A stretch of 64,000 nt of DNA from positions 186,001 through 250,000 of the forward strand of contig CANLNM010000004.1 of the NCBI GenBank assembly GCA_947492475.1, given 5' to 3'. The notes under the pieces are model-generated. The model was given only the letters and a program-made list of their open reading frames with translations. It had not been told where the DNA came from and did no database searches. Shown here one piece after another: positions 1-64,000 of this stretch. The first letter of the stretch is position 1; every line of letters begins with the position of its first letter. Made by a program: the position numbers and the translations under genes. This stretch comes from an uncultured Paracoccaceae bacterium (GTDB lineage Bacteria; Pseudomonadota; Alphaproteobacteria; Rhodobacterales; Rhodobacteraceae).

Positions 1-290
1 GCGTCGCCAGAACCCTTGACCCCCACATCAATATTTGGGAAGTCGCCCACCCAATCGTTGAAGATTACATCAAAGATCGCATTGGCCCCCGCGCAATGGT
101 TCGGGATATGAGCAAAGCCATTATGGTATTGGGACGGTTTGGTCCCAGGTTGCCAGAAGCCATTGAACAATTGCTCGTCCAGAAGTCACAGCTTCAACAA
201 CCTGCACAGCCCAAACCTATTCTACCTGCCGTTTTCTGGGCGTTGATTGGCGCAGGTATCACAGTGATGACAATGCTCGCATTGACCTAA
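1..290 (+). CDS. ubiB: UbiB-type protein kinase-like (ubiquinone biosynthesis), 3' end only
   Basis: This is the last ~95 codons of a gene that begins before the window; the open frame runs from base 3 to the TAA at 288-290. The segment ARTLDPHINIWE followed by a DYIKDRIGPR-like stretch matches the C-terminal region of UbiB/ABC1-family proteins. These are membrane-associated atypical kinase-fold ATPases needed for ubiquinone synthesis. The extreme C-terminus (from about PAVFWALIGAG) is a hydrophobic membrane segment, as expected for UbiB. The kinase-like core is outside the window, so the call rests on the tail alone. It converges on flgD with a 9-base gap and marks the left edge of the flagellar cluster. 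Confidence 0.75.
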   Translation, partial: VARTLDPHINIWEVAHPIVEDYIKDRIGPRAMVRDMSKAIMVLGRFGPRLPEAIEQLLVQKSQLQQPAQPKPILPAVFWALIGAGITVMTMLALT

Positions 291-299
291 ACCAAGAAA

Positions 300-959
300 T
301 TACGATCCATTTCGAAGTGCCGTGACACCCGACGCAGCAACATGAACGCCACTGGACAGGAGTAGAACCGTTTGATGGCCGTTGCTTTGAACCTCCATCA
401 CTTCCGTGTAAACTTCTACAGGGTCCTGCGTGACCAAATCATCGCCACTAAAATTGGCAAGCTCAAAGCTGTATAGACCCGTTGGCAGAGGCGTACCGTT
501 GCTGTCCAAACCGTCCCATTCGTAGGGGTCAGTAGTCGCAGGAATCTCTCGACGATCAACCTCTGATCCCCATCGGTCCCGAATGACGAGCTCTGTTCGG
601 TCGGCAACCGTCAGCGGATTGGGAGAAACAGTAACGCTATTGGTACCATCCCATTCAGCAGGTGCGATTGCACGTGCTTCTTTTCCAACCCAAGATGCCA
701 TGTCCGACATTCCTGACGCCGCCAATTGACCAGACAGAGCGCTGAGCAAGTCATTGGTCAAAACTTGCTGTTCGACCCCGGAGAATGTCGCGAGTTGAAC
801 CGCGTAATCGGATGAATCCACTGGATTGAGCGGGTCCTGGTTTTGCATTTGAACAGTCAGCATTTTCAGAAAGGTTTCGAAATCTGAACTAACTGACGAG
901 GTTGCATTCGTCGTTGCTGAATGGGTCGTGGTGCTCGCACCAGCCGAATTTACTTCCAT
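300..959 (-). CDS. flgD: Flagellar hook assembly (capping) protein FlgD
   Basis: A 219-residue protein. FlgD forms the temporary cap under which FlgE hook subunits polymerise. Residues about 27-75 carry the diagnostic core, with FLKMLTVQMQNQDPLNPVDS and then a conserved SGVEQ. The C-terminal half (about 105-190) resembles the FlgD Ig/tudor-like region, including the DGLDSNGTPLPTGLY stretch. The ATG is preceded by AGAGGA. It lies 12 bases downstream of fliK on the same strand, so the two hook genes, one capping and one measuring length, form an operon. Length and motif are normal for alphaproteobacteria. Confidence 0.93.
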   Translation of the reverse strand: MEVNSAGASTTTHSATTNATSSVSSDFETFLKMLTVQMQNQDPLNPVDSSDYAVQLATFSGVEQQVLTNDLLSALSGQLAASGMSDMASWVGKEARAIAPAEWDGTNSVTVSPNPLTVADRTELVIRDRWGSEVDRREIPATTDPYEWDGLDSNGTPLPTGLYSFELANFSGDDLVTQDPVEVYTEVMEVQSNGHQTVLLLSSGVHVAASGVTALRNGS

Positions 960-971
960 CGTGGGATCCTC

Positions 972-2984
972 TTAAAGTCTAATGTCTAAATCGGACAACA
1001 ATGCCCGCTCGGTTGGAACTTCATCGGGTGCATCACCAGGCTCAACGGAGCTTTGTGTGTGTGATTGCTCGCTGGATTCACTATCACTGTTTTGTGAACC
1101 TTGTTGTCCGAACGCAAAATCAATTGATGTATATCCAAGCGCCCGAAATTCCTCAGCGAGCACATCGATATGGCGGCGCATCAAATCAGTGGTTTCGGGA
1201 CGCTCTGTATTAATCGTCAAAACCAACGAGGTCTCCGTTGCCGAAAGGCTTAGCTTAACCCTCCCCAGCTCTTCTGGATTTAGGCTAATCTCAGTTGTTC
1301 CAGTTTGCGAAACTGAGATATTCGCAGCGATCTGGCGCGCAACGTTCGATGCCAATTGTGGATTATGAGGCGATGTATTGACCGAGTTTAATCGCGCCTC
1401 TGCTGTCTTAATTTCAGTGTCAACCTGTGTCGCCTGAGCGATTAACATGTCGGAACTGGCTTCGACGTCCACTGGGGCCAATGGTGAAAACGCAACATTC
1501 TGGCTCATCGCAATTGGCGTGGCGACGGCAATGTCCGGGCGTTCAGGAAGCGCGGTCGGTGTTTTTCCCACTGGGCGTTCATTTACCGCATCGCGCAGTG
1601 TACCAAACTTGATTTCTTTCCTCTCAGGTTGCTTCGCATCCACGATAGGCACTGGGTTTGCCTTACTGGTAACCAATGGTGCCGAAGGCATCGTCGCGCT
1701 AGGCGTCGAATTCTGGTGTTTGTTATCTATCGGCGGATTCAAAGGCGCTCGATCATATGTCAAATCTGTGTCAGCTGCTGACTGTACCAACGGGGCCGGT
1801 ATTGTTTTGCTTTGCGTTCGTACTGGAATAGTGTTGCTAATTAGGTTCGTCGTCTCCGCTCGCACAGAACCGGCAACCTGTCTTTCAGCATTTTCCGCTC
1901 GACCTGACTGAGGAACAACATCCATTTTTTCATGACGCAGCCCACCCACTTCGACAGGTTTTTCGGCGGATATCGGCTTGACCTCTTGCGCAGTCGGAGT
2001 CGCGTTTTGAACCGAAGGTTGATGCGATCGCTTTCCCAAAACGTCTGTCATCAATTGGACTGGCGAACTCGGTGATTTGGCGACTTGGGCAATCTGCTCT
2101 TCACCCTTTGCTGACGACAATCGCGGTTCATTCATAGACGTTTGCGATGCGATCTCACCCGGCATCTGCGCCCCAAGAAGGGCATGAAACCTTTGCTGCG
2201 CTACATTGATCCGGACGGGCACAGCATTTCCGTCTTCTACCGGTGCCGCAATAGCTTTACCAATTTCTACAGCTTGAACAGAATTCTCCAACTTTCGCGT
2301 GGCTAATTCTGATGTTTGACCTCGCTGATCGCCCGGATTGCCAAAACTCACATCCTGTGACTTCGTTTCACCTCTTATGGCAATAACCTCAGAATGATTT
2401 ACCTTCAGAATTGGAAAATCTTGCCGCTCAAAAGTGGTGAATTTTACCGGTTCATTTGGATTAGATGTCTGAGCAACTATTCCTGATGCATCAGTGGCTG
2501 AATGACGTCCAATGAGATTCGTCTCAGTTTCTTCGGGTTGGTTTGGCTGAGCGACCGGATCGCTATCGTTTGACACCGTTTGCATCGGAGCCAATGGATT
2601 TGGTTGCTCTTCTACGGTGGAAGTAGGGACTGAATTCTGTTCACCACTTAGCGCGATATTTGCCCCGATGGGCATATATCGCGGAGTATGCATATCAGGT
2701 TGGGCCACCAACCTGCCCTCAGAAGCGTCCTCGCTGGAGCGATCGTCGCCATCGATATCTGGCTCTTCGACCATTTCTGCATCGGGCAATTCTACCTCAG
2801 GTACGGGCTCAGGTACGGGGAGGACCGGAGTACTTTCTGCTTCAATATTCTGCAGCACAGCCAAAAAACCGGTATCGCGCAATGTTTCATTCACGGCACT
2901 TATCGGGTTGATGGTCCCCTCTGACGAAAGCGGAAACACCAGACTGTTCGGCCCAATTATCGAGGAAGTTGATTCGCTTGCCAT
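972..2984 (-). CDS. fliK: Flagellar hook-length control protein FliK
   Basis: About 670 residues. Most of the protein is low-complexity, rich in Pro, Ser, Thr, Glu and Gln, as expected for the ruler part of FliK. The C-terminal ~90 residues hold the conserved FliK domain: SLNPEELGRVKLSLS, then RRHIDVLAEEFRALGY. FliK measures hook length and triggers the FlhB switch to filament-type export. The frame is open to a TTG at 3023, but the ATG at 2984 is the more likely start; neither has a strong ribosome binding site. The next gene upstream is divergent (start 3090). The protein is longer than the enteric FliK (~400 aa), which is common in this group. Confidence 0.88.
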   Translation of the reverse strand: MASESTSSIIGPNSLVFPLSSEGTINPISAVNETLRDTGFLAVLQNIEAESTPVLPVPEPVPEVELPDAEMVEEPDIDGDDRSSEDASEGRLVAQPDMHTPRYMPIGANIALSGEQNSVPTSTVEEQPNPLAPMQTVSNDSDPVAQPNQPEETETNLIGRHSATDASGIVAQTSNPNEPVKFTTFERQDFPILKVNHSEVIAIRGETKSQDVSFGNPGDQRGQTSELATRKLENSVQAVEIGKAIAAPVEDGNAVPVRINVAQQRFHALLGAQMPGEIASQTSMNEPRLSSAKGEEQIAQVAKSPSSPVQLMTDVLGKRSHQPSVQNATPTAQEVKPISAEKPVEVGGLRHEKMDVVPQSGRAENAERQVAGSVRAETTNLISNTIPVRTQSKTIPAPLVQSAADTDLTYDRAPLNPPIDNKHQNSTPSATMPSAPLVTSKANPVPIVDAKQPERKEIKFGTLRDAVNERPVGKTPTALPERPDIAVATPIAMSQNVAFSPLAPVDVEASSDMLIAQATQVDTEIKTAEARLNSVNTSPHNPQLASNVARQIAANISVSQTGTTEISLNPEELGRVKLSLSATETSLVLTINTERPETTDLMRRHIDVLAEEFRALGYTSIDFAFGQQGSQNSDSESSEQSHTQSSVEPGDAPDEVPTERALLSDLDIRL

Positions 2985-3089
2985 TTTATATCCATGCTTC
3001 AATTCATAAGCAGAATGACTCAAATAGCTTACTCAATCTTTACCAGTTTCAAGACACACTCAATCAAATGTAAGAATTTGGAGCACGAT

Positions 3090-3377
3090 ATGATTGTAGG
3101 TGATTCTAATAATGGATCGGTAAACGGCATCGTCCCCACCACGAATAATGACGCCCAATTGCGTGAAGCAGCGCTCCAACTTGAGGCCACTTTTCTTTCA
3201 GAAATGCTAAAATCTGCCGGGCTTGGCGAAGCGTCAAAATCATTTGGCGGAGGTATAGGAGAAGATCAATTTTCTTCTTTCTTGCGACAGGCCCAGGCCG
3301 AAGAAATGGCAAGAAGTGGCGGTATAGGATTGGCAGAATCCTTGTTCAACTCCCTGAAAGAACGCCAAAATGGATAA
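3090..3377 (+). CDS. FlgJ-type rod-binding protein (no muramidase domain)
   Basis: 95 residues from the ATG at 3090, which has GGAG at 3080-3083; the frame is open further upstream but without an equally good start. The protein contains essentially one domain, the rod-binding N-terminal part of FlgJ. Its motif is an aromatic/acidic helix EATFLSEMLKSAGLG followed by GGGIGEDQFSSFL and a final AESLF. FlgJ scaffolds rod assembly in the periplasm. The C-terminal peptidoglycan hydrolase of enteric FlgJ is absent, as is usual in alphaproteobacteria, where a separate enzyme opens the wall. It overlaps the next gene by 8 bases. Confidence 0.8.
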   Translation: MIVGDSNNGSVNGIVPTTNNDAQLREAALQLEATFLSEMLKSAGLGEASKSFGGGIGEDQFSSFLRQAQAEEMARSGGIGLAESLFNSLKERQNG

Positions 3378-3711
3378 ACGCGTGGTAAAAGATCTTCTGA
3401 ACCTATTGGATGAAGAACGAGAAGTGATTCTAGAAGGTCGCTTTGAAAAGCTTGAATCATCAAGTGCACGTAAATCAGCTTTGTTTATCAAACTGAATGA
3501 AGTGTCCGCTGACGAACGATCCCTGACAATGCTCGCCGCAACGGTATCTAGGAATCAGGCGTTGCTTCGCGCAGCCATGCGCGGACTGGCCGACGCCAGC
3601 AAACGAATCAAAGACGTGCAACGCGCGCACGGAACATTGTCGACCTATAATGGAAATGGGCAAGTTTCCAATTATACACCAACAAAGCCAGCGTTTGAAA
3701 AGAAGGCCTAA
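3370..3711 (+). CDS. FlgN-like flagellar export chaperone (putative)
   Basis: 113 residues, predicted almost wholly alpha-helical, with an acidic N-terminal helix (LLNLLDEEREVILEGRFEKL) and a basic second helix. This size, helix pattern and place fit FlgN-family proteins, cytosolic chaperones for the hook-filament junction proteins FlgK and FlgL. The start overlaps the rod-binding gene by 8 bases, indicating translational coupling. The sequence has no invariant motif to settle the family, so the call relies on composition and neighbours. It is the last gene before the flagellin promoter region. Confidence 0.55.
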   Translation: MDKRVVKDLLNLLDEEREVILEGRFEKLESSSARKSALFIKLNEVSADERSLTMLAATVSRNQALLRAAMRGLADASKRIKDVQRAHGTLSTYNGNGQVSNYTPTKPAFEKKA

Positions 3712-3918
3712 AACTTTAATCAAAACCGCTGAACACGAAGCTTTGCTGTTAGTAATTCATTTATTGCTTCCCCCCAAACTCAACCTGCATCCGATTGGGA
3801 TGGCGCTGATCTACCACAGTAGATGATCGCAACTGTCAGAATGACGTGTCCTGCCGCTTTGAATGAGCGGTCTATTTAAATCCGGGCGTTGAAACGCCCT
3901 TGTAAAAGGAACTCAAGA
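3712..3918 (+). promoter_or_regulatory. Flagellin upstream region and 5' leader
   Basis: 207 bases with no credible gene. The region must hold the flagellin promoter, but no convincing sigma-54 (TGGCAC-N5-TTGC) or sigma-28 (TAAAG...GCCGATAA) element could be found by eye. Two short inverted repeats occur near the 3' end: CCGCT/AGCGG at 3854-3870, and the stronger stem at 3884-3899, listed separately. The ribosome binding site AAGGA is at 3906-3910. Confidence 0.4.
3884..3899 (+). promoter_or_regulatory. Stem-loop in flagellin 5' leader, candidate FlbT-responsive element
   Basis: GGGCGT (3884-3889) pairs perfectly with ACGCCC (3894-3899) around a TGAA tetraloop. It sits 6 bases before the AAGGA ribosome binding site and 20 bases before the flagellin ATG. 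In Caulobacter, FlbT acts post-transcriptionally on the flagellin mRNA 5' leader, and flbT is encoded just downstream here, so this stem is a natural candidate target. The structure is read directly from the sequence; the regulatory role is inferred. Confidence 0.45.
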
Positions 3919-5112
3919 ATGTCCAGCATTCTGACCAACAATGGCGCAATGGTCGCGCTGCAAACTCTGAAATCCATCAACAACCAACTGGGTGATACTC
4001 AGGGTATGATCTCAACGGGTAAATCCGTTGCATCCGCCAAAGACAACTCCGCGGTTTGGGCGATTTCCAAAGTGATGGAATCTGATGTCAAAGGCTTCAA
4101 AGCCATTTCTGACAGCCTTGCACTGGGTGAATCTACGGTTGCTGTTGCCAGCAACGCGTCCGAAACAATCACTGACCTTCTGACGCAGATGAAGGGCAAA
4201 ATTGTTGCCGCACAAGAAGACAACGTTGATCGCGGTAAAATCAACGATGACGTTACTGCGTTGAAAGATCAGATTAACTCTGTTGTTTCAGCGGCGCAGT
4301 TCAACGGTTTGAACCTGATTGATGGGTCTCAAGGTGCAACAATTGATGTTTTGTCCTCTTTGGATCGTGATGCGTCTGGTACTGTAACAGCGTCCAACAT
4401 CAGTGTGTCCACCCAGGATTTGTCCACAGGTGGTTACACTGCAGCGGCGGTGTTTACCGGTACGACTGGTGTTTCAACCAGCGCTGATGTGTTTGGGATG
4501 ACAATTGATGACGGTTCAAGCGACTCTGTTGTTATTGTCGACCCCACTTTCGCCGCAGGTGATAAAATTTCTTTGACTGTGGGTGAAGAGGAGGTTTCGT
4601 ACACCTTCACCGCAGATGACGTTGCAGCTACCACGCCAGAAGATATCGCAGCGGTTGGATTGCGCGCTGCATTGCAAGCGACTGGGCTTGCGATCGATGT
4701 GGATTTTAGTTCTACGGGTACATTGGATATCACCAACAACACTGGGAACGACCTTACAATCTCTGGTCAGTTTACCAATGCCGGTTCTGGTGGCCTTGGT
4801 GCACTTGCAGCGATTGATGTTTCAACGGCTCTTGGTGCATCCGCTGCGTTGGGGTCCATCGAAACTTTGATTGACACAGCGATTTCTGCATCGGCGTCCT
4901 TTGGTTCGGTACAAGGTCGGATTGAAACTCAGTCTGATTTTATCTCCAAACTGACCGACTCCTTGAAATCCGGTATCGGGTCAATGGTAGATGCGGACAT
5001 GGAAGAGGCATCAGCCCGTCTGCAGGCGCTTCAGGTTCAACAACAGCTGGGTACCCAGTCGTTGTCGATCGCCAACCAGGCGCCTCAGTCTATCCTGTCG
5101 CTCTTCCGTTAA
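3919..5112 (+). CDS. fliC: Flagellin (filament subunit)
   Basis: 397 residues starting at MSSILTNNGAM (ATG 3919, AAGGA 9 bases upstream); an in-frame start at 3889 would add an unlikely basic extension. The N-terminal D0/D1 region (to about residue 140) has the flagellin pattern SAKDNSAVWAISKVM and LTQMKGKIVAAQEDN. The C-terminal D1/D0 region ends in QQQLGTQSLSIANQAPQSILSLFR, typical of alphaproteobacterial flagellins. The variable centre (about 150-310) is Thr, Ser and Ala rich and could be the surface-exposed, modifiable part. Only one flagellin gene is present in this cluster. FlaF and FlbT follow directly. Confidence 0.95.
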   Translation: MSSILTNNGAMVALQTLKSINNQLGDTQGMISTGKSVASAKDNSAVWAISKVMESDVKGFKAISDSLALGESTVAVASNASETITDLLTQMKGKIVAAQEDNVDRGKINDDVTALKDQINSVVSAAQFNGLNLIDGSQGATIDVLSSLDRDASGTVTASNISVSTQDLSTGGYTAAAVFTGTTGVSTSADVFGMTIDDGSSDSVVIVDPTFAAGDKISLTVGEEEVSYTFTADDVAATTPEDIAAVGLRAALQATGLAIDVDFSSTGTLDITNNTGNDLTISGQFTNAGSGGLGALAAIDVSTALGASAALGSIETLIDTAISASASFGSVQGRIETQSDFISKLTDSLKSGIGSMVDADMEEASARLQALQVQQQLGTQSLSIANQAPQSILSLFR

Positions 5113-5121
5113 GGGCAACCG

Positions 5122-5141
5122 GGGAGGCGTCCGCGCCTCCC
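5122..5141 (+). terminator. Hairpin after flagellin gene
   Basis: GGGAGGCG (5122-5129) and CGCCTCCC (5134-5141) form a perfect 8-bp GC-rich stem with a TCCG tetraloop, 10 bases after the flagellin stop. The flanks AAGGG/CCCTT can extend pairing. There is no U-tract, so it may act as a 3' mRNA-stabilising stem or a partial terminator, giving more flagellin than FlaF/FlbT mRNA. Confidence 0.55.
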
Positions 5142-5153
5142 TACCCCTTAGAC

Positions 5154-5170
5154 CTGCGATAAAATCGCAG
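5154..5170 (+). promoter_or_regulatory. Second hairpin between flagellin and flaF
   Basis: CTGCGAT (5154-5160) and ATCGCAG (5164-5170) are perfect complements separated by AAA. The stem lies 12 bases after the first hairpin and 21 bases before the flaF ribosome binding site (AAGGA, 5191-5195). Tandem stems between flagellin and its own regulators suggest processing or attenuation. Confidence 0.4.
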
Positions 5171-5202
5171 ATGCCGCCACTCCGTCCCGAAAGGACACCG
5201 AC

Positions 5203-5577
5203 GTGAACGCCATTTTTCAAGCTCAACAAGCTTATGCGCCAAAAAACTCTCCTTTTCGCACAGGGCGATCAGCAGAAGTTCAACTCTTTGGCCAAATCAC
5301 CAATCGCTTACGCAAAGCATCACAAAATCTTCCCGCTTCCTTTCCAGACCTTGTGACCGCGTTGCACGAAAACAGACGTATGTGGCACCACTTTGCCGCA
5401 GAAGTTGCGGATGATGACAACGCCCTTCCCCGGGATCTGCGCGCTAGGTTATTCTACCTCGCTGAATTCACGGATCATCACTCCAGACTGGCCCTTAAAA
5501 ACGAAGCAGACGTTTCGCTGCTCATTGAAATCAACACCTCTGTTATGCGTGGTTTGAATTCACAGGAGGCAAGCTAA
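5203..5577 (+). CDS. flaF: Flagellar biosynthesis regulator FlaF
   Basis: 124 residues from a GTG start at 5203 with AAGGA at 5191-5195. The N-terminus (AQQAYA...RTGRSAEVQLFGQITNRL) and the later LFYLAEFT segment match FlaF. In Caulobacter FlaF is needed for flagellin synthesis or secretion and acts opposite to FlbT. The gene overlaps flbT by one base (TAATG), so the two are translated together. Its place directly behind flagellin is the classic alphaproteobacterial arrangement. Confidence 0.9.
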   Translation: MNAIFQAQQAYAPKNSPFRTGRSAEVQLFGQITNRLRKASQNLPASFPDLVTALHENRRMWHHFAAEVADDDNALPRDLRARLFYLAEFTDHHSRLALKNEADVSLLIEINTSVMRGLNSQEAS

Positions 5578-5987
5578 TGTCCGGATTGGTCTTAAAGCTT
5601 GGTCCCAAAGAGCGCATTCTTGTGAACGGAGCGGTCATTGAAAATGGAGAGCGGCGATCCCGCCTCTCTGTTTTGACGCCAAACGCAAACATCCTGCGCC
5701 TTCGCGACGCAATTCGTCCGGACGAGGTCAACACCCCAGTTCGACGAGTGTGTTACATTGCTCAGCTCGTTTTATCCGGTGACGCCTCAGAAGAAGAAGC
5801 TGAGCTGCAACTCATGCGCGGAATAGAGCAGCTTAGCTTGGTTCTAACCGACACCGACAGCAAACTATACTTAGACGCTGCGACTCAAGCCGTCCAAGAA
5901 GGCGAGTTTTATCGTGCATTAAAACAATTGCGTGCACTTCTTCCGAGAGAGGAACGTTTGCTCGCGACAGCCCCGAGATTGTCATGA
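5577..5987 (+). CDS. flbT: Flagellin post-transcriptional regulator FlbT
   Basis: 136 residues. The N-terminal beta-rich part GLVLKLGPKERILVNGAVIENG and the later VCYIAQLVLSG segment are characteristic of FlbT. FlbT couples flagellin translation to completion of the hook by acting on flagellin mRNA in other alphaproteobacteria. It overlaps flaF by one base and the next gene by four (ATGA), so flaF-flbT-DUF1217 form one translational unit. A possible target stem lies at 3884-3899 in the flagellin leader. Confidence 0.92.
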   Translation: MSGLVLKLGPKERILVNGAVIENGERRSRLSVLTPNANILRLRDAIRPDEVNTPVRRVCYIAQLVLSGDASEEEAELQLMRGIEQLSLVLTDTDSKLYLDAATQAVQEGEFYRALKQLRALLPREERLLATAPRLS

Positions 5988-6790
5988 CCTATCAACCCGT
6001 TGTTCCCATTTCCGGTTATGCTGGCTGGCGATTCCTAAATAGAACGTTGGATATGCAAAAGCAGGCTTTCGAAGAAAGCAGCACCATTGTCCGAAAAAGC
6101 GACTATTTCCGTGAGAACATAACCAAGATCAAGTCCGCAGAGGAGTTGGTTGGGAACCGCCGGTTGCTAGAAGTTGCCCTTGGGGCCTTTGGGCTGGATG
6201 ACGATATAAACAACAAGTTCTACATCGAGAAAGTTCTTTCTGAAGGAACAATCAACGATGATTCCCTTGCAAATAAGTTGTCCGACAAACGCTATGCTGC
6301 GTTTTCAGAAGCGTTTGGATTTGGAAATATGGGGGGGTCAGGTCGCGTACGATTTGACGGCTTCGCCGATGAAATCCTAGAAAAATACGACGACAGACAG
6401 TTCGAATTGGCGGTAGGGGAACAAGATAACTCAATGCGGTTAGCACTAAACATGCCATCCGCATTGGACGAAGTTTTGTCCAACTCATCGACGATTGATG
6501 GCCAATGGTTTTCATTGATGGGGAACACCCCAATCCGAACGATGTTTGAAACTGCACTTGGTTTTTCAAGTAGCTTTGGGTCATTGGACATTGACCTTCA
6601 ACTTTCGAACTTCAAAGAACGCTCTGAAAGTGTTTTTGGCACCAGTGACCTTTCTGAATTTCAAGACAGCGAAATGCAGGAAAAACTCACACGCTTGTTT
6701 TTGGTGCAGTCAGAAATCAATGCGATTGGCAACTTGGGAAGCAACTCAATCGCATTGACTTTGCTACAGTCTGCACCTCGATATTATTAA
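5984..6790 (+). CDS. DUF1217 family flagellar-cluster protein
   Basis: 268 residues, mostly helical, beginning with a VVPISGYAGWRFLNRTLDMQ stretch. The repeated pattern of short helices, the LLEVALGAFGLDDD motif and the KAEAFGFG-like end of the first half fit DUF1217. That family is confined largely to flagellated alphaproteobacteria and is found near flagellar genes. It has no signal peptide or membrane segment. Its role is unknown; it may be an exported or assembly-related flagellar factor. It overlaps flbT by four bases and converges on fliI with only 2 bases between the stops. Confidence 0.7.
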   Translation: MTYQPVVPISGYAGWRFLNRTLDMQKQAFEESSTIVRKSDYFRENITKIKSAEELVGNRRLLEVALGAFGLDDDINNKFYIEKVLSEGTINDDSLANKLSDKRYAAFSEAFGFGNMGGSGRVRFDGFADEILEKYDDRQFELAVGEQDNSMRLALNMPSALDEVLSNSSTIDGQWFSLMGNTPIRTMFETALGFSSSFGSLDIDLQLSNFKERSESVFGTSDLSEFQDSEMQEKLTRLFLVQSEINAIGNLGSNSIALTLLQSAPRYY

Positions 6791-6792
6791 AT

Positions 6793-8115
6793 CTACCTTT
6801 GACTGGTTGGATGCAACGCACGGCGTAATTCCGCAAAGCTGGCTGTAATGTTGGGCTTTTGTGCCATTCCAATAAACGCATCCAGCTGTGGATAGATTTG
6901 AATGGCTTCATCCACCTTTGGATCTGTACCACTCACATACAATCCAGACTGGATCATCAATTCAGAACGATCATACGACCCCAAGGTGGAACGAGCAGTA
7001 GAAATAAGTGCGTTTTCAGTGTCTGTCGCGACAGAAGGCAACGATCGCGACACTGACCGCAGTAGATCCACGGCCGGAAATCGACCTCGTTCTGCAATTT
7101 CTCGATCAAGCACAACATGCCCGTCCAAAACTCCACGTAACATGTCGGCAACTGGCTCATCCATGTCAGATCCTGCGACCAAAACGCTAAAAACTGCCGT
7201 TATGTCACCTTGGTTATGCTCTCCTGGGCCGGCGCGCTCGCACAGGCTTGCAATCGCGGGACCGGTTGACGCAGGATAACCGCGCAAAGATGCTGGCTCT
7301 CCACCTGCAACAGCAAGCTCGCGATGTGCCTCCGCAAATCGAGTTACTGAATCCACAAGCAATAAAACCTGCAAGCCCTGATCCCGGTAAAACTCTGCAA
7401 CTGACATTGCCGCCCATGCACAGCGCCGTCGGATTTGAGGCGCGCGATCAGATGTTGCCGCCACTACGACTGACCGCGCAAGCCCTTCTTCCCCCAATAC
7501 CGTTTCAACAAAATCTCGAACCTCTCGACCGCGTTCACCGACCAGGGCAATTACAATTACATCGGCCTGAACGCCCTTGGCAAAGTTTCCCAACAATGTC
7601 GATTTCCCCACACCTGAACCTGCGAACAAACCGATACGTTGTCCTTTCGCAAGAGGTAACAAAGTGTCAAAAACTGCGAGCCCGGTCGGCAATCGTTCCC
7701 CCATTGCGCGTCTATGATTTGGCGCGGGCGGAGAAGCCTGCAACGGCCGTTTCTGTGTTCCCGGCAGCAAGGCACGTCCATCAAGAGGATTCCCATCGGG
7801 ATCAATCACCCGACCAATCCAGTTCATATGAGGTCGAAACGGGGCGGGCGGGTCAATTCGCACCATGTCGCCGACACAAACACCATCAACCGGACCTTCG
7901 GGCAGCACAATCGCACGCCCTTCAATTAGCTTGATGACTTCGGATCGAATAGAAACATCGGATAATATCCGCGCTCTATCCCCAAGTTTTACACGGTCGC
8001 CAAGACCTTCTACTGCAATTCGCCCACCTGACGCGCTCACGACTCTGCCCACGGGATGGACAATTCGATGGGCGCTAATTGCAGCTGCGGTTTGTTCAAA
8101 AAGACATTCTGTCAT
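6793..8115 (-). CDS. fliI: Flagellum-specific export ATPase FliI
   Basis: 440 residues. Walker A is GSGVGKST (about residues 165-173), preceded by LAKGQRIGLFA; Walker B is LLLVDSVTRFAEA. The ESLPSVA-like catalytic region appears as SLPSVATDTENA. FliI is the cytoplasmic hexameric ATPase that, with FliH and FliJ, feeds substrates to the export gate. It is transcribed alone, divergently from flgB, with an 82-base intergenic region containing an inverted repeat. Length and motifs are normal. Confidence 0.95.
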   Translation of the reverse strand: MTECLFEQTAAAISAHRIVHPVGRVVSASGGRIAVEGLGDRVKLGDRARILSDVSIRSEVIKLIEGRAIVLPEGPVDGVCVGDMVRIDPPAPFRPHMNWIGRVIDPDGNPLDGRALLPGTQKRPLQASPPAPNHRRAMGERLPTGLAVFDTLLPLAKGQRIGLFAGSGVGKSTLLGNFAKGVQADVIVIALVGERGREVRDFVETVLGEEGLARSVVVAATSDRAPQIRRRCAWAAMSVAEFYRDQGLQVLLLVDSVTRFAEAHRELAVAGGEPASLRGYPASTGPAIASLCERAGPGEHNQGDITAVFSVLVAGSDMDEPVADMLRGVLDGHVVLDREIAERGRFPAVDLLRSVSRSLPSVATDTENALISTARSTLGSYDRSELMIQSGLYVSGTDPKVDEAIQIYPQLDAFIGMAQKPNITASFAELRRALHPTSQR

Positions 8116-8145
8116 CGCGCTATTCCTTCTGCCGACAACTCGATC

Positions 8146-8163
8146 TTAAGGAATCACCCTTAA
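8146..8163. promoter_or_regulatory. Inverted repeat in the fliI/flgB divergent promoter
   Basis: TTAAGG-AATCAC-CCTTAA is a perfect 6-bp inverted repeat between the divergent fliI and flgB starts. The TTAA halves recall CtrA half-sites, but the spacing is 10 rather than 7 bases. It may bind a dimeric regulator that controls both transcripts. Confidence 0.35.
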
Positions 8164-8197
8164 AGCATAATTTATATCGCTCGAGGGAGAAGCCCCG

Positions 8198-8581
8198 ATG
8201 TTTAAAAACCTGGAAGTATTCCGGACAGCAATGTCCCTCGCACAACATGCCGGCCAAAATCAGGCCGTTGTTGCGCGCAACATTGCCAATGCCGACACAC
8301 CTGGATTTCAGGCGCAATCTGTTTCGCATTTTGCAGAAATATATGATGCGCCCATGCAAAGCGCGTTACGCCAAACACGCGCCGGTCATTTCGAATCCAC
8401 GCACGCAAATGCGACTTCATTTCTTACCAATTCTCAATCTGAATCCTCCCCAAATGGAAACTCAGTTTCCGTTGAGGAAGAGATGCTGAAGTCCGTCGAA
8501 ATTCAGCGTGAACACAGCCGTGCACTCGCCATTTATCGCCATTCACTAGATCTAATGCGCATTTCCATCGGACGGAAATAG
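8198..8581 (+). CDS. flgB: Proximal rod protein FlgB
   Basis: 127 residues. It has the N-terminal rod signature, with a VVARNIANADTPGFQA core, and the C-terminal helix needed for polymerisation. FlgB is the first rod subunit above the MS ring. The ribosome binding site is GGGAGA upstream of the ATG. It starts the tightly packed operon flgB-flgC-fliE-fliQ-flgF-flgG-flgA-flgH-fliL-like, all on the plus strand with gaps under 15 bases. Confidence 0.93.
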   Translation: MFKNLEVFRTAMSLAQHAGQNQAVVARNIANADTPGFQAQSVSHFAEIYDAPMQSALRQTRAGHFESTHANATSFLTNSQSESSPNGNSVSVEEEMLKSVEIQREHSRALAIYRHSLDLMRISIGRK

Positions 8582-8590
8582 GGGCCATTC

Positions 8591-8983
8591 ATGACAGATT
8601 TTTCAGATGCACTTGGAATTGCTTCCAGCGGAATGCGTTCCCAATCACAGCGGTTACGGCATGTTTCAGAAAACATTGCCAATGCAGATACCCCTGGATA
8701 CCGCCGCAAAACGGTTAGCTTTACCGAAGCGGTAGAGGGTGGGCGCACGACCGGAGCTGTAAGAACTGGCCGCGTTCATCTGGACCGGACAGATTTGCCC
8801 ATGCTTTTTGATCCCTCACATCCGATGTCAGACGACACCGGTCATTATGCGGGATCAAATGTGAACCTTTTGGTTGAAATCGCCGACGCCCGTGAGGCCC
8901 AGCGCAGCTATGAGGCCAATGTAAAATTATTTGATCAGGTGCGGCAAATGTCCGCTTCGCTGATGGATTTACTTCGTCGATAG
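8591..8983 (+). CDS. flgC: Proximal rod protein FlgC
   Basis: 130 residues with the rod signature SENIANADTPGYRRKTV near the N-terminus and the FlgC-type C-terminus ending NVKLFDQVRQMSASLMDLL. It builds the proximal rod together with FlgB and FlgF. It lies nine bases downstream of flgB and nine bases upstream of fliE. Length is normal for the family (about 130-140). Confidence 0.94.
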   Translation: MTDFSDALGIASSGMRSQSQRLRHVSENIANADTPGYRRKTVSFTEAVEGGRTTGAVRTGRVHLDRTDLPMLFDPSHPMSDDTGHYAGSNVNLLVEIADAREAQRSYEANVKLFDQVRQMSASLMDLLRR

Positions 8984-8992
8984 GAGAGTAAC

Positions 8993-9280
8993 ATGGAACT
9001 AGGTGCTTTGCGCGTCGCGCAACAATATGCAGCGAACCGACCTGCAACATCCCCAAGCGAACAAGCTGCTGGGGACAGCAACTTTGGCGCAGCCGCCAGC
9101 GATTTTATGGCCACATTGCGTGCAAGCGAACAAGCCTCGATGGATGCAATGACGACCGGGTCGGATCCACATGCATTGGTTCAGGCTTTGGCTCAGACAG
9201 AGTTGGCTGTTGAAACCGTTGTCACCGTTCGTGACAAAGTCGTTGAGGCCTATCAGGAAATTCTGAGGATGCCTATCTGA
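8993..9280 (+). CDS. fliE: MS ring-rod junction protein FliE
   Basis: 95 residues. The last two thirds hold the FliE domain: DFMATLRASEQASMDAMTTG, then HALVQALAQTELAVETVVTVRDKVVEAYQEI. FliE joins the FliF MS ring to the FlgB rod and is among the first proteins exported. It overlaps fliQ by one base (TGATG), so the two are translationally coupled. Confidence 0.93.
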   Translation: MELGALRVAQQYAANRPATSPSEQAAGDSNFGAAASDFMATLRASEQASMDAMTTGSDPHALVQALAQTELAVETVVTVRDKVVEAYQEILRMPI

Positions 9281-9546
9281 TGAATGAAGCGCTTTTTTAT
9301 GACACTCTTCGTCAAGGTTTGTGGGTTGCGGTTGTCACCTCAATGCCAATTCTTTCCGTGGCTTTGGTCGCGGGTTTGACGGTTGGATTGTTTCAAGCGC
9401 TGACTTCAATTCAGGAAATGACACTGACATTCGTTCCGAAACTCGCGGCGATTGTCGCCGTGTTTTGGGTTTCGATGGGGTTCATGACCGAATCCCTAGT
9501 GTCCTTTTTTCAAGACACCCTGATCCCACTGATCGCCGGAGGATAG
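9280..9546 (+). CDS. fliQ: Flagellar export gate protein FliQ
   Basis: 88 residues with two hydrophobic helices (about 15-40 and 50-75) and the FliQ pattern GLFQALTSIQEMTLTFVPKL between them. FliQ is one of the small subunits of the FliP-FliQ-FliR export channel in the cytoplasmic membrane. It begins inside the stop of fliE and ends one base before flgF. Other gate genes (fliP, fliR, flhA, flhB) are elsewhere in the cluster. Confidence 0.94.
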   Translation: MNEALFYDTLRQGLWVAVVTSMPILSVALVAGLTVGLFQALTSIQEMTLTFVPKLAAIVAVFWVSMGFMTESLVSFFQDTLIPLIAGG

Positions 9547-9547
9547 A

Positions 9548-10270
9548 ATGGAAAATGCTACATATACCGCGCTGACACGACAATCAGGATTGATGCGTGA
9601 AATGTCGGTCATCGCAAATAACATCGCAAACGCTTCTACCACCGGTTATCGAACCGAATCCGTCATTTTTTCTGAGCACGTAAAGTCGCTTGAGCATAAT
9701 CAAGAATCCATTTCGATGGCGACTGCCTCTGTCAGAAACACAATTTCCATTCAGGGCAGCCACACGCTCACAGGTGGGACCTTTGATCTGGCAATCGAAG
9801 GCGATGGGTTCTTTTTGATCGACACCCCCCAAGGGCAGAGATTGACACGCGCCGGGCATTTCACACCGAATGGTGAGGGTGATTTGGTAACCCCTGATGG
9901 TTATCCTGTCTTAGATGCGGGTGGCGCACCGGTTTTTATCCCACAAGGCGTTGATAACATTGGCATCGCTCCGGACGGAACCCTAAGTGCAGATGGCCAA
10001 CCCGTCGCGCAGGTCGGCTTGGTAATACCCAATGATCCAACTGAAATGACGCGCGAAGGCGGCACAATGTTCCGCGCAGATGCCGGATACGAAGAAGCGA
10101 CCGAAGGCAGAATGATGCAGGGATTCTTAGAAGAATCCAATGTGGATTCCGTATTGCAGATCACACGCATGATCGAGGTCCAGCGAGCCTATGAATTAGG
10201 TCAGAGCTTCCTTGAAAAAGAAGATCAACGACTTCGCAGCGCCGTCGAAGCGCTTGGTCGGTCTAGGTAA
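9548..10270 (+). CDS. flgF: Proximal rod protein FlgF
   Basis: 240 residues with the rod/hook N-terminal signature IANNIANASTTGYRTESV and the C-terminal signature MIEVQRAYELGQSFLEKED. It is shorter than FlgG and lacks the FlgG-type C-terminal end, and it stands immediately before flgG; both support FlgF rather than a second FlgG. FlgF caps the proximal rod. Confidence 0.9.
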   Translation: MENATYTALTRQSGLMREMSVIANNIANASTTGYRTESVIFSEHVKSLEHNQESISMATASVRNTISIQGSHTLTGGTFDLAIEGDGFFLIDTPQGQRLTRAGHFTPNGEGDLVTPDGYPVLDAGGAPVFIPQGVDNIGIAPDGTLSADGQPVAQVGLVIPNDPTEMTREGGTMFRADAGYEEATEGRMMQGFLEESNVDSVLQITRMIEVQRAYELGQSFLEKEDQRLRSAVEALGRSR

Positions 10271-10282
10271 TGGAGTGAACTT

Positions 10283-11068
10283 ATGAGAGCCTTAAAAATT
10301 GCCGCCGCGGGTATGACAGCGCAACAAATGCGGGTAGAGGTTATTTCCAACAACCTCGCTAACATGAACACAACCGGCTACAACGCCCGGCGCGCCGAAT
10401 TTGCGGATTTGCATTACCAACAGCTGACACGTCCCGGCACGATTAACTCTGCGGACGGCACCGTTTTGCCAACCGGTGTTCAATTGGGCCTGGGCGTCCG
10501 TCCGACAGCGGTATCTGTTATGCTATCACAAGGTTCACTTGCTGCGACAGGCGGCGATCTCGATCTTGGGATCGAAGGTCAAGGTTTCTTAGAAGTTACC
10601 CTGCCTGATGGCCGGTCCGCATTCACAAGAGATGGCGGGTTAAAACGATCTGCAGACGGGTTGATCGTGACATCCGATGGTTACTCAGTTTCGCCTGACA
10701 TTACCATTCCCAGCGATGCGCGATCTGTTTCTATCAACGCAGAAGGTGAAGTTTACGCCTATTTTGCAGATCGCGTAGAGCCTGAATTACTGGGTCAATT
10801 CAGCCTTTCGGGATTCACCAACCCAAAAGGGCTAGAAGCCATCGGTTCAAATCTCTTTTTAGAAACGCCTGCCTCGGGACCATCAACGGTTTCCAATCCC
10901 GGTCAGAATGGTTTGGGTTTGTTGCGGCAGGGTTATCTCGAAGATAGCTCCGTCGACGCAGTCAAAGAAATCACTGATTTGATTGAGGCTCAGCGGGGAT
11001 ATGAACTGAATTCAAAAGTGATCACAGCATCAGATCAAATGCTCGGATCCATGGTGCAAATCAGATGA
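10283..11068 (+). CDS. flgG: Distal rod protein FlgG
   Basis: 261 residues, the standard FlgG length. The N-terminus carries VISNNLANMNTTGYNARRAEF and the C-terminus SVDAVKEITDLIEAQRGYE, both hallmarks of FlgG. It forms the drive shaft through the P and L rings. The stop overlaps the flgA ATG by four bases (ATGA). Confidence 0.95.
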   Translation: MRALKIAAAGMTAQQMRVEVISNNLANMNTTGYNARRAEFADLHYQQLTRPGTINSADGTVLPTGVQLGLGVRPTAVSVMLSQGSLAATGGDLDLGIEGQGFLEVTLPDGRSAFTRDGGLKRSADGLIVTSDGYSVSPDITIPSDARSVSINAEGEVYAYFADRVEPELLGQFSLSGFTNPKGLEAIGSNLFLETPASGPSTVSNPGQNGLGLLRQGYLEDSSVDAVKEITDLIEAQRGYELNSKVITASDQMLGSMVQIR

Positions 11069-11484
11069 AATTTGTATTTTTCCTTCTTTTTGCCTTCAGC
11101 TCTGCGCCTGCATTCTCTGAAACCTTATTGGCGTCACGTACAATTCGTTCGCAAGAGATTATTGGCCCCGAAGATGTTGTTTTGGCGGCCGGAAATTATG
11201 CGGGTGGTGTTTCTGATCCTTCGTTACTCATCGGAATGGAGGCGCGCGTTGCACTTTATGCAGGCCGGCCCATTCGCTTGGGCGATGTTTCAACCCCTGC
11301 TGTCGTCGAACGAAACGCCATAATCACGCTAATTTATGATCGAGCGGGGCTGGTCATTAGCACCGAAGGGCGGGCCCTCGAACGGGCCGCAGCTGGCGAT
11401 TACATCCGCGTGATGAACCTAGCATCACGGACAACGATTACGGCGCGGGTCGAAGAAAACGGCAGCGCAACTGTATCAAACTGA
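11065..11484 (+). CDS. flgA: P-ring assembly chaperone FlgA (short form)
   Basis: 139 residues with an N-terminal signal peptide (MKFVFFLLFAFSSAPAFS) and then a SAF-like domain containing LLASRTIRSQEIIGPEDVVL and a late RVMNLASRTTITARV. FlgA is the periplasmic chaperone for FlgI. At 139 residues it lacks the extra N-terminal domain of the ~220-residue enteric FlgA, as in many alphaproteobacteria. It overlaps flgG by four bases. Confidence 0.88.
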   Translation: MKFVFFLLFAFSSAPAFSETLLASRTIRSQEIIGPEDVVLAAGNYAGGVSDPSLLIGMEARVALYAGRPIRLGDVSTPAVVERNAIITLIYDRAGLVISTEGRALERAAAGDYIRVMNLASRTTITARVEENGSATVSN

Positions 11485-11494
11485 GGACAAGCCA

Positions 11495-12223
11495 TTGAAA
11501 AAAATTATCCTTTTCGCCCTTATATCAGTAACGGCATGTGCTCGGTTGGAAAATGTGGGACAAGAACCGGAATTTAGCCCCCCTCAAGCCACGCAAGAAC
11601 ACACCGCAATGATGACGCCTGGCTTGCCACTTGCCGCTGATACGGCCCCCATTACGCCAGCAGCGCCGGCATCACTTTGGTCGGGGACCAGGGGATCATT
11701 GCTTGGTGAACGGCGCGCGGCCATTCGCGGTGATATCATGACTGTGGTTATTGAAATCGACGACCGAGCTGAGATTTCTAATTCAAGCGCGCGCTCACGT
11801 GCTGGATCTGAACAGATGTCCGTTCCGTCACTGTTTGGCATTCCGCAACGTATTGACGAAAACCTACCAGAAGGCGCCAGTATGAGCGCCGCCGTGGGTT
11901 TAAATTCATCAAGCAGTTCCAGCGGGGATGGGTCGGTCAGCCGCAATGAAAAACTAACATTGCGCGTTGCAGCAACCATCGTAGATGTCCTGCCCAATGG
12001 CGTTTTATCGATATCAGGCAGCCAAGAGGTTCGCGTGAATTTTGAGATGCGGGAATTGCTGGTCACGGGATATGTCAGACCAGAAGACATCAGCCGCCAA
12101 AACGAGATTACTTACGACAAGATCGCCTCAGCGCGGATTTCTTATGGTGGGTCTGGTCAGATTACTGACATGCAACAACCAAGATACGGCCAGCAAGTCG
12201 CTGATATCATTTTGCCATTCTAA
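11495..12223 (+). CDS. flgH: Flagellar L-ring lipoprotein FlgH
   Basis: 242 residues. The lipoprotein signal ends in SVTAC, so Cys16 would be lipidated and anchored in the outer membrane. The FlgH core is recognisable as SLLGERRAAIRGDIMTVVIE, then the SRNEKLTLRVAATIVDVLPNG and ELLVTGYVRPEDI segments. It forms the outer-membrane L ring around the rod. The partner P-ring gene flgI is 14 kb away in the flgEKLI block. Confidence 0.93.
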   Translation: MKKIILFALISVTACARLENVGQEPEFSPPQATQEHTAMMTPGLPLAADTAPITPAAPASLWSGTRGSLLGERRAAIRGDIMTVVIEIDDRAEISNSSARSRAGSEQMSVPSLFGIPQRIDENLPEGASMSAAVGLNSSSSSSGDGSVSRNEKLTLRVAATIVDVLPNGVLSISGSQEVRVNFEMRELLVTGYVRPEDISRQNEITYDKIASARISYGGSGQITDMQQPRYGQQVADIILPF

Positions 12224-12234
12224 GGACTGACTCG

Positions 12235-12756
12235 ATGAAAAAACTTCTTATTCCATTGATCTTACTCATCGTCGGAGTAGGGGGCGGAGTCGGGGCAGGA
12301 TTGTTTCTTTCTCCTCCTCCTGAACCTGAGCTGGCACAATCTGACAACCCGTGCGGAGATGTTCCGCATGTGACCGAGCAAGTGGAACACGCAGCGGCAG
12401 AACCGAGTCCCGATCCAACCGAGGAAGTTGAGGGGCGTGAATATGCAAGGCTCAACAACCAATTCGTTGTGCCTGTCGTTGTGGATTCAGTTGTCGATGC
12501 GCTCGTTGTTTTGTCTCTTAGCATCGAAGTGCCCGCAGGTGGAAAAGAAGCCGTCTTTGCCCATGAACCAAAACTACGGGATCACTTTCTTCAGGTGTTT
12601 TTTGAACATGCCAATCAAGGTGGTTTCAGTGGGGCGTTTACCAGCACAACCAACATGCGCATTCTACGCGAAGCGCTTCGTGACGCCGCATTTGAAATTA
12701 TGGGGGACCGGATCGTTGATGTACTAATTATCGATATTGTCCGGCAAGATGTCTGA
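12235..12756 (+). CDS. FliL-like membrane protein (second FliL paralogue)
   Basis: 173 residues: a short cytoplasmic N-terminus, one membrane helix (LLIPLILLIVGVGGGVGAGLF), an acidic linker, then a periplasmic domain with LNNQFVVPVVV and a C-terminal LREALRDAAFEIMGDRIVDVLI. The layout matches FliL-family proteins, which surround the stator and stabilise motor function. A more typical FliL lies at 16747-17241, so this one, last in the flgB operon, may have a distinct role. A strong terminator follows at 12788-12820. Confidence 0.65.
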   Translation: MKKLLIPLILLIVGVGGGVGAGLFLSPPPEPELAQSDNPCGDVPHVTEQVEHAAAEPSPDPTEEVEGREYARLNNQFVVPVVVDSVVDALVVLSLSIEVPAGGKEAVFAHEPKLRDHFLQVFFEHANQGGFSGAFTSTTNMRILREALRDAAFEIMGDRIVDVLIIDIVRQDV

Positions 12757-12787
12757 TCAAATGGTCGTTTGAAACTAAATACTGTTT

Positions 12788-12820
12788 ACTCGGGCCTGCC
12801 AGCGATCAGCAGGCCCGAGT
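12788..12820. terminator. Bidirectional terminator between FliL-like gene and cytochrome c gene
   Basis: ACTCGGGCCTGC (12788-12799) and GCAGGCCCGAGT (12809-12820) are perfect 12-bp complements with a 9-base loop, in the gap between two converging genes. A TA-rich tail follows on both sides. It would stop both transcripts. Confidence 0.8.
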
Positions 12821-12845
12821 GGTTAGATTTTAGGTAAAGCACAGT

Positions 12846-13301
12846 TCAGCTTTCCGGCTCCTGATCAAGCGAATGCAGATAGGCGTAGATGTCGTAGGCA
12901 TCGCTTTCCTCCCTAACTTTATATGACATCTTTCCGCGTGCACTAGCATCGCCGGTCGCGTCTCTTAGCCACGCCGTCGGATCCTGGATATAGCCAACAA
13001 ACCCTTCTTCGTCCCAGTGCAATCCTTGCTCGCCCAGAGAGAGAATTGCGGATCCATATCTATATCCTTCAACCGTTCCGATCGGACGCAAAGTCGATCC
13101 AAACAAGTTCGGACCAGTGCGCGCACTGCGCCCAGCAAGCGTTTCGCCTGCGTCATTCACAACCACATGACATGCCACGCATTGGCGCGCAAAAAGTGTC
13201 TCACCATTTGCAATATCGCCTTGCAATGGCGTTTCGTGGCTTTCCGCTATAGAGTTGGATGCCGCTGTTAACAACGCCCCAACCAGAATCATAGTTTTCA
13301 T
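12846..13301 (-). CDS. Exported class I cytochrome c
   Basis: 151 residues from the ATG at 13301 (AAGAGG upstream); the open frame continues to 13394 without a better start. The signal peptide MKTMILVGALLTAASNSIA is followed by one haem-attachment motif CVACH (41-45). A GPNLFG segment and a probable axial Met in GKMSYKV (about 125) follow. It is a periplasmic electron carrier of the cytochrome c2/c552 type. It lies downstream of fliP on the same strand with a 116-base gap. Its place inside a flagellar cluster is odd and has no obvious structural role. Confidence 0.85.
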   Translation of the reverse strand: MKTMILVGALLTAASNSIAESHETPLQGDIANGETLFARQCVACHVVVNDAGETLAGRSARTGPNLFGSTLRPIGTVEGYRYGSAILSLGEQGLHWDEEGFVGYIQDPTAWLRDATGDASARGKMSYKVREESDAYDIYAYLHSLDQEPES

Positions 13302-13417
13302 AATCTCGAACCTCTTGAACGATGCGCTAGGTGCTTCTGACAGCAGTTTAGCGACAGGTTTGCGATGGTCCAGCACTTCGCACATCACCATCAACCGTTC
13401 GGGATTCGGTATAGCTG

Positions 13418-14143
13418 CTATAGATAGCTACGCACGAGGCTCTGCGCGATTAACGCCCATCCGTCAGCAATTACAAAAAACGCCAACTTGAACGGCAATG
13501 AGACAATTGCAGGTGGAACCATCATCATCCCCATCGACATAAGTACAGCCGCAACCACTAGATCGATGATCAAAAAAGGCAGGAAGATCAGAAAACCAAT
13601 CTGAAATGCGCGTTCAAGTTCACTTAATAAAAAGGAAGGAACCAAAACGGAAAGTGGAGATTCTGGAATTGACATCGCGGGATCAACATCACCCCGCAAC
13701 GATGCGAGCGCCTCAAACGTGCCAGGATCAATCCTATTACTCATGAACTCACGAAACGGCTCTATCGCACGAATAAATGCCTCTTCTATATCGATGGCTT
13801 CTGCAATCAACGGCGCCACGCCATTCGCCCAAGACGTTAGGAACACGGGTTCCATAACAAAATATGTTAGAAAAAGGGCAAGTGTCACAATCAACATATT
13901 CGGAGGTGACTGTTGCAGGCCAATCGCTTGGCGCAGAATGGCCAGAACAGTCACAACAAAAGGAAAACACGTGATCATCATCAGTAATCCGGGCGCTAAG
14001 CTCAGAACTGTGATTAAAGCAATGAGTTGGACGGATCGGGTTGCAGTTGAACTATCTGCCCCTAAAGAAAGCGACAGATCTTGTGCTGAGGCTGGCAGCG
14101 CCAAAGCAAACAAAAAGACTAAAATTAGACTTATGTGCTTCAT
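13418..14143 (-). CDS. fliP: Flagellar export gate protein FliP
   Basis: 241 residues with a cleavable signal (ending ALALPASAQ), which is typical of FliP, and four membrane helices. The family core appears as LLMITCFPFVVTVLAILRQAIG and later FLIIDLVVAAVLMSMGMMMVPP. FliP forms the export pore with FliQ and FliR. It starts one base after the end of fliN and is the last flagellar gene of the fliF-fliH-fliN-fliP block. Confidence 0.95.
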   Translation of the reverse strand: MKHISLILVFLFALALPASAQDLSLSLGADSSTATRSVQLIALITVLSLAPGLLMMITCFPFVVTVLAILRQAIGLQQSPPNMLIVTLALFLTYFVMEPVFLTSWANGVAPLIAEAIDIEEAFIRAIEPFREFMSNRIDPGTFEALASLRGDVDPAMSIPESPLSVLVPSFLLSELERAFQIGFLIFLPFLIIDLVVAAVLMSMGMMMVPPAIVSLPFKLAFFVIADGWALIAQSLVRSYL

Positions 14144-14425
14144 TTAGCCGAGTTCGCCTTTCAGCGATGCAACTTCAGTTAGTTTTACCGCCAATTGACC
14201 GGGTTCACCGCCTTCGGCCTCTTGCAATTCACCTCGCGCAATTAACTTGTCACCAATAAACAATTCGACTGGATCATCGATACGACGATCAAGAGAGAGA
14301 ACAGCGTTTTCACCTAAATCCAGTAGTTCCCCAATCGATGGGCGCGCGCGCCCCACAGATATAGAAATTTCAATAGGAACATTTCGAAGCGGGTTTGCAT
14401 CATTTTCATTCATTTGAATATCCAC
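14144..14425 (-). CDS. fliN: Flagellar motor switch protein FliN
   Basis: 93 residues, essentially one SpoA/surface-presentation domain: VPIEISISVGRARPSIGELLDLG, then VLSLDRRIDDPVELFIGDKLIARGEL. FliN forms the lower C-ring where CheY-P and the FliH export complex dock. Its ATG lies inside fliH (20-base overlap), implying coupled translation. No fliM or fliG is found in the cluster, although the C-terminus of FliF still has its FliG-binding end. Confidence 0.9.
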   Translation of the reverse strand: MDIQMNENDANPLRNVPIEISISVGRARPSIGELLDLGENAVLSLDRRIDDPVELFIGDKLIARGELQEAEGGEPGQLAVKLTEVASLKGELG

Positions 14426-14984
14426 TCTGTTTCAGATCGTTTTGGCTTTCACGAAGTGCGGAAAGAGAAACAATTATGTTCTCAACAGCCTCAGTCATAT
14501 CTATGATCGTCTCGTTTTCATTGTGTTTCAAAAGAACCTGACCAACTTCAAATGAGCCATCAGGCTCAAACTGAATTGGCGCGTCAAACTGCGCATTCAA
14601 ATGGGACTTTAGCGCCGCCACCTCTGATGGGTGAGCCGAAACGACAAGCGCCGGATCTGCGCTCAGGTCCCGGGCATTTTGCAATAAAAACTCTACCAGC
14701 TGTGGTCCAAGTGATGACTGGGCAAGCGCAGGCAACAATGCTGTGCAAATTGAATCAAACAAAGGTTCCAATGACTTCAGCAGATCGTGACGCGCCTGCG
14801 CATAGGTAAAGCTGAGATCTGACAGGACCTGCAGCATTTCAGAGGATATCGCATCCTGCGTTGCTTGGGCTTGGGCAATCCCTGCCTCAAAGCCTGTCGA
14901 ATATCCGTCCTCATAGGTCAAAGACGGTTCAACTTCTTCTACTTCAGTAGAGGTGAAATCCTCAAATAGGATGGTATTCCCCAT
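14406..14984 (-). CDS. fliH: FliH-like export ATPase regulator
   Basis: 192 residues, acidic N-terminus (EVEEVEPSLTYEDGYSTGFEAG) then long helices and a C-terminal alpha/beta part with VVSAHPSEVAALKSHL and FEVGQVLLKHNENETIID. This layout is that of FliH, which binds FliI and tethers it to the C-ring. The sequence is poorly conserved, as usual for FliH; position between fliF and fliN supports the call. It lies 1 base from the fliF stop and overlaps fliN. Confidence 0.75.
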   Translation of the reverse strand: MGNTILFEDFTSTEVEEVEPSLTYEDGYSTGFEAGIAQAQATQDAISSEMLQVLSDLSFTYAQARHDLLKSLEPLFDSICTALLPALAQSSLGPQLVEFLLQNARDLSADPALVVSAHPSEVAALKSHLNAQFDAPIQFEPDGSFEVGQVLLKHNENETIIDMTEAVENIIVSLSALRESQNDLKQSGYSNE

Positions 14985-14985
14985 A

Positions 14986-16611
14986 TTAAACCTTCTCTAC
15001 TTCATCGGCGGGATCATCCATCCAGTTTTGCAAAATCTGCATAGTTTCATCCTGACGTTCTTCGATCATCTCACGTAGGCGATCGACTGGATTTTCTTCC
15101 ATAAAATCACCACCACCCATCATCATATCTGGGTCACCAAAGTCAGCCATTCCCAGCATCGGGGCACCCGGCAGAGCAAGTGGTACATCTTCTAACGGTT
15201 CAGATGCCTCACCCAACTCTGCTTCGGAATCGTCATTCGGCAACGCAAGAGGTTCAGGCAAAACCGTCGCACCACTTGTCAAAATTGGCCGCACCACAAA
15301 CAGGCCCAAAATCAGGGCAACTATTGAAATGACGCCCAGCTTTATCAGCGACATGACGTCCAAAGGTGCACTGGTTGAGACAATTGGCCCTGCTTCAGAA
15401 CCTACAGGCTCAATCGGCTCAAAGCTCATGGACTGAAGTGTTATGACGTCTCCGCGGGCTTCATCAAATCCCACCGCCGAGGAAACCAATTCGCGCAGTG
15501 CCGTCATTTCATCCTCTGAACGCGGCTCGGTGATTTCGTTTCCATCCTCATCTGTCGTGACGGATTCGTTTATGAGAACCGCAACGCTCAACCTTCTGAT
15601 TGCGCCCGGTGCTTTGATAATTTCCCGTTGAGTTTCGGACACTTCATAGTTCGTTCTTTGGCGCGTTTCTGAATTTTGGCTCGACGAATTCCCGTCCCCG
15701 CCCGCACCATCACCATCGGGTAGATTTGAAGCGACAGTCACCCCACCGCCGCCGACATCTTGGGCGGTGTTTGTGCGTTCTTCGACTTCGGTGCTAATGG
15801 CAACGCGGCCATCTGGGTCAAACCGACGTTCGACGATCGATTCGGTTTCCGTCACCGTATCAACCGCAACTTCAACTACAGCGTTCCCATAGCCAACGCG
15901 CGCCTCTAGCAGCCTTTGAACGCGATCCCGAATTTGCTGCGCGCGATCACTGGACGAATTTCCTGCGCCTGCTTCTTCGCTAGCGCCGATTAAGCCACCT
16001 TCGCCATCAATCACCGCCACATCATCAGGCGCCAGTCCCGGAACAGAAGACGCCACCAAATATCTGAGCGCTCTGGCCTGAGAGACCGACAGATTTCCAC
16101 CTGCGGTCGCCACCGTTACCGCGGCTGTCGTTTTTTGGTCGCGCTGAAAGCTTCGTGAACTTGGCGTTGAGATGTGCACACGCGCAGAACGAACATGTGG
16201 GCTCGCAAGAATCGTTCTTGCCAACTCCCCCTCTTTGGCGCGCCAATAAGCGGCATTAAACATCTGGGACGTGGTGCCAAACCCAGACAGATTATCCAGC
16301 AATTCGTAACCTGATCCACCATTCGCCGGTAATCCCTCTCCGGCCAAAGTCATGCGCAAAGAATCACGTTTTGATGTTTCTACGTAAATCGCTTCGCCGC
16401 GAATTTCATAGATCACCCCTTGCGCCTCAAGCGAGGCAACAACTTCCCCCGCTGTTTTTGATTCTAGGCCACCAAAAAGCAAAGACATGTCACGGCTTGG
16501 ACCTAATCGCCCAAGTGAAATGACTGCTGCAAATACAGCAATGGTTGCAAGAACTACGATCAATTTCTTCGACGAAGAAAGATTGTTCCAAAGGGAGCTT
16601 ATGCCGTCCAA
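14986..16611 (-). CDS. fliF: Flagellar MS-ring protein FliF
   Basis: 541 residues. The N-terminal membrane helix is at about 17-35. Ring-building motif domains follow, including RTILASPHVRSARVHISTP, which is conserved across FliF/YscJ. A long polar collar region is rich in Asn, Gly and Glu. A second membrane helix lies at about 430-452. The C-terminal tail NPVDRLREMIEERQDETMQIL is the FliG-binding end. FliF is the base on which rotor, rod and export gate assemble. It is divergent from fliL across a 135-base region containing a CtrA-like box. Confidence 0.95.
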   Translation of the reverse strand: MDGISSLWNNLSSSKKLIVVLATIAVFAAVISLGRLGPSRDMSLLFGGLESKTAGEVVASLEAQGVIYEIRGEAIYVETSKRDSLRMTLAGEGLPANGGSGYELLDNLSGFGTTSQMFNAAYWRAKEGELARTILASPHVRSARVHISTPSSRSFQRDQKTTAAVTVATAGGNLSVSQARALRYLVASSVPGLAPDDVAVIDGEGGLIGASEEAGAGNSSSDRAQQIRDRVQRLLEARVGYGNAVVEVAVDTVTETESIVERRFDPDGRVAISTEVEERTNTAQDVGGGGVTVASNLPDGDGAGGDGNSSSQNSETRQRTNYEVSETQREIIKAPGAIRRLSVAVLINESVTTDEDGNEITEPRSEDEMTALRELVSSAVGFDEARGDVITLQSMSFEPIEPVGSEAGPIVSTSAPLDVMSLIKLGVISIVALILGLFVVRPILTSGATVLPEPLALPNDDSEAELGEASEPLEDVPLALPGAPMLGMADFGDPDMMMGGGDFMEENPVDRLREMIEERQDETMQILQNWMDDPADEVEKV

Positions 16612-16619
16612 GGGATCAC

Positions 16620-16631
16620 CTCTAATTAGAG
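16620..16631. promoter_or_regulatory. 12-bp palindrome near fliF start
   Basis: CTCTAATTAGAG is a perfect 12-bp palindrome 9 bases upstream of the fliF ATG in the fliF/fliL intergenic region. It could be an operator half-overlapping the fliF ribosome binding region; no known regulator is matched. Confidence 0.3.
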
Positions 16632-16674
16632 ACGAACTTTCTGTCCGTCTGAATTCCTAAATGATCGAACAGCC

Positions 16675-16689
16675 TTAACAATCGGTTAG
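16675..16689. promoter_or_regulatory. CtrA-like box in fliF/fliL divergent promoter
   Basis: TTAACAATCGGTTAG reads TTAA-N7-TTAG, one mismatch from the alphaproteobacterial CtrA consensus TTAA-N7-TTAA. It lies midway between the divergent fliF and fliL starts. A similar box lies upstream of flgE (31004-31018). CtrA controls flagellar genes in several Rhodobacterales. Confidence 0.5.
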
Positions 16690-16746
16690 TGGATATCGGT
16701 TTATGAATTGTTTCGAACGAATTGAACAAAATGCACGAGGCTTGGC

Positions 16747-17241
16747 ATGTCCGACGAACCCGAGGCCACAGAAGAAGAACCAAAAAAGGCGTCTAAACTA
16801 CCGCTCATTCTTGGCTTGGTCTTTGCCATTGTCGGAGGTGCAGGTGGTTTTTTTGCAGTGCAAATGGGCCTAATCGGCGGCAGCGATCACGTGGAAGTTG
16901 CCGAAGATCATGCCGAAGAACCGCCTCTCGATCCCTTAACACCCATGAGCTTTATTGAGCTAGATCCATTGATGATTGCGATGCCAGGGTTGACTGGCGG
17001 ATCACATTTGCGATTTCGCGCTAGTCTGGAGGTGCCTCCAGAATATGCGGACGAAGTTCAGGGCGTAGCACCGCGAATCATTGATGTGTTGAATGGCTAT
17101 TTGCGGGCTGTAGATGTTGCCGATCTTGAAGATCCGGCCGCCCTTTATCGATTGCGTTCTCAAATGCTGAGACGCGTAAAAATCGTAACCGGAGATGGAC
17201 GAGTTTCAGACTTGCTCATCATGGAATTTGTACCAATTTGA
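16747..17241 (+). CDS. fliL: Flagellar basal-body protein FliL
   Basis: 164 residues: a lysine-rich cytoplasmic start, one membrane helix (LPLILGLVFAIVGGAGGFFAV), an acidic linker, and the FliL periplasmic domain. That domain contains FIELDPLMIAMP, LRFRASLEVPPEYADEV and the C-terminal LRRVKIVTGDGRVSDLLIMEF. FliL interacts with MotA/MotB stators. It begins the operon fliL-membrane protein-motE-motA-TPR protein. Confidence 0.9.
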   Translation: MSDEPEATEEEPKKASKLPLILGLVFAIVGGAGGFFAVQMGLIGGSDHVEVAEDHAEEPPLDPLTPMSFIELDPLMIAMPGLTGGSHLRFRASLEVPPEYADEVQGVAPRIIDVLNGYLRAVDVADLEDPAALYRLRSQMLRRVKIVTGDGRVSDLLIMEFVPI

Positions 17242-17251
17242 GGATGAAAAT

Positions 17252-17614
17252 ATGATCTACATCGCGGATGTATTGCTTGGCGCTGGAGCGTTTGGCGCAG
17301 CACTTTATTGTTATGTTTTGTCCCGCAGACTAAGACGTTTTACCGATTTAGAAAAAGGTGTCGGAGGGGCAGTTGCTCTCTTGTCGGCACAGGTTGATGA
17401 TTTGAACAAAATGCTTGTCAAAACACAGGCCCAAGCACGTGATTCAGGGACAACTTTGGTTTCCCACACGCAAAGAGCAGAAGCCGTCGCCAAAAGAATT
17501 GAATTGCTATTGGCCTCTATGCACGACCTGCCAGACCCAACACCCAAGCCGAAACGATCACCGAATGCGCCTTTGTTTGTGCGTCATCCTGAAACGAATG
17601 GAGAATCACGATGA
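17252..17614 (+). CDS. Small membrane-anchored flagellar-operon protein of unknown function
   Basis: 120 residues from the ATG at 17252, ten bases after the fliL stop; a longer frame from 17195 would overlap fliL and is unlikely. One N-terminal membrane helix (IADVLLGAGAFGAALYCYVL) is followed by a basic patch, a helical, probably coiled-coil stretch (VALLSAQVDDLNKMLVKTQAQA...) and a proline-rich tail. Proteins of this layout sit between fliL and motE in other alphaproteobacteria (DUF6468-like), but I do not recognise a firm family. A structural role at the stator is possible. It overlaps motE by four bases. Confidence 0.55.
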   Translation: MIYIADVLLGAGAFGAALYCYVLSRRLRRFTDLEKGVGGAVALLSAQVDDLNKMLVKTQAQARDSGTTLVSHTQRAEAVAKRIELLLASMHDLPDPTPKPKRSPNAPLFVRHPETNGESR

Positions 17615-18195
17615 AAAGGCGGCTCCGTCAACGCCGAGGAGCTTTGTTTATCGTCACAGGGTTACTCATGATGTCAGGAATGTTGCGCGTCGGGTCCGAA
17701 GCGTCACAAGCGTACGCTCGCGACAGCGTAGATTTACCTGAAGCAGTTGAGGTGAGCGATTCGGAAACCGGGATCTGTGAAGGCGGAGAAAACCTGGAAG
17801 GGCTCATCACTGCGTTCCAAACACGGGAAGAACGCATTCGGCAACGTGAAGGTCTACTCGAAGATCGATTGCACGCTTTGACACTTGCTGAACAAGAGAT
17901 CGACGAAAAACTTGCTCAGCTCACAGCCGCTGAACAGAGTCTGCGCGACACCATTGCCTTAGCCGATAGCGCTGCAGAAAACGACATCGACAGATTAACT
18001 AGTGTCTATGAGAACATGAAACCCGCTGAAGCGTCGTTATTGTTCGAAGAAATGGCACCCAATTTTGCCGCTGGTTTTCTTGGTCGAATGCGCCCTGACG
18101 CCGCCGCATCAATTATGGCCGGATTAGAACCATCCACCGCATATGCGATCAGCGTAATTGTTGCCGGCCGCAATGCAAATGTTCCTACGGAATAA
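17611..18195 (+). CDS. motE: MotE-family protein (chaperone-like motility factor)
   Basis: 194 residues. A basic start and a hydrophobic signal/anchor (ALFIVTGLLMMSGMLRVG) lead to a long coiled coil (about 65-125). The C-terminal MotE/MgtE-N-like domain has VYENMKPAEASLLFEEM and AASIMAGLEPSTAYAI. In Sinorhizobium MotE is a periplasmic protein that protects the motility protein MotC. It directly precedes motA, with a 95-base gap containing a small inverted repeat (18242-18258). Confidence 0.8.
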   Translation: MKRRLRQRRGALFIVTGLLMMSGMLRVGSEASQAYARDSVDLPEAVEVSDSETGICEGGENLEGLITAFQTREERIRQREGLLEDRLHALTLAEQEIDEKLAQLTAAEQSLRDTIALADSAAENDIDRLTSVYENMKPAEASLLFEEMAPNFAAGFLGRMRPDAAASIMAGLEPSTAYAISVIVAGRNANVPTE

Positions 18196-18290
18196 GAAAT
18201 GATCAGAAAGCTTTAAGGGTTTTCTGCAATCCTTCTAACCACGAGGAAACGTCTTCCTCAATAACATTATTAAAGTTGGAGTGTCTGAGA

Positions 18291-19160
18291 ATGGTGGGTC
18301 TGATTGGCATCGCGATCATCTTTATCATGGTGTTTGGCGGATACCTTTTGGCGGGGGGCAAGATGGGAATTATCCTTAAAACCCTGCCATTTGAGATGAT
18401 CATGATCGGGGGCGCTGCCGTTGGCGCATTTGTCATCGGCAATGATGTTCCTGCCATCAAACATACGATCAAAGATGTTGGGAAAGTTTTCAAAGGTCCC
18501 AAATGGGCTGCAGAAGATTATCGCGACCTGCTTTGCCTGTTATATGAGCTTATTCGGGTCGCTCGGTCGAGCCCTGTTGCGCTTGAAGAACACATTGAAA
18601 ACCCACCTGAATCGAGCATTTTTGGACGTTATCCCAAAGTGTCTGCAGATTCAGAGGCGGTTGCTCTTATTTGTGACACTTTGCGTTCAGTTTCGATGAA
18701 TTACGATGATCCTCATCAAGTGGAAGAGGTGCTCGAAAAACGCATCGAAGCAAGCCTGCATCACAAGATGCACTCGACTCATGCATTGCAAACCATCGCA
18801 GACGGGCTTCCCGCTCTTGGAATTGTTGCGGCGGTTTTGGGGGTGATTAAAACGATGGGTTCTATTGATCAACCACCCGAAGTTTTGGGAAAGTTGATCG
18901 GTGGCGCGCTCGTCGGAACGTTTCTGGGCGTGTTCCTCGCTTATGGCCTAGTTGGCCCTTTCGCCGTTAAAGTCAAAACCGTAATTGAAGAAGATTCGCA
19001 TTTCTATCAACTCATTAGGGAAGTCCTGGTTGCCAATCTGCACCAACACGCCACGAATATCTGTATTGAGGTTGGTCGCCAGAATACTCCAGGGCATTTC
19101 CGGCCAAGCTTTTCAGATTTGGAAGAAGCCTTGAAATCAGCCAAGCAGGAAGCAGCATGA
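18291..19160 (+). CDS. motA: Flagellar stator protein MotA
   Basis: 289 residues from the ATG at 18291 (GGAG 10 bases before); an in-frame TTG at 18276 is less likely. Four membrane helices are seen, two near the N-terminus and two after residue 195. The second pair includes the conserved Pro motif GLPALGIVAAVLGVIKTMG and GKLIGGALVGTFLGVFLAYG. MotA with MotB forms the ion-driven stator. Unusually, motB lies 12 kb away, at 31054-31887. It overlaps the following gene by four bases. Confidence 0.95.
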   Translation: MVGLIGIAIIFIMVFGGYLLAGGKMGIILKTLPFEMIMIGGAAVGAFVIGNDVPAIKHTIKDVGKVFKGPKWAAEDYRDLLCLLYELIRVARSSPVALEEHIENPPESSIFGRYPKVSADSEAVALICDTLRSVSMNYDDPHQVEEVLEKRIEASLHHKMHSTHALQTIADGLPALGIVAAVLGVIKTMGSIDQPPEVLGKLIGGALVGTFLGVFLAYGLVGPFAVKVKTVIEEDSHFYQLIREVLVANLHQHATNICIEVGRQNTPGHFRPSFSDLEEALKSAKQEAA

Positions 19161-21388
19161 AGCGGCTGTTTCTCCTCTCAGTTCTTACAGCTTTCCCCGC
19201 GATAACCAACGCTGAGACTTATGAAATCCGAAGCGGAGATCATGACAGCTTTGCACGTCTTGTTGTATCGATACCAACTGGTTCCGACTGGATTCTTGGC
19301 AGGACCAACCTCGGATATGGACTCGAGATAAATCAAGAAAACGTTCTATTCAACACTTCGCAAGTTTATGAACGAATTCAAAATGATAGATTGGCCTCAA
19401 TTAGTGCTGACGACGGTGAACTTTCTTTGCAACTTGGTTGTGATTGTCATGCAACTGCATTTTTATGGCGCAACGACAGACTAGTCATAGATATCGTTGA
19501 CGGTCCTCCCCCTTCTTCTTCCGAATTCGAAGCCTTGTTGTATCCCCAAGAGTCTGAGCCTGCTTCAGAACAAAGGCATCTTGCAAGAACACGGCCTGAA
19601 AATGCAATTACACTTCCCATTGTGATCTCAAACTCAGAGCAGAACACAGAAACAACAGACTTTTTTCAAAACCAAGCGTTAGAGCCAAACTTCGAACGCG
19701 TCGGTGAGGTTGAAGAACAGCTCGTCGAAAGCCTCGCACGAGCCGCCAGTCAGGGGTTGCTCGCCGCTTCTGATTTTCAAAGCATCGAAAATGAACAAAT
19801 ACAGACCAGCCCGGCAGAACAAGCAGAATCAATTGATGTCATCCCCACCAGCGGCGTTTCAACGCGCACAACAATTGAACGCGACAGCCCGATTTACGGT
19901 GGCTTCGAGGGCGTTGAGCGCAGCCTGTCTGGTTGTCTAGATAACTCTCAATTTGATGTGAGCAGTTGGCTTTCGGAGGAGGCAGAATTTGATGCTCAGG
20001 TTCGCGAGGACCGCCTCAATTTAACCTCTGAATCCGGGTCACTGCAGAGTGATAGCGTAATTCATCTTGCGCGAACCTACATCTATTTTGGATTTGGCGC
20101 AGAAGCGCTCCAAGTTTTGGCGCTTTTGGACTCTGATTCAGATGAAACCGCATTGCTATCGGAAATGGCACTAATTGTAGATGGTCATAAGACATCAAAG
20201 ATGGATTGGAATTCACAACTAAGTTGCAAATCAAGTTCTTCATTGTGGGCCGTTCTTGCGCTCCAAGACATTCCAAGCGACTACAACGTAGACCACGCGG
20301 TTTTGGTGCGCACTCTGAGAGCTTTGCCAAAACAGCTGCGGGGGCATCTTGGAACAACATTAGCTGAGCTTCTGGTAGAAGCAGGGGACGGAGACTCCGC
20401 AGAAAATTCATTGAAACAGGCCCTTCAAAGCGGTGTTACCGAGCCTGCTCAAATTGGTTTGGTCTTAGCTGAAGTTAGCGTAGAGCAGGGCAATGAACTT
20501 GAAGCTGTTGATCAGTTATCAGAGCTCGCAGAAGAGAGCCCTCGACTAACCGCAGATGGTGTGTCGAGGTTAATCGAGTTGTCTCTTGCTGAGGGTCAAA
20601 ATGTAGATGCCTCCATTTTGTCACTCGCTGAATCGCTTCGATTACAAGGTGCAGAAAAATCAGCCTCTAATCGCTTATTAGCTGCTGAAATATCCGCAAA
20701 CGTTGCCAACAGCAACTTTACGCGGGGATTTGAGTTGTTGAATCAAGCCGAACACGACTTCCATGAGCCCGAATTTGAGACAACGCGACATAGTTTTTTT
20801 CAAGCCTTTGCAGAGAATTCCAATCAAGGCGAATTCTTGGAATTTACCTTCGAAAACAATCTTGATTTCCTCCCCCCGGACGTCGGCAACGAATTTGCCG
20901 AGCGTCTAATTTCCTATGGATTTCCTGAGCGTGCCTTGGATGTTCTAAGAACAGCCGCAACACGTGATGACATGCGTGAGAGAAGGTATATTCGCGCTGA
21001 AGCTGCGGCTATTGTCGGGGACATAGAATTAGTCGACAGAGTTTTATCTGGCCTCTCTGACACTCGATCTCAGCAAATCCGCGTTAACAGCCTAATCAAC
21101 CAAGGTGCGTATAAAGAAGCACATCAAACACTAGAGATCGCTGAGTTGGAAGATAACTCAAATCTGGCTTGGAGAGCTCAGGCGTGGAACCGCATTGCGC
21201 AATCTGAAGATCAACTCCTTCAAACCGCAGCGGCGCGTATGAACAACGTAAATTTGGATCCAATAAACTCTACTGCATCCCTAACCGCACGTTCGCAATT
21301 GCTAGAGGAATCCTCACAGACTCGCGATTTTGTGTCAGCTCTTCTTGCTAGGTATCCTTCCGAAAGCTCCCCAACATCTGATGAATAG
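19157..21388 (+). CDS. Large periplasmic helical-repeat protein of unknown function
   Basis: 743 residues with a signal peptide (MKRLFLLSVLTAFPAITNA). The first ~130 residues are beta-rich (LVVSIPTGSDWILGRTNLGYG). A Glu/Ser/Gln-rich linker follows, then about 450 residues of short amphipathic helix pairs resembling degenerate TPR/SEL1 repeats (HLARTYIYFGFGAEALQVL; LAEVSVEQGNELEAVDQLSE). It is coupled to motA by a 4-base overlap, so it probably works with the stator or the basal body in the periplasm. I do not recognise a named family; its amino-acid composition is strikingly acidic. Confidence 0.7.
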   Translation: MKRLFLLSVLTAFPAITNAETYEIRSGDHDSFARLVVSIPTGSDWILGRTNLGYGLEINQENVLFNTSQVYERIQNDRLASISADDGELSLQLGCDCHATAFLWRNDRLVIDIVDGPPPSSSEFEALLYPQESEPASEQRHLARTRPENAITLPIVISNSEQNTETTDFFQNQALEPNFERVGEVEEQLVESLARAASQGLLAASDFQSIENEQIQTSPAEQAESIDVIPTSGVSTRTTIERDSPIYGGFEGVERSLSGCLDNSQFDVSSWLSEEAEFDAQVREDRLNLTSESGSLQSDSVIHLARTYIYFGFGAEALQVLALLDSDSDETALLSEMALIVDGHKTSKMDWNSQLSCKSSSSLWAVLALQDIPSDYNVDHAVLVRTLRALPKQLRGHLGTTLAELLVEAGDGDSAENSLKQALQSGVTEPAQIGLVLAEVSVEQGNELEAVDQLSELAEESPRLTADGVSRLIELSLAEGQNVDASILSLAESLRLQGAEKSASNRLLAAEISANVANSNFTRGFELLNQAEHDFHEPEFETTRHSFFQAFAENSNQGEFLEFTFENNLDFLPPDVGNEFAERLISYGFPERALDVLRTAATRDDMRERRYIRAEAAAIVGDIELVDRVLSGLSDTRSQQIRVNSLINQGAYKEAHQTLEIAELEDNSNLAWRAQAWNRIAQSEDQLLQTAAARMNNVNLDPINSTASLTARSQLLEESSQTRDFVSALLARYPSESSPTSDE

Positions 21389-21465
21389 CTGAACCCTCTC
21401 TATAGATAACCAATTATAAACATTCTCAATTTACTAAAACTATAGATGCAGCAGAAGGTGCAGCT

Positions 21466-21600
21466 ATGGCTTTTCGTCCAAATACATACTTTAATTTACC
21501 AAACTCCGACATCAATATGATCAAGGTTTACGCGCAAGTTAGTAAAACAAAGTTGGCCCATCGTTCTTTCGTAACAATACCGGAGGGAAACGATGAATAG
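21466..21600 (+). CDS. Possible 44-residue small protein overlapping the flhA start
   Basis: An ATG at 21466, preceded by AAGG at a good spacing, opens a 44-codon frame. It ends with TAG at 21598-21600 and overlaps the first eight bases of flhA in another frame. The product starts MAFRPNTYFNLPNSDINMIK and is basic and soluble. It could be a genuine small protein or a leader that couples ribosome delivery to flhA, whose own GGAGGG site lies inside it. It is short enough to occur by chance. Confidence 0.35.
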   Translation: MAFRPNTYFNLPNSDINMIKVYAQVSKTKLAHRSFVTIPEGNDE

Positions 21601-23686
21601 TTTTTCGCTGAAAAACCTGTTTCAGCCAACAATCCTTTTGTCCCTGGCTTTGATGGCCATCATCGTAATGATGATCCTCCCAATGCCAGCTTGGGTACTT
21701 GACCTTGGATTGGCAGTTTCGTTTTCACTTGCGATTTTGATATTTACCGTCACGCTATTCATCGAACGTCCGCTTGATTTTTCTTCGTTCCCGACGGTTT
21801 TGTTGGCATCCTTGATGCTGCGTTTGTCTTTGAATGTCTCGTCAACGAAACTCATTATTGGGGAAGGTCACACCGGCACAAACGCCGCCGGGGAAGTCAT
21901 TGAAGGGTTTGCCAACTTCGTCATGGGGGGCAACGTCTTTCTAGGCCTTGTCGTTTTTTGCGTCCTGCTCATTGTAAACTTTATCGTCATTAACAAAGGC
22001 GCGACGCGTATGGCCGAAGTTGGGGCGCGCTTCGCCCTTGATGGCATGCCCGGAAAACAGCTCGCTATCGACAGCGATATGAGCGCTGGCGCAATCAATC
22101 ATGAAGAAGCAAAGCTGCGTCGAGAAACCGAACAAGCCGAAACCACTTTTTTTGGCTCACTTGACGGTGCTTCCAAATTTGTAAAAGGCGACGCAGTCGC
22201 TGGCCTGCTTATCACGGGCTTGAATTTGATTGTTGGCTTAATCATCGGCGTGACGATGCATGATATGGCTATTGGAAAGGCATTTGAAACCTATGCCATT
22301 CTAACAGTTGGCGATGGGCTGGTCAGCCAAATCCCTTCCGTCATTATCTCGATTGCTTCGGCATTGCTTTTGGCCAGGGGCGGTGCAAAGGGCGCAACCG
22401 ACCTCGCGATGGTATCTCAGCTCGGCCGCCACCCTTCTGCTCTTACTACAGTAGGGGTGTTGATGGCGCTTTTTGCACTGGTGCCTGGATTGCCGTTTGT
22501 GCCGTTCATTATCGGTGCAAGCGTTTTGTTTGCTTGCGCATTTTTAGTGCGTCGAAAACAGTTACAAGAAGCCGCATTGGCGCAATCCGCTGAAGTCGGC
22601 GAAGTTCAACCTCAGGTTCACACGTCGATGGGGGACGTGCTTGACCTTGACGACATCCATGTCGAATTTGCTCCTGATTTAGTTGAAATGGTACTTGATC
22701 AAGGAACCGGGCTGGATGCGCGGATCGCCAATATGAGGAACCATGTAGCAACTGAATTCGGGTTGTTGCTACCTGAGATCCGATTGACCGACAATTCGGC
22801 GCTTTCAATGGGTGAATATATCATTAAAATTCAAGGCGTTGAGCAAGCCAGAGATGTGCTTAGGCCAGACAAACTCCTTGCGCTACTTTCCGGCCCGGTC
22901 GACGACAGCATCGCAGGCGAAGATGTATCTGAACCGGTTTATGGCGCCCCAGCTCGATGGGTTTCATCGGGCGAACAAGAGGCCACCGCCATTCGCGGCA
23001 TGACAACGGTTCTGCCCACCGAAGTATTGGCAACGCATCTGCTTGAAGTCATCAAAAGAAACTTCCGGCGGCTTCTTACTCTCAAGGCGCTCAGGCGCTT
23101 GTTGGATGAAATGGTCAACCTCTCGGACGCGTCGCGTGCAGAAGCAAATCGGAAAATGCTGGATGAGTTGATCCCAGAGCGTGTCTCGATTGATGTTTTG
23201 TTATCTGTCCTCAGATTGCTACTCGAAGAGCGTGTCTCGATCCGTAACCTTGGCTTAATAATCGAGGCATGTGCGGAGGCGCGGCAAATTCACACCACTT
23301 CAGAAGGCATTGCAGAACACGTGCGTCAAAGGCTCGGCTTTCAGCTTGTTGCGGAACTTCGCCGCCAAGATGGGACCATTCCCTTGATCCAACTGGCGCC
23401 AGAATGGGAGGACGTGTTCACGACCTATCAACTCAACAACGATCGCGGGCCCGCTGATGTCGCGCTACCGCCTGATGACTTCAACAGACTTGCAAATGCC
23501 ATTTCGGCAAAACTGTCTCTTGCCGCTGAAAACGGGAATTTCCCTGCAATTGTCACTTCAATGCGCAGGCGGCGATTTGTGCGAACGGTTATGTCCGCCA
23601 AGGGGATATCGAACCCCGTGCTTTCATTTGAAGAAATCGGTGTCGATGCGCGTCCCGCATTGGTGGGCATGGTTCCTGCTGCATGA
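21593..23686 (+). CDS. flhA: Flagellar export gate protein FlhA
   Basis: 697 residues with GGAGGG before the ATG. The first ~320 residues contain eight membrane helices and the FHIPEP signatures: FPTVLLASLMLRLSLNVSS, then ATRMAEVGARFALDGMPGKQ and MSAGAINHEEAKLRRE. The C-terminal cytoplasmic domain binds chaperone-substrate complexes. FlhA forms the nonameric export ring. It overlaps fliR by four bases, and fliR overlaps flhB, giving a compact export-gate operon. Confidence 0.96.
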   Translation: MNSFSLKNLFQPTILLSLALMAIIVMMILPMPAWVLDLGLAVSFSLAILIFTVTLFIERPLDFSSFPTVLLASLMLRLSLNVSSTKLIIGEGHTGTNAAGEVIEGFANFVMGGNVFLGLVVFCVLLIVNFIVINKGATRMAEVGARFALDGMPGKQLAIDSDMSAGAINHEEAKLRRETEQAETTFFGSLDGASKFVKGDAVAGLLITGLNLIVGLIIGVTMHDMAIGKAFETYAILTVGDGLVSQIPSVIISIASALLLARGGAKGATDLAMVSQLGRHPSALTTVGVLMALFALVPGLPFVPFIIGASVLFACAFLVRRKQLQEAALAQSAEVGEVQPQVHTSMGDVLDLDDIHVEFAPDLVEMVLDQGTGLDARIANMRNHVATEFGLLLPEIRLTDNSALSMGEYIIKIQGVEQARDVLRPDKLLALLSGPVDDSIAGEDVSEPVYGAPARWVSSGEQEATAIRGMTTVLPTEVLATHLLEVIKRNFRRLLTLKALRRLLDEMVNLSDASRAEANRKMLDELIPERVSIDVLLSVLRLLLEERVSIRNLGLIIEACAEARQIHTTSEGIAEHVRQRLGFQLVAELRRQDGTIPLIQLAPEWEDVFTTYQLNNDRGPADVALPPDDFNRLANAISAKLSLAAENGNFPAIVTSMRRRRFVRTVMSAKGISNPVLSFEEIGVDARPALVGMVPAA

Positions 23687-24468
23687 CGTTTGAATTGCTG
23701 CAATTCATCGAAAAATACAATGACAGCGCAGCTGGGCTGTTCCTTGTTTTTCTAAGAGTGTCTGGCGCTATGTCCCTTGTTCCTGCGTTCGGGGACCAAA
23801 TGGTGCCTGTGCGGGTTAAGCTCGTAATGGCCGTTATGTTTACGTTGGTTGTATATCCTGCCATCGCCCAAACAGCTTACTTACCTATTGACGCTGGATT
23901 TGGGTTCATCCCAATCATCCTTTCAGAGATTGCTGTAGGGCTCTTTTTCGGTTTGTTTTTGCGTATGTTTATTTTGACATTGCAAATGGCGGGCACAATG
24001 GCGGCGCAATCCACGTCGCTATCACAGATTTTTGGAGGAAGCGCCGGCAACGACCCCCAGCCCGCGATGGCGCATTTACTTGTTATTTCAGGTGTCGCAC
24101 TCGCGACATTACTGGGGCTGCATGTTCATATCGCCAATTATTTGATCCTCACCTACGGATTTGTCCCTGCGGGAGAGTTTCCCTCCTCGGAAATTGTCGC
24201 AGAAATCGGCATTTCCCAAATCACAACAGCATTCGCGAGCGCCTTCACACTTGCCGCACCCTTTATCATCGCATCGTTGTTATACAACGTGACACTGGGC
24301 ATAATTAACCGTGCCATGCCCCAATTAATGGTCGCTTTTGTGGGCGCCCCTGCGATTACCGCCGCTGGGCTCGCACTGCTCATGATTTCAAGTCCTTTAA
24401 TCTTGTCCGTTTGGTCTGCGACTTTCTTAGATTTCATGTCTTCCCCATTTGGTGGCACCTATGAGTGA
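23683..24468 (+). CDS. fliR: Flagellar export gate protein FliR
   Basis: 261 residues with about six hydrophobic helices. The FliR family pattern includes LRVSGAMSLVPAFGDQMVPV near the N-terminus, the EIAVGLFFGLFLRMF segment and the later INRAMPQLMVAFVGAP. It assembles with FliP and FliQ as the export pore. It overlaps flhA by four bases and flhB by eight. Confidence 0.94.
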   Translation: MTFELLQFIEKYNDSAAGLFLVFLRVSGAMSLVPAFGDQMVPVRVKLVMAVMFTLVVYPAIAQTAYLPIDAGFGFIPIILSEIAVGLFFGLFLRMFILTLQMAGTMAAQSTSLSQIFGGSAGNDPQPAMAHLLVISGVALATLLGLHVHIANYLILTYGFVPAGEFPSSEIVAEIGISQITTAFASAFTLAAPFIIASLLYNVTLGIINRAMPQLMVAFVGAPAITAAGLALLMISSPLILSVWSATFLDFMSSPFGGTYE

Positions 24469-25531
24469 AGAGGACAATGACAAGCAACACGAAGCCACCC
24501 AAAAGAAGCTCGATGATGCACGCAAAAAGGGTGATTTCCCTAAATCGACCGACTTAAATACCGCCGCTTCGTATGCAGGCTTGTTAATTGCGTTGCTCGC
24601 CGTCGGGGGCAGCACGGTCAATGCCATGGGGGCCGCTCTGCAATCTTTGATAGAAGGTGCAAACGCTCTATCAATTCAGGCATTCTCTGCCGGGCATTTT
24701 TCTCAAATGGGTGATCTGCTCTCCACGCTTTTGATGGCGCTCCTGCCGCTTTTTATCATTCCAGCTGTCGCAGTCTTAGGAAGCCTGTTTACCCAAAAAT
24801 CAATTGTTTTTGCACCAAGCAAGCTTGAATTTAAGTTATCCCGGATATCACCCCTTTCGAATATGAAGCAAAAATTTGGAAGATCCGGCCTATTCGAATT
24901 CTTCAAGAGCTTTGTCAAACTTTCAATTTATTCCTTTATTCTAGGGTATTATCTCAATGACCAACTCCCTCGGATTATGTCTTCGATTGGCACGTCACAC
25001 CGGCTGGTAGTTGTCGAACTTGCCAACTTGGTCATCGGACTTCTTTCCATTGTTTTGGTTGTTGCTGTCACGATCGGCATCATCGACTTTTTGTGGCAAA
25101 AAGCCGAACACGCGAGGAAAAACATGATGTCTCGCAAAGAGCTAACCGATGAAATGAAAAACTCAGACGGTGACCCGGCGATGAAGCAGCAACGTCGCCA
25201 AAAAGCTGTTGAAATTGCAATGAACCAAATGCTGGCTGACGTACCAGATGCAGACGTCATAATCGTCAACCCGACCCACTATGCCGTTGCATTAAAGTGG
25301 GATCGAATGAGCCTCGGGGCTCCACTTTGTGTCGCAAAAGGCGTGGATGAACTTGCTGCTAAAATTCGAGAAATCGGAACCGATAACGCGATTCCCATTT
25401 TTTCGGATCCACCGACGGCGCGGGCGTTGTTTGCCACCGTTGAGGTTGGAGAAGAAATATTACCTGATCACTATCAAGCAGTTGCCGCTGCGATCCGTTT
25501 TGCAGAAAGCATGGCAGGAAAATCAAAATGA
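24461..25531 (+). CDS. flhB: Flagellar export switch protein FlhB
   Basis: 356 residues starting at MSEEDNDKQHEATQKK (ATG 24461); a GTG at 24449 would only add four residues inside fliR. Four membrane helices precede the cytoplasmic domain. The autocleavage site NPTH is at about residues 270-273, followed by YAVALKW. Cleavage there changes export from hook to filament proteins in response to FliK. It ends with a 4-base overlap with the FliJ-like gene. Confidence 0.95.
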   Translation: MSEEDNDKQHEATQKKLDDARKKGDFPKSTDLNTAASYAGLLIALLAVGGSTVNAMGAALQSLIEGANALSIQAFSAGHFSQMGDLLSTLLMALLPLFIIPAVAVLGSLFTQKSIVFAPSKLEFKLSRISPLSNMKQKFGRSGLFEFFKSFVKLSIYSFILGYYLNDQLPRIMSSIGTSHRLVVVELANLVIGLLSIVLVVAVTIGIIDFLWQKAEHARKNMMSRKELTDEMKNSDGDPAMKQQRRQKAVEIAMNQMLADVPDADVIIVNPTHYAVALKWDRMSLGAPLCVAKGVDELAAKIREIGTDNAIPIFSDPPTARALFATVEVGEEILPDHYQAVAAAIRFAESMAGKSK

Positions 25532-25908
25532 GACATAAGGCAGACAAGAAAAAATTAGCGACATTACACAGACTCGCTGATGCGCATTACACAAAAATAC
25601 AGTCTCAAATGTCGATACTGAACAGCCGAGAAGCGGAATTGAACACCTTGTTGGGCCAACTACAAATGTCCATTTCTGGTCGTGCGGCAACAATTGACAT
25701 TGAAACAGATGCATCCGTTTTCAGTGGTGCTGACCCTTTGTGGGAAGGGTGGGTTCAGGCACGTCGCACAGAGATTAACCAACAAATTTACGCCATTCGT
25801 GTGGAAAAGCAAAACTTGCAATTACAACTTTCAAAATCTTTTGGCCGCACAGAAGTTCTTAAAAACCTTCGCCAAAAAAGTTCAAATCGACAATGGGTAT
25901 CGGAGTGA
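25528..25908 (+). CDS. Coiled-coil protein, possible FliJ counterpart
   Basis: 126 residues, highly charged and almost wholly helical (KKKLATLHRLADAHYTKIQ...; INQQIYAIRVEKQNLQLQLS), with no membrane helix or signal. FliJ is a ~140-residue coiled-coil export component with little sequence conservation, and no other FliJ candidate is present in the cluster. Coupling to flhB by a 4-base overlap places it with the export gate. Identity as FliJ is therefore a positional inference; an unrelated export chaperone is equally compatible. Confidence 0.45.
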   Translation: MRHKADKKKLATLHRLADAHYTKIQSQMSILNSREAELNTLLGQLQMSISGRAATIDIETDASVFSGADPLWEGWVQARRTEINQQIYAIRVEKQNLQLQLSKSFGRTEVLKNLRQKSSNRQWVSE

Positions 25909-25976
25909 GAAAGTCACTTTGACCCCACAATTGCGACGGTTCATGTAACGCTGCAGTTTAGCAATGCAAACGAAGC

Positions 25977-26002
25977 TATTCCCATCATTTGAAATGGGAA
26001 TA
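25977..26002. terminator. Hairpin between converging FliJ-like gene and flgI
   Basis: TATTCCCAT (25977-25985) and ATGGGAATA (25994-26002) form a perfect 9-bp stem with an 8-base loop in the gap between two converging operons. It probably ends transcription in both directions, though no long U-tract is present. Confidence 0.55.
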
Positions 26003-26051
26003 ACATCTCACTTCGGAGGTAGATCAAGTCAGCGCTAGCCACTTGTGCCCT

Positions 26052-27152
26052 TTATTGAACGATGAAATCCGCATGCAGTGCACCACTTGCCTTGATCGTC
26101 TTAAGGATATCGATCATATCCCTTGGTGAAACCCCTAGAGCGTTAAGGCCTGCAACAACTTCTGAAAGAGAAGTGCCTTCACGTACTTCTGCCAACCCAA
26201 TTCCAGGCTCTTCCTCGATTCCAACACGGGTTCGGGGAACAACTACAGTTTCTCCATCTGAAAACGGGTTCGGCTGTGCGACCAGTGGTGCTTCTTCGAT
26301 CCGCAGGGTCAAGTTTCCCTGACTAACGGCCACACTGCTAATGCGGACATCCTCACCAATGACGATTGTCCCTGAACGTTGATCGACAACAACCCGGGCA
26401 CGGCGCTCTGGCTCCACTGCAATATTTTCAATCCGTACCAAAGCGTGCGACGGCGAACGCATTCCCGTTGCCTCAATGTCGACCGCCACTGTGCCGGCGT
26501 CCGTCATCAACGCGACACGTCGTCCAAATGCTGAATTGATTGCAGTTTCAATGCGTGCCGCAGTGGTGAAATCTGGTGTACGCAATGCGAGTCGAATTTC
26601 TTGTAAATTTGAGAAATCGAAGTCAACTTCCCTCTCCACGGTGGCTCCAGAAGGGATCATTCCAGAAGTAGGAACGCCTTGAACTACGCGCGCAGCATCC
26701 CCCTCTGCCGACGCACCCCCTGCGATGATTGCACCTTGTGCCACGGCGTAAATCTCTCCATCGGCGGCGTTTAAGGGCGTCATAATCAACGTTCCACCTA
26801 ACAAACTGCTGGCATCCCCAATTGCAGAAACACTCACATCGATAGGACTGCCCGTCCGGGCAAAGGGAGGTAGCTTTGCTGTCACAAGAACTGCTGCAAC
26901 ATTTCGCGGCCTGAATTGTTCGCCGGTCACATTGACACCGAGACGTTCAAGAATATTCGACATGATTTCTTCGGTGAAAGGGGAATTTCGGAGGCCATCC
27001 CCTGACCCATTCAAGCCAACGACCAATCCATAACCTACCAGTTCATTGGTTCGGACGCCGTCGAATTCCACCAAATCTTTAAGTCTGATTGGCGTGGCAA
27101 AAACTTGAGATCCGATTAGCAGAAAGACCAATGCTTGAATTAATGTTCTCAA
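26052..27152 (-). CDS. flgI: Flagellar P-ring protein FlgI
   Basis: 366 residues with a signal peptide (MRTLIQALVFLLIGSQVFA). The FlgI family motifs are clear: RLKDLVEFDGVRTNELVGYGLVVGLNGSGD and the C-terminal GLNALGVSPRDMIDILKTIKASGALHADF. It forms the periplasmic P ring with help from FlgA. It overlaps flgL by four bases and is last in flgE-flgK-flgL-flgI. Confidence 0.95.
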   Translation of the reverse strand: MRTLIQALVFLLIGSQVFATPIRLKDLVEFDGVRTNELVGYGLVVGLNGSGDGLRNSPFTEEIMSNILERLGVNVTGEQFRPRNVAAVLVTAKLPPFARTGSPIDVSVSAIGDASSLLGGTLIMTPLNAADGEIYAVAQGAIIAGGASAEGDAARVVQGVPTSGMIPSGATVEREVDFDFSNLQEIRLALRTPDFTTAARIETAINSAFGRRVALMTDAGTVAVDIEATGMRSPSHALVRIENIAVEPERRARVVVDQRSGTIVIGEDVRISSVAVSQGNLTLRIEEAPLVAQPNPFSDGETVVVPRTRVGIEEEPGIGLAEVREGTSLSEVVAGLNALGVSPRDMIDILKTIKASGALHADFIVQ

Positions 27153-28159
27153 CGCAAATACTCCGTGAGAGAAAGCCGCGATAACCTTGCTGTGAGTGTA
27201 TAATGCGTTTCGAGCTGAATCTGAGTTTGTTCAAGCGCAGTCGCCGTTTCGAATGGATCAGCGGAAACCATGTTGTTCCTCGCAATCGATAGCGCTGCTG
27301 CTTCGCTTTCATACTGAACAAGGTTTTCATCAATGCGTTGTTCGCTTTGCCCGACAAGAGCCTGCATGCCGACTATTTCTTGACCACTGCTAAGAAGAAG
27401 CTCGCTCGCATGCCTCAACAAAGCGACTTCATTTGCAGAGCCAGTAGCGCCACCCGCATTTGTTGCAATTGCTGCAATTACCGTGCCCTTCAATACATTT
27501 CGCACCTCGTCTGAATTTGCGCGAAAGTCGCTTGAGATTTCGGTACCATCACCCAATTTCTGTTCAACTTGGGCTCCGGTTCCCCCAAGATATCCCATCG
27601 AAGAAAATCCACCGGTCGGAGAATCAAACCAATCGTCGACTGCAGTGATTACGTCTGATGCTGATGTAAGAGCCCCGATATTCGCCTGGATATCAGCCAA
27701 CATATCTGATGCATCAGCCAATACCGGTCCATTCGTTTGCGCACCGCCAAACAAAGAACGGCCACCAAACTGAACATTCATCGAACTGACCACTTTTTCA
27801 AATGCATCCTGACCATTGCTACTGGCCAAGTCGCGAATATTTTGGGAGCTGCCAGAATTGATTGTTATCAGCTTATTGGTCAGATCGGATCGTGCGGTTT
27901 CCACTGCGCCCAATGAAAGTTGCATTGCCCCTAGGGTATTTGAAAGTTCCTTCCCCGAAAGTTCAAATGCACCTAGTAGCGTCAGGCGATTGTCGAGGTG
28001 AGCCAACCGACCACTGTCCAATCCTACGGCGCGGGCGATATCACTCTTTTTGCCCGTGGACAGCTCATTTGTCAGGGTGTTCATTTGTGTTCGCAACCGG
28101 ACATTGTTGCGTTGCGTCAAAAAATGTTGCGACATTGTTCCAATGGTTGTTCGAGGCAT
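27149..28159 (-). CDS. flgL: Hook-filament junction protein FlgL
   Basis: 336 residues with the flagellin-like N-terminal helix: FLTQRNNVRLRTQMNTLTNE followed by LSTGKKSDIARAVG. The C-terminal helix is flagellin-like too, ending LTARLSRLSLTEYLR. Length, position directly after flgK and absence of flagellin C-terminal QQQL...SIL motif separate it from filament flagellin. It connects FlgK to the filament. Three bases separate it from flgK. Confidence 0.9.
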   Translation of the reverse strand: MPRTTIGTMSQHFLTQRNNVRLRTQMNTLTNELSTGKKSDIARAVGLDSGRLAHLDNRLTLLGAFELSGKELSNTLGAMQLSLGAVETARSDLTNKLITINSGSSQNIRDLASSNGQDAFEKVVSSMNVQFGGRSLFGGAQTNGPVLADASDMLADIQANIGALTSASDVITAVDDWFDSPTGGFSSMGYLGGTGAQVEQKLGDGTEISSDFRANSDEVRNVLKGTVIAAIATNAGGATGSANEVALLRHASELLLSSGQEIVGMQALVGQSEQRIDENLVQYESEAAALSIARNNMVSADPFETATALEQTQIQLETHYTLTARLSRLSLTEYLR

Positions 28160-28162
28160 CTA

Positions 28163-29611
28163 TCAAATCTCCATTAATGTCTGCATCAGCGAATTGATGG
28201 TCTGAATAACTTTGGCATTCGCTGCATAGGATTCTTCAATCACGAGCAGGCGCTGCATTTCGTAATCTGTGTCGACACCATTTGCGAGTTCTGCATTTTT
28301 CAATGCTCCCCATCGCGCAGATGACACCGCAACGTCACTTTCTTGATTGATCCGCATGGCACCGATCGATGTGTGTACGGCTGCCCCGTGAGACGCAGCT
28401 GACCCGGTCATACCACCAGTATGTAAGCTTCTCGATTCTTGTAATGCAGATAACCAACCATTTAGCATGCTCGTGTCCCCTACCGGCCCAACGGTCGCCG
28501 CTTGGACCCCGTCGCGAAGTCGGGAAAGCAAGCCTCCTTGGTTAGGGTCAATATTGGGATTTATACTAATGCGCCCAGCTAACCCTACGGTGTCCAGCAC
28601 ATCAAATTGAGCCCCACGATCAGTCAAAAGCCCGGCGTCAGTTGCTCCTAGAGACGGGTCAACTGCTGGATCTTGGAACCTCTCAATCAAATCTCTTGCG
28701 ACCGCGTCCAAATGATCTTGGACTCCTACCAGTTCTTGATCCCTCAGTTCAAATGCCGCGCCTAGGGTCCCCCCCTCAAACGGGCCGGCAGCCTCGCCCG
28801 ATGGAAAGGGCACGCCATCAATTGTCAAACCTGACAACGCACCTGAACCATACGTCATGTCTGGTGTGATGACGGCGGTTGGAGTAAATTCAATTTCTGC
28901 CGATGTACCATCAACCAGCTGAAACCCCGTGGTGGTCATCAGAGCAATTTGACCATTTGAACGATCCATTTGGCGCAAAGGTACGATGCCTGAAATCTCA
29001 TCGACCAATCTTTGGCGCTGATCAAACAACGCTGTCGCATCATAGCCAGAGTTCAGCGCCCGACTGATATCACCATTCAACGCCTCTACATTTCGCAGCG
29101 TGCGATTCAAGGTATCTACTTGAGACGCAATGCTTGCGTCTGCCTCTTCCCGCATTTGCTGAACTGAATCAGACGCGGTGTTTAATGTCGTTGCAAGACT
29201 GTCAAACCCCGACACAACCTGTCGTAGCCGCTGATCCGACGATGGATCGCTTGCAGCAAAAATGAGGGCTTGTTCAACCTGACCGACCCGGCTGCCAATT
29301 GAGTGAGCGTCGTCAATTCCGCCAAGTGCATCCTCCATTCGAACAAATGCATCATGCAACATACCGTTACGCTGATGGTCAGCGTCAGAAATGCGACGAT
29401 CCGCCAGCAAGCCACGATCGACAAGCCGGACAACGCCATCAATTCGAACACCAGCGCCATGGCCGCCAACATTCATGCTCGATAATTCGAGCTGCCTTGG
29501 ACCGTAGCCTTCGGTCATCACGTTGGCCAAGTTCGCCGAAACAATTTCGGCGGCGCGTGCATTGGCGTTCAATCCGCTGAGTGCGTTTTGAAGAGATTGT
29601 GAAATACTCAT
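28163..29611 (-). CDS. flgK: Hook-associated protein FlgK
   Basis: 482 residues. The N-terminus has the hook/rod motif SQSLQNALSGLNANARAAEI followed by SANLANVMTEGYG, and residues 135-215 form the long helical FlgK region. The C-terminus ends YEMQRLLVIEESYAANAKVIQ then INSLMQTLMEI. FlgK is the first junction protein on the hook tip. The ribosome binding site is AAAGGA upstream of the ATG at 29611. Confidence 0.94.
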   Translation of the reverse strand: MSISQSLQNALSGLNANARAAEIVSANLANVMTEGYGPRQLELSSMNVGGHGAGVRIDGVVRLVDRGLLADRRISDADHQRNGMLHDAFVRMEDALGGIDDAHSIGSRVGQVEQALIFAASDPSSDQRLRQVVSGFDSLATTLNTASDSVQQMREEADASIASQVDTLNRTLRNVEALNGDISRALNSGYDATALFDQRQRLVDEISGIVPLRQMDRSNGQIALMTTTGFQLVDGTSAEIEFTPTAVITPDMTYGSGALSGLTIDGVPFPSGEAAGPFEGGTLGAAFELRDQELVGVQDHLDAVARDLIERFQDPAVDPSLGATDAGLLTDRGAQFDVLDTVGLAGRISINPNIDPNQGGLLSRLRDGVQAATVGPVGDTSMLNGWLSALQESRSLHTGGMTGSAASHGAAVHTSIGAMRINQESDVAVSSARWGALKNAELANGVDTDYEMQRLLVIEESYAANAKVIQTINSLMQTLMEI

Positions 29612-29644
29612 TGTTCAATCCTTTCAGGCGCCGCCTTTTATGGC

Positions 29645-30943
29645 TTAACGTTTGATATTTGTGGTTTCTTGCAGCATCTCATCCACTGTTTGGATGACTT
29701 TTGCATTTGAAGAATAAGCCCGTTGCGTTTGGATCAGTTGGGTCAATTCACCCGCGACATCCGTGGCGGATTCCTCGCGTGCAAATGAAACGATATCCCC
29801 AGTTGGCCCATCGCCAGCATCCCACAAAAAGATGTCGCCGCTTTCAGTTGTGGCCCGATAGCTCTGTTGATCCAGGGATTCCAAACCATTGACATTCGGC
29901 ACGTCGATCAACGGGATCTGATACAGGACGCGGCTGATCCCGGTGTCAAATGACGCGCTAATGAAACCATTTGCGTCCACTTCGATTGCGGTCATGTTGC
30001 CAACCGATGTGCCGTCCTTGTTGATCGAAACCGGTCGGAATGCATCCGACAGCTGGGTCAATCCGTCAGGTTCGCCAATAACCCCAATACCAACATCCAA
30101 TGGGCCACCGGCAACAGTCATGCTGAGACGCCCGGTAACCGGATCATATGGATTTGTCCCGATATTATCGACCACAGATAGCAGCGTACCACCCGCGGCA
30201 CGCGTATCGTCAAAGGTCAACGTATAATCACCAACGATGGCCCCGCCAGACGCACTGTCACGCAACACCAACTGCCATTCGTTGGACGCCCCGGTCCCAG
30301 GGATCATCGGAATGAATTCAGCAGTGATTGATTCCGATTTCCCTAGATTGTCAAAATACTCAATTGACAATTCTTCGGGTGTACCGGCCGCAGTAGACTC
30401 GGTCGATGTGGCCGGCAGATTGACGGTCATTTCCATGAACGTCGTTGCCTCACCTGCAAACTGGTTTGCGTTAATGCGAATGGGTTCCAGCCCGTCGGCG
30501 GTGTCCCGCGGCATAGTTGGAATTGTTCCGCTTGGATCTGCGGGCCATCCCATCAGGATCAGTCCACTTTCAGACTTCAAATACCCGTTTTCATCTGTAC
30601 GAAACGATCCAGTGGTCGACATCAGAAGCGGAGTTTCGCCCGCACCAACGGATGATTCACTGGTGACAGGTAGCAATCCGCGGCCACGAACGGCCAAATC
30701 TGTCGAATTACTTGTTGAAACGAGCGACCCGCGCTGGTCGATCATCCGGGATGTTGTGACCCGCACCCCACCAGCAGAATAGGTGCCGTTTCCGCCATCG
30801 ATCACCATCGAATGAAAATCTGCTACTGATCGTTTATAACCATACGTGGATGAGTTCGCGATGTTATCTGCAATGGTCGCCAAACGGGTCGCGTTAGAGG
30901 CAAGCCCCGCAACGCTGGCGTTCAGAGATGAGGAAATCGTCAT
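29645..30943 (-). CDS. flgE: Flagellar hook protein FlgE
   Basis: 432 residues. It has the hook N-terminal signature TRLATIADNIANSSTYGYKR and the C-terminal LTQLIQTQRAYSSNAKVIQ. The central region is variable and Gly/Thr rich. FlgE polymerises into the universal joint between rod and filament. It begins the flgE-flgK-flgL-flgI block; a CtrA-like box lies 61 bases upstream. Confidence 0.95.
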   Translation of the reverse strand: MTISSSLNASVAGLASNATRLATIADNIANSSTYGYKRSVADFHSMVIDGGNGTYSAGGVRVTTSRMIDQRGSLVSTSNSTDLAVRGRGLLPVTSESSVGAGETPLLMSTTGSFRTDENGYLKSESGLILMGWPADPSGTIPTMPRDTADGLEPIRINANQFAGEATTFMEMTVNLPATSTESTAAGTPEELSIEYFDNLGKSESITAEFIPMIPGTGASNEWQLVLRDSASGGAIVGDYTLTFDDTRAAGGTLLSVVDNIGTNPYDPVTGRLSMTVAGGPLDVGIGVIGEPDGLTQLSDAFRPVSINKDGTSVGNMTAIEVDANGFISASFDTGISRVLYQIPLIDVPNVNGLESLDQQSYRATTESGDIFLWDAGDGPTGDIVSFAREESATDVAGELTQLIQTQRAYSSNAKVIQTVDEMLQETTNIKR

Positions 30944-31003
30944 TTTTCGAGCCTTTCTGCATCAAGAAAATCTGTTGTCCCCTCAGGCTTACGCTGAATG
31001 CGC

Positions 31004-31018
31004 TTAACAGCCCCCTAA
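31004..31018. promoter_or_regulatory. CtrA-like box upstream of flgE
   Basis: On the minus strand the bases read TTAGGGGGCTGTTAA, that is TTAG-N7-TTAA, one mismatch from the CtrA consensus. The box lies 61-75 bases upstream of the flgE ATG, within the 110-base gap between flgE and motB. Confidence 0.5.
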
Positions 31019-31053
31019 CAGATAAAATCTGAATAACTCCGCCTTGTTTTTCC

Positions 31054-31887
31054 TTACTGATCACTGCGTAGAACCACGATTTCGATGCGGTTGTTGCGCG
31101 GCGAAGTCGGATTCGATGTCAGGATTTTGCGATCTGCATAGCCAACAACCCGTTCGATTCGGGTGCTTTCAAATTGCGCGTTTTCCAGCAGCATTCGGAT
31201 TTGTTGCGCCCGCGAGGTCGACAATTCCCAAACCGGGTTTTCACTGACCACCAATGCCCGTGATCGCGTATGACCTTTGATCGCCAGATCGTTTTCAACC
31301 ATGCTGAGGACCCGTGCAAACATCGACACCAATTCAACTGTGGTTTCGGTTGGCATATTGGTTTCCCCATCAAAGAGGGGCGCGCCCGGCAGGTCAAAAA
31401 TCTCGACGATCAAACCTTCGTCCGTGAGACGCGTCAGAACGTGCCGCATGGCCCGATCTGAAACAAGGCTTTCTCCACCGATGCCAAGCAGTTGCTGTTC
31501 GACATTTTCAAGTGCAGCAACCTGCGCCGGTGTTTGACCACCATCCGCCTGCACATCGGAATCACCGGGGCGTACAGTATCACCCGAGAAATTCCCGGCA
31601 CCACCGGTGCCATTTTCCGCCAAACTGTCCTGAGAAAAGACACTGCTGCCCCCAAAGGCACCATCGCCCCCGCCAGAAATCCGATTGATCGGAATTGTAG
31701 GGGAAAAATAATCTGCGATACCTTTGCGCTGCTGTTCGGTCGTCGCGTTCAACAGCCACATAAGCATAAAAAACGCCATCATCGCGGTCACAAAATCCGC
31801 ATAGGCCACTTTCCAAGCGCCACCATGATGACCGTCCCCACCGACGACCTTCTTGCGCTTGATAATTACTGGTGCCTCATTTGACAT
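31054..31887 (-). CDS. motB: Flagellar stator protein MotB
   Basis: 277 residues: cytoplasmic lysine-rich start, one membrane helix containing the ion-carrying Asp in VAYADFVTAMMAFFMLMWLL, a Gly/Asp-rich plug and linker, and a C-terminal OmpA-like domain. The OmpA-like part contains LAIKGHTRSR and LSTSRAQQIRMLLE, and it binds peptidoglycan. It is upstream of flgE on the same strand with a 110-base gap, away from motA. The Asp motif suggests proton rather than sodium use, but that cannot be proved from sequence. Confidence 0.95.
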   Translation of the reverse strand: MSNEAPVIIKRKKVVGGDGHHGGAWKVAYADFVTAMMAFFMLMWLLNATTEQQRKGIADYFSPTIPINRISGGGDGAFGGSSVFSQDSLAENGTGGAGNFSGDTVRPGDSDVQADGGQTPAQVAALENVEQQLLGIGGESLVSDRAMRHVLTRLTDEGLIVEIFDLPGAPLFDGETNMPTETTVELVSMFARVLSMVENDLAIKGHTRSRALVVSENPVWELSTSRAQQIRMLLENAQFESTRIERVVGYADRKILTSNPTSPRNNRIEIVVLRSDQ

Positions 31888-31971
31888 GGTAACCCCACCA
31901 CTTTGACTTGATCAGCTCCTAGGATGAGAACAATCGGGGCAGAAGTGGGGCATTTGGTTGCGAAAAACGGC

Positions 31972-32760
31972 CTAATTGGCCCTATCAAGGTTAACAGCAC
32001 CTCTATCGTGGTAAATATCGTCTTTACCGCAAAATTCAATCAAATCGTATCCGTTTTCACGCATGATTTCAGGGATTTCCGAGCTTTGAGCGTTATTTTC
32101 AATCGACCAGATTCGCGGCCTGAATCGCCCAAATGGGAACGCTTTTAGAACGGCCACTTCGCCGCCTTCGATGTCCAGAGACAATAGGTCAGGTATTTCC
32201 AAACCCGCCTCGTCCAGGATCATTTCCAGCGTTTGCGTTTCAACCCGGTGCACCTTTTCTTTGTGCCGGGGATCTGATCGAACGGCGTCCAACAGGCCCG
32301 GGTCATAGGTGCCCGACAGCCCGCTCATCTGGGTGTAGCCTTCGCTGATTTCAATAAATTCCGCATCGCCATTTTGGGCCGCGACGGCCACGCCAATGCA
32401 GGAACATCTTCGAACTCTGCGGGCCTTTTCCAATTGCGCCGGGACGGGTTCCACCAGAATGCCGGTCCAATTGCGAAACAGTTCCAAAAAGAACGTGTTT
32501 GATCCAGTGACCCCATCATAGCCGCCAATATCCACAAAGGTGCCGCCGCGTTTGCCTTTGAATATCCGGTCAATGACCGCGTCCTGACCAGCCTGCGACG
32601 AATACCGGTAATCAGGGTTCATCGCGCGTCGGACTTCGTGCAGATGCAAGTTCAGCGCCCCGCGCGCCCGGCTTTTGTCTGCGTTCAACGCTTCTCTGAG
32701 CTCGGTCTCAGCGGATTTCAGGCTGGAACGGGCCATGTTTAGATGCGCTTTGACGTTCAT
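31972..32760 (-). CDS. FkbM-family methyltransferase
   Basis: 262 residues. The SAM-binding part has FVDIGGYDGVTGSNTFFLE and LVEPVPAQLEKARR; the FkbM-type LLSLDIEGGEVAVLKAFPFG follows at about 190-210. FkbM-like enzymes usually O-methylate sugars or small molecules. It is the last gene of a four-gene operon with 3-4 base gaps or overlaps, next to the flagellar cluster. This suggests that it methylates a glycan, possibly on flagellin or the cell surface. It overlaps the DUF6165 gene by four bases. Confidence 0.8.
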   Translation of the reverse strand: MNVKAHLNMARSSLKSAETELREALNADKSRARGALNLHLHEVRRAMNPDYRYSSQAGQDAVIDRIFKGKRGGTFVDIGGYDGVTGSNTFFLELFRNWTGILVEPVPAQLEKARRVRRCSCIGVAVAAQNGDAEFIEISEGYTQMSGLSGTYDPGLLDAVRSDPRHKEKVHRVETQTLEMILDEAGLEIPDLLSLDIEGGEVAVLKAFPFGRFRPRIWSIENNAQSSEIPEIMRENGYDLIEFCGKDDIYHDRGAVNLDRAN

Positions 32761-33167
32761 GAGGCACCGCCAGTGTAATCGGCATAGGATTTTTCCTCGA
32801 TCAGGTCCGATCCAAGATGAAGGTTGATCCGTTTTTTCACATCAGACCGTTGGTCATTGGTCACATAAACAGCGCGGGCCAAATCGATAAAGGTTTGCCC
32901 AAAATCCCCGGCCGCCTCGCAATCGCGAATGTCGTCTTCGATTTTCCAAAGCGCAGCGTTCACCTGATACAATTCATCCCACAGGGCGGTCAGGGTTTGC
33001 GACGGCGGCAGCTTTGACTGCGCCGTTTTGGTCAGCACAGTTTGTTCATGCCGAACATTGGTCAGTTTTGCCGGGTCGGTGATGTGTTCGGTCTTTAGCC
33101 GCAGGATCGTCAACTTGTCGATCAATTCACCGGGCGAGGTTGGGACTAAAATTGTTTCCACCTTCAC
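32757..33167 (-). CDS. DUF6165 family protein
   Basis: 136 residues from a GTG at 33167 whose first base overlaps the stop of the upstream gene (GTGA), so translation is coupled; upstream TTG at 33182 is less likely. The pattern VPTSPGELIDKLTILRLKTEHI followed by LWDELYQVNAALWKIEDDIRDCEA, all helical, fits the small DUF6165 family. It is known mainly beside TPR/glycosyltransferase genes. The function is unknown. No membrane helix or signal. Confidence 0.65.
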   Translation of the reverse strand: MKVETILVPTSPGELIDKLTILRLKTEHITDPAKLTNVRHEQTVLTKTAQSKLPPSQTLTALWDELYQVNAALWKIEDDIRDCEAAGDFGQTFIDLARAVYVTNDQRSDVKKRINLHLGSDLIEEKSYADYTGGAS

Positions 33168-34543
33168 CGCTCCTTCTTCCAATCTTTAATACACTTAATC
33201 AATTCAGGCTGTACCTGATCGAAAACGCTGCCCCAATCATGGGGCGCAGTTTGACGAAACAGCCGCATCGACGGATACCATGGCATCGTGTCACCTGTAT
33301 GGCCAAAAAACCAAAACGGATCCCAATGCAGCAACGTCCAGACAGGAACGCCAAGTGAACCGGCAATATGGGCCGTTGCGGTGTCAGACGTAATGACCAA
33401 ATCCATGTCCTGCATCATCGCGGCACAATCGGCAAAGTCCCGATCCGTGCTGGCCGCATCAATGATGAACGCAGCGCTACCATCCGCCTGAAACGCCTCT
33501 AATGCGGGACCTTTGTAGAGTGAAAACAGCTGCACATCGTCCAGATCAACCAGTCTGAGGAATTCCTGATGGCCAAACGACCGGAAACTGTTTCCCTTGA
33601 ACGTCACAGAGCCGCTCCAGACGATGCCGACCTTAAACACATCCTTATAGGGCGCGACGATCTGAGCTGCGCGGTGTTTGGCATCGGTGGGCGTATTCAA
33701 TCGCGTTGGCGGGGGAATGTCCCCGACGGTTTTCAAACCGACACGGGGCAGGTCCATAACCGTCATCCAGACGTCAAATTTCTCATCCTTTGAGACAACT
33801 TTGCCGATCCAATCGATTCCTTCGGCGGTCTCAAACAATCGGGCCATGGGTTTTTCCGCCATGACATGAACGCGCCCGGCAATTTCACGAAGCTGGGGCA
33901 AAAATCGCATCATCAGCACCGCATCCCCAAACCCCTGTTCAGGAACAACCAGAACCTTTTTGCCGGTTAGATCGCCCCCGTCCCATTTCGGATAGGGGAT
34001 CGATATTGGTTTGGCCTCTGCGGTGTCCCAACGGGCTTCGTAATTTTGCAAACCCGCCTCGAATTGACGATCCGCCAGCTGGGCAAATCCCAATTGCAGC
34101 TTTATCTCTGCGTCGTCAGGATGCATGCCCAGCGCGGCCTCTAGATGGGTGATTGCATCTGAATATCGCCCCAAAGACCTGAGCGATTTGCCAATCAGCG
34201 CCTTTTGTTGCGTGTCATTTGGGGTCTGTTCCAGAATTTCGTGGCGCAGCGCGATGCTTTCTTTGTGGAACCCAACATCGTTCAGGATATTTGCCAGATT
34301 ATTGCGCACACCGGCCATTTCTGGCTGCGCCGCATAAGCGCGTCGTTGGGCGCGTAATGCCTGATCATGTCGTTCCGTAGACCGATATAACGCGCCCAGA
34401 TTGGTCCAAATTCCTGCATCTTTTGGACGCGCACTTAGATACCGGCAATAGGCATCCTGGGCTGCTTTGATATCCCCTTTTTGATGCGCATTGATGGCCC
34501 CATGACGCAGCGCCGCCAACTGATCGTTTGATAGAGTTTGCAC
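33164..34543 (-). CDS. TPR-glycosyltransferase fusion protein
   Basis: 459 residues. Residues 1-165 are about five TPR repeats, for example AGIWTNLGALYRSTERHDQA and SLGRYSDAITHLEAALGMHP. Residues 190-459 form a GT-B-like domain with KVLVVPEQGFGDAVLMMRFLP, KVGIVWSGS and a late MDLVITSDTATAHIAGSLGV, like heptosyltransferase/GT41-type enzymes. In Caulobacter, FlmG is a TPR-glycosyltransferase that recognises flagellin through its TPR part. Its place beside motB makes a similar role possible here, but no sialic or pseudaminic acid synthesis genes are present. Confidence 0.75.
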   Translation of the reverse strand: MQTLSNDQLAALRHGAINAHQKGDIKAAQDAYCRYLSARPKDAGIWTNLGALYRSTERHDQALRAQRRAYAAQPEMAGVRNNLANILNDVGFHKESIALRHEILEQTPNDTQQKALIGKSLRSLGRYSDAITHLEAALGMHPDDAEIKLQLGFAQLADRQFEAGLQNYEARWDTAEAKPISIPYPKWDGGDLTGKKVLVVPEQGFGDAVLMMRFLPQLREIAGRVHVMAEKPMARLFETAEGIDWIGKVVSKDEKFDVWMTVMDLPRVGLKTVGDIPPPTRLNTPTDAKHRAAQIVAPYKDVFKVGIVWSGSVTFKGNSFRSFGHQEFLRLVDLDDVQLFSLYKGPALEAFQADGSAAFIIDAASTDRDFADCAAMMQDMDLVITSDTATAHIAGSLGVPVWTLLHWDPFWFFGHTGDTMPWYPSMRLFRQTAPHDWGSVFDQVQPELIKCIKDWKKER

Positions 34544-34546
34544 ATC

Positions 34547-35329
34547 TTATCCTTTAGATCGCCGGATGGGTTTGACCAGAGTTTCAGGGCGACGCTCTTC
34601 GGCGGCTTGAAACAGGGAAAACGTCTGATTGACGAAATTCACAGCGCCAGAAATCATGTCCATATATTCAAGTAGTTCTGGGGTGCGTTCCGTTTCGGTT
34701 AAGACAACAGCGCGGTCCTGCGGCATGGTTTCGAAATACACATAAAACCACGGATCCCCACGATTGATTTTCAGCGGCTTATCCGTGTCATGCCATTCAA
34801 ACGCCCACATCAGCGGGCGCGGCCAAACATTGATCGGATACCGTCCGCCAAAAATTGTGCCCGGCAATTGATCGCGTTGATAATGCATAAAGCACGACAA
34901 TTGCGTCACATAAACCGGCTCATCACTGATCATCACATAAGGCGTCATGACCTGAATGGTTGGCACCCCCGGATAACGCCATTCATGTTCTGGGGTGATG
35001 TGAATTTGCTGGGACAGTTTATTGGCGCGAATGCCGCTCATGTTGCCATTCAAATTCCGCAGCGCTGGCTTGCCTTCGTTATCACGGACAAAGGCCAGAT
35101 GAATATCAAACGGCGCCTTCACCATGAAATAGCGGCTTTCCATGTTGATAACCGCAGGACAGCGTGACGCGCTTTTGGCATGCGATTTGTTCTGCTCGAC
35201 GCTGCGTACACGTTCAGGCGGATCGTAAATGATGCTGCCTTTGGTCGTGTTTAAAAACCACCCAACGGTCACCGGACCGGATTTGGGGGCCACATCGCGT
35301 GTATTTTCAAAAGAAACTGACAATTGCAT
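34547..35329 (-). CDS. Conserved-looking protein of unknown function, first gene of the TPR-glycosyltransferase operon
   Basis: 260 residues from the ATG at 35329 (AGGA upstream); the open frame reaches 35395 but the extension is hydrophobic and lacks a site. The protein is rich in aromatic residues and beta-strand patterns, with several Trp-rich segments (PINVWPRPLMWAFEWHDTD; GDPWFYVYFETMP). It has no signal or membrane helix. I do not recognise the family. It ends three bases before the TPR-glycosyltransferase gene, so it probably acts in the same modification step. Confidence 0.6.
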   Translation of the reverse strand: MQLSVSFENTRDVAPKSGPVTVGWFLNTTKGSIIYDPPERVRSVEQNKSHAKSASRCPAVINMESRYFMVKAPFDIHLAFVRDNEGKPALRNLNGNMSGIRANKLSQQIHITPEHEWRYPGVPTIQVMTPYVMISDEPVYVTQLSCFMHYQRDQLPGTIFGGRYPINVWPRPLMWAFEWHDTDKPLKINRGDPWFYVYFETMPQDRAVVLTETERTPELLEYMDMISGAVNFVNQTFSLFQAAEERRPETLVKPIRRSKG

Positions 35330-35411
35330 TTTATCTATCCTGACCAAGGCATTCGCCTGAAATATCACGTAAATCAATCGCAATCCGGCCGCCATGTCAA
35401 AGCCCCCATAG

Positions 35412-35440
35412 TTGACAGAGCTGCGATTGCGCCGTTTTAC
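35412..35440 (+). promoter_or_regulatory. Predicted promoter of the acyl-CoA synthetase operon
   Basis: TTGACA (35412-35417) is followed after 17 bases by TTTTAC (35435-35440), a good sigma-70 type pair. The palindromic operator begins five bases after the -10 element. Confidence 0.5.
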
Positions 35441-35445
35441 TCGGC

Positions 35446-35465
35446 AAATGAACGAATGTTCATTT
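35446..35465. promoter_or_regulatory. TetR-type operator upstream of acyl-CoA synthetase
   Basis: AAATGAACGAATGTTCATTT has perfect 8-bp arms (AAATGAAC / GTTCATTT) around a 4-base centre. It sits between the predicted -10 element and the ATG at 35482, so a bound dimer would block transcription. The half-site ATGAAC/GTTCAT is common for TetR-family regulators of fatty-acid genes. No TetR gene is adjacent; the regulator is probably elsewhere. Confidence 0.65.
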
Positions 35466-35481
35466 ACCTAAAAGGGGTTAA

Positions 35482-37134
35482 ATGATGCTGACCAAAGGTG
35501 CAGATATCGCCGAAACCCGCTCTGGGTTTGGGTGGAACATTCCGACGCATTTCAACATTGGCGTCGATATTTGTGATCGCCCTGCTGCGCAGCATCCCGA
35601 CAAAATTGCGATTATTGACGTTGATCCGGATTTTGCGGTGACCCGATACAATTTCAGACAGCTGCGCGACATGTCAAATATTCTGGCAAACGCCCTGTCA
35701 CGGCATTGCCAAGAACAAGACAGGATTGGCGTGCTCTTGCCCCAAGGGATCATTACCGCAACCGCCCATGCTGCGATCCCCAAACTGGGCTGTATCGCAT
35801 TGCCTTTGTTCACTTTATTTGGCCCAGAGGCGTTACAGCACAGGTTACAGGATTCCGGGACCAAAGTGTTGCTCACCAATGCGATGGGCGCGGCCATGAT
35901 CGCCAAAATCCGGCCAAACCTGCCTGATCTGGCGCTGGTCATATCCGTTGATGGCCGCGACGATAACGCCATAGGCTATGCCGATTTCACCCACGGAATG
36001 GCGACCACTTTCACCTCTGTTCAGACCCGCGCCGATGACCCGGCTTTGTTGATCTATACGTCTGGGACCACCGGAAACCCCAAAGGCGCGCTGCATGCAC
36101 ATCGGGTGTTGCTCGGACATTTGCCGGGCGTCGAAATGAGCCATAATTTTTTTCCTCAACCCGGGGATTGCATCTGGACGCCTGCCGATTGGGCCTGGAT
36201 TGGCGGTCTATTGGATGTGCTGATGCCCGCATTGCATCATGGCGTGCCGGTTGTGGCCTGTCGGTTTCGCAAATTCACCCCCGAAGCCGCATTTCGATTG
36301 ATCCGAGACCACAATATTCAAAACACCTTTTTGCCCCCTACCGCGCTCAAAATGATGCAACTGGCGCCCGCCGACCTCCAGCCGAAATTCCAGCTGCGCA
36401 GTGTCGCGAGCGGCGGTGAGCCGCTTGGCAAAGAATTGATTGCATGGGGTCGAACCGTTTTCGGAACCACGATCAACGAATTTTACGGTCAGACCGAATG
36501 CAACATGATCGTTTCGTCTTGTGCTGATTTGGCCCCCGCAGAGCTGGGGATCATGGGATTTGCTGTCCCGGGCCATCACGTGGACATAATCGACGAAACC
36601 ACACAAACCTGTTTGGGTCAGGATCAGGTCGGAACCATCGCGATCCGGGCGCCTGATCCCGTTATGTTTCTAAAATATTGGAACAATCCTGACGCAACTG
36701 ACGCAAAATATCTGACGATCGATGATCAGAAATGGCTGCTGACCGGCGACAAGGGCTACAAAACACAATCGGGGCGTATCGGTTTTTTGGGTCGTGATGA
36801 CGACATCATCAGTTCCGGTGGCTATCGCATTGGCCCTGCCGAAATCGAAGATTGCATCCAATCCCATCCCGCCGTGGAATTGGTTGGCGTTGTGGGCAAA
36901 CCCGATCCCGTCCGTGGTGCTGTTGTGGCCGCCTATGTTCAGTTATCAGCCAATCACGCCCCCAGCGACGCACTGGCAGATGACATCGCCGCCCATGTCA
37001 AAACCCAGCTTGCCGCATATGAATTTCCCCGCATTGTTCGGTTCATTGATCAGATGCCGATGACCACAACCGGGAAAATCATCCGATCACAGCTGCGCCA
37101 GCTTGCTGAGAAAGAAGCCAAAGATGACCACTGA
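35482..37134 (+). CDS. Acyl-CoA synthetase (AMP-forming)
   Basis: 550 residues. The ATP/AMP signature LLIYTSGTTGNPKGALHAH is at about 190-210; the later motifs NEFYGQTECNMIVSSCADLAP (A5) and FLGRDDDIISSGGYRIGPAEIE (A8) and the catalytic Lys in TTTGKIIRSQLR (A10) are intact. It activates a carboxylic acid as acyl-AMP and then acyl-CoA. The substrate is not clear from sequence; its resemblance is to acetyl/medium-chain acyl-CoA synthetases. It overlaps the enoyl-CoA hydratase gene, so the two probably start and continue degradation of one acid, released by a TetR regulator. Confidence 0.88.
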   Translation: MMLTKGADIAETRSGFGWNIPTHFNIGVDICDRPAAQHPDKIAIIDVDPDFAVTRYNFRQLRDMSNILANALSRHCQEQDRIGVLLPQGIITATAHAAIPKLGCIALPLFTLFGPEALQHRLQDSGTKVLLTNAMGAAMIAKIRPNLPDLALVISVDGRDDNAIGYADFTHGMATTFTSVQTRADDPALLIYTSGTTGNPKGALHAHRVLLGHLPGVEMSHNFFPQPGDCIWTPADWAWIGGLLDVLMPALHHGVPVVACRFRKFTPEAAFRLIRDHNIQNTFLPPTALKMMQLAPADLQPKFQLRSVASGGEPLGKELIAWGRTVFGTTINEFYGQTECNMIVSSCADLAPAELGIMGFAVPGHHVDIIDETTQTCLGQDQVGTIAIRAPDPVMFLKYWNNPDATDAKYLTIDDQKWLLTGDKGYKTQSGRIGFLGRDDDIISSGGYRIGPAEIEDCIQSHPAVELVGVVGKPDPVRGAVVAAYVQLSANHAPSDALADDIAAHVKTQLAAYEFPRIVRFIDQMPMTTTGKIIRSQLRQLAEKEAKDDH

Positions 37135-37900
37135 CGCACCCATCCTTTTGGATATTTCTGATCATATTGCGCGGGTGACACTGAACCGGCCACAAAAACG
37201 TAATGCCGTTGATGCAACTATGTGTGCCGCGATCACACAGGCCTTTGACACGATCGAGGCAGACCCAAATGTCCGCGTGACGGTGTTGTCTGGAAAGGGT
37301 CCTGTTTTTTGCTCAGGGATGGATCTGCGAGCGTATCAACAGGGGCAATCGGACCAGATTTTGTTTGGGCAATACGGGTTTGCGGGGTTCGTAAAACGCC
37401 GCAGACAAAAACCAGTGATTGCCGCGGTTCACGGGGCCGCATTGGCCGGAGGATTTGAAATAATGCTGGCCTGCGATTTGGCCGTTGCCAGTGAAAATGC
37501 CGTATTTGGATTGCCAGAGGCAAAGCTTGGCCTGATCGCTGGTGGCGGTGGCGCATTTCGACTGGCCCAGCGCATGCCGCGGGTTTTGGCCAATGAAATG
37601 CTTTTATCCGGTCGGTCTGTTTCAGCTCAGGTGATGCAGCAATATGGAATGCTCAATCACGTGACGTCCGACGGTGAAGTAATTGACAAAGCACATGAAA
37701 TAGCGACGGACATCGCCAAAAACGCACCGCTCAGTCTGGCGTCCAGCCTCGCATTGTCGGATCAATCCTGCGCTGTATCAGAACCTGATTTATGGGCGCA
37801 AAGCGATGCAGCACTGTCGCAATTGGGCCAATCTCATGACGTCCAAGAAGGCATTTCGGCCTTCTTGGAAAAACGTGCGCCAAAATGGCAGGGATCCTAA
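37124..37900 (+). CDS. Enoyl-CoA hydratase/isomerase family protein (crotonase fold)
   Basis: 258 residues from the ATG at 37124, which lies inside the end of the synthetase gene (11-base overlap). The crotonase core is visible as RVTLNRPQKRNAVDATM, GPVFCSGMDLRAYQQG (oxyanion hole), AAVHGAALAGGFEIMLACDL and the AVFGLPEAKLGLIAGGGGAFRLAQRMP segment. It hydrates or isomerises an enoyl-CoA intermediate. The residue at the first catalytic glutamate region is GGGAFRL, so its exact reaction (hydratase, isomerase or hydrolase) is uncertain. It ends with a 4-base tail-to-tail overlap with manC. Confidence 0.85.
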   Translation: MTTDAPILLDISDHIARVTLNRPQKRNAVDATMCAAITQAFDTIEADPNVRVTVLSGKGPVFCSGMDLRAYQQGQSDQILFGQYGFAGFVKRRRQKPVIAAVHGAALAGGFEIMLACDLAVASENAVFGLPEAKLGLIAGGGGAFRLAQRMPRVLANEMLLSGRSVSAQVMQQYGMLNHVTSDGEVIDKAHEIATDIAKNAPLSLASSLALSDQSCAVSEPDLWAQSDAALSQLGQSHDVQEGISAFLEKRAPKWQGS

Positions 37901-39342
37901 CCCTTTGCGCCCTGCCCGCGTGCATAAACATCTTCGAGGCGCACAATGTCATCCTCACCCAGATAGGACCCGGTTTGAACTTCGATCAAAACCATGGGCA
38001 CTTTGCCGGGGTTTTCCATGCGATGCACAGCGCCTAGCGGGATGTAAACGGACTGATTTTCGGACACCAATTTGACCTCATCATCGATGGTCACTTTGGC
38101 GGTGCCTTCGACAACAATCCAATGCTCCGAACGGTGGTGATGGCTCTGTAGACTCAGGGCAGCGCCGGGATGCACGTGAATGCGTTTCACCTGAAATCTG
38201 GACCCAATAACCAAGCTTTCAAACCACCCCCATGGGCGGTGATCCTTGGGAAAATCGGTTGCCTGCGCGGACCCTTTGGTTTTCAGGGCGGCAACGGCTT
38301 TTTTGACGTCTTGGGCGCGGGACATGTCAGCGATCAGAACCGCATCATTCATCGCCACCGCCATCACATTATCCAGCCCTACACCAACCAGTTCCAACTG
38401 ATCGCTGTCGGATCGCAGCAACGTGTTGTTGCAATCAATGGCCGTCGCGTCCCCAGAGGTGACAACGCCGTTTTCGTCTGGTCCAAATTCCCGCCAGACC
38501 GCGTCCCAGCCCCCTAAATCGGACCAGCCGCCGTCAAATGGCACAACCGACAGATTATCAGACCGTTCCATAACTGCGTAATCGATTGAAATGTCTTCGG
38601 CTTGGCACCAATCGTCGGGTGCCAGACGCAAGAACCCCAAATCAACCTCGGCATTGGTCACGGCATTCCCAACCGGCCCCATCAGAGCAGGCGCATAAGA
38701 TTTAAATGCCTCAACAATGTCGCGCGCTTTGAACAGGAAAATGCCCGCATTCCACAGGAAATGACCCGCCTCAAGCATTTGAACCGCATGATCATGATCT
38801 GGCTTTTCAACAAATTGCTTTAGGTCAATCGCGGTGCCATTTGCGTCCGGTTTTGCCGACAATTCCAGATACCCATAGGCGGTTTCTGCATGGGTCGGCT
38901 GGATGCCAAATGTGACCAGCTTTCCGTCTTGGATCGCTTCCAAGCCCTTGGTGACGGCTTTGTGAAATGCGGCTTTGTCCAGAACCACGTGATCAGATGG
39001 GGCAACCAACATGATCGCCTCTGGGTCTTTTTCCAGCAAATACAACGCAGCGGCCAAAACGGCGGGTGCTGTATTTCGCCCCTCTGGTTCGATCAATATT
39101 GCATTGGGGTCGATGCCGATTTCGGTCAGTTGTTCCGTCACAATGAACCGAAAATCTGACCCTGTCAAAATAACCGGCTTGTCGAATTCGATGCCGTTTT
39201 CGGCCCCGCTCAACCGATGAGCAGACGCCTGAAACAGGGTTTCCTCGCCCACCAATGGCACAAATTGTTTGGGATAGCTTTTTCGGGACAAAGGCCAAAG
39301 CCGCGTCCCTGATCCGCCACAAAGGATGACCGGTGTCACCAT
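37897..39342 (-). CDS. manC: Mannose-1-phosphate guanylyltransferase/mannose-6-phosphate isomerase
   Basis: 481 residues, the normal length of the bifunctional type II PMI/GMP enzyme. The N-terminal nucleotidyltransferase has PVILCGGSGTRLWPLSRKS and YPKQFVPL, with FVEKPDHDHA further on. The C-terminal cupin isomerase domain has SLQSHHHRSEHWIVVEGTAKV and ends near HRMENPGKVPMVLIEVQTGSY. It makes GDP-mannose for surface polysaccharides or for fucose-type sugars. The gene stands alone, 185 bases downstream of the lacI-type gene, and converges with the enoyl-CoA hydratase gene. Confidence 0.93.
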   Translation of the reverse strand: MVTPVILCGGSGTRLWPLSRKSYPKQFVPLVGEETLFQASAHRLSGAENGIEFDKPVILTGSDFRFIVTEQLTEIGIDPNAILIEPEGRNTAPAVLAAALYLLEKDPEAIMLVAPSDHVVLDKAAFHKAVTKGLEAIQDGKLVTFGIQPTHAETAYGYLELSAKPDANGTAIDLKQFVEKPDHDHAVQMLEAGHFLWNAGIFLFKARDIVEAFKSYAPALMGPVGNAVTNAEVDLGFLRLAPDDWCQAEDISIDYAVMERSDNLSVVPFDGGWSDLGGWDAVWREFGPDENGVVTSGDATAIDCNNTLLRSDSDQLELVGVGLDNVMAVAMNDAVLIADMSRAQDVKKAVAALKTKGSAQATDFPKDHRPWGWFESLVIGSRFQVKRIHVHPGAALSLQSHHHRSEHWIVVEGTAKVTIDDEVKLVSENQSVYIPLGAVHRMENPGKVPMVLIEVQTGSYLGEDDIVRLEDVYARGQGAKG

Positions 39343-39527
39343 GGAAATTCTCCCTACTCAAATGCGCCGCAAGGAAGCAGCCTCGCTGGTCTCAATAACT
39401 TGTGTTCATGGTCAAAGATCGGAATACGCGCAACCTGTCATGACCGACTTTAGATCATCATATCCCGGAAATTGAACCAAAATATGACCGAATTGACGTC
39501 ACCAACCGGTTTCGGAAGACGGTTTTA

Positions 39528-40523
39528 TCACCCTGTTGCCGTTCCGCGAATGATCAGCTCTGCTTTGAAGCTGAAAACTTGGGCGGGATGATCAGCCCCT
39601 TTGAGGGCGATCAGATCAACGGCTTGCTGCGCCAAAGCGTCCACCGGAATTTGCACTGTCGAAATCCCGCCATTGATCCACACGTAGTGGCTTGGGTCTC
39701 CATACCCAACAAACGCCAATTGATCCGGTCTCGCTTGATCCGATTCCATATAGGCGTTCAATGCCCCGTTAGAAATTTCAAAACCACCGCAGACCAACGC
39801 TGTGGCTGGGCTGTTTTGAATGATATCCCTTGCCTGATCACGCCCCATTTCAAAAGAAGGTTTGCCCGTCCGAATGAGATCGGGGATCTTGGTCAATCCA
39901 ACCTGTTCCAGTCCCTTTTCAAAGGCTGCAAGCCGACTGCGACCAGAGGACAATTCAGCGTCTGCCCCGATATAGGCGATCTGCGAATGCCCCTGCTTTG
40001 CAAGATGTCGCACAGCGTTTTCCAAGGCCGGACCGTCATCCACCAACACTGCATCGGCGTCTTTTGTCATGGTCCGTTGGCGGATCAATTGCACAACGCG
40101 CATTGCGTCAAAATGCGCCGGTTCAACATGTGACTGACCGGGGGATGGCACCATGACAACAGCCTGCGCTTGCACTTCTCTTAGACGATCCAGTGCCAGT
40201 TCTTCGACGGCTTTGTCATCGTTGGTCAAATGGATGATCAACTGAAATGCATTTTGGTCACAGGCCAGCGCCATCGCATTTGCAAATCGGGCGTAAAACT
40301 CATTCACAATATTGGGCAATAGCAAGCCAACAATTTGGGTTCCGTCCCCCCGCATCGCCATGGCCGCCGCACTTTTGACATAACCCATATCACGGGCGTG
40401 TTTCAAAACAGATTCTCGGGTTTCTTTTTGAACATTCGGATGATTCGACAATGCCCGGGATACCGTCATGTGGGAAATTCCCAGATCCTTGGCGATGGAC
40501 TTGATAGTAACGCGACCTGACAC
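39528..40523 (-). CDS. LacI-family transcriptional regulator
   Basis: 331 residues from a GTG at 40523 (AAAGGGG upstream); upstream in-frame ATGs at 40571 and 40556 lack good sites. The N-terminal helix-turn-helix is VTIKSIAKDLGISHMTVSRALS, and a periplasmic-binding-protein-like domain follows (about 60-331). It probably senses a sugar or sugar acid. It is divergent from the kinase-enolase operon; the 16-bp palindrome at 40600-40615 lies in the shared intergenic region and a second copy lies at 44602-44613. That points to local control of both operons. Confidence 0.92.
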   Translation of the reverse strand: MSGRVTIKSIAKDLGISHMTVSRALSNHPNVQKETRESVLKHARDMGYVKSAAAMAMRGDGTQIVGLLLPNIVNEFYARFANAMALACDQNAFQLIIHLTNDDKAVEELALDRLREVQAQAVVMVPSPGQSHVEPAHFDAMRVVQLIRQRTMTKDADAVLVDDGPALENAVRHLAKQGHSQIAYIGADAELSSGRSRLAAFEKGLEQVGLTKIPDLIRTGKPSFEMGRDQARDIIQNSPATALVCGGFEISNGALNAYMESDQARPDQLAFVGYGDPSHYVWINGGISTVQIPVDALAQQAVDLIALKGADHPAQVFSFKAELIIRGTATG

Positions 40524-40599
40524 CTTAACCCCTTTGAATTTCGAACCTTCTAGCATTTTAGCACAACCCATCTTGACACAAAATCAATTCCAACGCAAA

Positions 40600-40615
40600 T
40601 TGTTCACGTGAACAA
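40600..40615. promoter_or_regulatory. LacI-type operator 1, between lacI-type gene and kinase gene
   Basis: TTGTTCACGTGAACAA is a perfect 16-bp palindrome with the central CG typical of LacI-family sites. It lies 22 bases before the kinase ATG and next to a TTGACA element (40573-40578). The inner 12 bases recur at 44602-44613. Confidence 0.75.
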
Positions 40616-40636
40616 AAACGCCGGTGAAAGACGCAA

Positions 40637-41650
40637 ATGACAACGCAACTCAATGATCGATGCCTGCAATTGGTCCGGGAATTGGGCCTGGGATATGTCG
40701 AAGATGTTACCGACATTACTCCTCTGACAGGCGGTGTCGCATCAGACATAGCCGCCCTGACGCTGGGCGGGCGCCGAATTTGTGTGAAATTTGCGTTGCC
40801 CAAGCTGAAAGTTGCAGCAGATTGGTACGCCCCTGTGCATCGCAACGCGGCCGAATATGCGTGGCTGGAAACAGCCGCCAAGATCACGCCGAATAGTGCG
40901 GTAAAACTGTTCGGTCGATCAGAAAAGGCCCACGGATTTGCGATGGAATTTGTCGCGGGGCCAGATGTGTACCTATGGAAAACCGCGCTGTTGGATGGTC
41001 AGATTTGCAAAGGCGAAGCAGCCCGTATCGGCGGCATGATTGGCCAAATTCATGCAGCGTCCACCGAGCCGGGTTTTGAGGATACGCCATTCCAAAACCA
41101 AGAAGATTTTCGCGCCTTGCGGATCGAACCATACTTATCGTTCACCGCCTCAAAACATCCAGATATTGCGCGCGCTTTAACCAAATTGGCCGACAGATTG
41201 TTTGTCAGCAAACAAGTCCTGACCCATGGCGATGTCAGCCCGAAAAACATCCTGATCCGTCCGCACGGGCCTGTCATTTTGGACGCGGAATGCGCGACCA
41301 TCGGGGATGCAAGCTTTGATCCGTCTTTCTGCCTCAATCACCTCGCGCTCAAAGCGTATCATCTGCCGAATTCACGTCCCGGATTGCTGGCTGAAATGCT
41401 GGCGTTCTGGCAGGGATATGTGCCCCATATTTCGTGGGAATCCCGATCCGATTTGGAAACCCGCATCTGTCTGCTTTTACCAGCGTTGATGCTGGCGCGG
41501 ATCGACGGGAAATCCCCGGTAGAATATTTGTCTGAACGAGAACGTTCAAACCTGCGAACCATCGCTATTGATATGATCAAAGCCCCTGAAACAACGTTGT
41601 CAAACTTCGTTTCCACGCTCGATCACCACATGAAGGAACGAAGTGTATGA
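40637..41650 (+). CDS. APH-family small-molecule kinase
   Basis: 337 residues with the aminoglycoside-phosphotransferase/choline-kinase fold. The catalytic loop is LTHGDVSPKNILI (about 195-207) and the metal-binding motif is VILDAECATIGDASFDPSF (about 215-230), where AEC replaces the usual DWE. An ATP-binding lysine lies in RRICVKFALP. It likely phosphorylates a hydroxyl of a sugar, sugar acid or glycerate rather than an antibiotic, because the next gene is an enolase paralogue. It overlaps that gene by four bases and is preceded by the LacI-type operator. Confidence 0.82.
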   Translation: MTTQLNDRCLQLVRELGLGYVEDVTDITPLTGGVASDIAALTLGGRRICVKFALPKLKVAADWYAPVHRNAAEYAWLETAAKITPNSAVKLFGRSEKAHGFAMEFVAGPDVYLWKTALLDGQICKGEAARIGGMIGQIHAASTEPGFEDTPFQNQEDFRALRIEPYLSFTASKHPDIARALTKLADRLFVSKQVLTHGDVSPKNILIRPHGPVILDAECATIGDASFDPSFCLNHLALKAYHLPNSRPGLLAEMLAFWQGYVPHISWESRSDLETRICLLLPALMLARIDGKSPVEYLSERERSNLRTIAIDMIKAPETTLSNFVSTLDHHMKERSV

Positions 41651-42963
41651 CCGTCATTTCAGACGTCAAAGCCCGCCGCGTATGGGATTCGCGCGGGAAC
41701 CCCACCATCGAGGTGGATGTGATTCTACAAAACGGCGCACGAGGCCGTGCGATTGCGCCCGCCGGCGCGTCCCGTGGCACCAGAGAAGCAATCGATTTGC
41801 GCGATGGCGGACCGGCTTTGCGGGGTATGAATGTCAGCACAGCCCTAAACGGAATTCAAACCCGCATCGCGCCGGCGTTAATCGGGATGGATGTGCAGGA
41901 TCAGCAGGGTGTGGATGCGGCAATACTCGCGCTGGATTCATCCCCCCTAAAAAGCGATCTGGGCGGCAATGCCACGGTTGCAACGTCGCTGGCGGTCCTG
42001 CATGCCGCTGCGGCTGACGCCCAAAAACCGCTGTGGCGCCATGTTGCGGACCATTATGGCTGCGTTCCCTCATTGCCTCTGCCGGAAATTCAGATTTTTG
42101 GCGGTGGTGCCCATGCGGGCCGTCGCGTCGATATTCAGGACTTTATGATTATGGTCCCGGGCGCGGTTAGTTTTGACGACGTTATGGAAATCACAAACGA
42201 GGTCTATTTTGCCGCCGGGGATATCATGGCCAAACGCGGAAAACTGGCCGGAGTTGCAGATGAGGGAGGCTGGTGGCCCAACTTTGACAGCAACGAAGAA
42301 GCGTTGGAAACACTGGTCCAAGCGATTGAACTGGCGGGCGAAAAGCCCGGCGAACGGGTCGTGATCTCACTTGATATTGCGGCCTCTGAGTTTGGAAAGA
42401 CTGGGGATTATCGGCTCGCTCTAGAGGATCGCCAGCTGGATAGCGGCGATTTGATTGATCTGTTGGGGCGCTGGCTGGATGCCTATCCGATTGTCTCAAT
42501 CGAAGACCCGGTGGCAGAAGACGACGTTGACGGTATGCGTGAATTTACTGCCCGTTTTGGCGATCAGGTACAAATCATCGGGGATGATTATCTGGTCACC
42601 AATGCAGCATTGGTGGATCAGGCCATTCGCGATCAAACCTGCAACGCCGTGTTGGTCAAAGTGAACCAGGCCGGCACGGTCAGTGAATCCATCGACACCT
42701 TTCATGCGGCTCAAAAACAGGGTTGGGGCGCGATCGTGTCTGCCCGATCCGGGGAAACCGAGGACGTTTCTATCAGCCACTTGTCAACCGGATTGGGCGG
42801 TGGCCAATTAAAGGTTGGGTCGTTTACGCGATCTGAACGCATGGTCAAATGGAATGAATGTCTGCGCATTCAAGATGAGCTCGGATCGGCGGCTTTTGTC
42901 GGCGGCGCACCCTTGGCTCAGACTTGGTGGGGCAAAACAAATCAAAAGGACGCACAGAAATGA
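41647..42963 (+). CDS. Non-canonical enolase paralogue
   Basis: 438 residues, full enolase length. Retained: catalytic acid/base pair E206 (ADEGGW) and K338 (LVKVNQAGT); metal ligands D243, E286 and D313; the loop Ser42 (GASRG), H156 (GGAHA), R367-S368 and K389. Changed: the enolase-invariant SHRSGETED reads SARSGETED (His to Ala at 366), the QEF glutamate is Asp165, and SGASTG is AGASRG. So the proton-abstraction chemistry is intact, but the substrate pocket around C3 differs. It sits between a kinase and an FAH hydrolase in a LacI-controlled operon, so it is unlikely to be the housekeeping enolase. It overlaps the kinase and FAH genes by four bases each. Confidence 0.85.
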   Translation: MTVISDVKARRVWDSRGNPTIEVDVILQNGARGRAIAPAGASRGTREAIDLRDGGPALRGMNVSTALNGIQTRIAPALIGMDVQDQQGVDAAILALDSSPLKSDLGGNATVATSLAVLHAAAADAQKPLWRHVADHYGCVPSLPLPEIQIFGGGAHAGRRVDIQDFMIMVPGAVSFDDVMEITNEVYFAAGDIMAKRGKLAGVADEGGWWPNFDSNEEALETLVQAIELAGEKPGERVVISLDIAASEFGKTGDYRLALEDRQLDSGDLIDLLGRWLDAYPIVSIEDPVAEDDVDGMREFTARFGDQVQIIGDDYLVTNAALVDQAIRDQTCNAVLVKVNQAGTVSESIDTFHAAQKQGWGAIVSARSGETEDVSISHLSTGLGGGQLKVGSFTRSERMVKWNECLRIQDELGSAAFVGGAPLAQTWWGKTNQKDAQK

Positions 42964-43808
42964 AGCTTGCACGATATGGGGCCCGAAACGCACCCAAAAC
43001 CCCATGTATATTGGACCAAGACGACGCCCCAAGGAATGCATCTTCGCTGGTTGATGACTTTGGACCCAACAGCCTGTCACCCGATTTGATCACAAAGCTG
43101 CAATCGGTTGATCCAATGACACTGCCGCTGATGGATGTAACGGATATGCGGCTGGCCCCGCCGATTTCGCAGCCCAAAAACATCTGGTGCATCGGGTTGA
43201 ACTATTCTGACCACGCGGCCGAGGCAGGCATGGACATCCCCCAAGAGCCGATCCTGTTCAACAAATCCAGCGGCACCTTTTGCGGGCCAAATGACGACAT
43301 CTTGTTTTCCCCCAAAATGACCAAACTAGATTGGGAAGTCGAACTGGGCATCGTCATCGGCAAACCAGCATTGAACATTTCCAAATCAGAGGCAATGGAT
43401 CATGTCGCTGGTTTTGTATTGGTAAATGATCTGTCTGAACGCGCATGGCAGCTAGAACGGTCCGGCCAATGGGTCAAAGGCAAATCATTCCCCAATTTCT
43501 GCCCCACAGGGCCGTTTTTGATCACCCCAGACGCGGTGGGTGATGTCCAAAGCTTGGGCATGTGGCTGAATGTGAATGGTCAACGAATGCAGACCGGTAA
43601 TACCGGCACGATGATTTTCGACGTGGAAACCATTGTCAGCTATATGTCCGAATTTACGCGACTAGAGCCGGGCGATCTGATCTGCACCGGGACCCCGCCG
43701 GGTGTCGGCGCAGGCATGGATCCACAGACATGGCTTCAGGTCGGCGATCAAGTGTCCCTTGGGATCGATGGTTTGGGTGAGCAAACCCAAACCGTTGTCG
43801 CATTATAG
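42960..43808 (+). CDS. FAH-family hydrolase (2,4-dioxo sugar-acid hydrolase type)
   Basis: 282 residues from the ATG at 42960, which overlaps the enolase stop (ATGA). The fumarylacetoacetase C-terminal fold is clear: IWCIGLNYSDHAAEAG, LDWEVELGIVIGK with the metal-binding acidic residues, FVLVNDLSERAWQLERSGQW and GDLICTGTPPGVG. This subgroup includes 2,4-diketo-3-deoxy-L-rhamnonate/fuconate hydrolases, which release pyruvate plus lactate. With the SDR that follows it fits the end of a non-phosphorylative sugar route. Other C-C hydrolase substrates are possible. Confidence 0.85.
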   Translation: MKLARYGARNAPKTPCILDQDDAPRNASSLVDDFGPNSLSPDLITKLQSVDPMTLPLMDVTDMRLAPPISQPKNIWCIGLNYSDHAAEAGMDIPQEPILFNKSSGTFCGPNDDILFSPKMTKLDWEVELGIVIGKPALNISKSEAMDHVAGFVLVNDLSERAWQLERSGQWVKGKSFPNFCPTGPFLITPDAVGDVQSLGMWLNVNGQRMQTGNTGTMIFDVETIVSYMSEFTRLEPGDLICTGTPPGVGAGMDPQTWLQVGDQVSLGIDGLGEQTQTVVAL

Positions 43809-43819
43809 AGATCGATGCG

Positions 43820-44572
43820 ATGACTGTTGCCCCCCCGTTAAAACTTTTGGGAAAAGTTGCTGTAGTGACCGCCGCAGGCCAAGGGATTGGCCGTGCCGTG
43901 GCCGAACGATTGCGGGACGACGGGGCAACGGTTTTTGCCAGTGACCTGAACGCTGATTTAATGGCTAATCTGGCTGGCGTTGACAAAACCCAGCTGGATG
44001 CGACCGACGAAACCGCTGTGCAAACCTTTTTTAGCCGGTTTGATCATATCGACATTCTGGTTCACGCCGTTGGATTTGTTCATCAGGGCACTATCGAACA
44101 ATGCAGCATCGAAGATTGGCGTAAAACCTGTACCATTACGATGGATAGCGCGTTTCATATCGCCAAAGCTGCGATCCCCCACATGAAGGAAAACGGCGGC
44201 AGTCTGACCACAATCGCCTCGGTTGCCAGTTCCCTGAAAGGGTTCCCCAAACGGGCCGCTTATGGGGCCGCCAAAGGGGGCGTCATTGGCCTGACCAAAG
44301 CCATGGCCGCAGATTATTTACCAAATAAAATCCGATGCAATGCGGTGTGTCCGGGCACAATTGACAGCCCAAGTTTGCAAGACCGCGTTCAGGAATTGTC
44401 GCTAGACTTAGGCAGCATTGAGGCCGCGTGGAATTTCTTTTTAGAGCGCCAGCCATCTGGCCGTTTGGGGACCCCAGAAGAAGTTGCCGCAATCTGTGCA
44501 TTTCTCGCATCTGATGATGCGGCATTTATCACAGGCCAATGTCTGCAAATCGACGGAGGAATCACAATTTAA
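43820..44572 (+). CDS. SDR dehydrogenase, 2-keto-3-deoxy-fuconate 4-dehydrogenase type
   Basis: 250 residues. The cofactor motif is TAAGQGIGRAVAE; the active-site set is Ser in SVASSLKG and Y-x-x-x-K in YGAAKGG. The NAVCPGTIDSPSLQDRVQE segment closely resembles DHRS6-like enzymes that oxidise C4 of 2-keto-3-deoxy-fuconate/rhamnonate. Together with the FAH gene 11 bases upstream, it would make the 2,4-dioxo acid the hydrolase cleaves. A stem-loop (arms 44572-44578 and 44597-44603) just before the operator may end the transcript. Confidence 0.82.
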   Translation: MTVAPPLKLLGKVAVVTAAGQGIGRAVAERLRDDGATVFASDLNADLMANLAGVDKTQLDATDETAVQTFFSRFDHIDILVHAVGFVHQGTIEQCSIEDWRKTCTITMDSAFHIAKAAIPHMKENGGSLTTIASVASSLKGFPKRAAYGAAKGGVIGLTKAMAADYLPNKIRCNAVCPGTIDSPSLQDRVQELSLDLGSIEAAWNFFLERQPSGRLGTPEEVAAICAFLASDDAAFITGQCLQIDGGITI

Positions 44573-44601
44573 CATCGCACGGCGTTTTTTTGACGCGCGA
44601 T

Positions 44602-44613
44602 GTTCACGTGAAC
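44602..44613. promoter_or_regulatory. LacI-type operator 2, upstream of the CUT1 binding protein gene
   Basis: GTTCACGTGAAC repeats the 12-bp core of the operator at 40602-40613. It lies 66 bases upstream of the ATG of the sugar-binding protein, so the transporter operon is probably controlled by the same LacI regulator as the catabolic operon. Confidence 0.7.
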
Positions 44614-44678
44614 GAAGAATTACGAACGGGTTAAACACCCACCCCAAGTGAATGCGTCATACTGATGAGGAGGATCAA

Positions 44679-45947
44679 ATGACACGAATTTTGAAAACAA
44701 CATTGGCAAGCGGTGTCGCCGCAATTGCCTTGGCCGCATCCGGAACAGCGATCGCTGAGCCAAAGACAAACATGTTGCACCAATGGCATTCCGGCGCAAA
44801 TGCCGCGGCCATCAATGTGCTGGGCGAAATGTACACCGCAGCCGGAGGACTTTGGAATCAAACGGCAATTCCGGGCCACACATCCAACACGATTGCACGC
44901 CTGCGGTCCGATGTGATTTCTGGCACCCCCCCATCGGCGGTTCAATTGAAAGGTCCGGAAATTGGCGAATGGGCCAATACAGGCCTGACCGCGAACATGA
45001 ATGATCTGGCGGCAACCGAAGGCTGGGATGATGTTGTCGCGCCAGAACTGGTCAGTGTCATGAGCCCCCATGGCGAATGGGTGGCCGTGCCGATGAACAT
45101 CCACCGTATTGACTGGATGTGGGCCTCTAAATCCGCGATGGACACAATCGGCGCGACCGAAATGCCCAAAACTTGGGATGAGTTTAACGTTCTGGCCGCG
45201 CAAATGGCCGATGCAGGGCTGATCCCTGTTGCCCATGGCGGGCAGGATTGGATCGACGGCACTCTGTTTGAAATTATCGTTCAAGGCATCAGCACCGATC
45301 TTTATCGGGCAGCGTTTATTGACCTCGATCTGGACGCGCTTCAGGGCGATGACATGATCGCGGCATTTGACCAATTGCGTCTGATGGTTGGCTGGATGGA
45401 CCCGGCATTCCCTGGGCGCGGCTGGGAAGAACCCTTAAACATGATGGTCACAGGCGAAGCGGGTTTCTATTTCCATGGGGATTGGGCGATCGGCACCATG
45501 AACGCTGCGGGTTACGAACACGGTGTGGACTATCTGTGCGCTGGTGCGCCGATGAATAGTGGTGAACCCGGTTACATCCTGAATTCGGATTCCGTTGTGT
45601 TCTTTGAACAGGATGATCCAGAATATATCGAAGGACAGGCCCTGCTGGCGTCCACTATTATGACCCCAGAGTTCCAGCGCGTGTTCAACGTTGCCAAAGG
45701 GTCCATCCCCGCGCGCATGGATGTTGAATTGGGTGATGAATTCAACCCATGCCAACGTCTGAACCTAGAGGACCTGCGCGCGGCGGCTGAATCAGGCACC
45801 GTGGTGCGGTCCATGGCCCACAACATGGCCGTGCCAGAAAAGTTTCGCAAAGCGATGTTCACGGTCATTTCCGAATTCATCACCAGCGATATGAGTTCTG
45901 CCGATGCGGCCCGCCAAATGGCCGAAGCCGTCATCAACGAATATTGA
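44679..45947 (+). CDS. Sugar ABC transporter substrate-binding protein (CUT1 type)
   Basis: 422 residues from the ATG at 44679 with GAGGAGG upstream. A Sec signal peptide (TRILKTTLASGVAAIALAAS...AIA) precedes the mature domain, which begins with MLHQWHSGANAAAINVLGEM. The pattern GEAGFYFHGDWAIGTM near residue 265 is typical of family 1 carbohydrate-binding proteins. It captures a sugar or oligosaccharide in the periplasm. Two permease genes and an ATPase follow in one operon. A stem-loop after the stop (45959-45984) probably gives higher expression of this gene. Confidence 0.9.
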   Translation: MTRILKTTLASGVAAIALAASGTAIAEPKTNMLHQWHSGANAAAINVLGEMYTAAGGLWNQTAIPGHTSNTIARLRSDVISGTPPSAVQLKGPEIGEWANTGLTANMNDLAATEGWDDVVAPELVSVMSPHGEWVAVPMNIHRIDWMWASKSAMDTIGATEMPKTWDEFNVLAAQMADAGLIPVAHGGQDWIDGTLFEIIVQGISTDLYRAAFIDLDLDALQGDDMIAAFDQLRLMVGWMDPAFPGRGWEEPLNMMVTGEAGFYFHGDWAIGTMNAAGYEHGVDYLCAGAPMNSGEPGYILNSDSVVFFEQDDPEYIEGQALLASTIMTPEFQRVFNVAKGSIPARMDVELGDEFNPCQRLNLEDLRAAAESGTVVRSMAHNMAVPEKFRKAMFTVISEFITSDMSSADAARQMAEAVINEY

Positions 45948-45958
45948 TCTAAGGGCTT

Positions 45959-45984
45959 GGGATGGCTGGATTTCTGGCCGTCCC
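45959..45984 (+). promoter_or_regulatory. Intra-operon stem-loop after the CUT1 binding protein gene
   Basis: GGGATGGC (45959-45966) pairs with GCCGTCCC (45977-45984), with one G-U pair and a 10-base loop. It lies between the binding-protein stop and the first permease, where such stems commonly stabilise the upstream mRNA or attenuate the downstream genes. Confidence 0.45.
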
Positions 45985-46013
45985 GAACAATCCCGTCCTG
46001 ATCGGAGATCCCA

Positions 46014-46949
46014 ATGTCACATGCCTCTGCCCCGCCAACGTTTAAGCCGCGCCCCAAAGGTCGCGCTGCGCGGATTGCCCAGATCATTCCGTTGGCCGTG
46101 CTTTTGCCAACCATCGTTACGACGGGCATTTATATTTTCGTTTTTGTCGGTTGGAACATCTATTTGTCCTTGTCGACGTCCACGCTGCTGCCGGTATATG
46201 ATTACGCCGGATTTGACGCCTATACGCGGCTCTGGCGCAATCCCCGTTGGACAACGGGTGTCTGGAACCTGGCGCTGTTTGGGGCGCTTTACATCATCTT
46301 ATCCACCATCGTTGGTATCTTTTTGGCCATTCTCATGGATCAAAAAATCAAAGGCGAAAACCTACTTCGGTCCATCTTTTTATACCCAATTGCGATTTCC
46401 TTTGTTGTGACCGGCACCACGTGGCAATGGATTTTGAACCCGTCGACCGGGCTTGAGGCCTTTATGCGTAATCTCGGTTGGGAAAGCTTCACGTTTAGCC
46501 TGATTACCAATCGTGAAACGGCACTTTATGCGGTTGTGATCGCCGCCGTCTGGCATGCCTCTGGATTTGTCATGGTGATGGTATTGGCTGCCCTGCGCGG
46601 CGTGGATCACGATATGGTCAAAGCAGGTCAGATTGATGGGGCGGGAATGATGAAAATCTATCGCCGGATCATTTTGCCCGCTATCTGGCCGGTGATGATT
46701 TCTGTGGTCATTATCCTTGTGCAATTCGCGATCAAGACCTTTGATCTGGTGCTGGCATTGACCCATGGCGGACCGGGTATTTCGACGACCTTTCCGGCCA
46801 TGTTCGTTTATGACCGCTTGTTTGCAGCAGGTGAGCTGGCCCAAGGCGCCGCCGCCGCAGTCTGGATGCTGATCGGATTGTTCGTAATCTTTCTACCGGT
46901 TTTGACCCTGTCTTGGATTGTGCGTCGCCAAAAAGGAGCAACCCAATGA
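46014..46949 (+). CDS. Sugar ABC transporter permease 1 (CUT1, MalF-like)
   Basis: 311 residues, six membrane helices. The permease EAA motif is visible as AAGQIDGAGMMKIYRRIILP (about 210-228), the sequence that docks onto the ATPase. It overlaps the second permease by four bases. It forms the membrane channel with the next gene product and is served by the binding protein upstream and the ATPase downstream. Confidence 0.92.
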   Translation: MSHASAPPTFKPRPKGRAARIAQIIPLAVLLPTIVTTGIYIFVFVGWNIYLSLSTSTLLPVYDYAGFDAYTRLWRNPRWTTGVWNLALFGALYIILSTIVGIFLAILMDQKIKGENLLRSIFLYPIAISFVVTGTTWQWILNPSTGLEAFMRNLGWESFTFSLITNRETALYAVVIAAVWHASGFVMVMVLAALRGVDHDMVKAGQIDGAGMMKIYRRIILPAIWPVMISVVIILVQFAIKTFDLVLALTHGGPGISTTFPAMFVYDRLFAAGELAQGAAAAVWMLIGLFVIFLPVLTLSWIVRRQKGATQ

Positions 46950-47848
46950 CGTTGGTTTCTGAAAACATCCCGGATTTAGACCGCAAACGCCCGCTTGGAG
47001 CCAAGAAAATCCTGGGTCGCATTGCGCTCTATTCAACGTTGTTGGTTCTGGCGGCATTTGTTTTGATGCCTCTGGCCGTCATCGCGCTTAACTCCCTCCG
47101 ATTTAACGAAGATATCCTGCGCGAAAGCTTCATCGGATGGCCGAGCCGTTTAACCTTTGAAAACTGGTCCGTCGCATGGGGCGAAGCCTGCATCAATGCC
47201 AGTTGCACAGGGGTTAAACCTTATTTTGTGGCGTCCATGTTGATGGTCGTTCCCGCAACGCTGATTTCAACGGCCGTTGGTCTGATCAATGGATTTGCGT
47301 TAACCAAATGGAAAATGCCCTTTGCCGGTCTGGTCTTTGTGGCCATCACGATTGGTGTTTTCTTGCCCCCACAAGTTGTGTTGCTGCCTTGGGCCATTAC
47401 TTTGGCCTGGTTGGGGCTTTCAAAATCCTTGGCGGGTCTGGCACTGGTTCACATCATTCAAGGCACTTGTTTCACCACCCTATTTTGCCGCAATTATCTG
47501 ATCAATCTACCCGATGACCTGATCAAGGCGGCACGGATCGACGGGGCGGGATTTTTCCGCACGTTTTGGAAAATTGTGGTCCCATTGTCGCCGCCAATCA
47601 TCATTGTCACGATCATCTGGCAATTCACGTTTATCTGGAATGAATTCCTATTCGCGGTGACGTTCAGCTCTTCTGATTATCGCCCGATCACTGCTGCACT
47701 CATGTCTCTGAATGCCGATGATACTGGTGTCAGTGAATACGGTTTTGGCTCTGCTGCTGTTCTGATCGCAGCCATTCCCCCCCTCGTTATCTACTTCCTC
47801 GGCGGACGCTACTTTGTCCGGGGTCTCACTCAAGGAGCCGTGAAATAA
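46946..47848 (+). CDS. Sugar ABC transporter permease 2 (CUT1, MalG-like)
   Basis: 300 residues from the ATG at 46946, overlapping the first permease (ATGA). Six membrane helices and the EAA motif KAARIDGAGFFRTFWKIVVP (about 195-213). The extended C-terminal end matches MalG-type partners. It ends immediately before the ATPase gene, and its stop and the next start are adjacent. Confidence 0.92.
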   Translation: MTLVSENIPDLDRKRPLGAKKILGRIALYSTLLVLAAFVLMPLAVIALNSLRFNEDILRESFIGWPSRLTFENWSVAWGEACINASCTGVKPYFVASMLMVVPATLISTAVGLINGFALTKWKMPFAGLVFVAITIGVFLPPQVVLLPWAITLAWLGLSKSLAGLALVHIIQGTCFTTLFCRNYLINLPDDLIKAARIDGAGFFRTFWKIVVPLSPPIIIVTIIWQFTFIWNEFLFAVTFSSSDYRPITAALMSLNADDTGVSEYGFGSAAVLIAAIPPLVIYFLGGRYFVRGLTQGAVK

Positions 47849-48955
47849 ATGGCCAGTCTCAACATTGAAACCGTTTGGAAAAAATACGGCGATGTCATCG
47901 CCCTACGTGATGTGAACCTCGACATTCAGGACGGCGAATTTGTCGTACTTGTTGGACCATCGGGTTGCGGAAAATCCACGCTTTTGTCGATCATCGCCGG
48001 CCTCGAAGACAGCTCTTATGGGACGCTGACATTGGGTGATCAGGATGTGACTGAACTGTCTGCCAAGGACCGCAATATTGCAATGGTGTTCCAGTCATAC
48101 GCTCTTTATCCAACAATGACGGTGCGCCAGAATATTACGTTTGGCATGGAAAATCGCCACGTGCCTAAAACAGACCAGAACGCCGCCGTCGCTGAGGTTG
48201 CAAAGCTGTTGCAGATAGAGCCGTTGCTGGATCGAAAGCCCAGTCAATTATCCGGCGGTCAACGTCAACGGGTTGCGATGGGGCGTGCATTGGTGCGCGA
48301 TCCGCAGCTGTTTTTGTTTGATGAACCCCTGTCAAACCTAGACGCCAAGCTGCGCGTTGAAATGCGGACCGAAATGAAAAAGCTTCATAAACGGTTGGGG
48401 CAGACCATTGTGTACGTCACCCATGACCAAGTCGAAGCGATGACCCTGTCGGACCGCATCGTTGTGATGAATGGCGGTGTAGTTCAGCAATTTGCTGACC
48501 CGGACACGATTTATCAGAAACCGGCAAATACCTTTGTGGCCGGGTTCATGGGATCGCCATCGATGAATTTCATTCCGGTCGAAATTTCGGGTAACGATCA
48601 CCAATTGATGGCGACCTATCACAGCCCACAGGGTGATGTTGTGTTTCCAGTAGGTCACCAACACCCTGAATTAGCTGCATATGTTGGAAAAACCGTCACA
48701 TTGGGTGTGCGTCCTGAACATTTCTTGCCCCCCGAAAACGCTGGGGCGGATATGATCGCATTAAACGTCAATGTCGATGTCGTCGAACCAACCGGGCCGG
48801 ATACAATGGTGGTTTTTACCTTATCCGGCCTATCGTTGGTTGCTGTATTGCCAGCCAAGTTTCGCCCCGCAGAGGACGAACAAATTAACCTAGCGCTGAA
48901 CCTTGCCGAGGCGTGTTTTTTCGACGCGGATACAGGTGATCGGATCGCTGTGTGA
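47849..48955 (+). CDS. Sugar ABC transporter ATPase (MalK/UgpC-like)
   Basis: 368 residues. Walker A is GPSGCGKST, the signature LSGGQRQRVAMGRAL and Walker B LFLFDEPLSNLDAKLR; H-loop YVTHDQVEAMTL. The C-terminal MOP/TOBE regulatory domain (from about 240) contains VRPEHFLPP. It powers import by the two preceding permeases. The following SDR starts at the last base of its stop (TGATG), extending the operon to catabolic genes. Confidence 0.93.
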   Translation: MASLNIETVWKKYGDVIALRDVNLDIQDGEFVVLVGPSGCGKSTLLSIIAGLEDSSYGTLTLGDQDVTELSAKDRNIAMVFQSYALYPTMTVRQNITFGMENRHVPKTDQNAAVAEVAKLLQIEPLLDRKPSQLSGGQRQRVAMGRALVRDPQLFLFDEPLSNLDAKLRVEMRTEMKKLHKRLGQTIVYVTHDQVEAMTLSDRIVVMNGGVVQQFADPDTIYQKPANTFVAGFMGSPSMNFIPVEISGNDHQLMATYHSPQGDVVFPVGHQHPELAAYVGKTVTLGVRPEHFLPPENAGADMIALNVNVDVVEPTGPDTMVVFTLSGLSLVAVLPAKFRPAEDEQINLALNLAEACFFDADTGDRIAV

Positions 48956-49710
48956 TGCGAGCGAATTCAGCTAAATATCCAAGTTTGGAAAACGCACGTG
49001 TTTTCATCACAGGTGGTGCAACAGGGATCGGTGCGGCGATGGTGCGCGCCTTTGTCGATCAGGGCGCGCAGGTTGGATTTATCGACATTGCTGAGGATGC
49101 CGGTCAAATGCTGGCGGCAGCGTTGCCGAAAACATGGTTTCGTGTCGTAGATGTCACCAACACCGATGCATTGCGGGCCGCTGTTCATGCATTCATCGCA
49201 GACAGGGGCGGCGTGGATGTGTTGATCAACAATGTTGCCAATGACACGCGACATGATTGGCGGGATGTGACCGAAAGCTCTTGGGATCAAACAATGGCGA
49301 TCAATTTGCGACCGGCTTTTTTCGCCATTCAAGCGGTCGCAGATCATATGATCGCCCAAAAATCCGGTTCCGTGATCAACTTTGGTTCCATATCCTGGAA
49401 AGCGAAACACGACGGAATGCCCGGTTACACCACGGCAAAAGCGGCCCTGCATGGTCTCACACGGTCGTTTGTGAAACCGTTGGGCATCGCGCATGTTCGG
49501 ATCAACACAATCACCCCCGGTTGGGTGATGACCGACCGTCAAATGTCAGACCACTTCGATTCCCAAGGTGCACAAATGCTGGCGCAGAACCAACCTTTGG
49601 CAGGTCGCATACAGCCTCAGGACGCCGCTGCGCTTGCGCTGTTTTTGGCGGCTGATGACAGCGCGATGTGCACCGGCCAAGAATTTACCATCGACGGCGG
49701 CTGGTCATAG
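48955..49710 (+). CDS. SDR dehydrogenase, aldose 1-dehydrogenase-like
   Basis: 251 residues from the ATG at 48955; a GTG three bases earlier is possible. Cofactor motif TGGATGIGAAMV; catalytic Ser in FGSISWKAKH and Tyr/Lys in YTTAKAALHG. The NNVANDTRHDWRDVTESSWDQ stretch resembles SDR galactose/arabinose 1-dehydrogenases of rhizobia. It could therefore oxidise the imported aldose to its lactone. It is cotranscribed with the transporter. Confidence 0.78.
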   Translation: MRANSAKYPSLENARVFITGGATGIGAAMVRAFVDQGAQVGFIDIAEDAGQMLAAALPKTWFRVVDVTNTDALRAAVHAFIADRGGVDVLINNVANDTRHDWRDVTESSWDQTMAINLRPAFFAIQAVADHMIAQKSGSVINFGSISWKAKHDGMPGYTTAKAALHGLTRSFVKPLGIAHVRINTITPGWVMTDRQMSDHFDSQGAQMLAQNQPLAGRIQPQDAAALALFLAADDSAMCTGQEFTIDGGWS

Positions 49711-49739
49711 CCCCCGGTCGCGATTTCAAGGAGACAACA

Positions 49740-50492
49740 ATGAACACACTTGATCTAAACGGACGTCGGGCCGTGATAACGGGGGGCGCACGTGGCATGG
49801 GGTTTGCCTTTGCCAAACGGTTTTTGCAAAGTGGGGCTTCGGTCGCTCTCTGGGATGTTAACGACGACGCCCTGCAGCGGGCCCAAAACGCACTGTCACA
49901 ATTTGGAAAGGTGATCCACAACCGGGTGGATGTGTCTGATTACAACAATGTCGAACAGGCCGCCGCAGAAGTTGAAGCCGACCTCGGCGGGATCGACCTG
50001 TTGGTCAATGCGGCCGGTATTGCAGGGGTTAACACACCAGTAACAGACTATCCGCTTGAGACATGGAATGCGGTAATGAACGTCAATCTAAACGGCGTCT
50101 TTCACACCTCGCGCGCCATTGTGCCAATCATGCAAAAAGGCAATTACGGGCGCATCGTCAACATTGCGTCGATGGCGGGTAAGGATGGCAACCCAAATGC
50201 CTCTGCCTATTCAGTGTCCAAGGCCGGGGTGATCGGATTGACCAAAAGCCTCGGTAAGGAATTGGCCACCAGCAATATCCGGGTCAACGTGGTCTGCCCT
50301 GCTGTAATCAAAACCGAAATGCTGGACGACGTCACAGAGGAACAAATTGGGTATATGCTCGCTAAAATTCCGATGGGCCGTATGGGAACGGTAGAAGAAA
50401 TTGCATCAATGGTGGGATGGATGTGCAGCGAGGAATGTTCCTATTCAACAGGGGCTGTGTTTGATTTATCCGGCGGTCGCGCCACTTACTAA
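49740..50492 (+). CDS. SDR dehydrogenase (FabG-like, sugar or polyol type)
   Basis: 250 residues from the ATG at 49740 with AAGGAG upstream; an in-frame start at 49668 would intrude on the previous gene. Cofactor motif TGGARGMGFAFA, NAAGIAG, Ser in NIASMAGKDG and YSVSKAG with catalytic Tyr and Lys. This is the common FabG-like type used for gluconate, polyol and keto-sugar oxidations. The substrate cannot be set. It ends the LacI-controlled block and is followed by a strong terminator. Confidence 0.8.
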   Translation: MNTLDLNGRRAVITGGARGMGFAFAKRFLQSGASVALWDVNDDALQRAQNALSQFGKVIHNRVDVSDYNNVEQAAAEVEADLGGIDLLVNAAGIAGVNTPVTDYPLETWNAVMNVNLNGVFHTSRAIVPIMQKGNYGRIVNIASMAGKDGNPNASAYSVSKAGVIGLTKSLGKELATSNIRVNVVCPAVIKTEMLDDVTEEQIGYMLAKIPMGRMGTVEEIASMVGWMCSEECSYSTGAVFDLSGGRATY

Positions 50493-50501
50493 TTTCCGAC
50501 G

Positions 50502-50528
50502 GCACCGTATTTTTGGAAAATATGGTGC
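50502..50528 (+). terminator. Terminator after the SDR gene
   Basis: GCACCGTATTTT (50502-50513) and AAAATATGGTGC (50517-50528) form a 12-bp stem with one G-U pair and a 3-base loop. It starts ten bases after the SDR stop and ends the LacI-controlled operon. Confidence 0.7.
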
Positions 50529-50564
50529 TGTTTGGACAGCTTGCGCGCCGCTGCTTGACTTGTA

Positions 50565-50587
50565 TTGTTTTATATAATTAAAAACAA
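50565..50587. promoter_or_regulatory. Candidate GntR operator upstream of UxaB-like gene
   Basis: TTGTTTT (50565-50571) and AAAACAA (50581-50587) are inverted repeats separated by nine bases. The 13-base string ATAATTAAAAACA inside the site (50574-50586) occurs again at 53667-53679, before the second transporter operon. The local GntR regulator lies between the two sites. Confidence 0.5.
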
Positions 50588-50616
50588 ATATCTCGTCTGA
50601 CAAGGAAGCCCCGTCC

Positions 50617-51729
50617 ATGCGCACCCCTATTCTTCAGTTTGGTACCAGCCGATTTTTGCAGGCTCATGCCGACCTATTCATTTCGGAGGCGATGGCAGAA
50701 GGTCAGGATGTCGGCCCAATCACCGTTGTCCAAAGCTCTGGCGACGTAAGCCGTGCCCAGCGCTTGGACGGATTGGCCCACCCGTTTCCCGTTCAAATAG
50801 AAGGGCTGATAAACGGCGAACACTCTTCGACGCTCACCTATGTGAACAGCATCAAACGCACGCTATCAACGGCGGGTGATTGGCAGAAAGTGATCGACGT
50901 TTTCGTCAACGAGGCTGAAATCGTTTTATCAAACACGGGTGATGCCGGTTTTCTGGCGCGACCCAGTGATGAAAACCCGGTTTTTGATCAATCCATGTCC
51001 TATCCTGCAAAATTGATGTTGCTGCTGCGTCAACGATTTGAACAGGGGGCCAAGCCCATTCAGATCATGCCAATGGAACTGATCACAAACAACGGTGACA
51101 CGCTAAAAGCGCGGGTGTTGGAATTGGCGAACGGCGCGAAAGCAGACTTTGTTGATTATCTAAATACCGATGTTCACTGGATAAATTCCCTCGTGGATCG
51201 GATTGTATCGCAGCCGCTGGAACCCGCTGGGGCCGTCGCAGAACCCTACGCATTATGGGCCATCCAAGACCACGCAAATCTGCGCGCGCCCTGCCGCCAC
51301 CCGGCGATCCAAATTGTCCCATCTCTTGAAACGATAGCATCGCTCAAGCTTTTTGTTCTGAATTTGGGGCACAGTTTTTTGGCCGATCGCTGGATGCAAA
51401 CAAACGGTGTGCCTGATCTATTGATGCGCGACGTGATGAATATGTCGTCCGAAAAAACAGCACTGATCCAGATGTTAAAATCAGAGGTCGCCCCTGCTTT
51501 TGGCGCGGCAGGGCTGGCAGATGAATTCACCCCCTATTTGGCAACAACGCTTGATAGGTTTGCCAATCCGTTCCTGGAACATCGCATATCTGACATCGCC
51601 CAAAACCATTCCCAAAAGGTAGAGCGCCGCATGGGCGCATTGCTAAAATGGGCCGCGTCAAAGGGTGACTTTTCGGAAAAACCCACCTTGTCCCGCATCG
51701 TCAATCGCCAACAGAAAGCAACATCATGA
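50617..51729 (+). CDS. Mannitol dehydrogenase/UxaB-family oxidoreductase
   Basis: 370 residues with the polyol-specific long-chain dehydrogenase fold. The N-terminal nucleotide-binding part starts ILQFGTSRFLQAHADLFI. The catalytic pattern KLFVLNLGHSFLA (about 245-257) provides the family Lys, Asn and His. The family includes tagaturonate and fructuronate reductases and mannitol dehydrogenases. A UxaA-type dehydratase lies in the same region, which favours a sugar-acid reduction, but the substrate is not fixed. It overlaps the aldo-keto reductase by four bases. Confidence 0.82.
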   Translation: MRTPILQFGTSRFLQAHADLFISEAMAEGQDVGPITVVQSSGDVSRAQRLDGLAHPFPVQIEGLINGEHSSTLTYVNSIKRTLSTAGDWQKVIDVFVNEAEIVLSNTGDAGFLARPSDENPVFDQSMSYPAKLMLLLRQRFEQGAKPIQIMPMELITNNGDTLKARVLELANGAKADFVDYLNTDVHWINSLVDRIVSQPLEPAGAVAEPYALWAIQDHANLRAPCRHPAIQIVPSLETIASLKLFVLNLGHSFLADRWMQTNGVPDLLMRDVMNMSSEKTALIQMLKSEVAPAFGAAGLADEFTPYLATTLDRFANPFLEHRISDIAQNHSQKVERRMGALLKWAASKGDFSEKPTLSRIVNRQQKATS

Positions 51730-52703
51730 CCTTTCCGCGCAATCCAATTGGCAACACCGGTATTGAGGTGACGACGCTCTCTTTTGGGGGATCAAGCTTG
51801 GGCAATTTAGGGGGCGTTGTCAGCGATGCGGATTGCAACGCGGTCATGGACGCTGCGTGGTCATCGGGCATTCGATATTTCGACACAGCGCCCCATTACG
51901 GACGCGGATTGTCGGAACAGCGCATGGGCCAGTATTTGCGCACAAAACCCCGGAATGCCTACACAATTTCATCCAAAGTTGGCCGTGTTTTAACCCCCGG
52001 CACGCAACAATCCGACGCCGATGGGTTTGTGAACCCTCTGCCCAACGACGTGCATTACGACTATTCCGCCAAAGGGATACTTGCCAGCTTTGATGGCAGT
52101 TGCGACCGTCTGGGCGTTTCGAAAATCGATATCGTATTTGTGCATGACATTGGGGATTTAACACATGGCAAACAGGCAGGCGCACGACATCTGGCCGATC
52201 TGTTTGACACCGGCTTGCCCGCGTTACACGACCTAAAGGCCCAGGGGCGTATCGGCGCCATTGGGTTGGGGGTTAACGAAACCCAAATCTGCCTAGATGT
52301 GATGAAATCCTTCCCGCTTGATGTCATCCTATTGGCCGGACGCCTAACGCTATTGGATCGCGACGCTGAAAACGAATTGCTAGATGTCTGTGCCCAAAAC
52401 GGAACCCAGTTGATACTGGGCGGTATTTTCAATTCTGGCATTTTGGCCACCGGCCCCGTGGATGGCGCAACCTTTGATTACGCCCCCGCATCGCCCGAAA
52501 TTCGCGATCAGGTCGCAACGCTGCAGACCCAAGCCGAGGCGGTCGGCCTGACATTGGCGCAGGCATCCATCCAATTCGCGCTGCGTCACCCGGCTGTGAT
52601 TTCAACGTTGATTGGCACGGGCAAAGTGCGCTCTCTTATTCGAAACTTAGACGCTGCAAAGCTGACTTTGACGCCCGACGCCGTCCAGTTTGTCACACGC
52701 TAA
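51726..52703 (+). CDS. Aldo-keto reductase, aldose 1-dehydrogenase type
   Basis: 325 residues. The AKR barrel motifs are FDTAPHYGRGLSEQRMGQYL (catalytic Tyr) and TISSKVGRVL (catalytic Lys), with HDIGDLTHG and the late STLIGTGKVRSLIRNL. The order and spacing match L-fucose/D-threo-aldose 1-dehydrogenases. It would oxidise an aldose to a lactone with NAD(P). It overlaps the previous gene by four bases and ends four bases past the stop of the convergent gntR gene. Confidence 0.85.
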   Translation: MTFPRNPIGNTGIEVTTLSFGGSSLGNLGGVVSDADCNAVMDAAWSSGIRYFDTAPHYGRGLSEQRMGQYLRTKPRNAYTISSKVGRVLTPGTQQSDADGFVNPLPNDVHYDYSAKGILASFDGSCDRLGVSKIDIVFVHDIGDLTHGKQAGARHLADLFDTGLPALHDLKAQGRIGAIGLGVNETQICLDVMKSFPLDVILLAGRLTLLDRDAENELLDVCAQNGTQLILGGIFNSGILATGPVDGATFDYAPASPEIRDQVATLQTQAEAVGLTLAQASIQFALRHPAVISTLIGTGKVRSLIRNLDAAKLTLTPDAVQFVTR

Positions 52704-53605
52704 AGCGTATGGGCGTTGGCCTTTAGGGAATTTAGCAACGTGAGTTTTGACGTCGTTAAATGCGCCTGCGCCGCGGCAACGGCACGATCCGCATTCCGGC
52801 TCATGAGAGCGTCAATATAAGCCAAATGTTCGCGTATGGCGTCTTCGTTGCGAATACGTTCATCGGCCTTGTTCCATTGAAAATGATAGTGGAACACAAG
52901 GGAAATGACCTTTTGGAACTCTTTGACAAACCGGTTTGTAACCACGCCATTGATGGCTTCGTGGAATGTCTCATCGAGCTGAGAAAAGTCGTGGTAATCC
53001 ACGTCGATGCGATCCAACAACGACAGGTGTTGCTGCTTCAACTCGGCCAACTGGATCCAGATCGGATGGTCGTCCGACAGCGTCACCAAATGACGTACCG
53101 AGTTCAGCTCTAGCACCGTTCTGAAATCTGACAATTCCACCGCATATTCCGCAGTGAAGCCCAGCAAAACCCAACCCCCCCGCGGACGGCGGGCGACAAT
53201 TCCGAACCGGCTGAGCGACGAAAAAAATTCCTGCAATGTATGGGCGGCAACGGTGAAATTTTTGGACAATTGCGCGATATTCAAAACGGTTCCGGGCGGC
53301 ACATCCATGCGCAAAACCCAATCCAAAAACCGGCCTTCCAGTTCTTCGATCGTTAATAATGATTCCGGCATCGCCAGTTGGTCATCATCAACCGACCGCC
53401 GGGTCACCACCTTTTCGCGTCCGTTCAACGCGATGATGCCTTGCTCGTTTAACTTGGCTAAAACATGCCGGATCACGGTACGGCTGACGCCAAACTGAGT
53501 TGCCAGCGCGTTTTCGGACGGTAGAAACTGTCCAATTTTCATTTGGTCACAATGCGTTAACATCTGCCCATGCGCGGTGATAAAACGGGTGTTTGTGCGG
53601 GCCAT
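52700..53605 (-). CDS. GntR-family regulator with two winged-helix segments (FadR-like C-terminus)
   Basis: 301 residues, 50-70 longer than usual. The N-terminal helix-turn-helix is PSENALATQFGVSRTVIRHV (about 29-48). A second segment, residues 95-150, again looks like a GntR winged helix: PPGTVLNIAQLSKNFTVAAH with a C-terminal wing RRPRGGW. An all-helical FCD-like sensor domain follows with the metal-binding His pattern (DETFHEAI). The two-domain N-terminus is unusual. It lies between the UxaB/AKR genes and the CUT2 transporter genes and is probably their regulator. Confidence 0.85.
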   Translation of the reverse strand: MARTNTRFITAHGQMLTHCDQMKIGQFLPSENALATQFGVSRTVIRHVLAKLNEQGIIALNGREKVVTRRSVDDDQLAMPESLLTIEELEGRFLDWVLRMDVPPGTVLNIAQLSKNFTVAAHTLQEFFSSLSRFGIVARRPRGGWVLLGFTAEYAVELSDFRTVLELNSVRHLVTLSDDHPIWIQLAELKQQHLSLLDRIDVDYHDFSQLDETFHEAINGVVTNRFVKEFQKVISLVFHYHFQWNKADERIRNEDAIREHLAYIDALMSRNADRAVAAAQAHLTTSKLTLLNSLKANAHTL

Positions 53606-53666
53606 TTACGCTCTTTTCCTCTTAGTCTTTGGGCGGTTTATATCGGTTTTTTTGATCTGTGCAAAA

Positions 53667-53679
53667 ATAATTAAAAACA
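53667..53679. promoter_or_regulatory. Second copy of ATAATTAAAAACA, upstream of CUT2 permease gene
   Basis: The 13 bases are identical to 50574-50586 in the other intergenic region of this system. It lies 77 bases upstream of the permease start and 61 bases upstream of gntR on the other strand, where it could control both. Symmetry is weaker here than at 50565-50587. Confidence 0.5.
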
Positions 53680-53755
53680 TTTGACGCTGACAAGAACGCT
53701 GATTACGGTTTATTATTATTAAAGCCTAAGCGGGCTTTTTAGGAGAATACCAACA

Positions 53756-54769
53756 ATGCCCGACGCCCCAAAACCCCAACGTTTACGGTTCTTGCCAACA
53801 GGTGCAACCCTGCACAAGCTGTCTGCCTTGATGACGTTGTTGTTGCTGATTTTGGCCTTTTCGTTCACCAGCCCAGCCTTTTTGTCCATCAACAACGGGC
53901 TGACCGTGCTGTTGCAGACCACTGTGATCGGGTTGCTCGCGATTGGCATGACAATGGTCATTATTACCGGTGGCATCGATCTGAGCGTCGGCTCCGTTCT
54001 GGCGTTGTCCGGGGTCGTTACCGGATTGGTCATCAAGGCAGGCCTTCCGGTTTTGCCCGCCATGGCGCTTGGGATTTTTACCGGTGCGCTATGTGGGTTT
54101 GTGAACGGGCTGGTGATCACCAAAATGCGGATTACGCCGTTTGTAGCGACCCTGGGAATGATGATGATCGCCCGCGGGATTGCCCTGCAATTGACGGGCG
54201 CCGCACCGATCAGCCGGTTGGGCGACGCCTTTGGGAAACTTGGCAATGGGTCGTTTTTTCGCATCGTTGAAATGCAGGATAACGGTTTTCCCAAGGTCGT
54301 TTTCCCCGGCATCCCCTATCCTGCGGTTCTGCTGTTGGTTGTGGCGATCTTTGGCGCTTATCTGCTGCAAAAACGTCAAATCGGGCGACACATTTTTTCC
54401 GTCGGCTCTAACGAAGAGGCCGCGCGGCTGTCAGGCGTCAACGTGATCCGCACCAAAATCTGGGCCTATACCGCATCCGGTGCCTTGGCGGGGTTGTCGG
54501 GCATGGTTTTGATGTCCCGTCTGGTCACAGTGCAACCCAACGAAGGCGTCATGTACGAACTGGACGCCATCGCCGCATCTGTGATTGGTGGCGCATCCCT
54601 GATGGGCGGTGTTGGGTCGATTTCCGGCAGCATGATCGGCGCGTTCATCATCGGCGTTCTTCGAAACGGCCTGAACATGGCCGGCACATCCGCATTCATT
54701 CAGCAGATCATCATCGGGGTTGTCGTCATCGGCGCCGTTTATATCGATCAGATCCGCAACCGAAACTAA
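53756..54769 (+). CDS. Sugar ABC transporter permease (CUT2, RbsC-like)
   Basis: 337 residues with eight or more membrane helices and a GIDLSVGSVLALSGVVTG stretch after the second helix, as in RbsC. The conserved GSNEEAARLSGVNVIRTKIW loop (about 220) contacts the ATPase. The gene order permease - binding protein - single-domain ATPase is typical of frc-type operons. It imports a monosaccharide together with the next two gene products. Confidence 0.92.
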   Translation: MPDAPKPQRLRFLPTGATLHKLSALMTLLLLILAFSFTSPAFLSINNGLTVLLQTTVIGLLAIGMTMVIITGGIDLSVGSVLALSGVVTGLVIKAGLPVLPAMALGIFTGALCGFVNGLVITKMRITPFVATLGMMMIARGIALQLTGAAPISRLGDAFGKLGNGSFFRIVEMQDNGFPKVVFPGIPYPAVLLLVVAIFGAYLLQKRQIGRHIFSVGSNEEAARLSGVNVIRTKIWAYTASGALAGLSGMVLMSRLVTVQPNEGVMYELDAIAASVIGGASLMGGVGSISGSMIGAFIIGVLRNGLNMAGTSAFIQQIIIGVVVIGAVYIDQIRNRN

Positions 54770-54803
54770 CCAAATCAATAAGATCTTCACCAGGGAGGAA
54801 ACC

Positions 54804-55745
54804 ATGAAGAAACTTATCTCAACCGCAGTCGCGACCAGCGTGATTGCCCTATCCGCATCCTTTGCCACGGCTGGCGAAATTGCAGTGATCGTCAAAACCA
54901 CCAATTCCAGTTTTTGGCAGAACGTCAACAAAGGTGCGACCGCCGCCATCGCAGGCCATGCTGAACACACAATGACGTTCAACGGTCCTGCCTCTGAATC
55001 TGCCATCGCAGACCAAGTGGCGCTGGTTGAAAATGCGATCAACCGGGGTGTGGCGGCGATTGTACTGGCCCCATCCGACCCAGAGGCTCTGGCCCCCGTC
55101 GTTCAACGCGCCTACGAAGCTGGCATTCCCGTTGCCATCATCGATAGCGGTTTGGCCGAGGGCAGCGAGCAGTATTACCAAACGTTCCTGTCCACCGACA
55201 ATTGCGCCGCGGGCGAACAAGCCGCGCAATTGATGATCGAGTCAGCCGGGTCCACAGGCAAAGTGGCAGTGATGTCCTATGTGGCAGGTGTTGGCTCTGA
55301 AATCGGGCGGGTTGGTTGCTTTGTTGATTATCTGGGCGACAATTCGGACATCGAAATCGTTGGGCCGTTCTATTCGCAATCCCAAATGGCGACTGCATTG
55401 AACCAAACCACCGATATTCTGGCTGCCAATGGCGATTTGGTCGGGATCTTTGGTGCGAACGAACCCACAGCGATCGGCATGGGCCGCGCAATCGAACAGG
55501 CGGGCAAAGCCGGTCAGATCACGGCAATCGGCTTTGACGGCAATGCCGACCTGCAGGACATGGTCAAAAGCGGCACATTGCTATCCACCGCCGTTCAGGG
55601 GTCATTCCAGATGGGTGAATTGGGCGTGAACGCGGTCGCCGACATTCTGGCGGGCAACTCAGTGACTGACTTTATCGACACAGGCGTCGTGATGGTCACA
55701 GCCGACAATATCGACACACCCGTTGCTCAAAACGTTCTCTACTAA
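54804..55745 (+). CDS. Sugar ABC transporter substrate-binding protein (CUT2, RbsB-like)
   Basis: 313 residues from the ATG at 54804 (GGGAGGAAACC upstream). Signal peptide MKKLISTAVATSVIALSASFATA, then the mature domain begins GEIAVIVKTTNSSFWQNVNK, typical of ribose/fructose-binding proteins of family 2. The hinge region has GIFGANEPTAIGMGRAI. It binds a monosaccharide or sugar acid in the periplasm. A stem-loop follows its stop, at 55753-55779. Confidence 0.92.
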   Translation: MKKLISTAVATSVIALSASFATAGEIAVIVKTTNSSFWQNVNKGATAAIAGHAEHTMTFNGPASESAIADQVALVENAINRGVAAIVLAPSDPEALAPVVQRAYEAGIPVAIIDSGLAEGSEQYYQTFLSTDNCAAGEQAAQLMIESAGSTGKVAVMSYVAGVGSEIGRVGCFVDYLGDNSDIEIVGPFYSQSQMATALNQTTDILAANGDLVGIFGANEPTAIGMGRAIEQAGKAGQITAIGFDGNADLQDMVKSGTLLSTAVQGSFQMGELGVNAVADILAGNSVTDFIDTGVVMVTADNIDTPVAQNVLY

Positions 55746-55752
55746 ACAGCTT

Positions 55753-55779
55753 TGGTCAGCGTCTCAACGGCGCTGACCA
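55753..55779 (+). promoter_or_regulatory. Intra-operon stem-loop after the CUT2 binding protein gene
   Basis: TGGTCAGCG (55753-55761) and CGCTGACCA (55771-55779) form a perfect 9-bp stem with a 9-base loop, followed by a T-rich run. It lies between the binding protein and ATPase genes and probably attenuates downstream transcription, which would leave the binding protein in excess. Confidence 0.55.
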
Positions 55780-55803
55780 TCACATTTCATTTTAGGATTC
55801 AGC

Positions 55804-56589
55804 ATGTTAGACGACACACGCCCAGTTGCACCTCTGATTGAGATGTCCAACATTTACAAACATTTCGGCGGCGTCCACGCAGTCGAAGGCGTGTCGGTTG
55901 ATCTATACCCCGGAGAAGTGGTCGGCGTTCTGGGTCACAATGGCGCCGGTAAATCCTGCCTGATGCGCATTTTATCCGGGGCGATGCTGCCCAACGAAGG
56001 CGAAATTCGGGTCAATGGCGAACGCGCCGATCTGCACACGCCGCAAGATGCCAAAAAATACGGTATCGAAACGATTTATCAGACATTGGCGCTGGCCAAT
56101 CATCTGGATGCCGCCGCCAATCTGTTTCTGGGGCGCGAGCTAAAAACCCGGTTTGGCAATCTAGACGAAACCCGCATGCATGCCGAAGCCAAAGACGCCT
56201 TGCGCCAGTTGAACCCGAACTTCAAAAACCTCAAAGATCCGGTCGCCAAACTGTCTGGCGGTCAACGTCAGGTCATCGCCATCGCCCGTGCGATCTATTT
56301 TCAGGCCAAAGTGCTGATCATGGATGAACCGACGGCCGCGCTTGGCCCGTCTGAAACCGCGATGGTGGCGGACCTAACCCTGCGCCTAAAAGCCGAAGGG
56401 ATCGGAATTTTCCTAATCAGCCACGACATGCATGACGTGTTTGATTTGTGCGATCGCGTCATGGTGATGAACAAAGGCGCCAATGTCGGTACCTTTAAAA
56501 TCGAAGACGTCAACAAAGACGATATTCTGAGCCTGATCATCAAAGGCACCCTGCCCGATGGCTGGACCCCACGGGGGCAGAACACATGA
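55804..56589 (+). CDS. Sugar ABC transporter ATPase, single-domain (FrcA-like)
   Basis: 261 residues, about half the length of RbsA, so only one nucleotide-binding domain. Walker A reads GHNGAGKSC with Cys where Thr or Ser is usual; signature [15 protein letters not shown]; Walker [14 protein letters not shown]-loop LISHDMHDV. It powers the CUT2 importer as a homodimer. It overlaps the zinc dehydrogenase gene by four bases (ATGA), tying uptake to catabolism. Confidence 0.9.
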
Positions 56590-57602
56590 GCAAAGACATG
56601 ATGCAAGTTGGTGTTGTGGTTGCACCCGGTTCCTTTGAAATTCAGCACCGCACCCGTCCCAGCGACATACCTGATGGCTGGGTCCTGATCGACATTTGCG
56701 CGGTGGGTTTGTGTGGTACGGATTACCATATTCTAGAGGGCAAACATCCCTATCTGGAATATCCCCGCGTCATTGGACATGAACTGAGCGGGCGCATCGC
56801 GGAAACCGGAAACGGATGGGCCAAGGGCGATTTGGTGGTCGTCAATCCCTATCTGTCCTGCGGAACATGCCGGGCTTGTTCCCGTGGCAAACCTAATTGC
56901 TGTTACAATATCGAAGTATTGGGCGTGCATCGCGACGGCGGCATGGGCCACCAATTGGCTGTTCCGTCCGGCAATCTTTATCCTGCCGGCGGCCTGTCCC
57001 CAATTGATGCCGCCATGGTCGAATTTCTCGCGATTGGCGCACATGCGGTCCGGCGATCCAACATCACCAAAGGCGACCGGGTTTTGGTCACTGGTGTCGG
57101 TCCAATTGGGATCGGGACCGCCCTGTTTGCGCGGCTCAAAGGGGCCAATGTCGAATTGCTGGACCTCAGTCAGGCGCGGCTGGATATGGCGGCCGACAAA
57201 TTCGACCTGACCCAAGGGCATAACACAGTTCAGGCCGCAATCGATGCAACTCAAAACCAGGGATTTGATGCTGTTTTTGATGCAACCGGACATAGCGGCG
57301 CCATCGAATCCGGGTTCCCGGCCGTGGCCCATGGCGGTTCATATATTTTGGTCAGTGTGGTCAAAGACACCATTTCCTTTAGCGATCCGGAATTCCACAA
57401 ACGGGAAATGCAATTGATCGGAAGCCGCAACGCGCTAACGTCGGACTTTGACTGGGTGCTCAGCGCGTTTCGTGACGGGCAAATCGATGGCAAAGCGTTG
57501 TGTTCCGGTGTGATAGATATCGCCCAACTTGCGGATACATTTACCTCGCTTGCAGCGGACCGATCCGATCTGATCAAGGTCATTGTCAAAATGCAGGACT
57601 AG
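56586..57602 (+). CDS. Zinc-dependent medium-chain alcohol/polyol dehydrogenase
   Basis: 338 residues. Catalytic zinc site: [15 protein letters not shown] with Cys, and the following GHELSGRI with His and Glu. Structural zinc: [15 protein letters not shown], four cysteines. NAD-binding [17 protein letters not shown] at about 170. It resembles threonine, sorbitol, L-idonate and galactitol dehydrogenases. It probably oxidises a sugar acid or polyol delivered by the CUT2 transporter. It lies four bases upstream of the UxaA-like gene. Confidence 0.87.
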
Positions 57603-57606
57603 CAAA

Positions 57607-59100
57607 ATGTCGGATACCTTGAAGCTGCACGCATCAGATAACGTTGCCATTGCCTTAAACCCTTTGGTAACCGACGTTGGCGGCATCAAAACCCAGATCC
57701 CAAAGTCCCACAAAGTGGCGTTGACCGACATCCCAGCCGGTGAAACCGTGCTGCGATACGGCCAGATGATCGGAAAAGCGTCGTGCTTTATTCCCAAGGG
57801 TGCGCATGTTCATGACCATAATCTGGAAATGGGTGCACATGCGGTAGACTATGATTTCAGCGCCGCAGCAGACCCGTTACCCGAAGCCCCCAAATCCCGC
57901 ATATTTCAGGGCTATCGCAGGGATAATGGCCGATTTGGCACGCGAAACTATCTCGGGATTCTGACGTCTGTGAATTGTTCAGGCTCTGTTGCGCGTTTCA
58001 TCGCAGAGGCCGCGGAAAAGTCGGGACTGCTGGATGATTATCCAAATGTCGACGGAATCGTGCCAATTGTTCATGGCACGGGATGCGGCATGTCCAATCG
58101 CGGCGATGGCTATGACGTTCTGCTGCGCACATTGGCCGGATATGCAAAACACCCAAATTTTGGGGGCGTTTTATTGGTTGGATTGGGCTGCGAAGTTCTG
58201 CAATTGGCGGACCTGATTGGTGGCCAAACACTATCCACCCAAGGCGCTTTGCGGTATATGACAATCCAGCAAAGCGGCGGCACCAAACGCACTATCGACA
58301 AAGGATTGGCAGAGCTCGCTTCGCTGGCTGACTTTGCGAATGCCGCATATCGAACACCTGCGCCCGTTTCAGAATTGGTTCTGGGCATGCAATGTGGCGG
58401 CTCGGATGGCTATTCCGGCTTTACGGCCAATCCCGCATTGGGGGTCGCGTCGGATTTGTTGGTGCAACATGGCGGAACCTCTATTTTGTCCGAAACATCC
58501 GAAATTTTTGGGGCCGAACATTTGCTAACACGGCGCGCTGTTTCACCTGATGTTGGACAAGCATTGATAAACAAGCTGGAGTGGTGGGTCGCATATTGCG
58601 ATAAACACGACGCAAAAATGGACAATAATCCCAGCCCTGGCAACAAACGCGGAGGGTTAACAACCATCCTCGAAAAGTCACTTGGTGCAATTTCCAAAAG
58701 CGGTCAGGCCCCCCTGAATGGCGTGTTTCAATACGCAGAGGAATTGACGGAAAAAGGGCTTGTTTTTATGGACAGCCCCGGCTTTGATCCATGTTCTGTT
58801 ACGGGGCAAATTGCGTCGGGGGCCAATCTCATTGCCTTTACCACTGGGCGCGGTTCAGTGTCGGGGTACATGCCGACACCTTGCGTTAAATTGGCGTCCA
58901 ATTCCGAACTGTTTTCGCGCATGCGCGATGACATGGATATAAATTGTGGTGATGTCGCGCATGGTACTTCGCTGGCGCTTAAGGGGCGTGAAATATTTGA
59001 CATGTTGATCGACGTTGCCAGTGGTGCGCGCACCAAAAGCGAACACCTGGGATATGGCGGGGTAGAATTCGTGCCATGGCAACAAGGTGCGGTTTTGTAG
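57607..59100 (+). CDS. UxaA-family sugar-acid dehydratase (altronate dehydratase type)
   Basis: 497 residues from the ATG at 57607; an in-frame ATG at 57583 lies inside the previous gene. The N-terminal SAF domain covers residues 1 to about 85. The C-terminal catalytic domain has GRFGTRNYLGILTSVNCSGS, IVHGTGCGMSNRGDGYD, the metal-coordinating LGMQCGGSDGYSGFTANPA and a late TGRGSVSGYMPTPCVKLA. These enzymes dehydrate altronate, galactarate or related acids to 2-keto-3-deoxy products with iron. A UxaB-like enzyme in the same system supports a hexuronate-like pathway, though no KDG kinase or aldolase gene follows. Confidence 0.9.
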   Translation: MSDTLKLHASDNVAIALNPLVTDVGGIKTQIPKSHKVALTDIPAGETVLRYGQMIGKASCFIPKGAHVHDHNLEMGAHAVDYDFSAAADPLPEAPKSRIFQGYRRDNGRFGTRNYLGILTSVNCSGSVARFIAEAAEKSGLLDDYPNVDGIVPIVHGTGCGMSNRGDGYDVLLRTLAGYAKHPNFGGVLLVGLGCEVLQLADLIGGQTLSTQGALRYMTIQQSGGTKRTIDKGLAELASLADFANAAYRTPAPVSELVLGMQCGGSDGYSGFTANPALGVASDLLVQHGGTSILSETSEIFGAEHLLTRRAVSPDVGQALINKLEWWVAYCDKHDAKMDNNPSPGNKRGGLTTILEKSLGAISKSGQAPLNGVFQYAEELTEKGLVFMDSPGFDPCSVTGQIASGANLIAFTTGRGSVSGYMPTPCVKLASNSELFSRMRDDMDINCGDVAHGTSLALKGREIFDMLIDVASGARTKSEHLGYGGVEFVPWQQGAVL

Positions 59101-59157
59101 CCAGTCACATTTCTATTTAGTCCAACCCCGATGCTTTTGTTCGCAGAAGCTGGGTAA

Positions 59158-59178
59158 AGCGCGCAGTTTAGACGCGCT
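59158..59178 (+). terminator. Weak stem-loop after the UxaA-like gene
   Basis: AGCGCG (59158-59163) and CGCGCT (59173-59178) are perfect 6-bp arms with a 9-base loop, about 57 bases after the stop. A second small stem, AAAACC/GGTTTT, lies at 59222-59236. Either may end the operon. Confidence 0.35.
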
Positions 59179-59211
59179 GTCAGGACCAAATGGAACTATC
59201 ATTATCGCACC

Positions 59212-59339
59212 CTAAGAGGTTAAAACCGCCGGTTTTCTGACCTTCAACAGGCTCTCCGCTTCAACGCAGATTTCGCGCTTCTTTGCTTGGCTAAGCGGCA
59301 GCTTGTTAAAATGATCAGGTCGCGATCCCAAATCTATTC
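59212..59339 (-). pseudogene. Short open remnant of unknown origin
   Basis: A 42-codon frame without a start runs from an in-frame TGA at 59342-59340 to a TAG at 59214-59212. It encodes a basic helical piece (RPDHFNKLPLSQAKKREICV, then ESLLKVRKPAVL). The sequence resembles the tail of a larger helical protein, possibly a mobile-element protein, but I cannot name it. It lies between the UxaA-like gene and the lyase pseudogene in a region that is clearly decaying. Confidence 0.25.
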
Positions 59340-59352
59340 AACTGGGCGCGGG

Positions 59353-60427
59353 TTAACGATTGGCCATTGAGTTTCTCAGTCGCTCCAATGCAATATTCAC
59401 GGTCGAGCGAGAACAGCCGAGATTAACCCGCATATATCCATGTCCCTCAGCGCCAAATTTTTTACCAGAATCTAGCCACAACCGCGCCTTGGTCAGCATA
59501 AAGTGATGCAGCTCATCTGCGTTCAACTCCAAACTACGACAATCCATCCACGCAAGATAAAGAGAATTTGCAGGCAACACCTGCAAGCCGCCATTCAGAT
59601 CACTGACGCCTTCTGCAAAATATTGGTGATTGGCCCGAAGATGGTTCAATAATCCTTCGAGCCAGATTTCGCCATGACGATAGGCGGCCTCTGTTGCGAT
59701 CATATTGCCTAAGGAATTTTAGGCGAATGCGTCCCCAAGGCTGGCAAAAGGGATGTGCTTGGTGGTCATGTTCAGGATGAGGTCTTGGTGGATTTCGTCT
59801 GCGATCACCCAAATGCCATGTCGCGCACAGATCTCTCCCATTATACGCAGTTCGTCCTCGCGCCAGACATTGCCAGTGGGATTGTGCGGGTTTGACAGGA
59901 TAAAGATTGACGTGTTCGGTTGGATTGCGTCTTCAAATACCTGCGGGTCAAATCGGTATCCGTTTTCCGTGCGAACCCGCGGTGCATCGACGGGGAAACG
60001 GCCAGTCAACAGCACATCGTCGCGAAAATGCGCATAGACTGGTGGCTGGATAAGAATGCTATCGCCAGACGAAGAAAAAGCCTGAATAATCGTTTTGATG
60101 GCCGTAATAATGCCGGATGTCTGAACAACCCATTCTGGTTCGACCCGCCAACCAAAACGCTTCATCTGCCAATCAATAACAGCTTTCACATAGCTTTCCG
60201 GTGCGCAATTTGGCTAACCAAATACGCCGTTTTGCGCGGTCTCAACCAAGGCGTCTATCACAGGCTGCGGGGCACGAAAGTCCATATCAGCAACCCACAT
60301 GGGCAGCGGATCCGCCTGAGCCTGTTCTTTTGAAAGCATCGTATTCACACCGTCCCACTTCAATGAAGTTGGACCCGCGGCGGTCTATTGTTTCGTTAAA
60401 ACAATGAGAGATATCCTGAGTGTTCAT
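59353..60427 (-). pseudogene. Broken PatB/MalY-type cystathionine beta-lyase (PLP aminotransferase fold)
   Basis: Three lesions interrupt one gene. After the start at 60427, an extra T near 60369 shifts the frame just past RRGSN. A TAG at 60216-60214 stands where a Tyr (FGYP) is expected. At 59721-59719 a TAA follows FASLGDAFA, and the following NSLGNMIATEAAYRHGEIW resumes the family about 50 residues later. The missing stretch should contain the SKTFN motif with the PLP-binding lysine, so the protein could not be active even if read through. The intact parts include PPVYAHFRDDVLL and ILSNPHNPTGNVW. Its divergent neighbour is also broken. Confidence 0.85.
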
Positions 60428-60526
60428 CCTGTGCTCCGAAATTGACATGGCGCTGACTGACACACAAAGAGAGTGCTAGATGAACAAAAATGGTCATTCC
60501 TCGCCAACCCTTGAAAACGATGCATA

Positions 60527-61085
60527 ATGATTGATCGACAGCATTTGATGGCTGTTCGCGAAGTCGCGCGCGCTGGCGGAGTGAGTGCCGCTGCAGAGCG
60601 GCTTAACCTTAGCCAATCTGCCGTCAGCCATTCGATTGCCAAGTTAGAAGATCGGCTTCAGGTTAAGATATGGCAAAAGGAGGGGCGTCGCGGTGCCCTG
60701 CGCATCGGGATGGAATGCCATCCTTGTGAAAAATGGCCCATGCAAGTCGCCGGACCATATCTGACAGAATGGCCGGACGTTGATCTCGAACTGCGCACGG
60801 ATTTCACATTTGACTGGGTGGCCGCGCTCGCATCGGCGAGAAGGGATAGAATCTACGGATCTGATGCTTCAGCTTGTTGCTGCCGGACGCGGCGTTTCGG
60901 TTTTGCCTGACTGGCTCATCCGAGAGGACGCGCATGACATGCCCATATCGATGCTGCGGATTGGTAAAGCCGGGCTACACAAGAGCATCAATTTAGGGAC
61001 CAGACGCCAAGATTTTCAGAGTGACTATGTCAGTGCCTTTTTTGAAATGGCGCTTCGGGTTGGCCCAACGCATTCGCTGACTTGA
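60527..61085 (+). pseudogene. Broken LysR-family regulator (MetR-like)
   Basis: The first 56 residues hold an intact LysR helix-turn-helix (SAAAERLNLSQSAVSHSIAK) and end QKEGRR. The next residues GALRIGMECHPCEKW belong about 40 positions further on in MetR-type proteins, so the linker helix is deleted in frame. A second, larger loss after DWVAAL plus a frame change brings in GIESTDLMLQLVAAGRGVSV in another frame. The distal part ends at 61085. Such regulators normally control adjacent methionine-related genes; the divergent C-S lyase is also a pseudogene, so the pair decayed together. Confidence 0.82.
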
Positions 61086-61088
61086 ATG

Positions 61089-61120
61089 AACCGCTCCGAT
61101 TGCGCGTAATCGGAACGGTT
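61089..61120 (+). terminator. Terminator after the LysR pseudogene
   Basis: AACCGCTCCGATT (61089-61101) and AATCGGAACGGTT (61108-61120) form a 13-bp stem with one mismatch and a 6-base loop. It begins three bases after the TGA at 61083-61085. Confidence 0.6.
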
Positions 61121-61275
61121 CCAAAACCGAGCTGTCGCCACCGGACTTCGAAAACACACAGCGTTTGGCCTGCATACCAAGAGCAACCCCGAAGAGTTTT
61201 TGGTGATCCAAATCACGGCCATATTTCACGATACCGTGAGCGTGAAGCGCTTGGGTCTAATTTTCTTGCCAAGCA

Positions 61276-61293
61276 GCCTACCTATCAGTAGGC
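61276..61293. promoter_or_regulatory. Palindromic operator upstream of GST gene, likely TetR site
   Basis: GCCTACCTATCAGTAGGC has perfect 6-bp arms around a 6-base centre, 35 bases before the GST ATG. Its size and symmetry suit a TetR-family dimer, and a TetR gene is the third gene downstream. No second copy was seen before the TetR gene. Confidence 0.6.
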
Positions 61294-61327
61294 AGTTAAT
61301 CATCAGATTTAACATGGAGATGATCGC

Positions 61328-61948
61328 ATGAAAATTTATGACACTGAAGGCTTCCCGAACCCCGCACGTGTGCGCATTGCGTTGGCTGAGAAAGGCGCAA
61401 CAAACGACGTGGAATTCATCGCGGTTGACGTCATGGGTGGTGAGCACCGCACAGACACATTCAAAGCCATGAACCCAGATGCGGTTGTCCCATGCCTCGA
61501 ACTGGCGGATGGCACTCATATATCCCAGTGCAACGCGATCACTGAATATATTGACGGTCACTTTGAGGGCCCATCGCTGATGGGCAAAACCCCAAAGGAA
61601 CGTGCCCAAGTGTCGATGATGAACCTACGTGCTGAAAACGGCCTGCTGAACGCAGTTGGGGCTTATTTTCATCATGCGACACCCGGCCTTGGTCCGGATC
61701 TGGAAACCGACCAATGTGCCGAATGGGGCAACAAACAAAAAGAAGTTGCAGGTCAGACGATGCGCTATCTGAACGAGGTTCTGGCTGACAATGCGTTTCT
61801 GGCTGGCAGTGAATTCTCTATTGCAGACATCACGGCTTTTGCGGGCTTGGCATTCGCTGACTTTGCCAAGGTAGAAATCCCTGAAAGCCTCTCAAATCTT
61901 AACGCTTGGCGTGCCAAAGTTGCAGCTCGTCCCAGCATCGCGGGTTAA
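61328..61948 (+). CDS. Glutathione S-transferase family protein
   Basis: 206 residues with the N-terminal thioredoxin-like half ([40 protein letters not shown], with the glutathione gamma-glutamyl site) and an all-helical C-terminal half. The start has GGAG upstream. It conjugates or reduces an electrophile with glutathione. It is followed after 32 bases by a ChrR-like cupin gene, and both may be under the operator at 61276-61293. Confidence 0.88.
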
Positions 61949-61980
61949 GCCGCCTCCACTCAAGTCGAAAGGACACTACA

Positions 61981-62649
61981 ATGGAACTTAACGCTGACTT
62001 TTCGCAACGTGTCGTTGTTCACTCTGATCAGCTTGAGTGGAGCCCATCGCCCATGCCGGGCGTGGACCGGCGCATGCTAGATCGCATTGGCGGCGAAGTT
62101 GCACGGGCGACGACCATCGTGCGGTATGCGCCCGACAGCAAATTTTCTGCTCATACGCATTCAGGTGGAGAAGAATTCATCGTTCTTGATGGTGTGTTTC
62201 AAGACGAACATGGTGATTTTCCCGAAGGAACCTATGTCCGCAACCCGCCCACGACATCCCACACGCCGGGCTCAGAATTGGGTTGCACAATCTTTGTGAA
62301 ACTTTGGCAATTTGACATGGAAGACCGCAATCAATTTCGCAAAACCATGGCGGATGAATTGGCCTCACCGGTTGATGGTGTTGCCACGGCCCAGCTGCAT
62401 AGCGATGACCGTGAAACAGTGACCTACAGCCATGTCGACGCAGGCGCTGCGCTAAACATGTCGGATGTTGGCGGGATTGAAATGCTCATTATTTCAGGAT
62501 CACTGACCGAAGGCGGTGAAACACTTAGCAAAGGCGCGTGGTTGCGTTTGCCAGAAGGGCAGCCACTGATCGCGATTGCCGGGGCCGACGGTGCCAAAGT
62601 TTGGGTCAAGACCGGCCATTTGCCATACGCCAAGCCACCGGCGGTCTAA
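61981..62649 (+). CDS. ChrR-like double-cupin protein
   Basis: 222 residues from the ATG at 61981 (AAAGGA upstream). The first cupin has the metal-binding His/His/Glu pattern [20 protein letters not shown], with HTPG further on; the second half holds a weaker cupin ([15 protein letters not shown]...[13 protein letters not shown]). ChrR-type proteins act as anti-sigma or redox-sensing proteins, but no ECF sigma factor or zinc anti-sigma domain is seen here, so an enzyme or sensor role is equally possible. Its place beside a GST suggests a stress response. Confidence 0.72.
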
Positions 62650-62884
62650 CGGCGGCGCAAATATGCCGGCGCTCGTCATCGGCGCGATCGCTGGCTTTGA
62701 TCGCCTGTTGTTAACCGCTAGGTGGAAATACATTTTTGTTGAACCACGCATCCCTTTGGGCCATCGGCCGCGGTACCTGGAGGGATCGAAAAGGCCCCGT
62801 GATTTGGCAGCTTTTTCAAAGGCGCTTTAGAAGCGGCAGAAAACGTACTAGCATAGCACAAGCCTAACGAGACATGTGGTACAG

Positions 62885-63448
62885 ATGCGAATTGACACAA
62901 AAACCGCTTTGCTTAACTCTGCGGAACGGGCGGCGCGTACGCTTGGATTTGATGGGTTCAGCTATGCTGACCTTTCAGAGGATGTCGGCATTCGTAAGGC
63001 CAGTATCCACCATCATTTCCCGACCAAAGCCGCCCTGTCTGTCGCTTTGATGGAACGATATTACAATGATCTGAAAGCGGTCTGCGAAGAAATCGACCTG
63101 AGCCAGGATTCGGGCGGCGCGCGGCTTACAGCGTTGATCGACCGTTATAGATCCGCTCTTGATGGTGGCAAAAGCCTCTGCCTCTGCGTATCCTTTTCGA
63201 CCAGCCGCGAAAGCCTGCCCGCTGAGGTTATCACCCAAATTGGCCGCTTTCGCGAAATGATTATTGCATGGGCAGAAACAGTGTTTGTGGCGGGGCAAAC
63301 TGACGGAAGTATCGCCAACGTCACGGACCCGGCGATCGAAGCGGCAGCGGCACTTCCACTTTTAGAAGGTGCGCAGCTTGCGGCAAGGGTGGAAGAAAAC
63401 CCCGCATTGTTTGACAGTGCTGTGCGTATTTTGACCCAACGTTTGTAG
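62885..63448 (+). CDS. TetR-family transcriptional regulator
   Basis: 187 residues from the ATG at 62885 (a GTG at 62876 would add three residues). The N-terminal HTH is FDGFSYADLSEDVGIRKASI, followed by HHHFPTKAALSVALMERYY, the standard TetR pattern. The rest is helical and would bind the inducer. The gap to the cupin gene is 235 bases without a clear element. The operator at 61276-61293 upstream of the GST gene is its most likely target. Confidence 0.85.
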   Translation: MRIDTKTALLNSAERAARTLGFDGFSYADLSEDVGIRKASIHHHFPTKAALSVALMERYYNDLKAVCEEIDLSQDSGGARLTALIDRYRSALDGGKSLCLCVSFSTSRESLPAEVITQIGRFREMIIAWAETVFVAGQTDGSIANVTDPAIEAAAALPLLEGAQLAARVEENPALFDSAVRILTQRL

Positions 63449-63552
63449 TCATCTGAGCAGCAAATCAGCGCACAAAGGGCAATGCCGCCCGGTCGCATGG
63501 CAGGAACATCTTAGGGGTTCCTCCTGTTGAGCCGTGCTTAGCGTTCGGTCTA

Positions 63553-63578
63553 GGTCGCCCGTATCATATCGGGCGACC
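63553..63578. terminator. Bidirectional terminator between tetR-type and cysteine-hydrolase genes
   Basis: GGTCGCCCG (63553-63561) and CGGGCGACC (63570-63578) form a perfect 9-bp stem with an 8-base loop between two converging genes. Confidence 0.7.
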
Positions 63579-63592
63579 CAATTGGTGCATAA

Positions 63593-64000
63593 TTAGGACG
63601 CGGCTTCGATCTGAGCGACGGCTTCTTCTGTCGACCAGACTGCGTTTGCCATGTAGCGGAAGTTGATCAATGCGGCGAGGTATCCGTCACCTTCGGGCAG
63701 CATGGCGGCTGCGGTCGCATCACGGACGACGGCCACTTCGAATCCGTCTTCTAGAAGTTCACGCATATGAGATTCCGTACACAGATTCGCGGACATTCCG
63801 GCGAGGATCACTTGATCAACACCTTGCTTGCGCAATTGCAACGACAAGTCATTTGTGTCGTTGCCGTACACTTTGTGCGGCGATGTCACGATGGTTTTGC
63901 CGTCGTTGATATAGGGCTTGTATTGCGGCATCCAATCGGCGCCTGACCCTTCGAACCCATCAAGGTTCAGCGGACCGGGGCGGTCAAACATACCGATATT
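63593..64000 (-). CDS. Isochorismatase-family cysteine hydrolase, 5' end outside the window
   Basis: The frame is open through the right window edge, so about 136 C-terminal residues are visible. The family motif is VDQVILAGMSANLCTESHMR, with the nucleophile Cys, then VAVVRDATAAAML. Members cleave amides or related bonds (isochorismate, nicotinamide, N-carbamoyl compounds). Substrate cannot be set. Transcribed toward the TetR gene and terminated at 63553-63578. Confidence 0.8.
   Translation of the reverse strand, partial: NIGMFDRPGPLNLDGFEGSGADWMPQYKPYINDGKTIVTSPHKVYGNDTNDLSLQLRKQGVDQVILAGMSANLCTESHMRELLEDGFEVAVVRDATAAAMLPEGDGYLAALINFRYMANAVWSTEEAVAQIEAAS

What the first reader, a model, noticed from the sequence alone, without database searches (positions are those of the whole stretch)
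31972..35329. TPR-glycosyltransferase operon beside motB: candidate flagellin modification module
Four genes, unknown protein - TPR/GT-B fusion - DUF6165 - FkbM methyltransferase, are linked by gaps of three bases or 4-base overlaps, directly next to the flagellar cluster. In Caulobacter a TPR-glycosyltransferase (FlmG) docks on flagellin. Here the flagellin has a Thr/Ser-rich central region and no sialic or pseudaminic acid genes are nearby, so the sugar could be a different one with an added methyl group. The first and third proteins have no assigned role.
Basis: partly seen in the sequence, partly recalled or inferred. Interest (0 to 1): 0.6.

Follow-up and report, generated by a model that had tools for sequence, protein, structure and literature searches.

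The report
Flagellum-linked glycosyltransferase operon
Four overlapping genes beside the flagellar genes of a marine bacterium encode what is probably a small kit that puts a methylated sugar on a protein, most likely flagellin; the kit is kept beside flagellar genes in dozens of related species, but it also survives in some species that have lost the flagellum, so its target is not proven.

Summary
Four minus-strand genes at 31972-35329 are linked by a 3-base gap and two 4-base overlaps, 84 bases from motB. They encode an unannotated 260-aa protein (GENE1), a TPR/GT-B fusion, a DUF6165 protein and an FkbM methyltransferase. The linkage is conserved: of 80 named loci fetched with GENE1, 67 have the TPR-GT, 66 DUF6165, 63 FkbM and 62 motB, in the same order. 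In 120 family genomes the TPR-GT and DUF6165 occur in exactly the same 18. Distances of the operon proteins track those of MotB and FlgE. The host genome has no NeuB and no PF01973 match, so nonulosonic acid (FlmG's donor) is unlikely.

Three results weaken the flagellin reading. Flagellins of genomes with and without the operon have similar Ser/Thr content. TPR-GT/DUF6165 pairs also occur beside non-flagellar genes and in phages. The full operon stays intact in genomes that have lost FlhA and the flagellin gene, although leftover fliK and flgD are intact too, so this is not decisive.

Best reading: an intracellular protein O-glycosylation cassette with a methylated sugar, probably acting on flagellin (0.5). 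A separate observation: the flagellar core is repeatedly lost at the same nucleotides.

The parts
34547..35329 (-). GENE1: 260-aa protein of unknown function; no Pfam or NCBIfam family; weak PHROG match; AF2 model with weak, consistent similarity to the dUTPase/dCTP-deaminase beta fold
33164..34543 (-). TPR-GT: N-terminal TPR repeats fused to a GT-B type glycosyltransferase domain (nearest solved chain by sequence 3tov, GT family 9); GTG start
32757..33167 (-). DUF6165 protein (136 aa), predicted four-helix protein with many invariant charged residues
31972..32760 (-). FkbM-family (Methyltransf_21) methyltransferase
31054..31887 (-). motB, first gene of the adjacent flagellar operon (motB-flgE-flgK-flgL-flgI)
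3919..5112 (+). flagellin of the same fla1 cluster, the proposed acceptor (ORF listing gives the earlier in-frame TTG at 3889)

Best explanation
The four genes form one transcriptional unit for a cytoplasmic protein O-glycosylation cassette. The TPR half of the second protein binds an unfolded or monomeric export substrate, most likely flagellin made from the same cluster, and its GT-B half transfers a sugar from a nucleotide donor that is not a nonulosonic acid. The FkbM enzyme O-methylates that sugar. DUF6165 is an accessory subunit or a nucleotide-sugar-handling protein of the glycosyltransferase, and GENE1 (possible dUTPase-like fold) a further accessory or nucleotide-binding protein. Shown: gene structure, families, conserved order, tight TPR-GT/DUF6165 co-occurrence, co-inheritance with fla1 genes, absence of NeuB. 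Inferred: co-transcription, enzyme activity, substrate, sugar, and the roles of DUF6165 and GENE1.
For: Overlapping genes. In 80 named loci: TPR-GT 67, DUF6165 66, FkbM 63, motB 62, with fliK/flgD adjacent in most of the loci that carry the operon but no detected motB. TPR-GT and DUF6165 in the same 18 of 120 genomes. Pairwise distance correlations of operon proteins with MotB 0.67-0.80 and with FlgE 0.55-0.72. TPR plus GT-B layout as in Caulobacter FlmG, whose TPR part binds flagellin (PMC7591256). DUF6165 occurs beside TPR-GT-type domains class-wide (14/40 loci against 1/18 control regions) and beside sugar enzymes in phages. No NeuB or PF01973 match in the genome.
Against: Flagellin Ser/Thr content does not track the operon. 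Wenxinia marina (described as non-motile, PMC4148994) and other genomes lack FlhA yet keep all four genes full length; leftover fliK and flgD are also full length there, so this is weak. Only 18 of 120 family genomes have the TPR-GT while 100 have motB, so it is not needed for flagella in general. Outside the family no flagellar genes were found near DUF6165 (0/40). Limimaricola keeps GENE1 beside motB without the other three genes.
Confidence: 0.5

Rival explanations
1. The cassette glycosylates a different exported or surface protein (an RTX-type secreted protein, a pilin or an adhesin), and its place beside motB is a historical location at the edge of the fla1 cluster.
For: Operon full length in FlhA-less genomes. 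Related TPR-GT/DUF6165 pairs sit beside an RTX-repeat protein (L091) and, with GENE1 and an apparent FkbM-type methyltransferase, beside a 1478-aa protein that looks secreted (L045). Phage TPR-GTs sit near tail-fibre or capsid genes.
Against: Strong positional conservation with fla1 genes in dozens of species. RTX genes are not clearly enriched near DUF6165 across the class (3/40 against 1/18 control).
Confidence: 0.25
2. The operon builds or decorates a polysaccharide (LPS or capsule) and is not a protein-modification system.
For: The GT domain is nearest GT9, the heptosyltransferase family. DUF6165 in phages sits beside sugar-nucleotide and other GT genes. A mannose-1-phosphate guanylyltransferase/mannose-6-phosphate isomerase gene lies about 2.6 kb away at 37897-39342.
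Against: The TPR fusion suggests protein recognition; no polysaccharide export or polymerisation genes were seen in the operon or its direct neighbours; conserved linkage to fla1.
Confidence: 0.15
3. The module acts on another flagellar part (hook, hook-junction or MotB) rather than on flagellin.
For: It lies directly upstream of motB-flgE-flgK-flgL-flgI on the same strand, about 27 kb from flagellin.
Against: Known flagellar glycosylation of this layout (FlmG) targets flagellins (PMC7591256).
Confidence: 0.1

Closest known systems
FlmG of Caulobacter crescentus (CCNA_01524)
   Same: Soluble protein with N-terminal TPR domain and C-terminal GT-B-type domain; flagellum-linked in this family
   Different: Here 459 aa against 596 aa for FlmG; operon partners DUF6165, FkbM and GENE1; no NeuB in the genome, whereas FlmG needs pseudaminic acid (PMC7591256); sequence orthology not tested because the FlmG sequence was not retrieved
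TPR/GT9-like proteins paired with DUF6165 in other Alphaproteobacteria and in phages
   Same: GT-domain profile and DUF6165 profile both match, often as neighbouring genes
   Different: No flagellar neighbours in the 40 class loci examined; the GENE1 and FkbM profiles had no match in those loci
FkbM-family O-methyltransferases (PF05050, TIGR01444)
   Same: Clear family match over the whole domain
   Different: Substrate unknown
dUTPase / dCTP deaminase superfamily (fold only, GENE1)
   Same: The AF2 model's best solved-structure matches are consistently dUTPases (VIA Z about 8, residues 18-205)
   Different: No Pfam dUTPase match, Foldseek E above 0.003, TM scores to query below 0.4 in the listed rows; similarity may be only a common beta arrangement

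Membership tests
FlmG class of flagellin O-glycosyltransferases | N-terminal TPR plus C-terminal GT-B domain in one soluble protein | tested here: met
   (GT9/GT-B assignment is weak: 4e-4 by Pfam, 7.5e-6 to 3tov)
FlmG class of flagellin O-glycosyltransferases | Pseudaminic (nonulosonic) acid donor made in the same cell | tested here: not met
   no NeuB (PF03102) in the 99.99%-complete genome; Caulobacter vibrioides control positive
FlmG class of flagellin O-glycosyltransferases | TPR domain binds flagellin; flagellin is glycosylated | not testable with these tools
   needs two-hybrid and mass spectrometry
FlmG class of flagellin O-glycosyltransferases | Sequence orthology to C. crescentus FlmG | not tested
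   FlmG sequence not retrieved
FkbM methyltransferase | Methyltransf_21 / FkbM domain above curated cut-off | tested here: met
   69.4 bits against 22.7; TIGR01444 48 against 37.7
DUF6165 (PF19662) | Profile match above gathering score | tested here: met
   42.7 against 27 bits
dUTPase superfamily (GENE1) | dUTPase-like beta fold with dUTPase sequence family match | tested here: inconclusive
   fold similarity only, no Pfam dUTPase match

The most novel reading that the evidence does not exclude
TPR-GT plus DUF6165 is a portable protein-glycosylation core shared by bacteria and phages, with DUF6165 as a near-obligate partner of unknown biochemistry. In part of the Rhodobacteraceae it has been joined by an FkbM methyltransferase and a new dUTPase-fold protein and adapted to flagellar substrates with a non-nonulosonic, methylated sugar.
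Probability: 0.25. Interest if true: 0.7.

Novelty: new variant of a known kind. Interest (0 to 1): 0.48.

Why it matters
If true, it would give FlmG-like protein glycosylation a second lineage with a different sugar and two uncharacterised partner families, in marine bacteria for which searches of the paper library found no report of flagellin glycosylation. It would also offer a tractable system for finding what DUF6165, which is widespread in phages, does next to glycosyltransferases.

Tried and rejected
Flagellin Ser/Thr content as support: rejected, no clear difference with and without the operon. General linkage of DUF6165 to RTX proteins: not supported class-wide (3/40 against 1/18), despite individual examples. 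dN/dS as a test of function after flagellum loss: no usable power, because some losses are recent, dS is near saturation, and motB/flgE remnants give similar values. Apparent flagellin genes beside the operon in six loci turned out to be 5' flagellin fragments at deletion scars. DUF6165 fold search: four-helix bundle with no informative match. GENE1 has no sequence match in the PDB. Orphan GENE1 copies sit at non-flagellar spots, by appearance clpB, pyrF and pyc neighbours (identified by eye from the translations, not by profile), which gives no functional hint. A search for papers on DUF6165 found none. An orthology tree with FlmG could not be made. Terminator and promoter scans were at chance level.

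Full report
Observation. Searches confirm four minus-strand genes at 31972-35329 with a 3-base gap and two 4-base overlaps (GTGA, ATGA), followed after 84 bases by motB-flgE-flgK-flgL-flgI. Profiles give TPR plus a weak GT9-type domain, DUF6165 and FkbM, and nothing for the first gene. The window holds a fla1-type cluster: flgD and fliK at 300-3023, flagellin at 3919-5112, flhA at 21593-23686, and motB at the far end (the fla1 name follows the cluster order described in PMC12363192).

Conservation. In 120 genomes of the family, GENE1 was found in 21, the TPR-GT in 18 and DUF6165 in the same 18, against 100 for motB. In most of these the TPR-GT and DUF6165 genes are neighbours; G090 is a clear exception, with the two on different contigs. 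A scan of named genomes with GENE1 returned 80 loci, with TPR-GT in 67, DUF6165 in 66, FkbM in 63 and motB in 62, in the order GENE1-TPRGT-DUF6165-FkbM-motB. These loci were chosen by GENE1, so the counts describe its neighbourhood and not the whole family. Among 48 complete loci, pairwise distances of the operon proteins correlate with those of MotB (0.67-0.80) and FlgE (0.55-0.72), as expected for co-inheritance. Some Limimaricola keep GENE1 beside motB without the other three genes.

Substrate and donor. The genome has no NeuB and no PF01973 match, so the FlmG donor is unlikely unless made by an unknown route. The flagellin centre has 25% Ser+Thr, against 19-26% in 13 flagellins from genomes without the operon and 18-23% in seven others from genomes with the TPR-GT; this argument therefore carries no weight. 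A GDP-mannose-type gene (manC) lies at 37897-39342, a lead only.

Other settings of the same parts. Across the class, DUF6165 was found in 51 of 385 genomes. Of 40 loci examined, 14 have a TPR-GT-type GT domain near it (1 of 18 control regions), none has flagellar genes, and 3 have RTX repeats (1 of 18 control). Within the family, L091 has the pair beside an RTX-repeat protein, and L045 has a GENE1, apparent FkbM-type methyltransferase, TPR-GT and DUF6165 set beside a 1478-aa protein (identities other than the profile and BLAST matches were judged from the translations). In IMG/VR contigs DUF6165 is abundant (497 confirmed among the 600 stretches returned), mostly without this TPR-GT (1 of 80) but among sugar enzymes and other glycosyltransferases (judged from the translations). 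Cyanophage S-SRM01 carries both, the TPR-GT gene lying a few genes from a long-tail-fibre gene.

GENE1 and DUF6165. The AF2 model of GENE1 (pLDDT 83) matches dUTPases and dCTP deaminases consistently but weakly (best Foldseek E 0.0034; VIA Z about 8 over about 110-135 residues); phage relatives are uncharacterised. The model of DUF6165 is a confident four-helix protein (pLDDT 92) with invariant D, K, W, E, R and N residues over 44-53% identity to phage proteins, which suggests a ligand-binding or catalytic role; this is inference.

Does the operon need a flagellum? FlhA was not found in G032, G050 and G117, and G006 has only a 39% homolog. Among 50 named genomes, eight had no FlhA (those of L111, L119, L140, L141, L146, L150, L154, L174; L146 and L150 are MAGs), and nine had only a 36-40% homolog, interpreted here as the fla2 type. 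In seven of the eight FlhA-less genomes all four operon genes are full length; DUF6165 was not detected in L146. Wenxinia marina (L154) is described as non-motile, and a flagellin search of G050, which appears to be the same genome, found nothing. The leftover fliK and flgD genes are also full length, and dN/dS does not separate flagellated from non-flagellated pairs for motB or flgE either, so this cannot be read as proof of a non-flagellar function. It lowers confidence in the flagellin reading.

A separate observation made on the way. Loci that have lost the flagellar core share the same scar: motB ends after ...GGAWKVA and is joined to the complement of the flagellin start codon with its ribosome-binding site. 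This was seen at the protein level in L111, L136, L140, L141, L149, L151, L154, L158 and L174, at the DNA level in L100, L111, L140, L149, L151 and L158, and for L140 and L141 against intact sisters. These loci are scattered among intact ones in the operon tree. L140 is 94% identical to intact L139 on the left and 97% in FlgD on the right; L141 and intact L144 are 88% in both, so at least these two are separate events, and the tree suggests more. A second scar joins flgE near codon 430 to flagellin codon 57, in L119, L132, L146, L152, L157 and L170, with an apparent short shared sequence (CCAGACCG, read by eye). A search of 395 genomes found the first scar's signature in 8, five of them without FkbM, DUF6165 or TPR-GT matches within about 1.5 kb. 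The mechanism is not explained.

Verdict. The operon is real, conserved and flagellum-linked in this family. The best-supported reading is an FlmG-like protein glycosylation cassette with a different, methylated sugar, but its target has not been shown.

Noticed in passing
L140, L141, L111, L136, L149, L151, L154, L158, L174, L100 (motB end); also L365-L372: Loss of the flagellar core leaves the same scar in scattered lineages: motB is cut after ...GGAWKVA and joined to the complement of the flagellin start codon. L140/L139 and L141/L144 are sister pairs without and with the core. Mechanism unexplained; almost no shared sequence at the junction.
   Followed up: partly
L119, L132, L146, L152, L157, L170: A second shared scar: flgE cut near codon 430 and joined to the complement of flagellin codon 57, with an apparent 8-base shared sequence CCAGACCG.
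   Followed up: partly
viral contigs L181-L260; phage S-SRM01 (L282): DUF6165 is very common in uncultivated phage contigs at 43-54% identity to the window protein, next to sugar-nucleotide and glycosyltransferase genes.
   Followed up: partly
L180, L281: Distant GENE1 relatives occur in phages; L180 holds two profile matches in nearby genes close to apparent virion structural genes.
   Followed up: no
window 37897-39342: A mannose-1-phosphate guanylyltransferase/mannose-6-phosphate isomerase gene lies about 2.6 kb from the operon, a possible donor-sugar gene.
   Followed up: no
L034, L037, L041, L042, L044, L177: GENE1 homologs (about 55-65% identical) also occur alone, away from flagellar genes, at sites that look like clpB, pyrF or pyc neighbourhoods by eye.
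   Followed up: no
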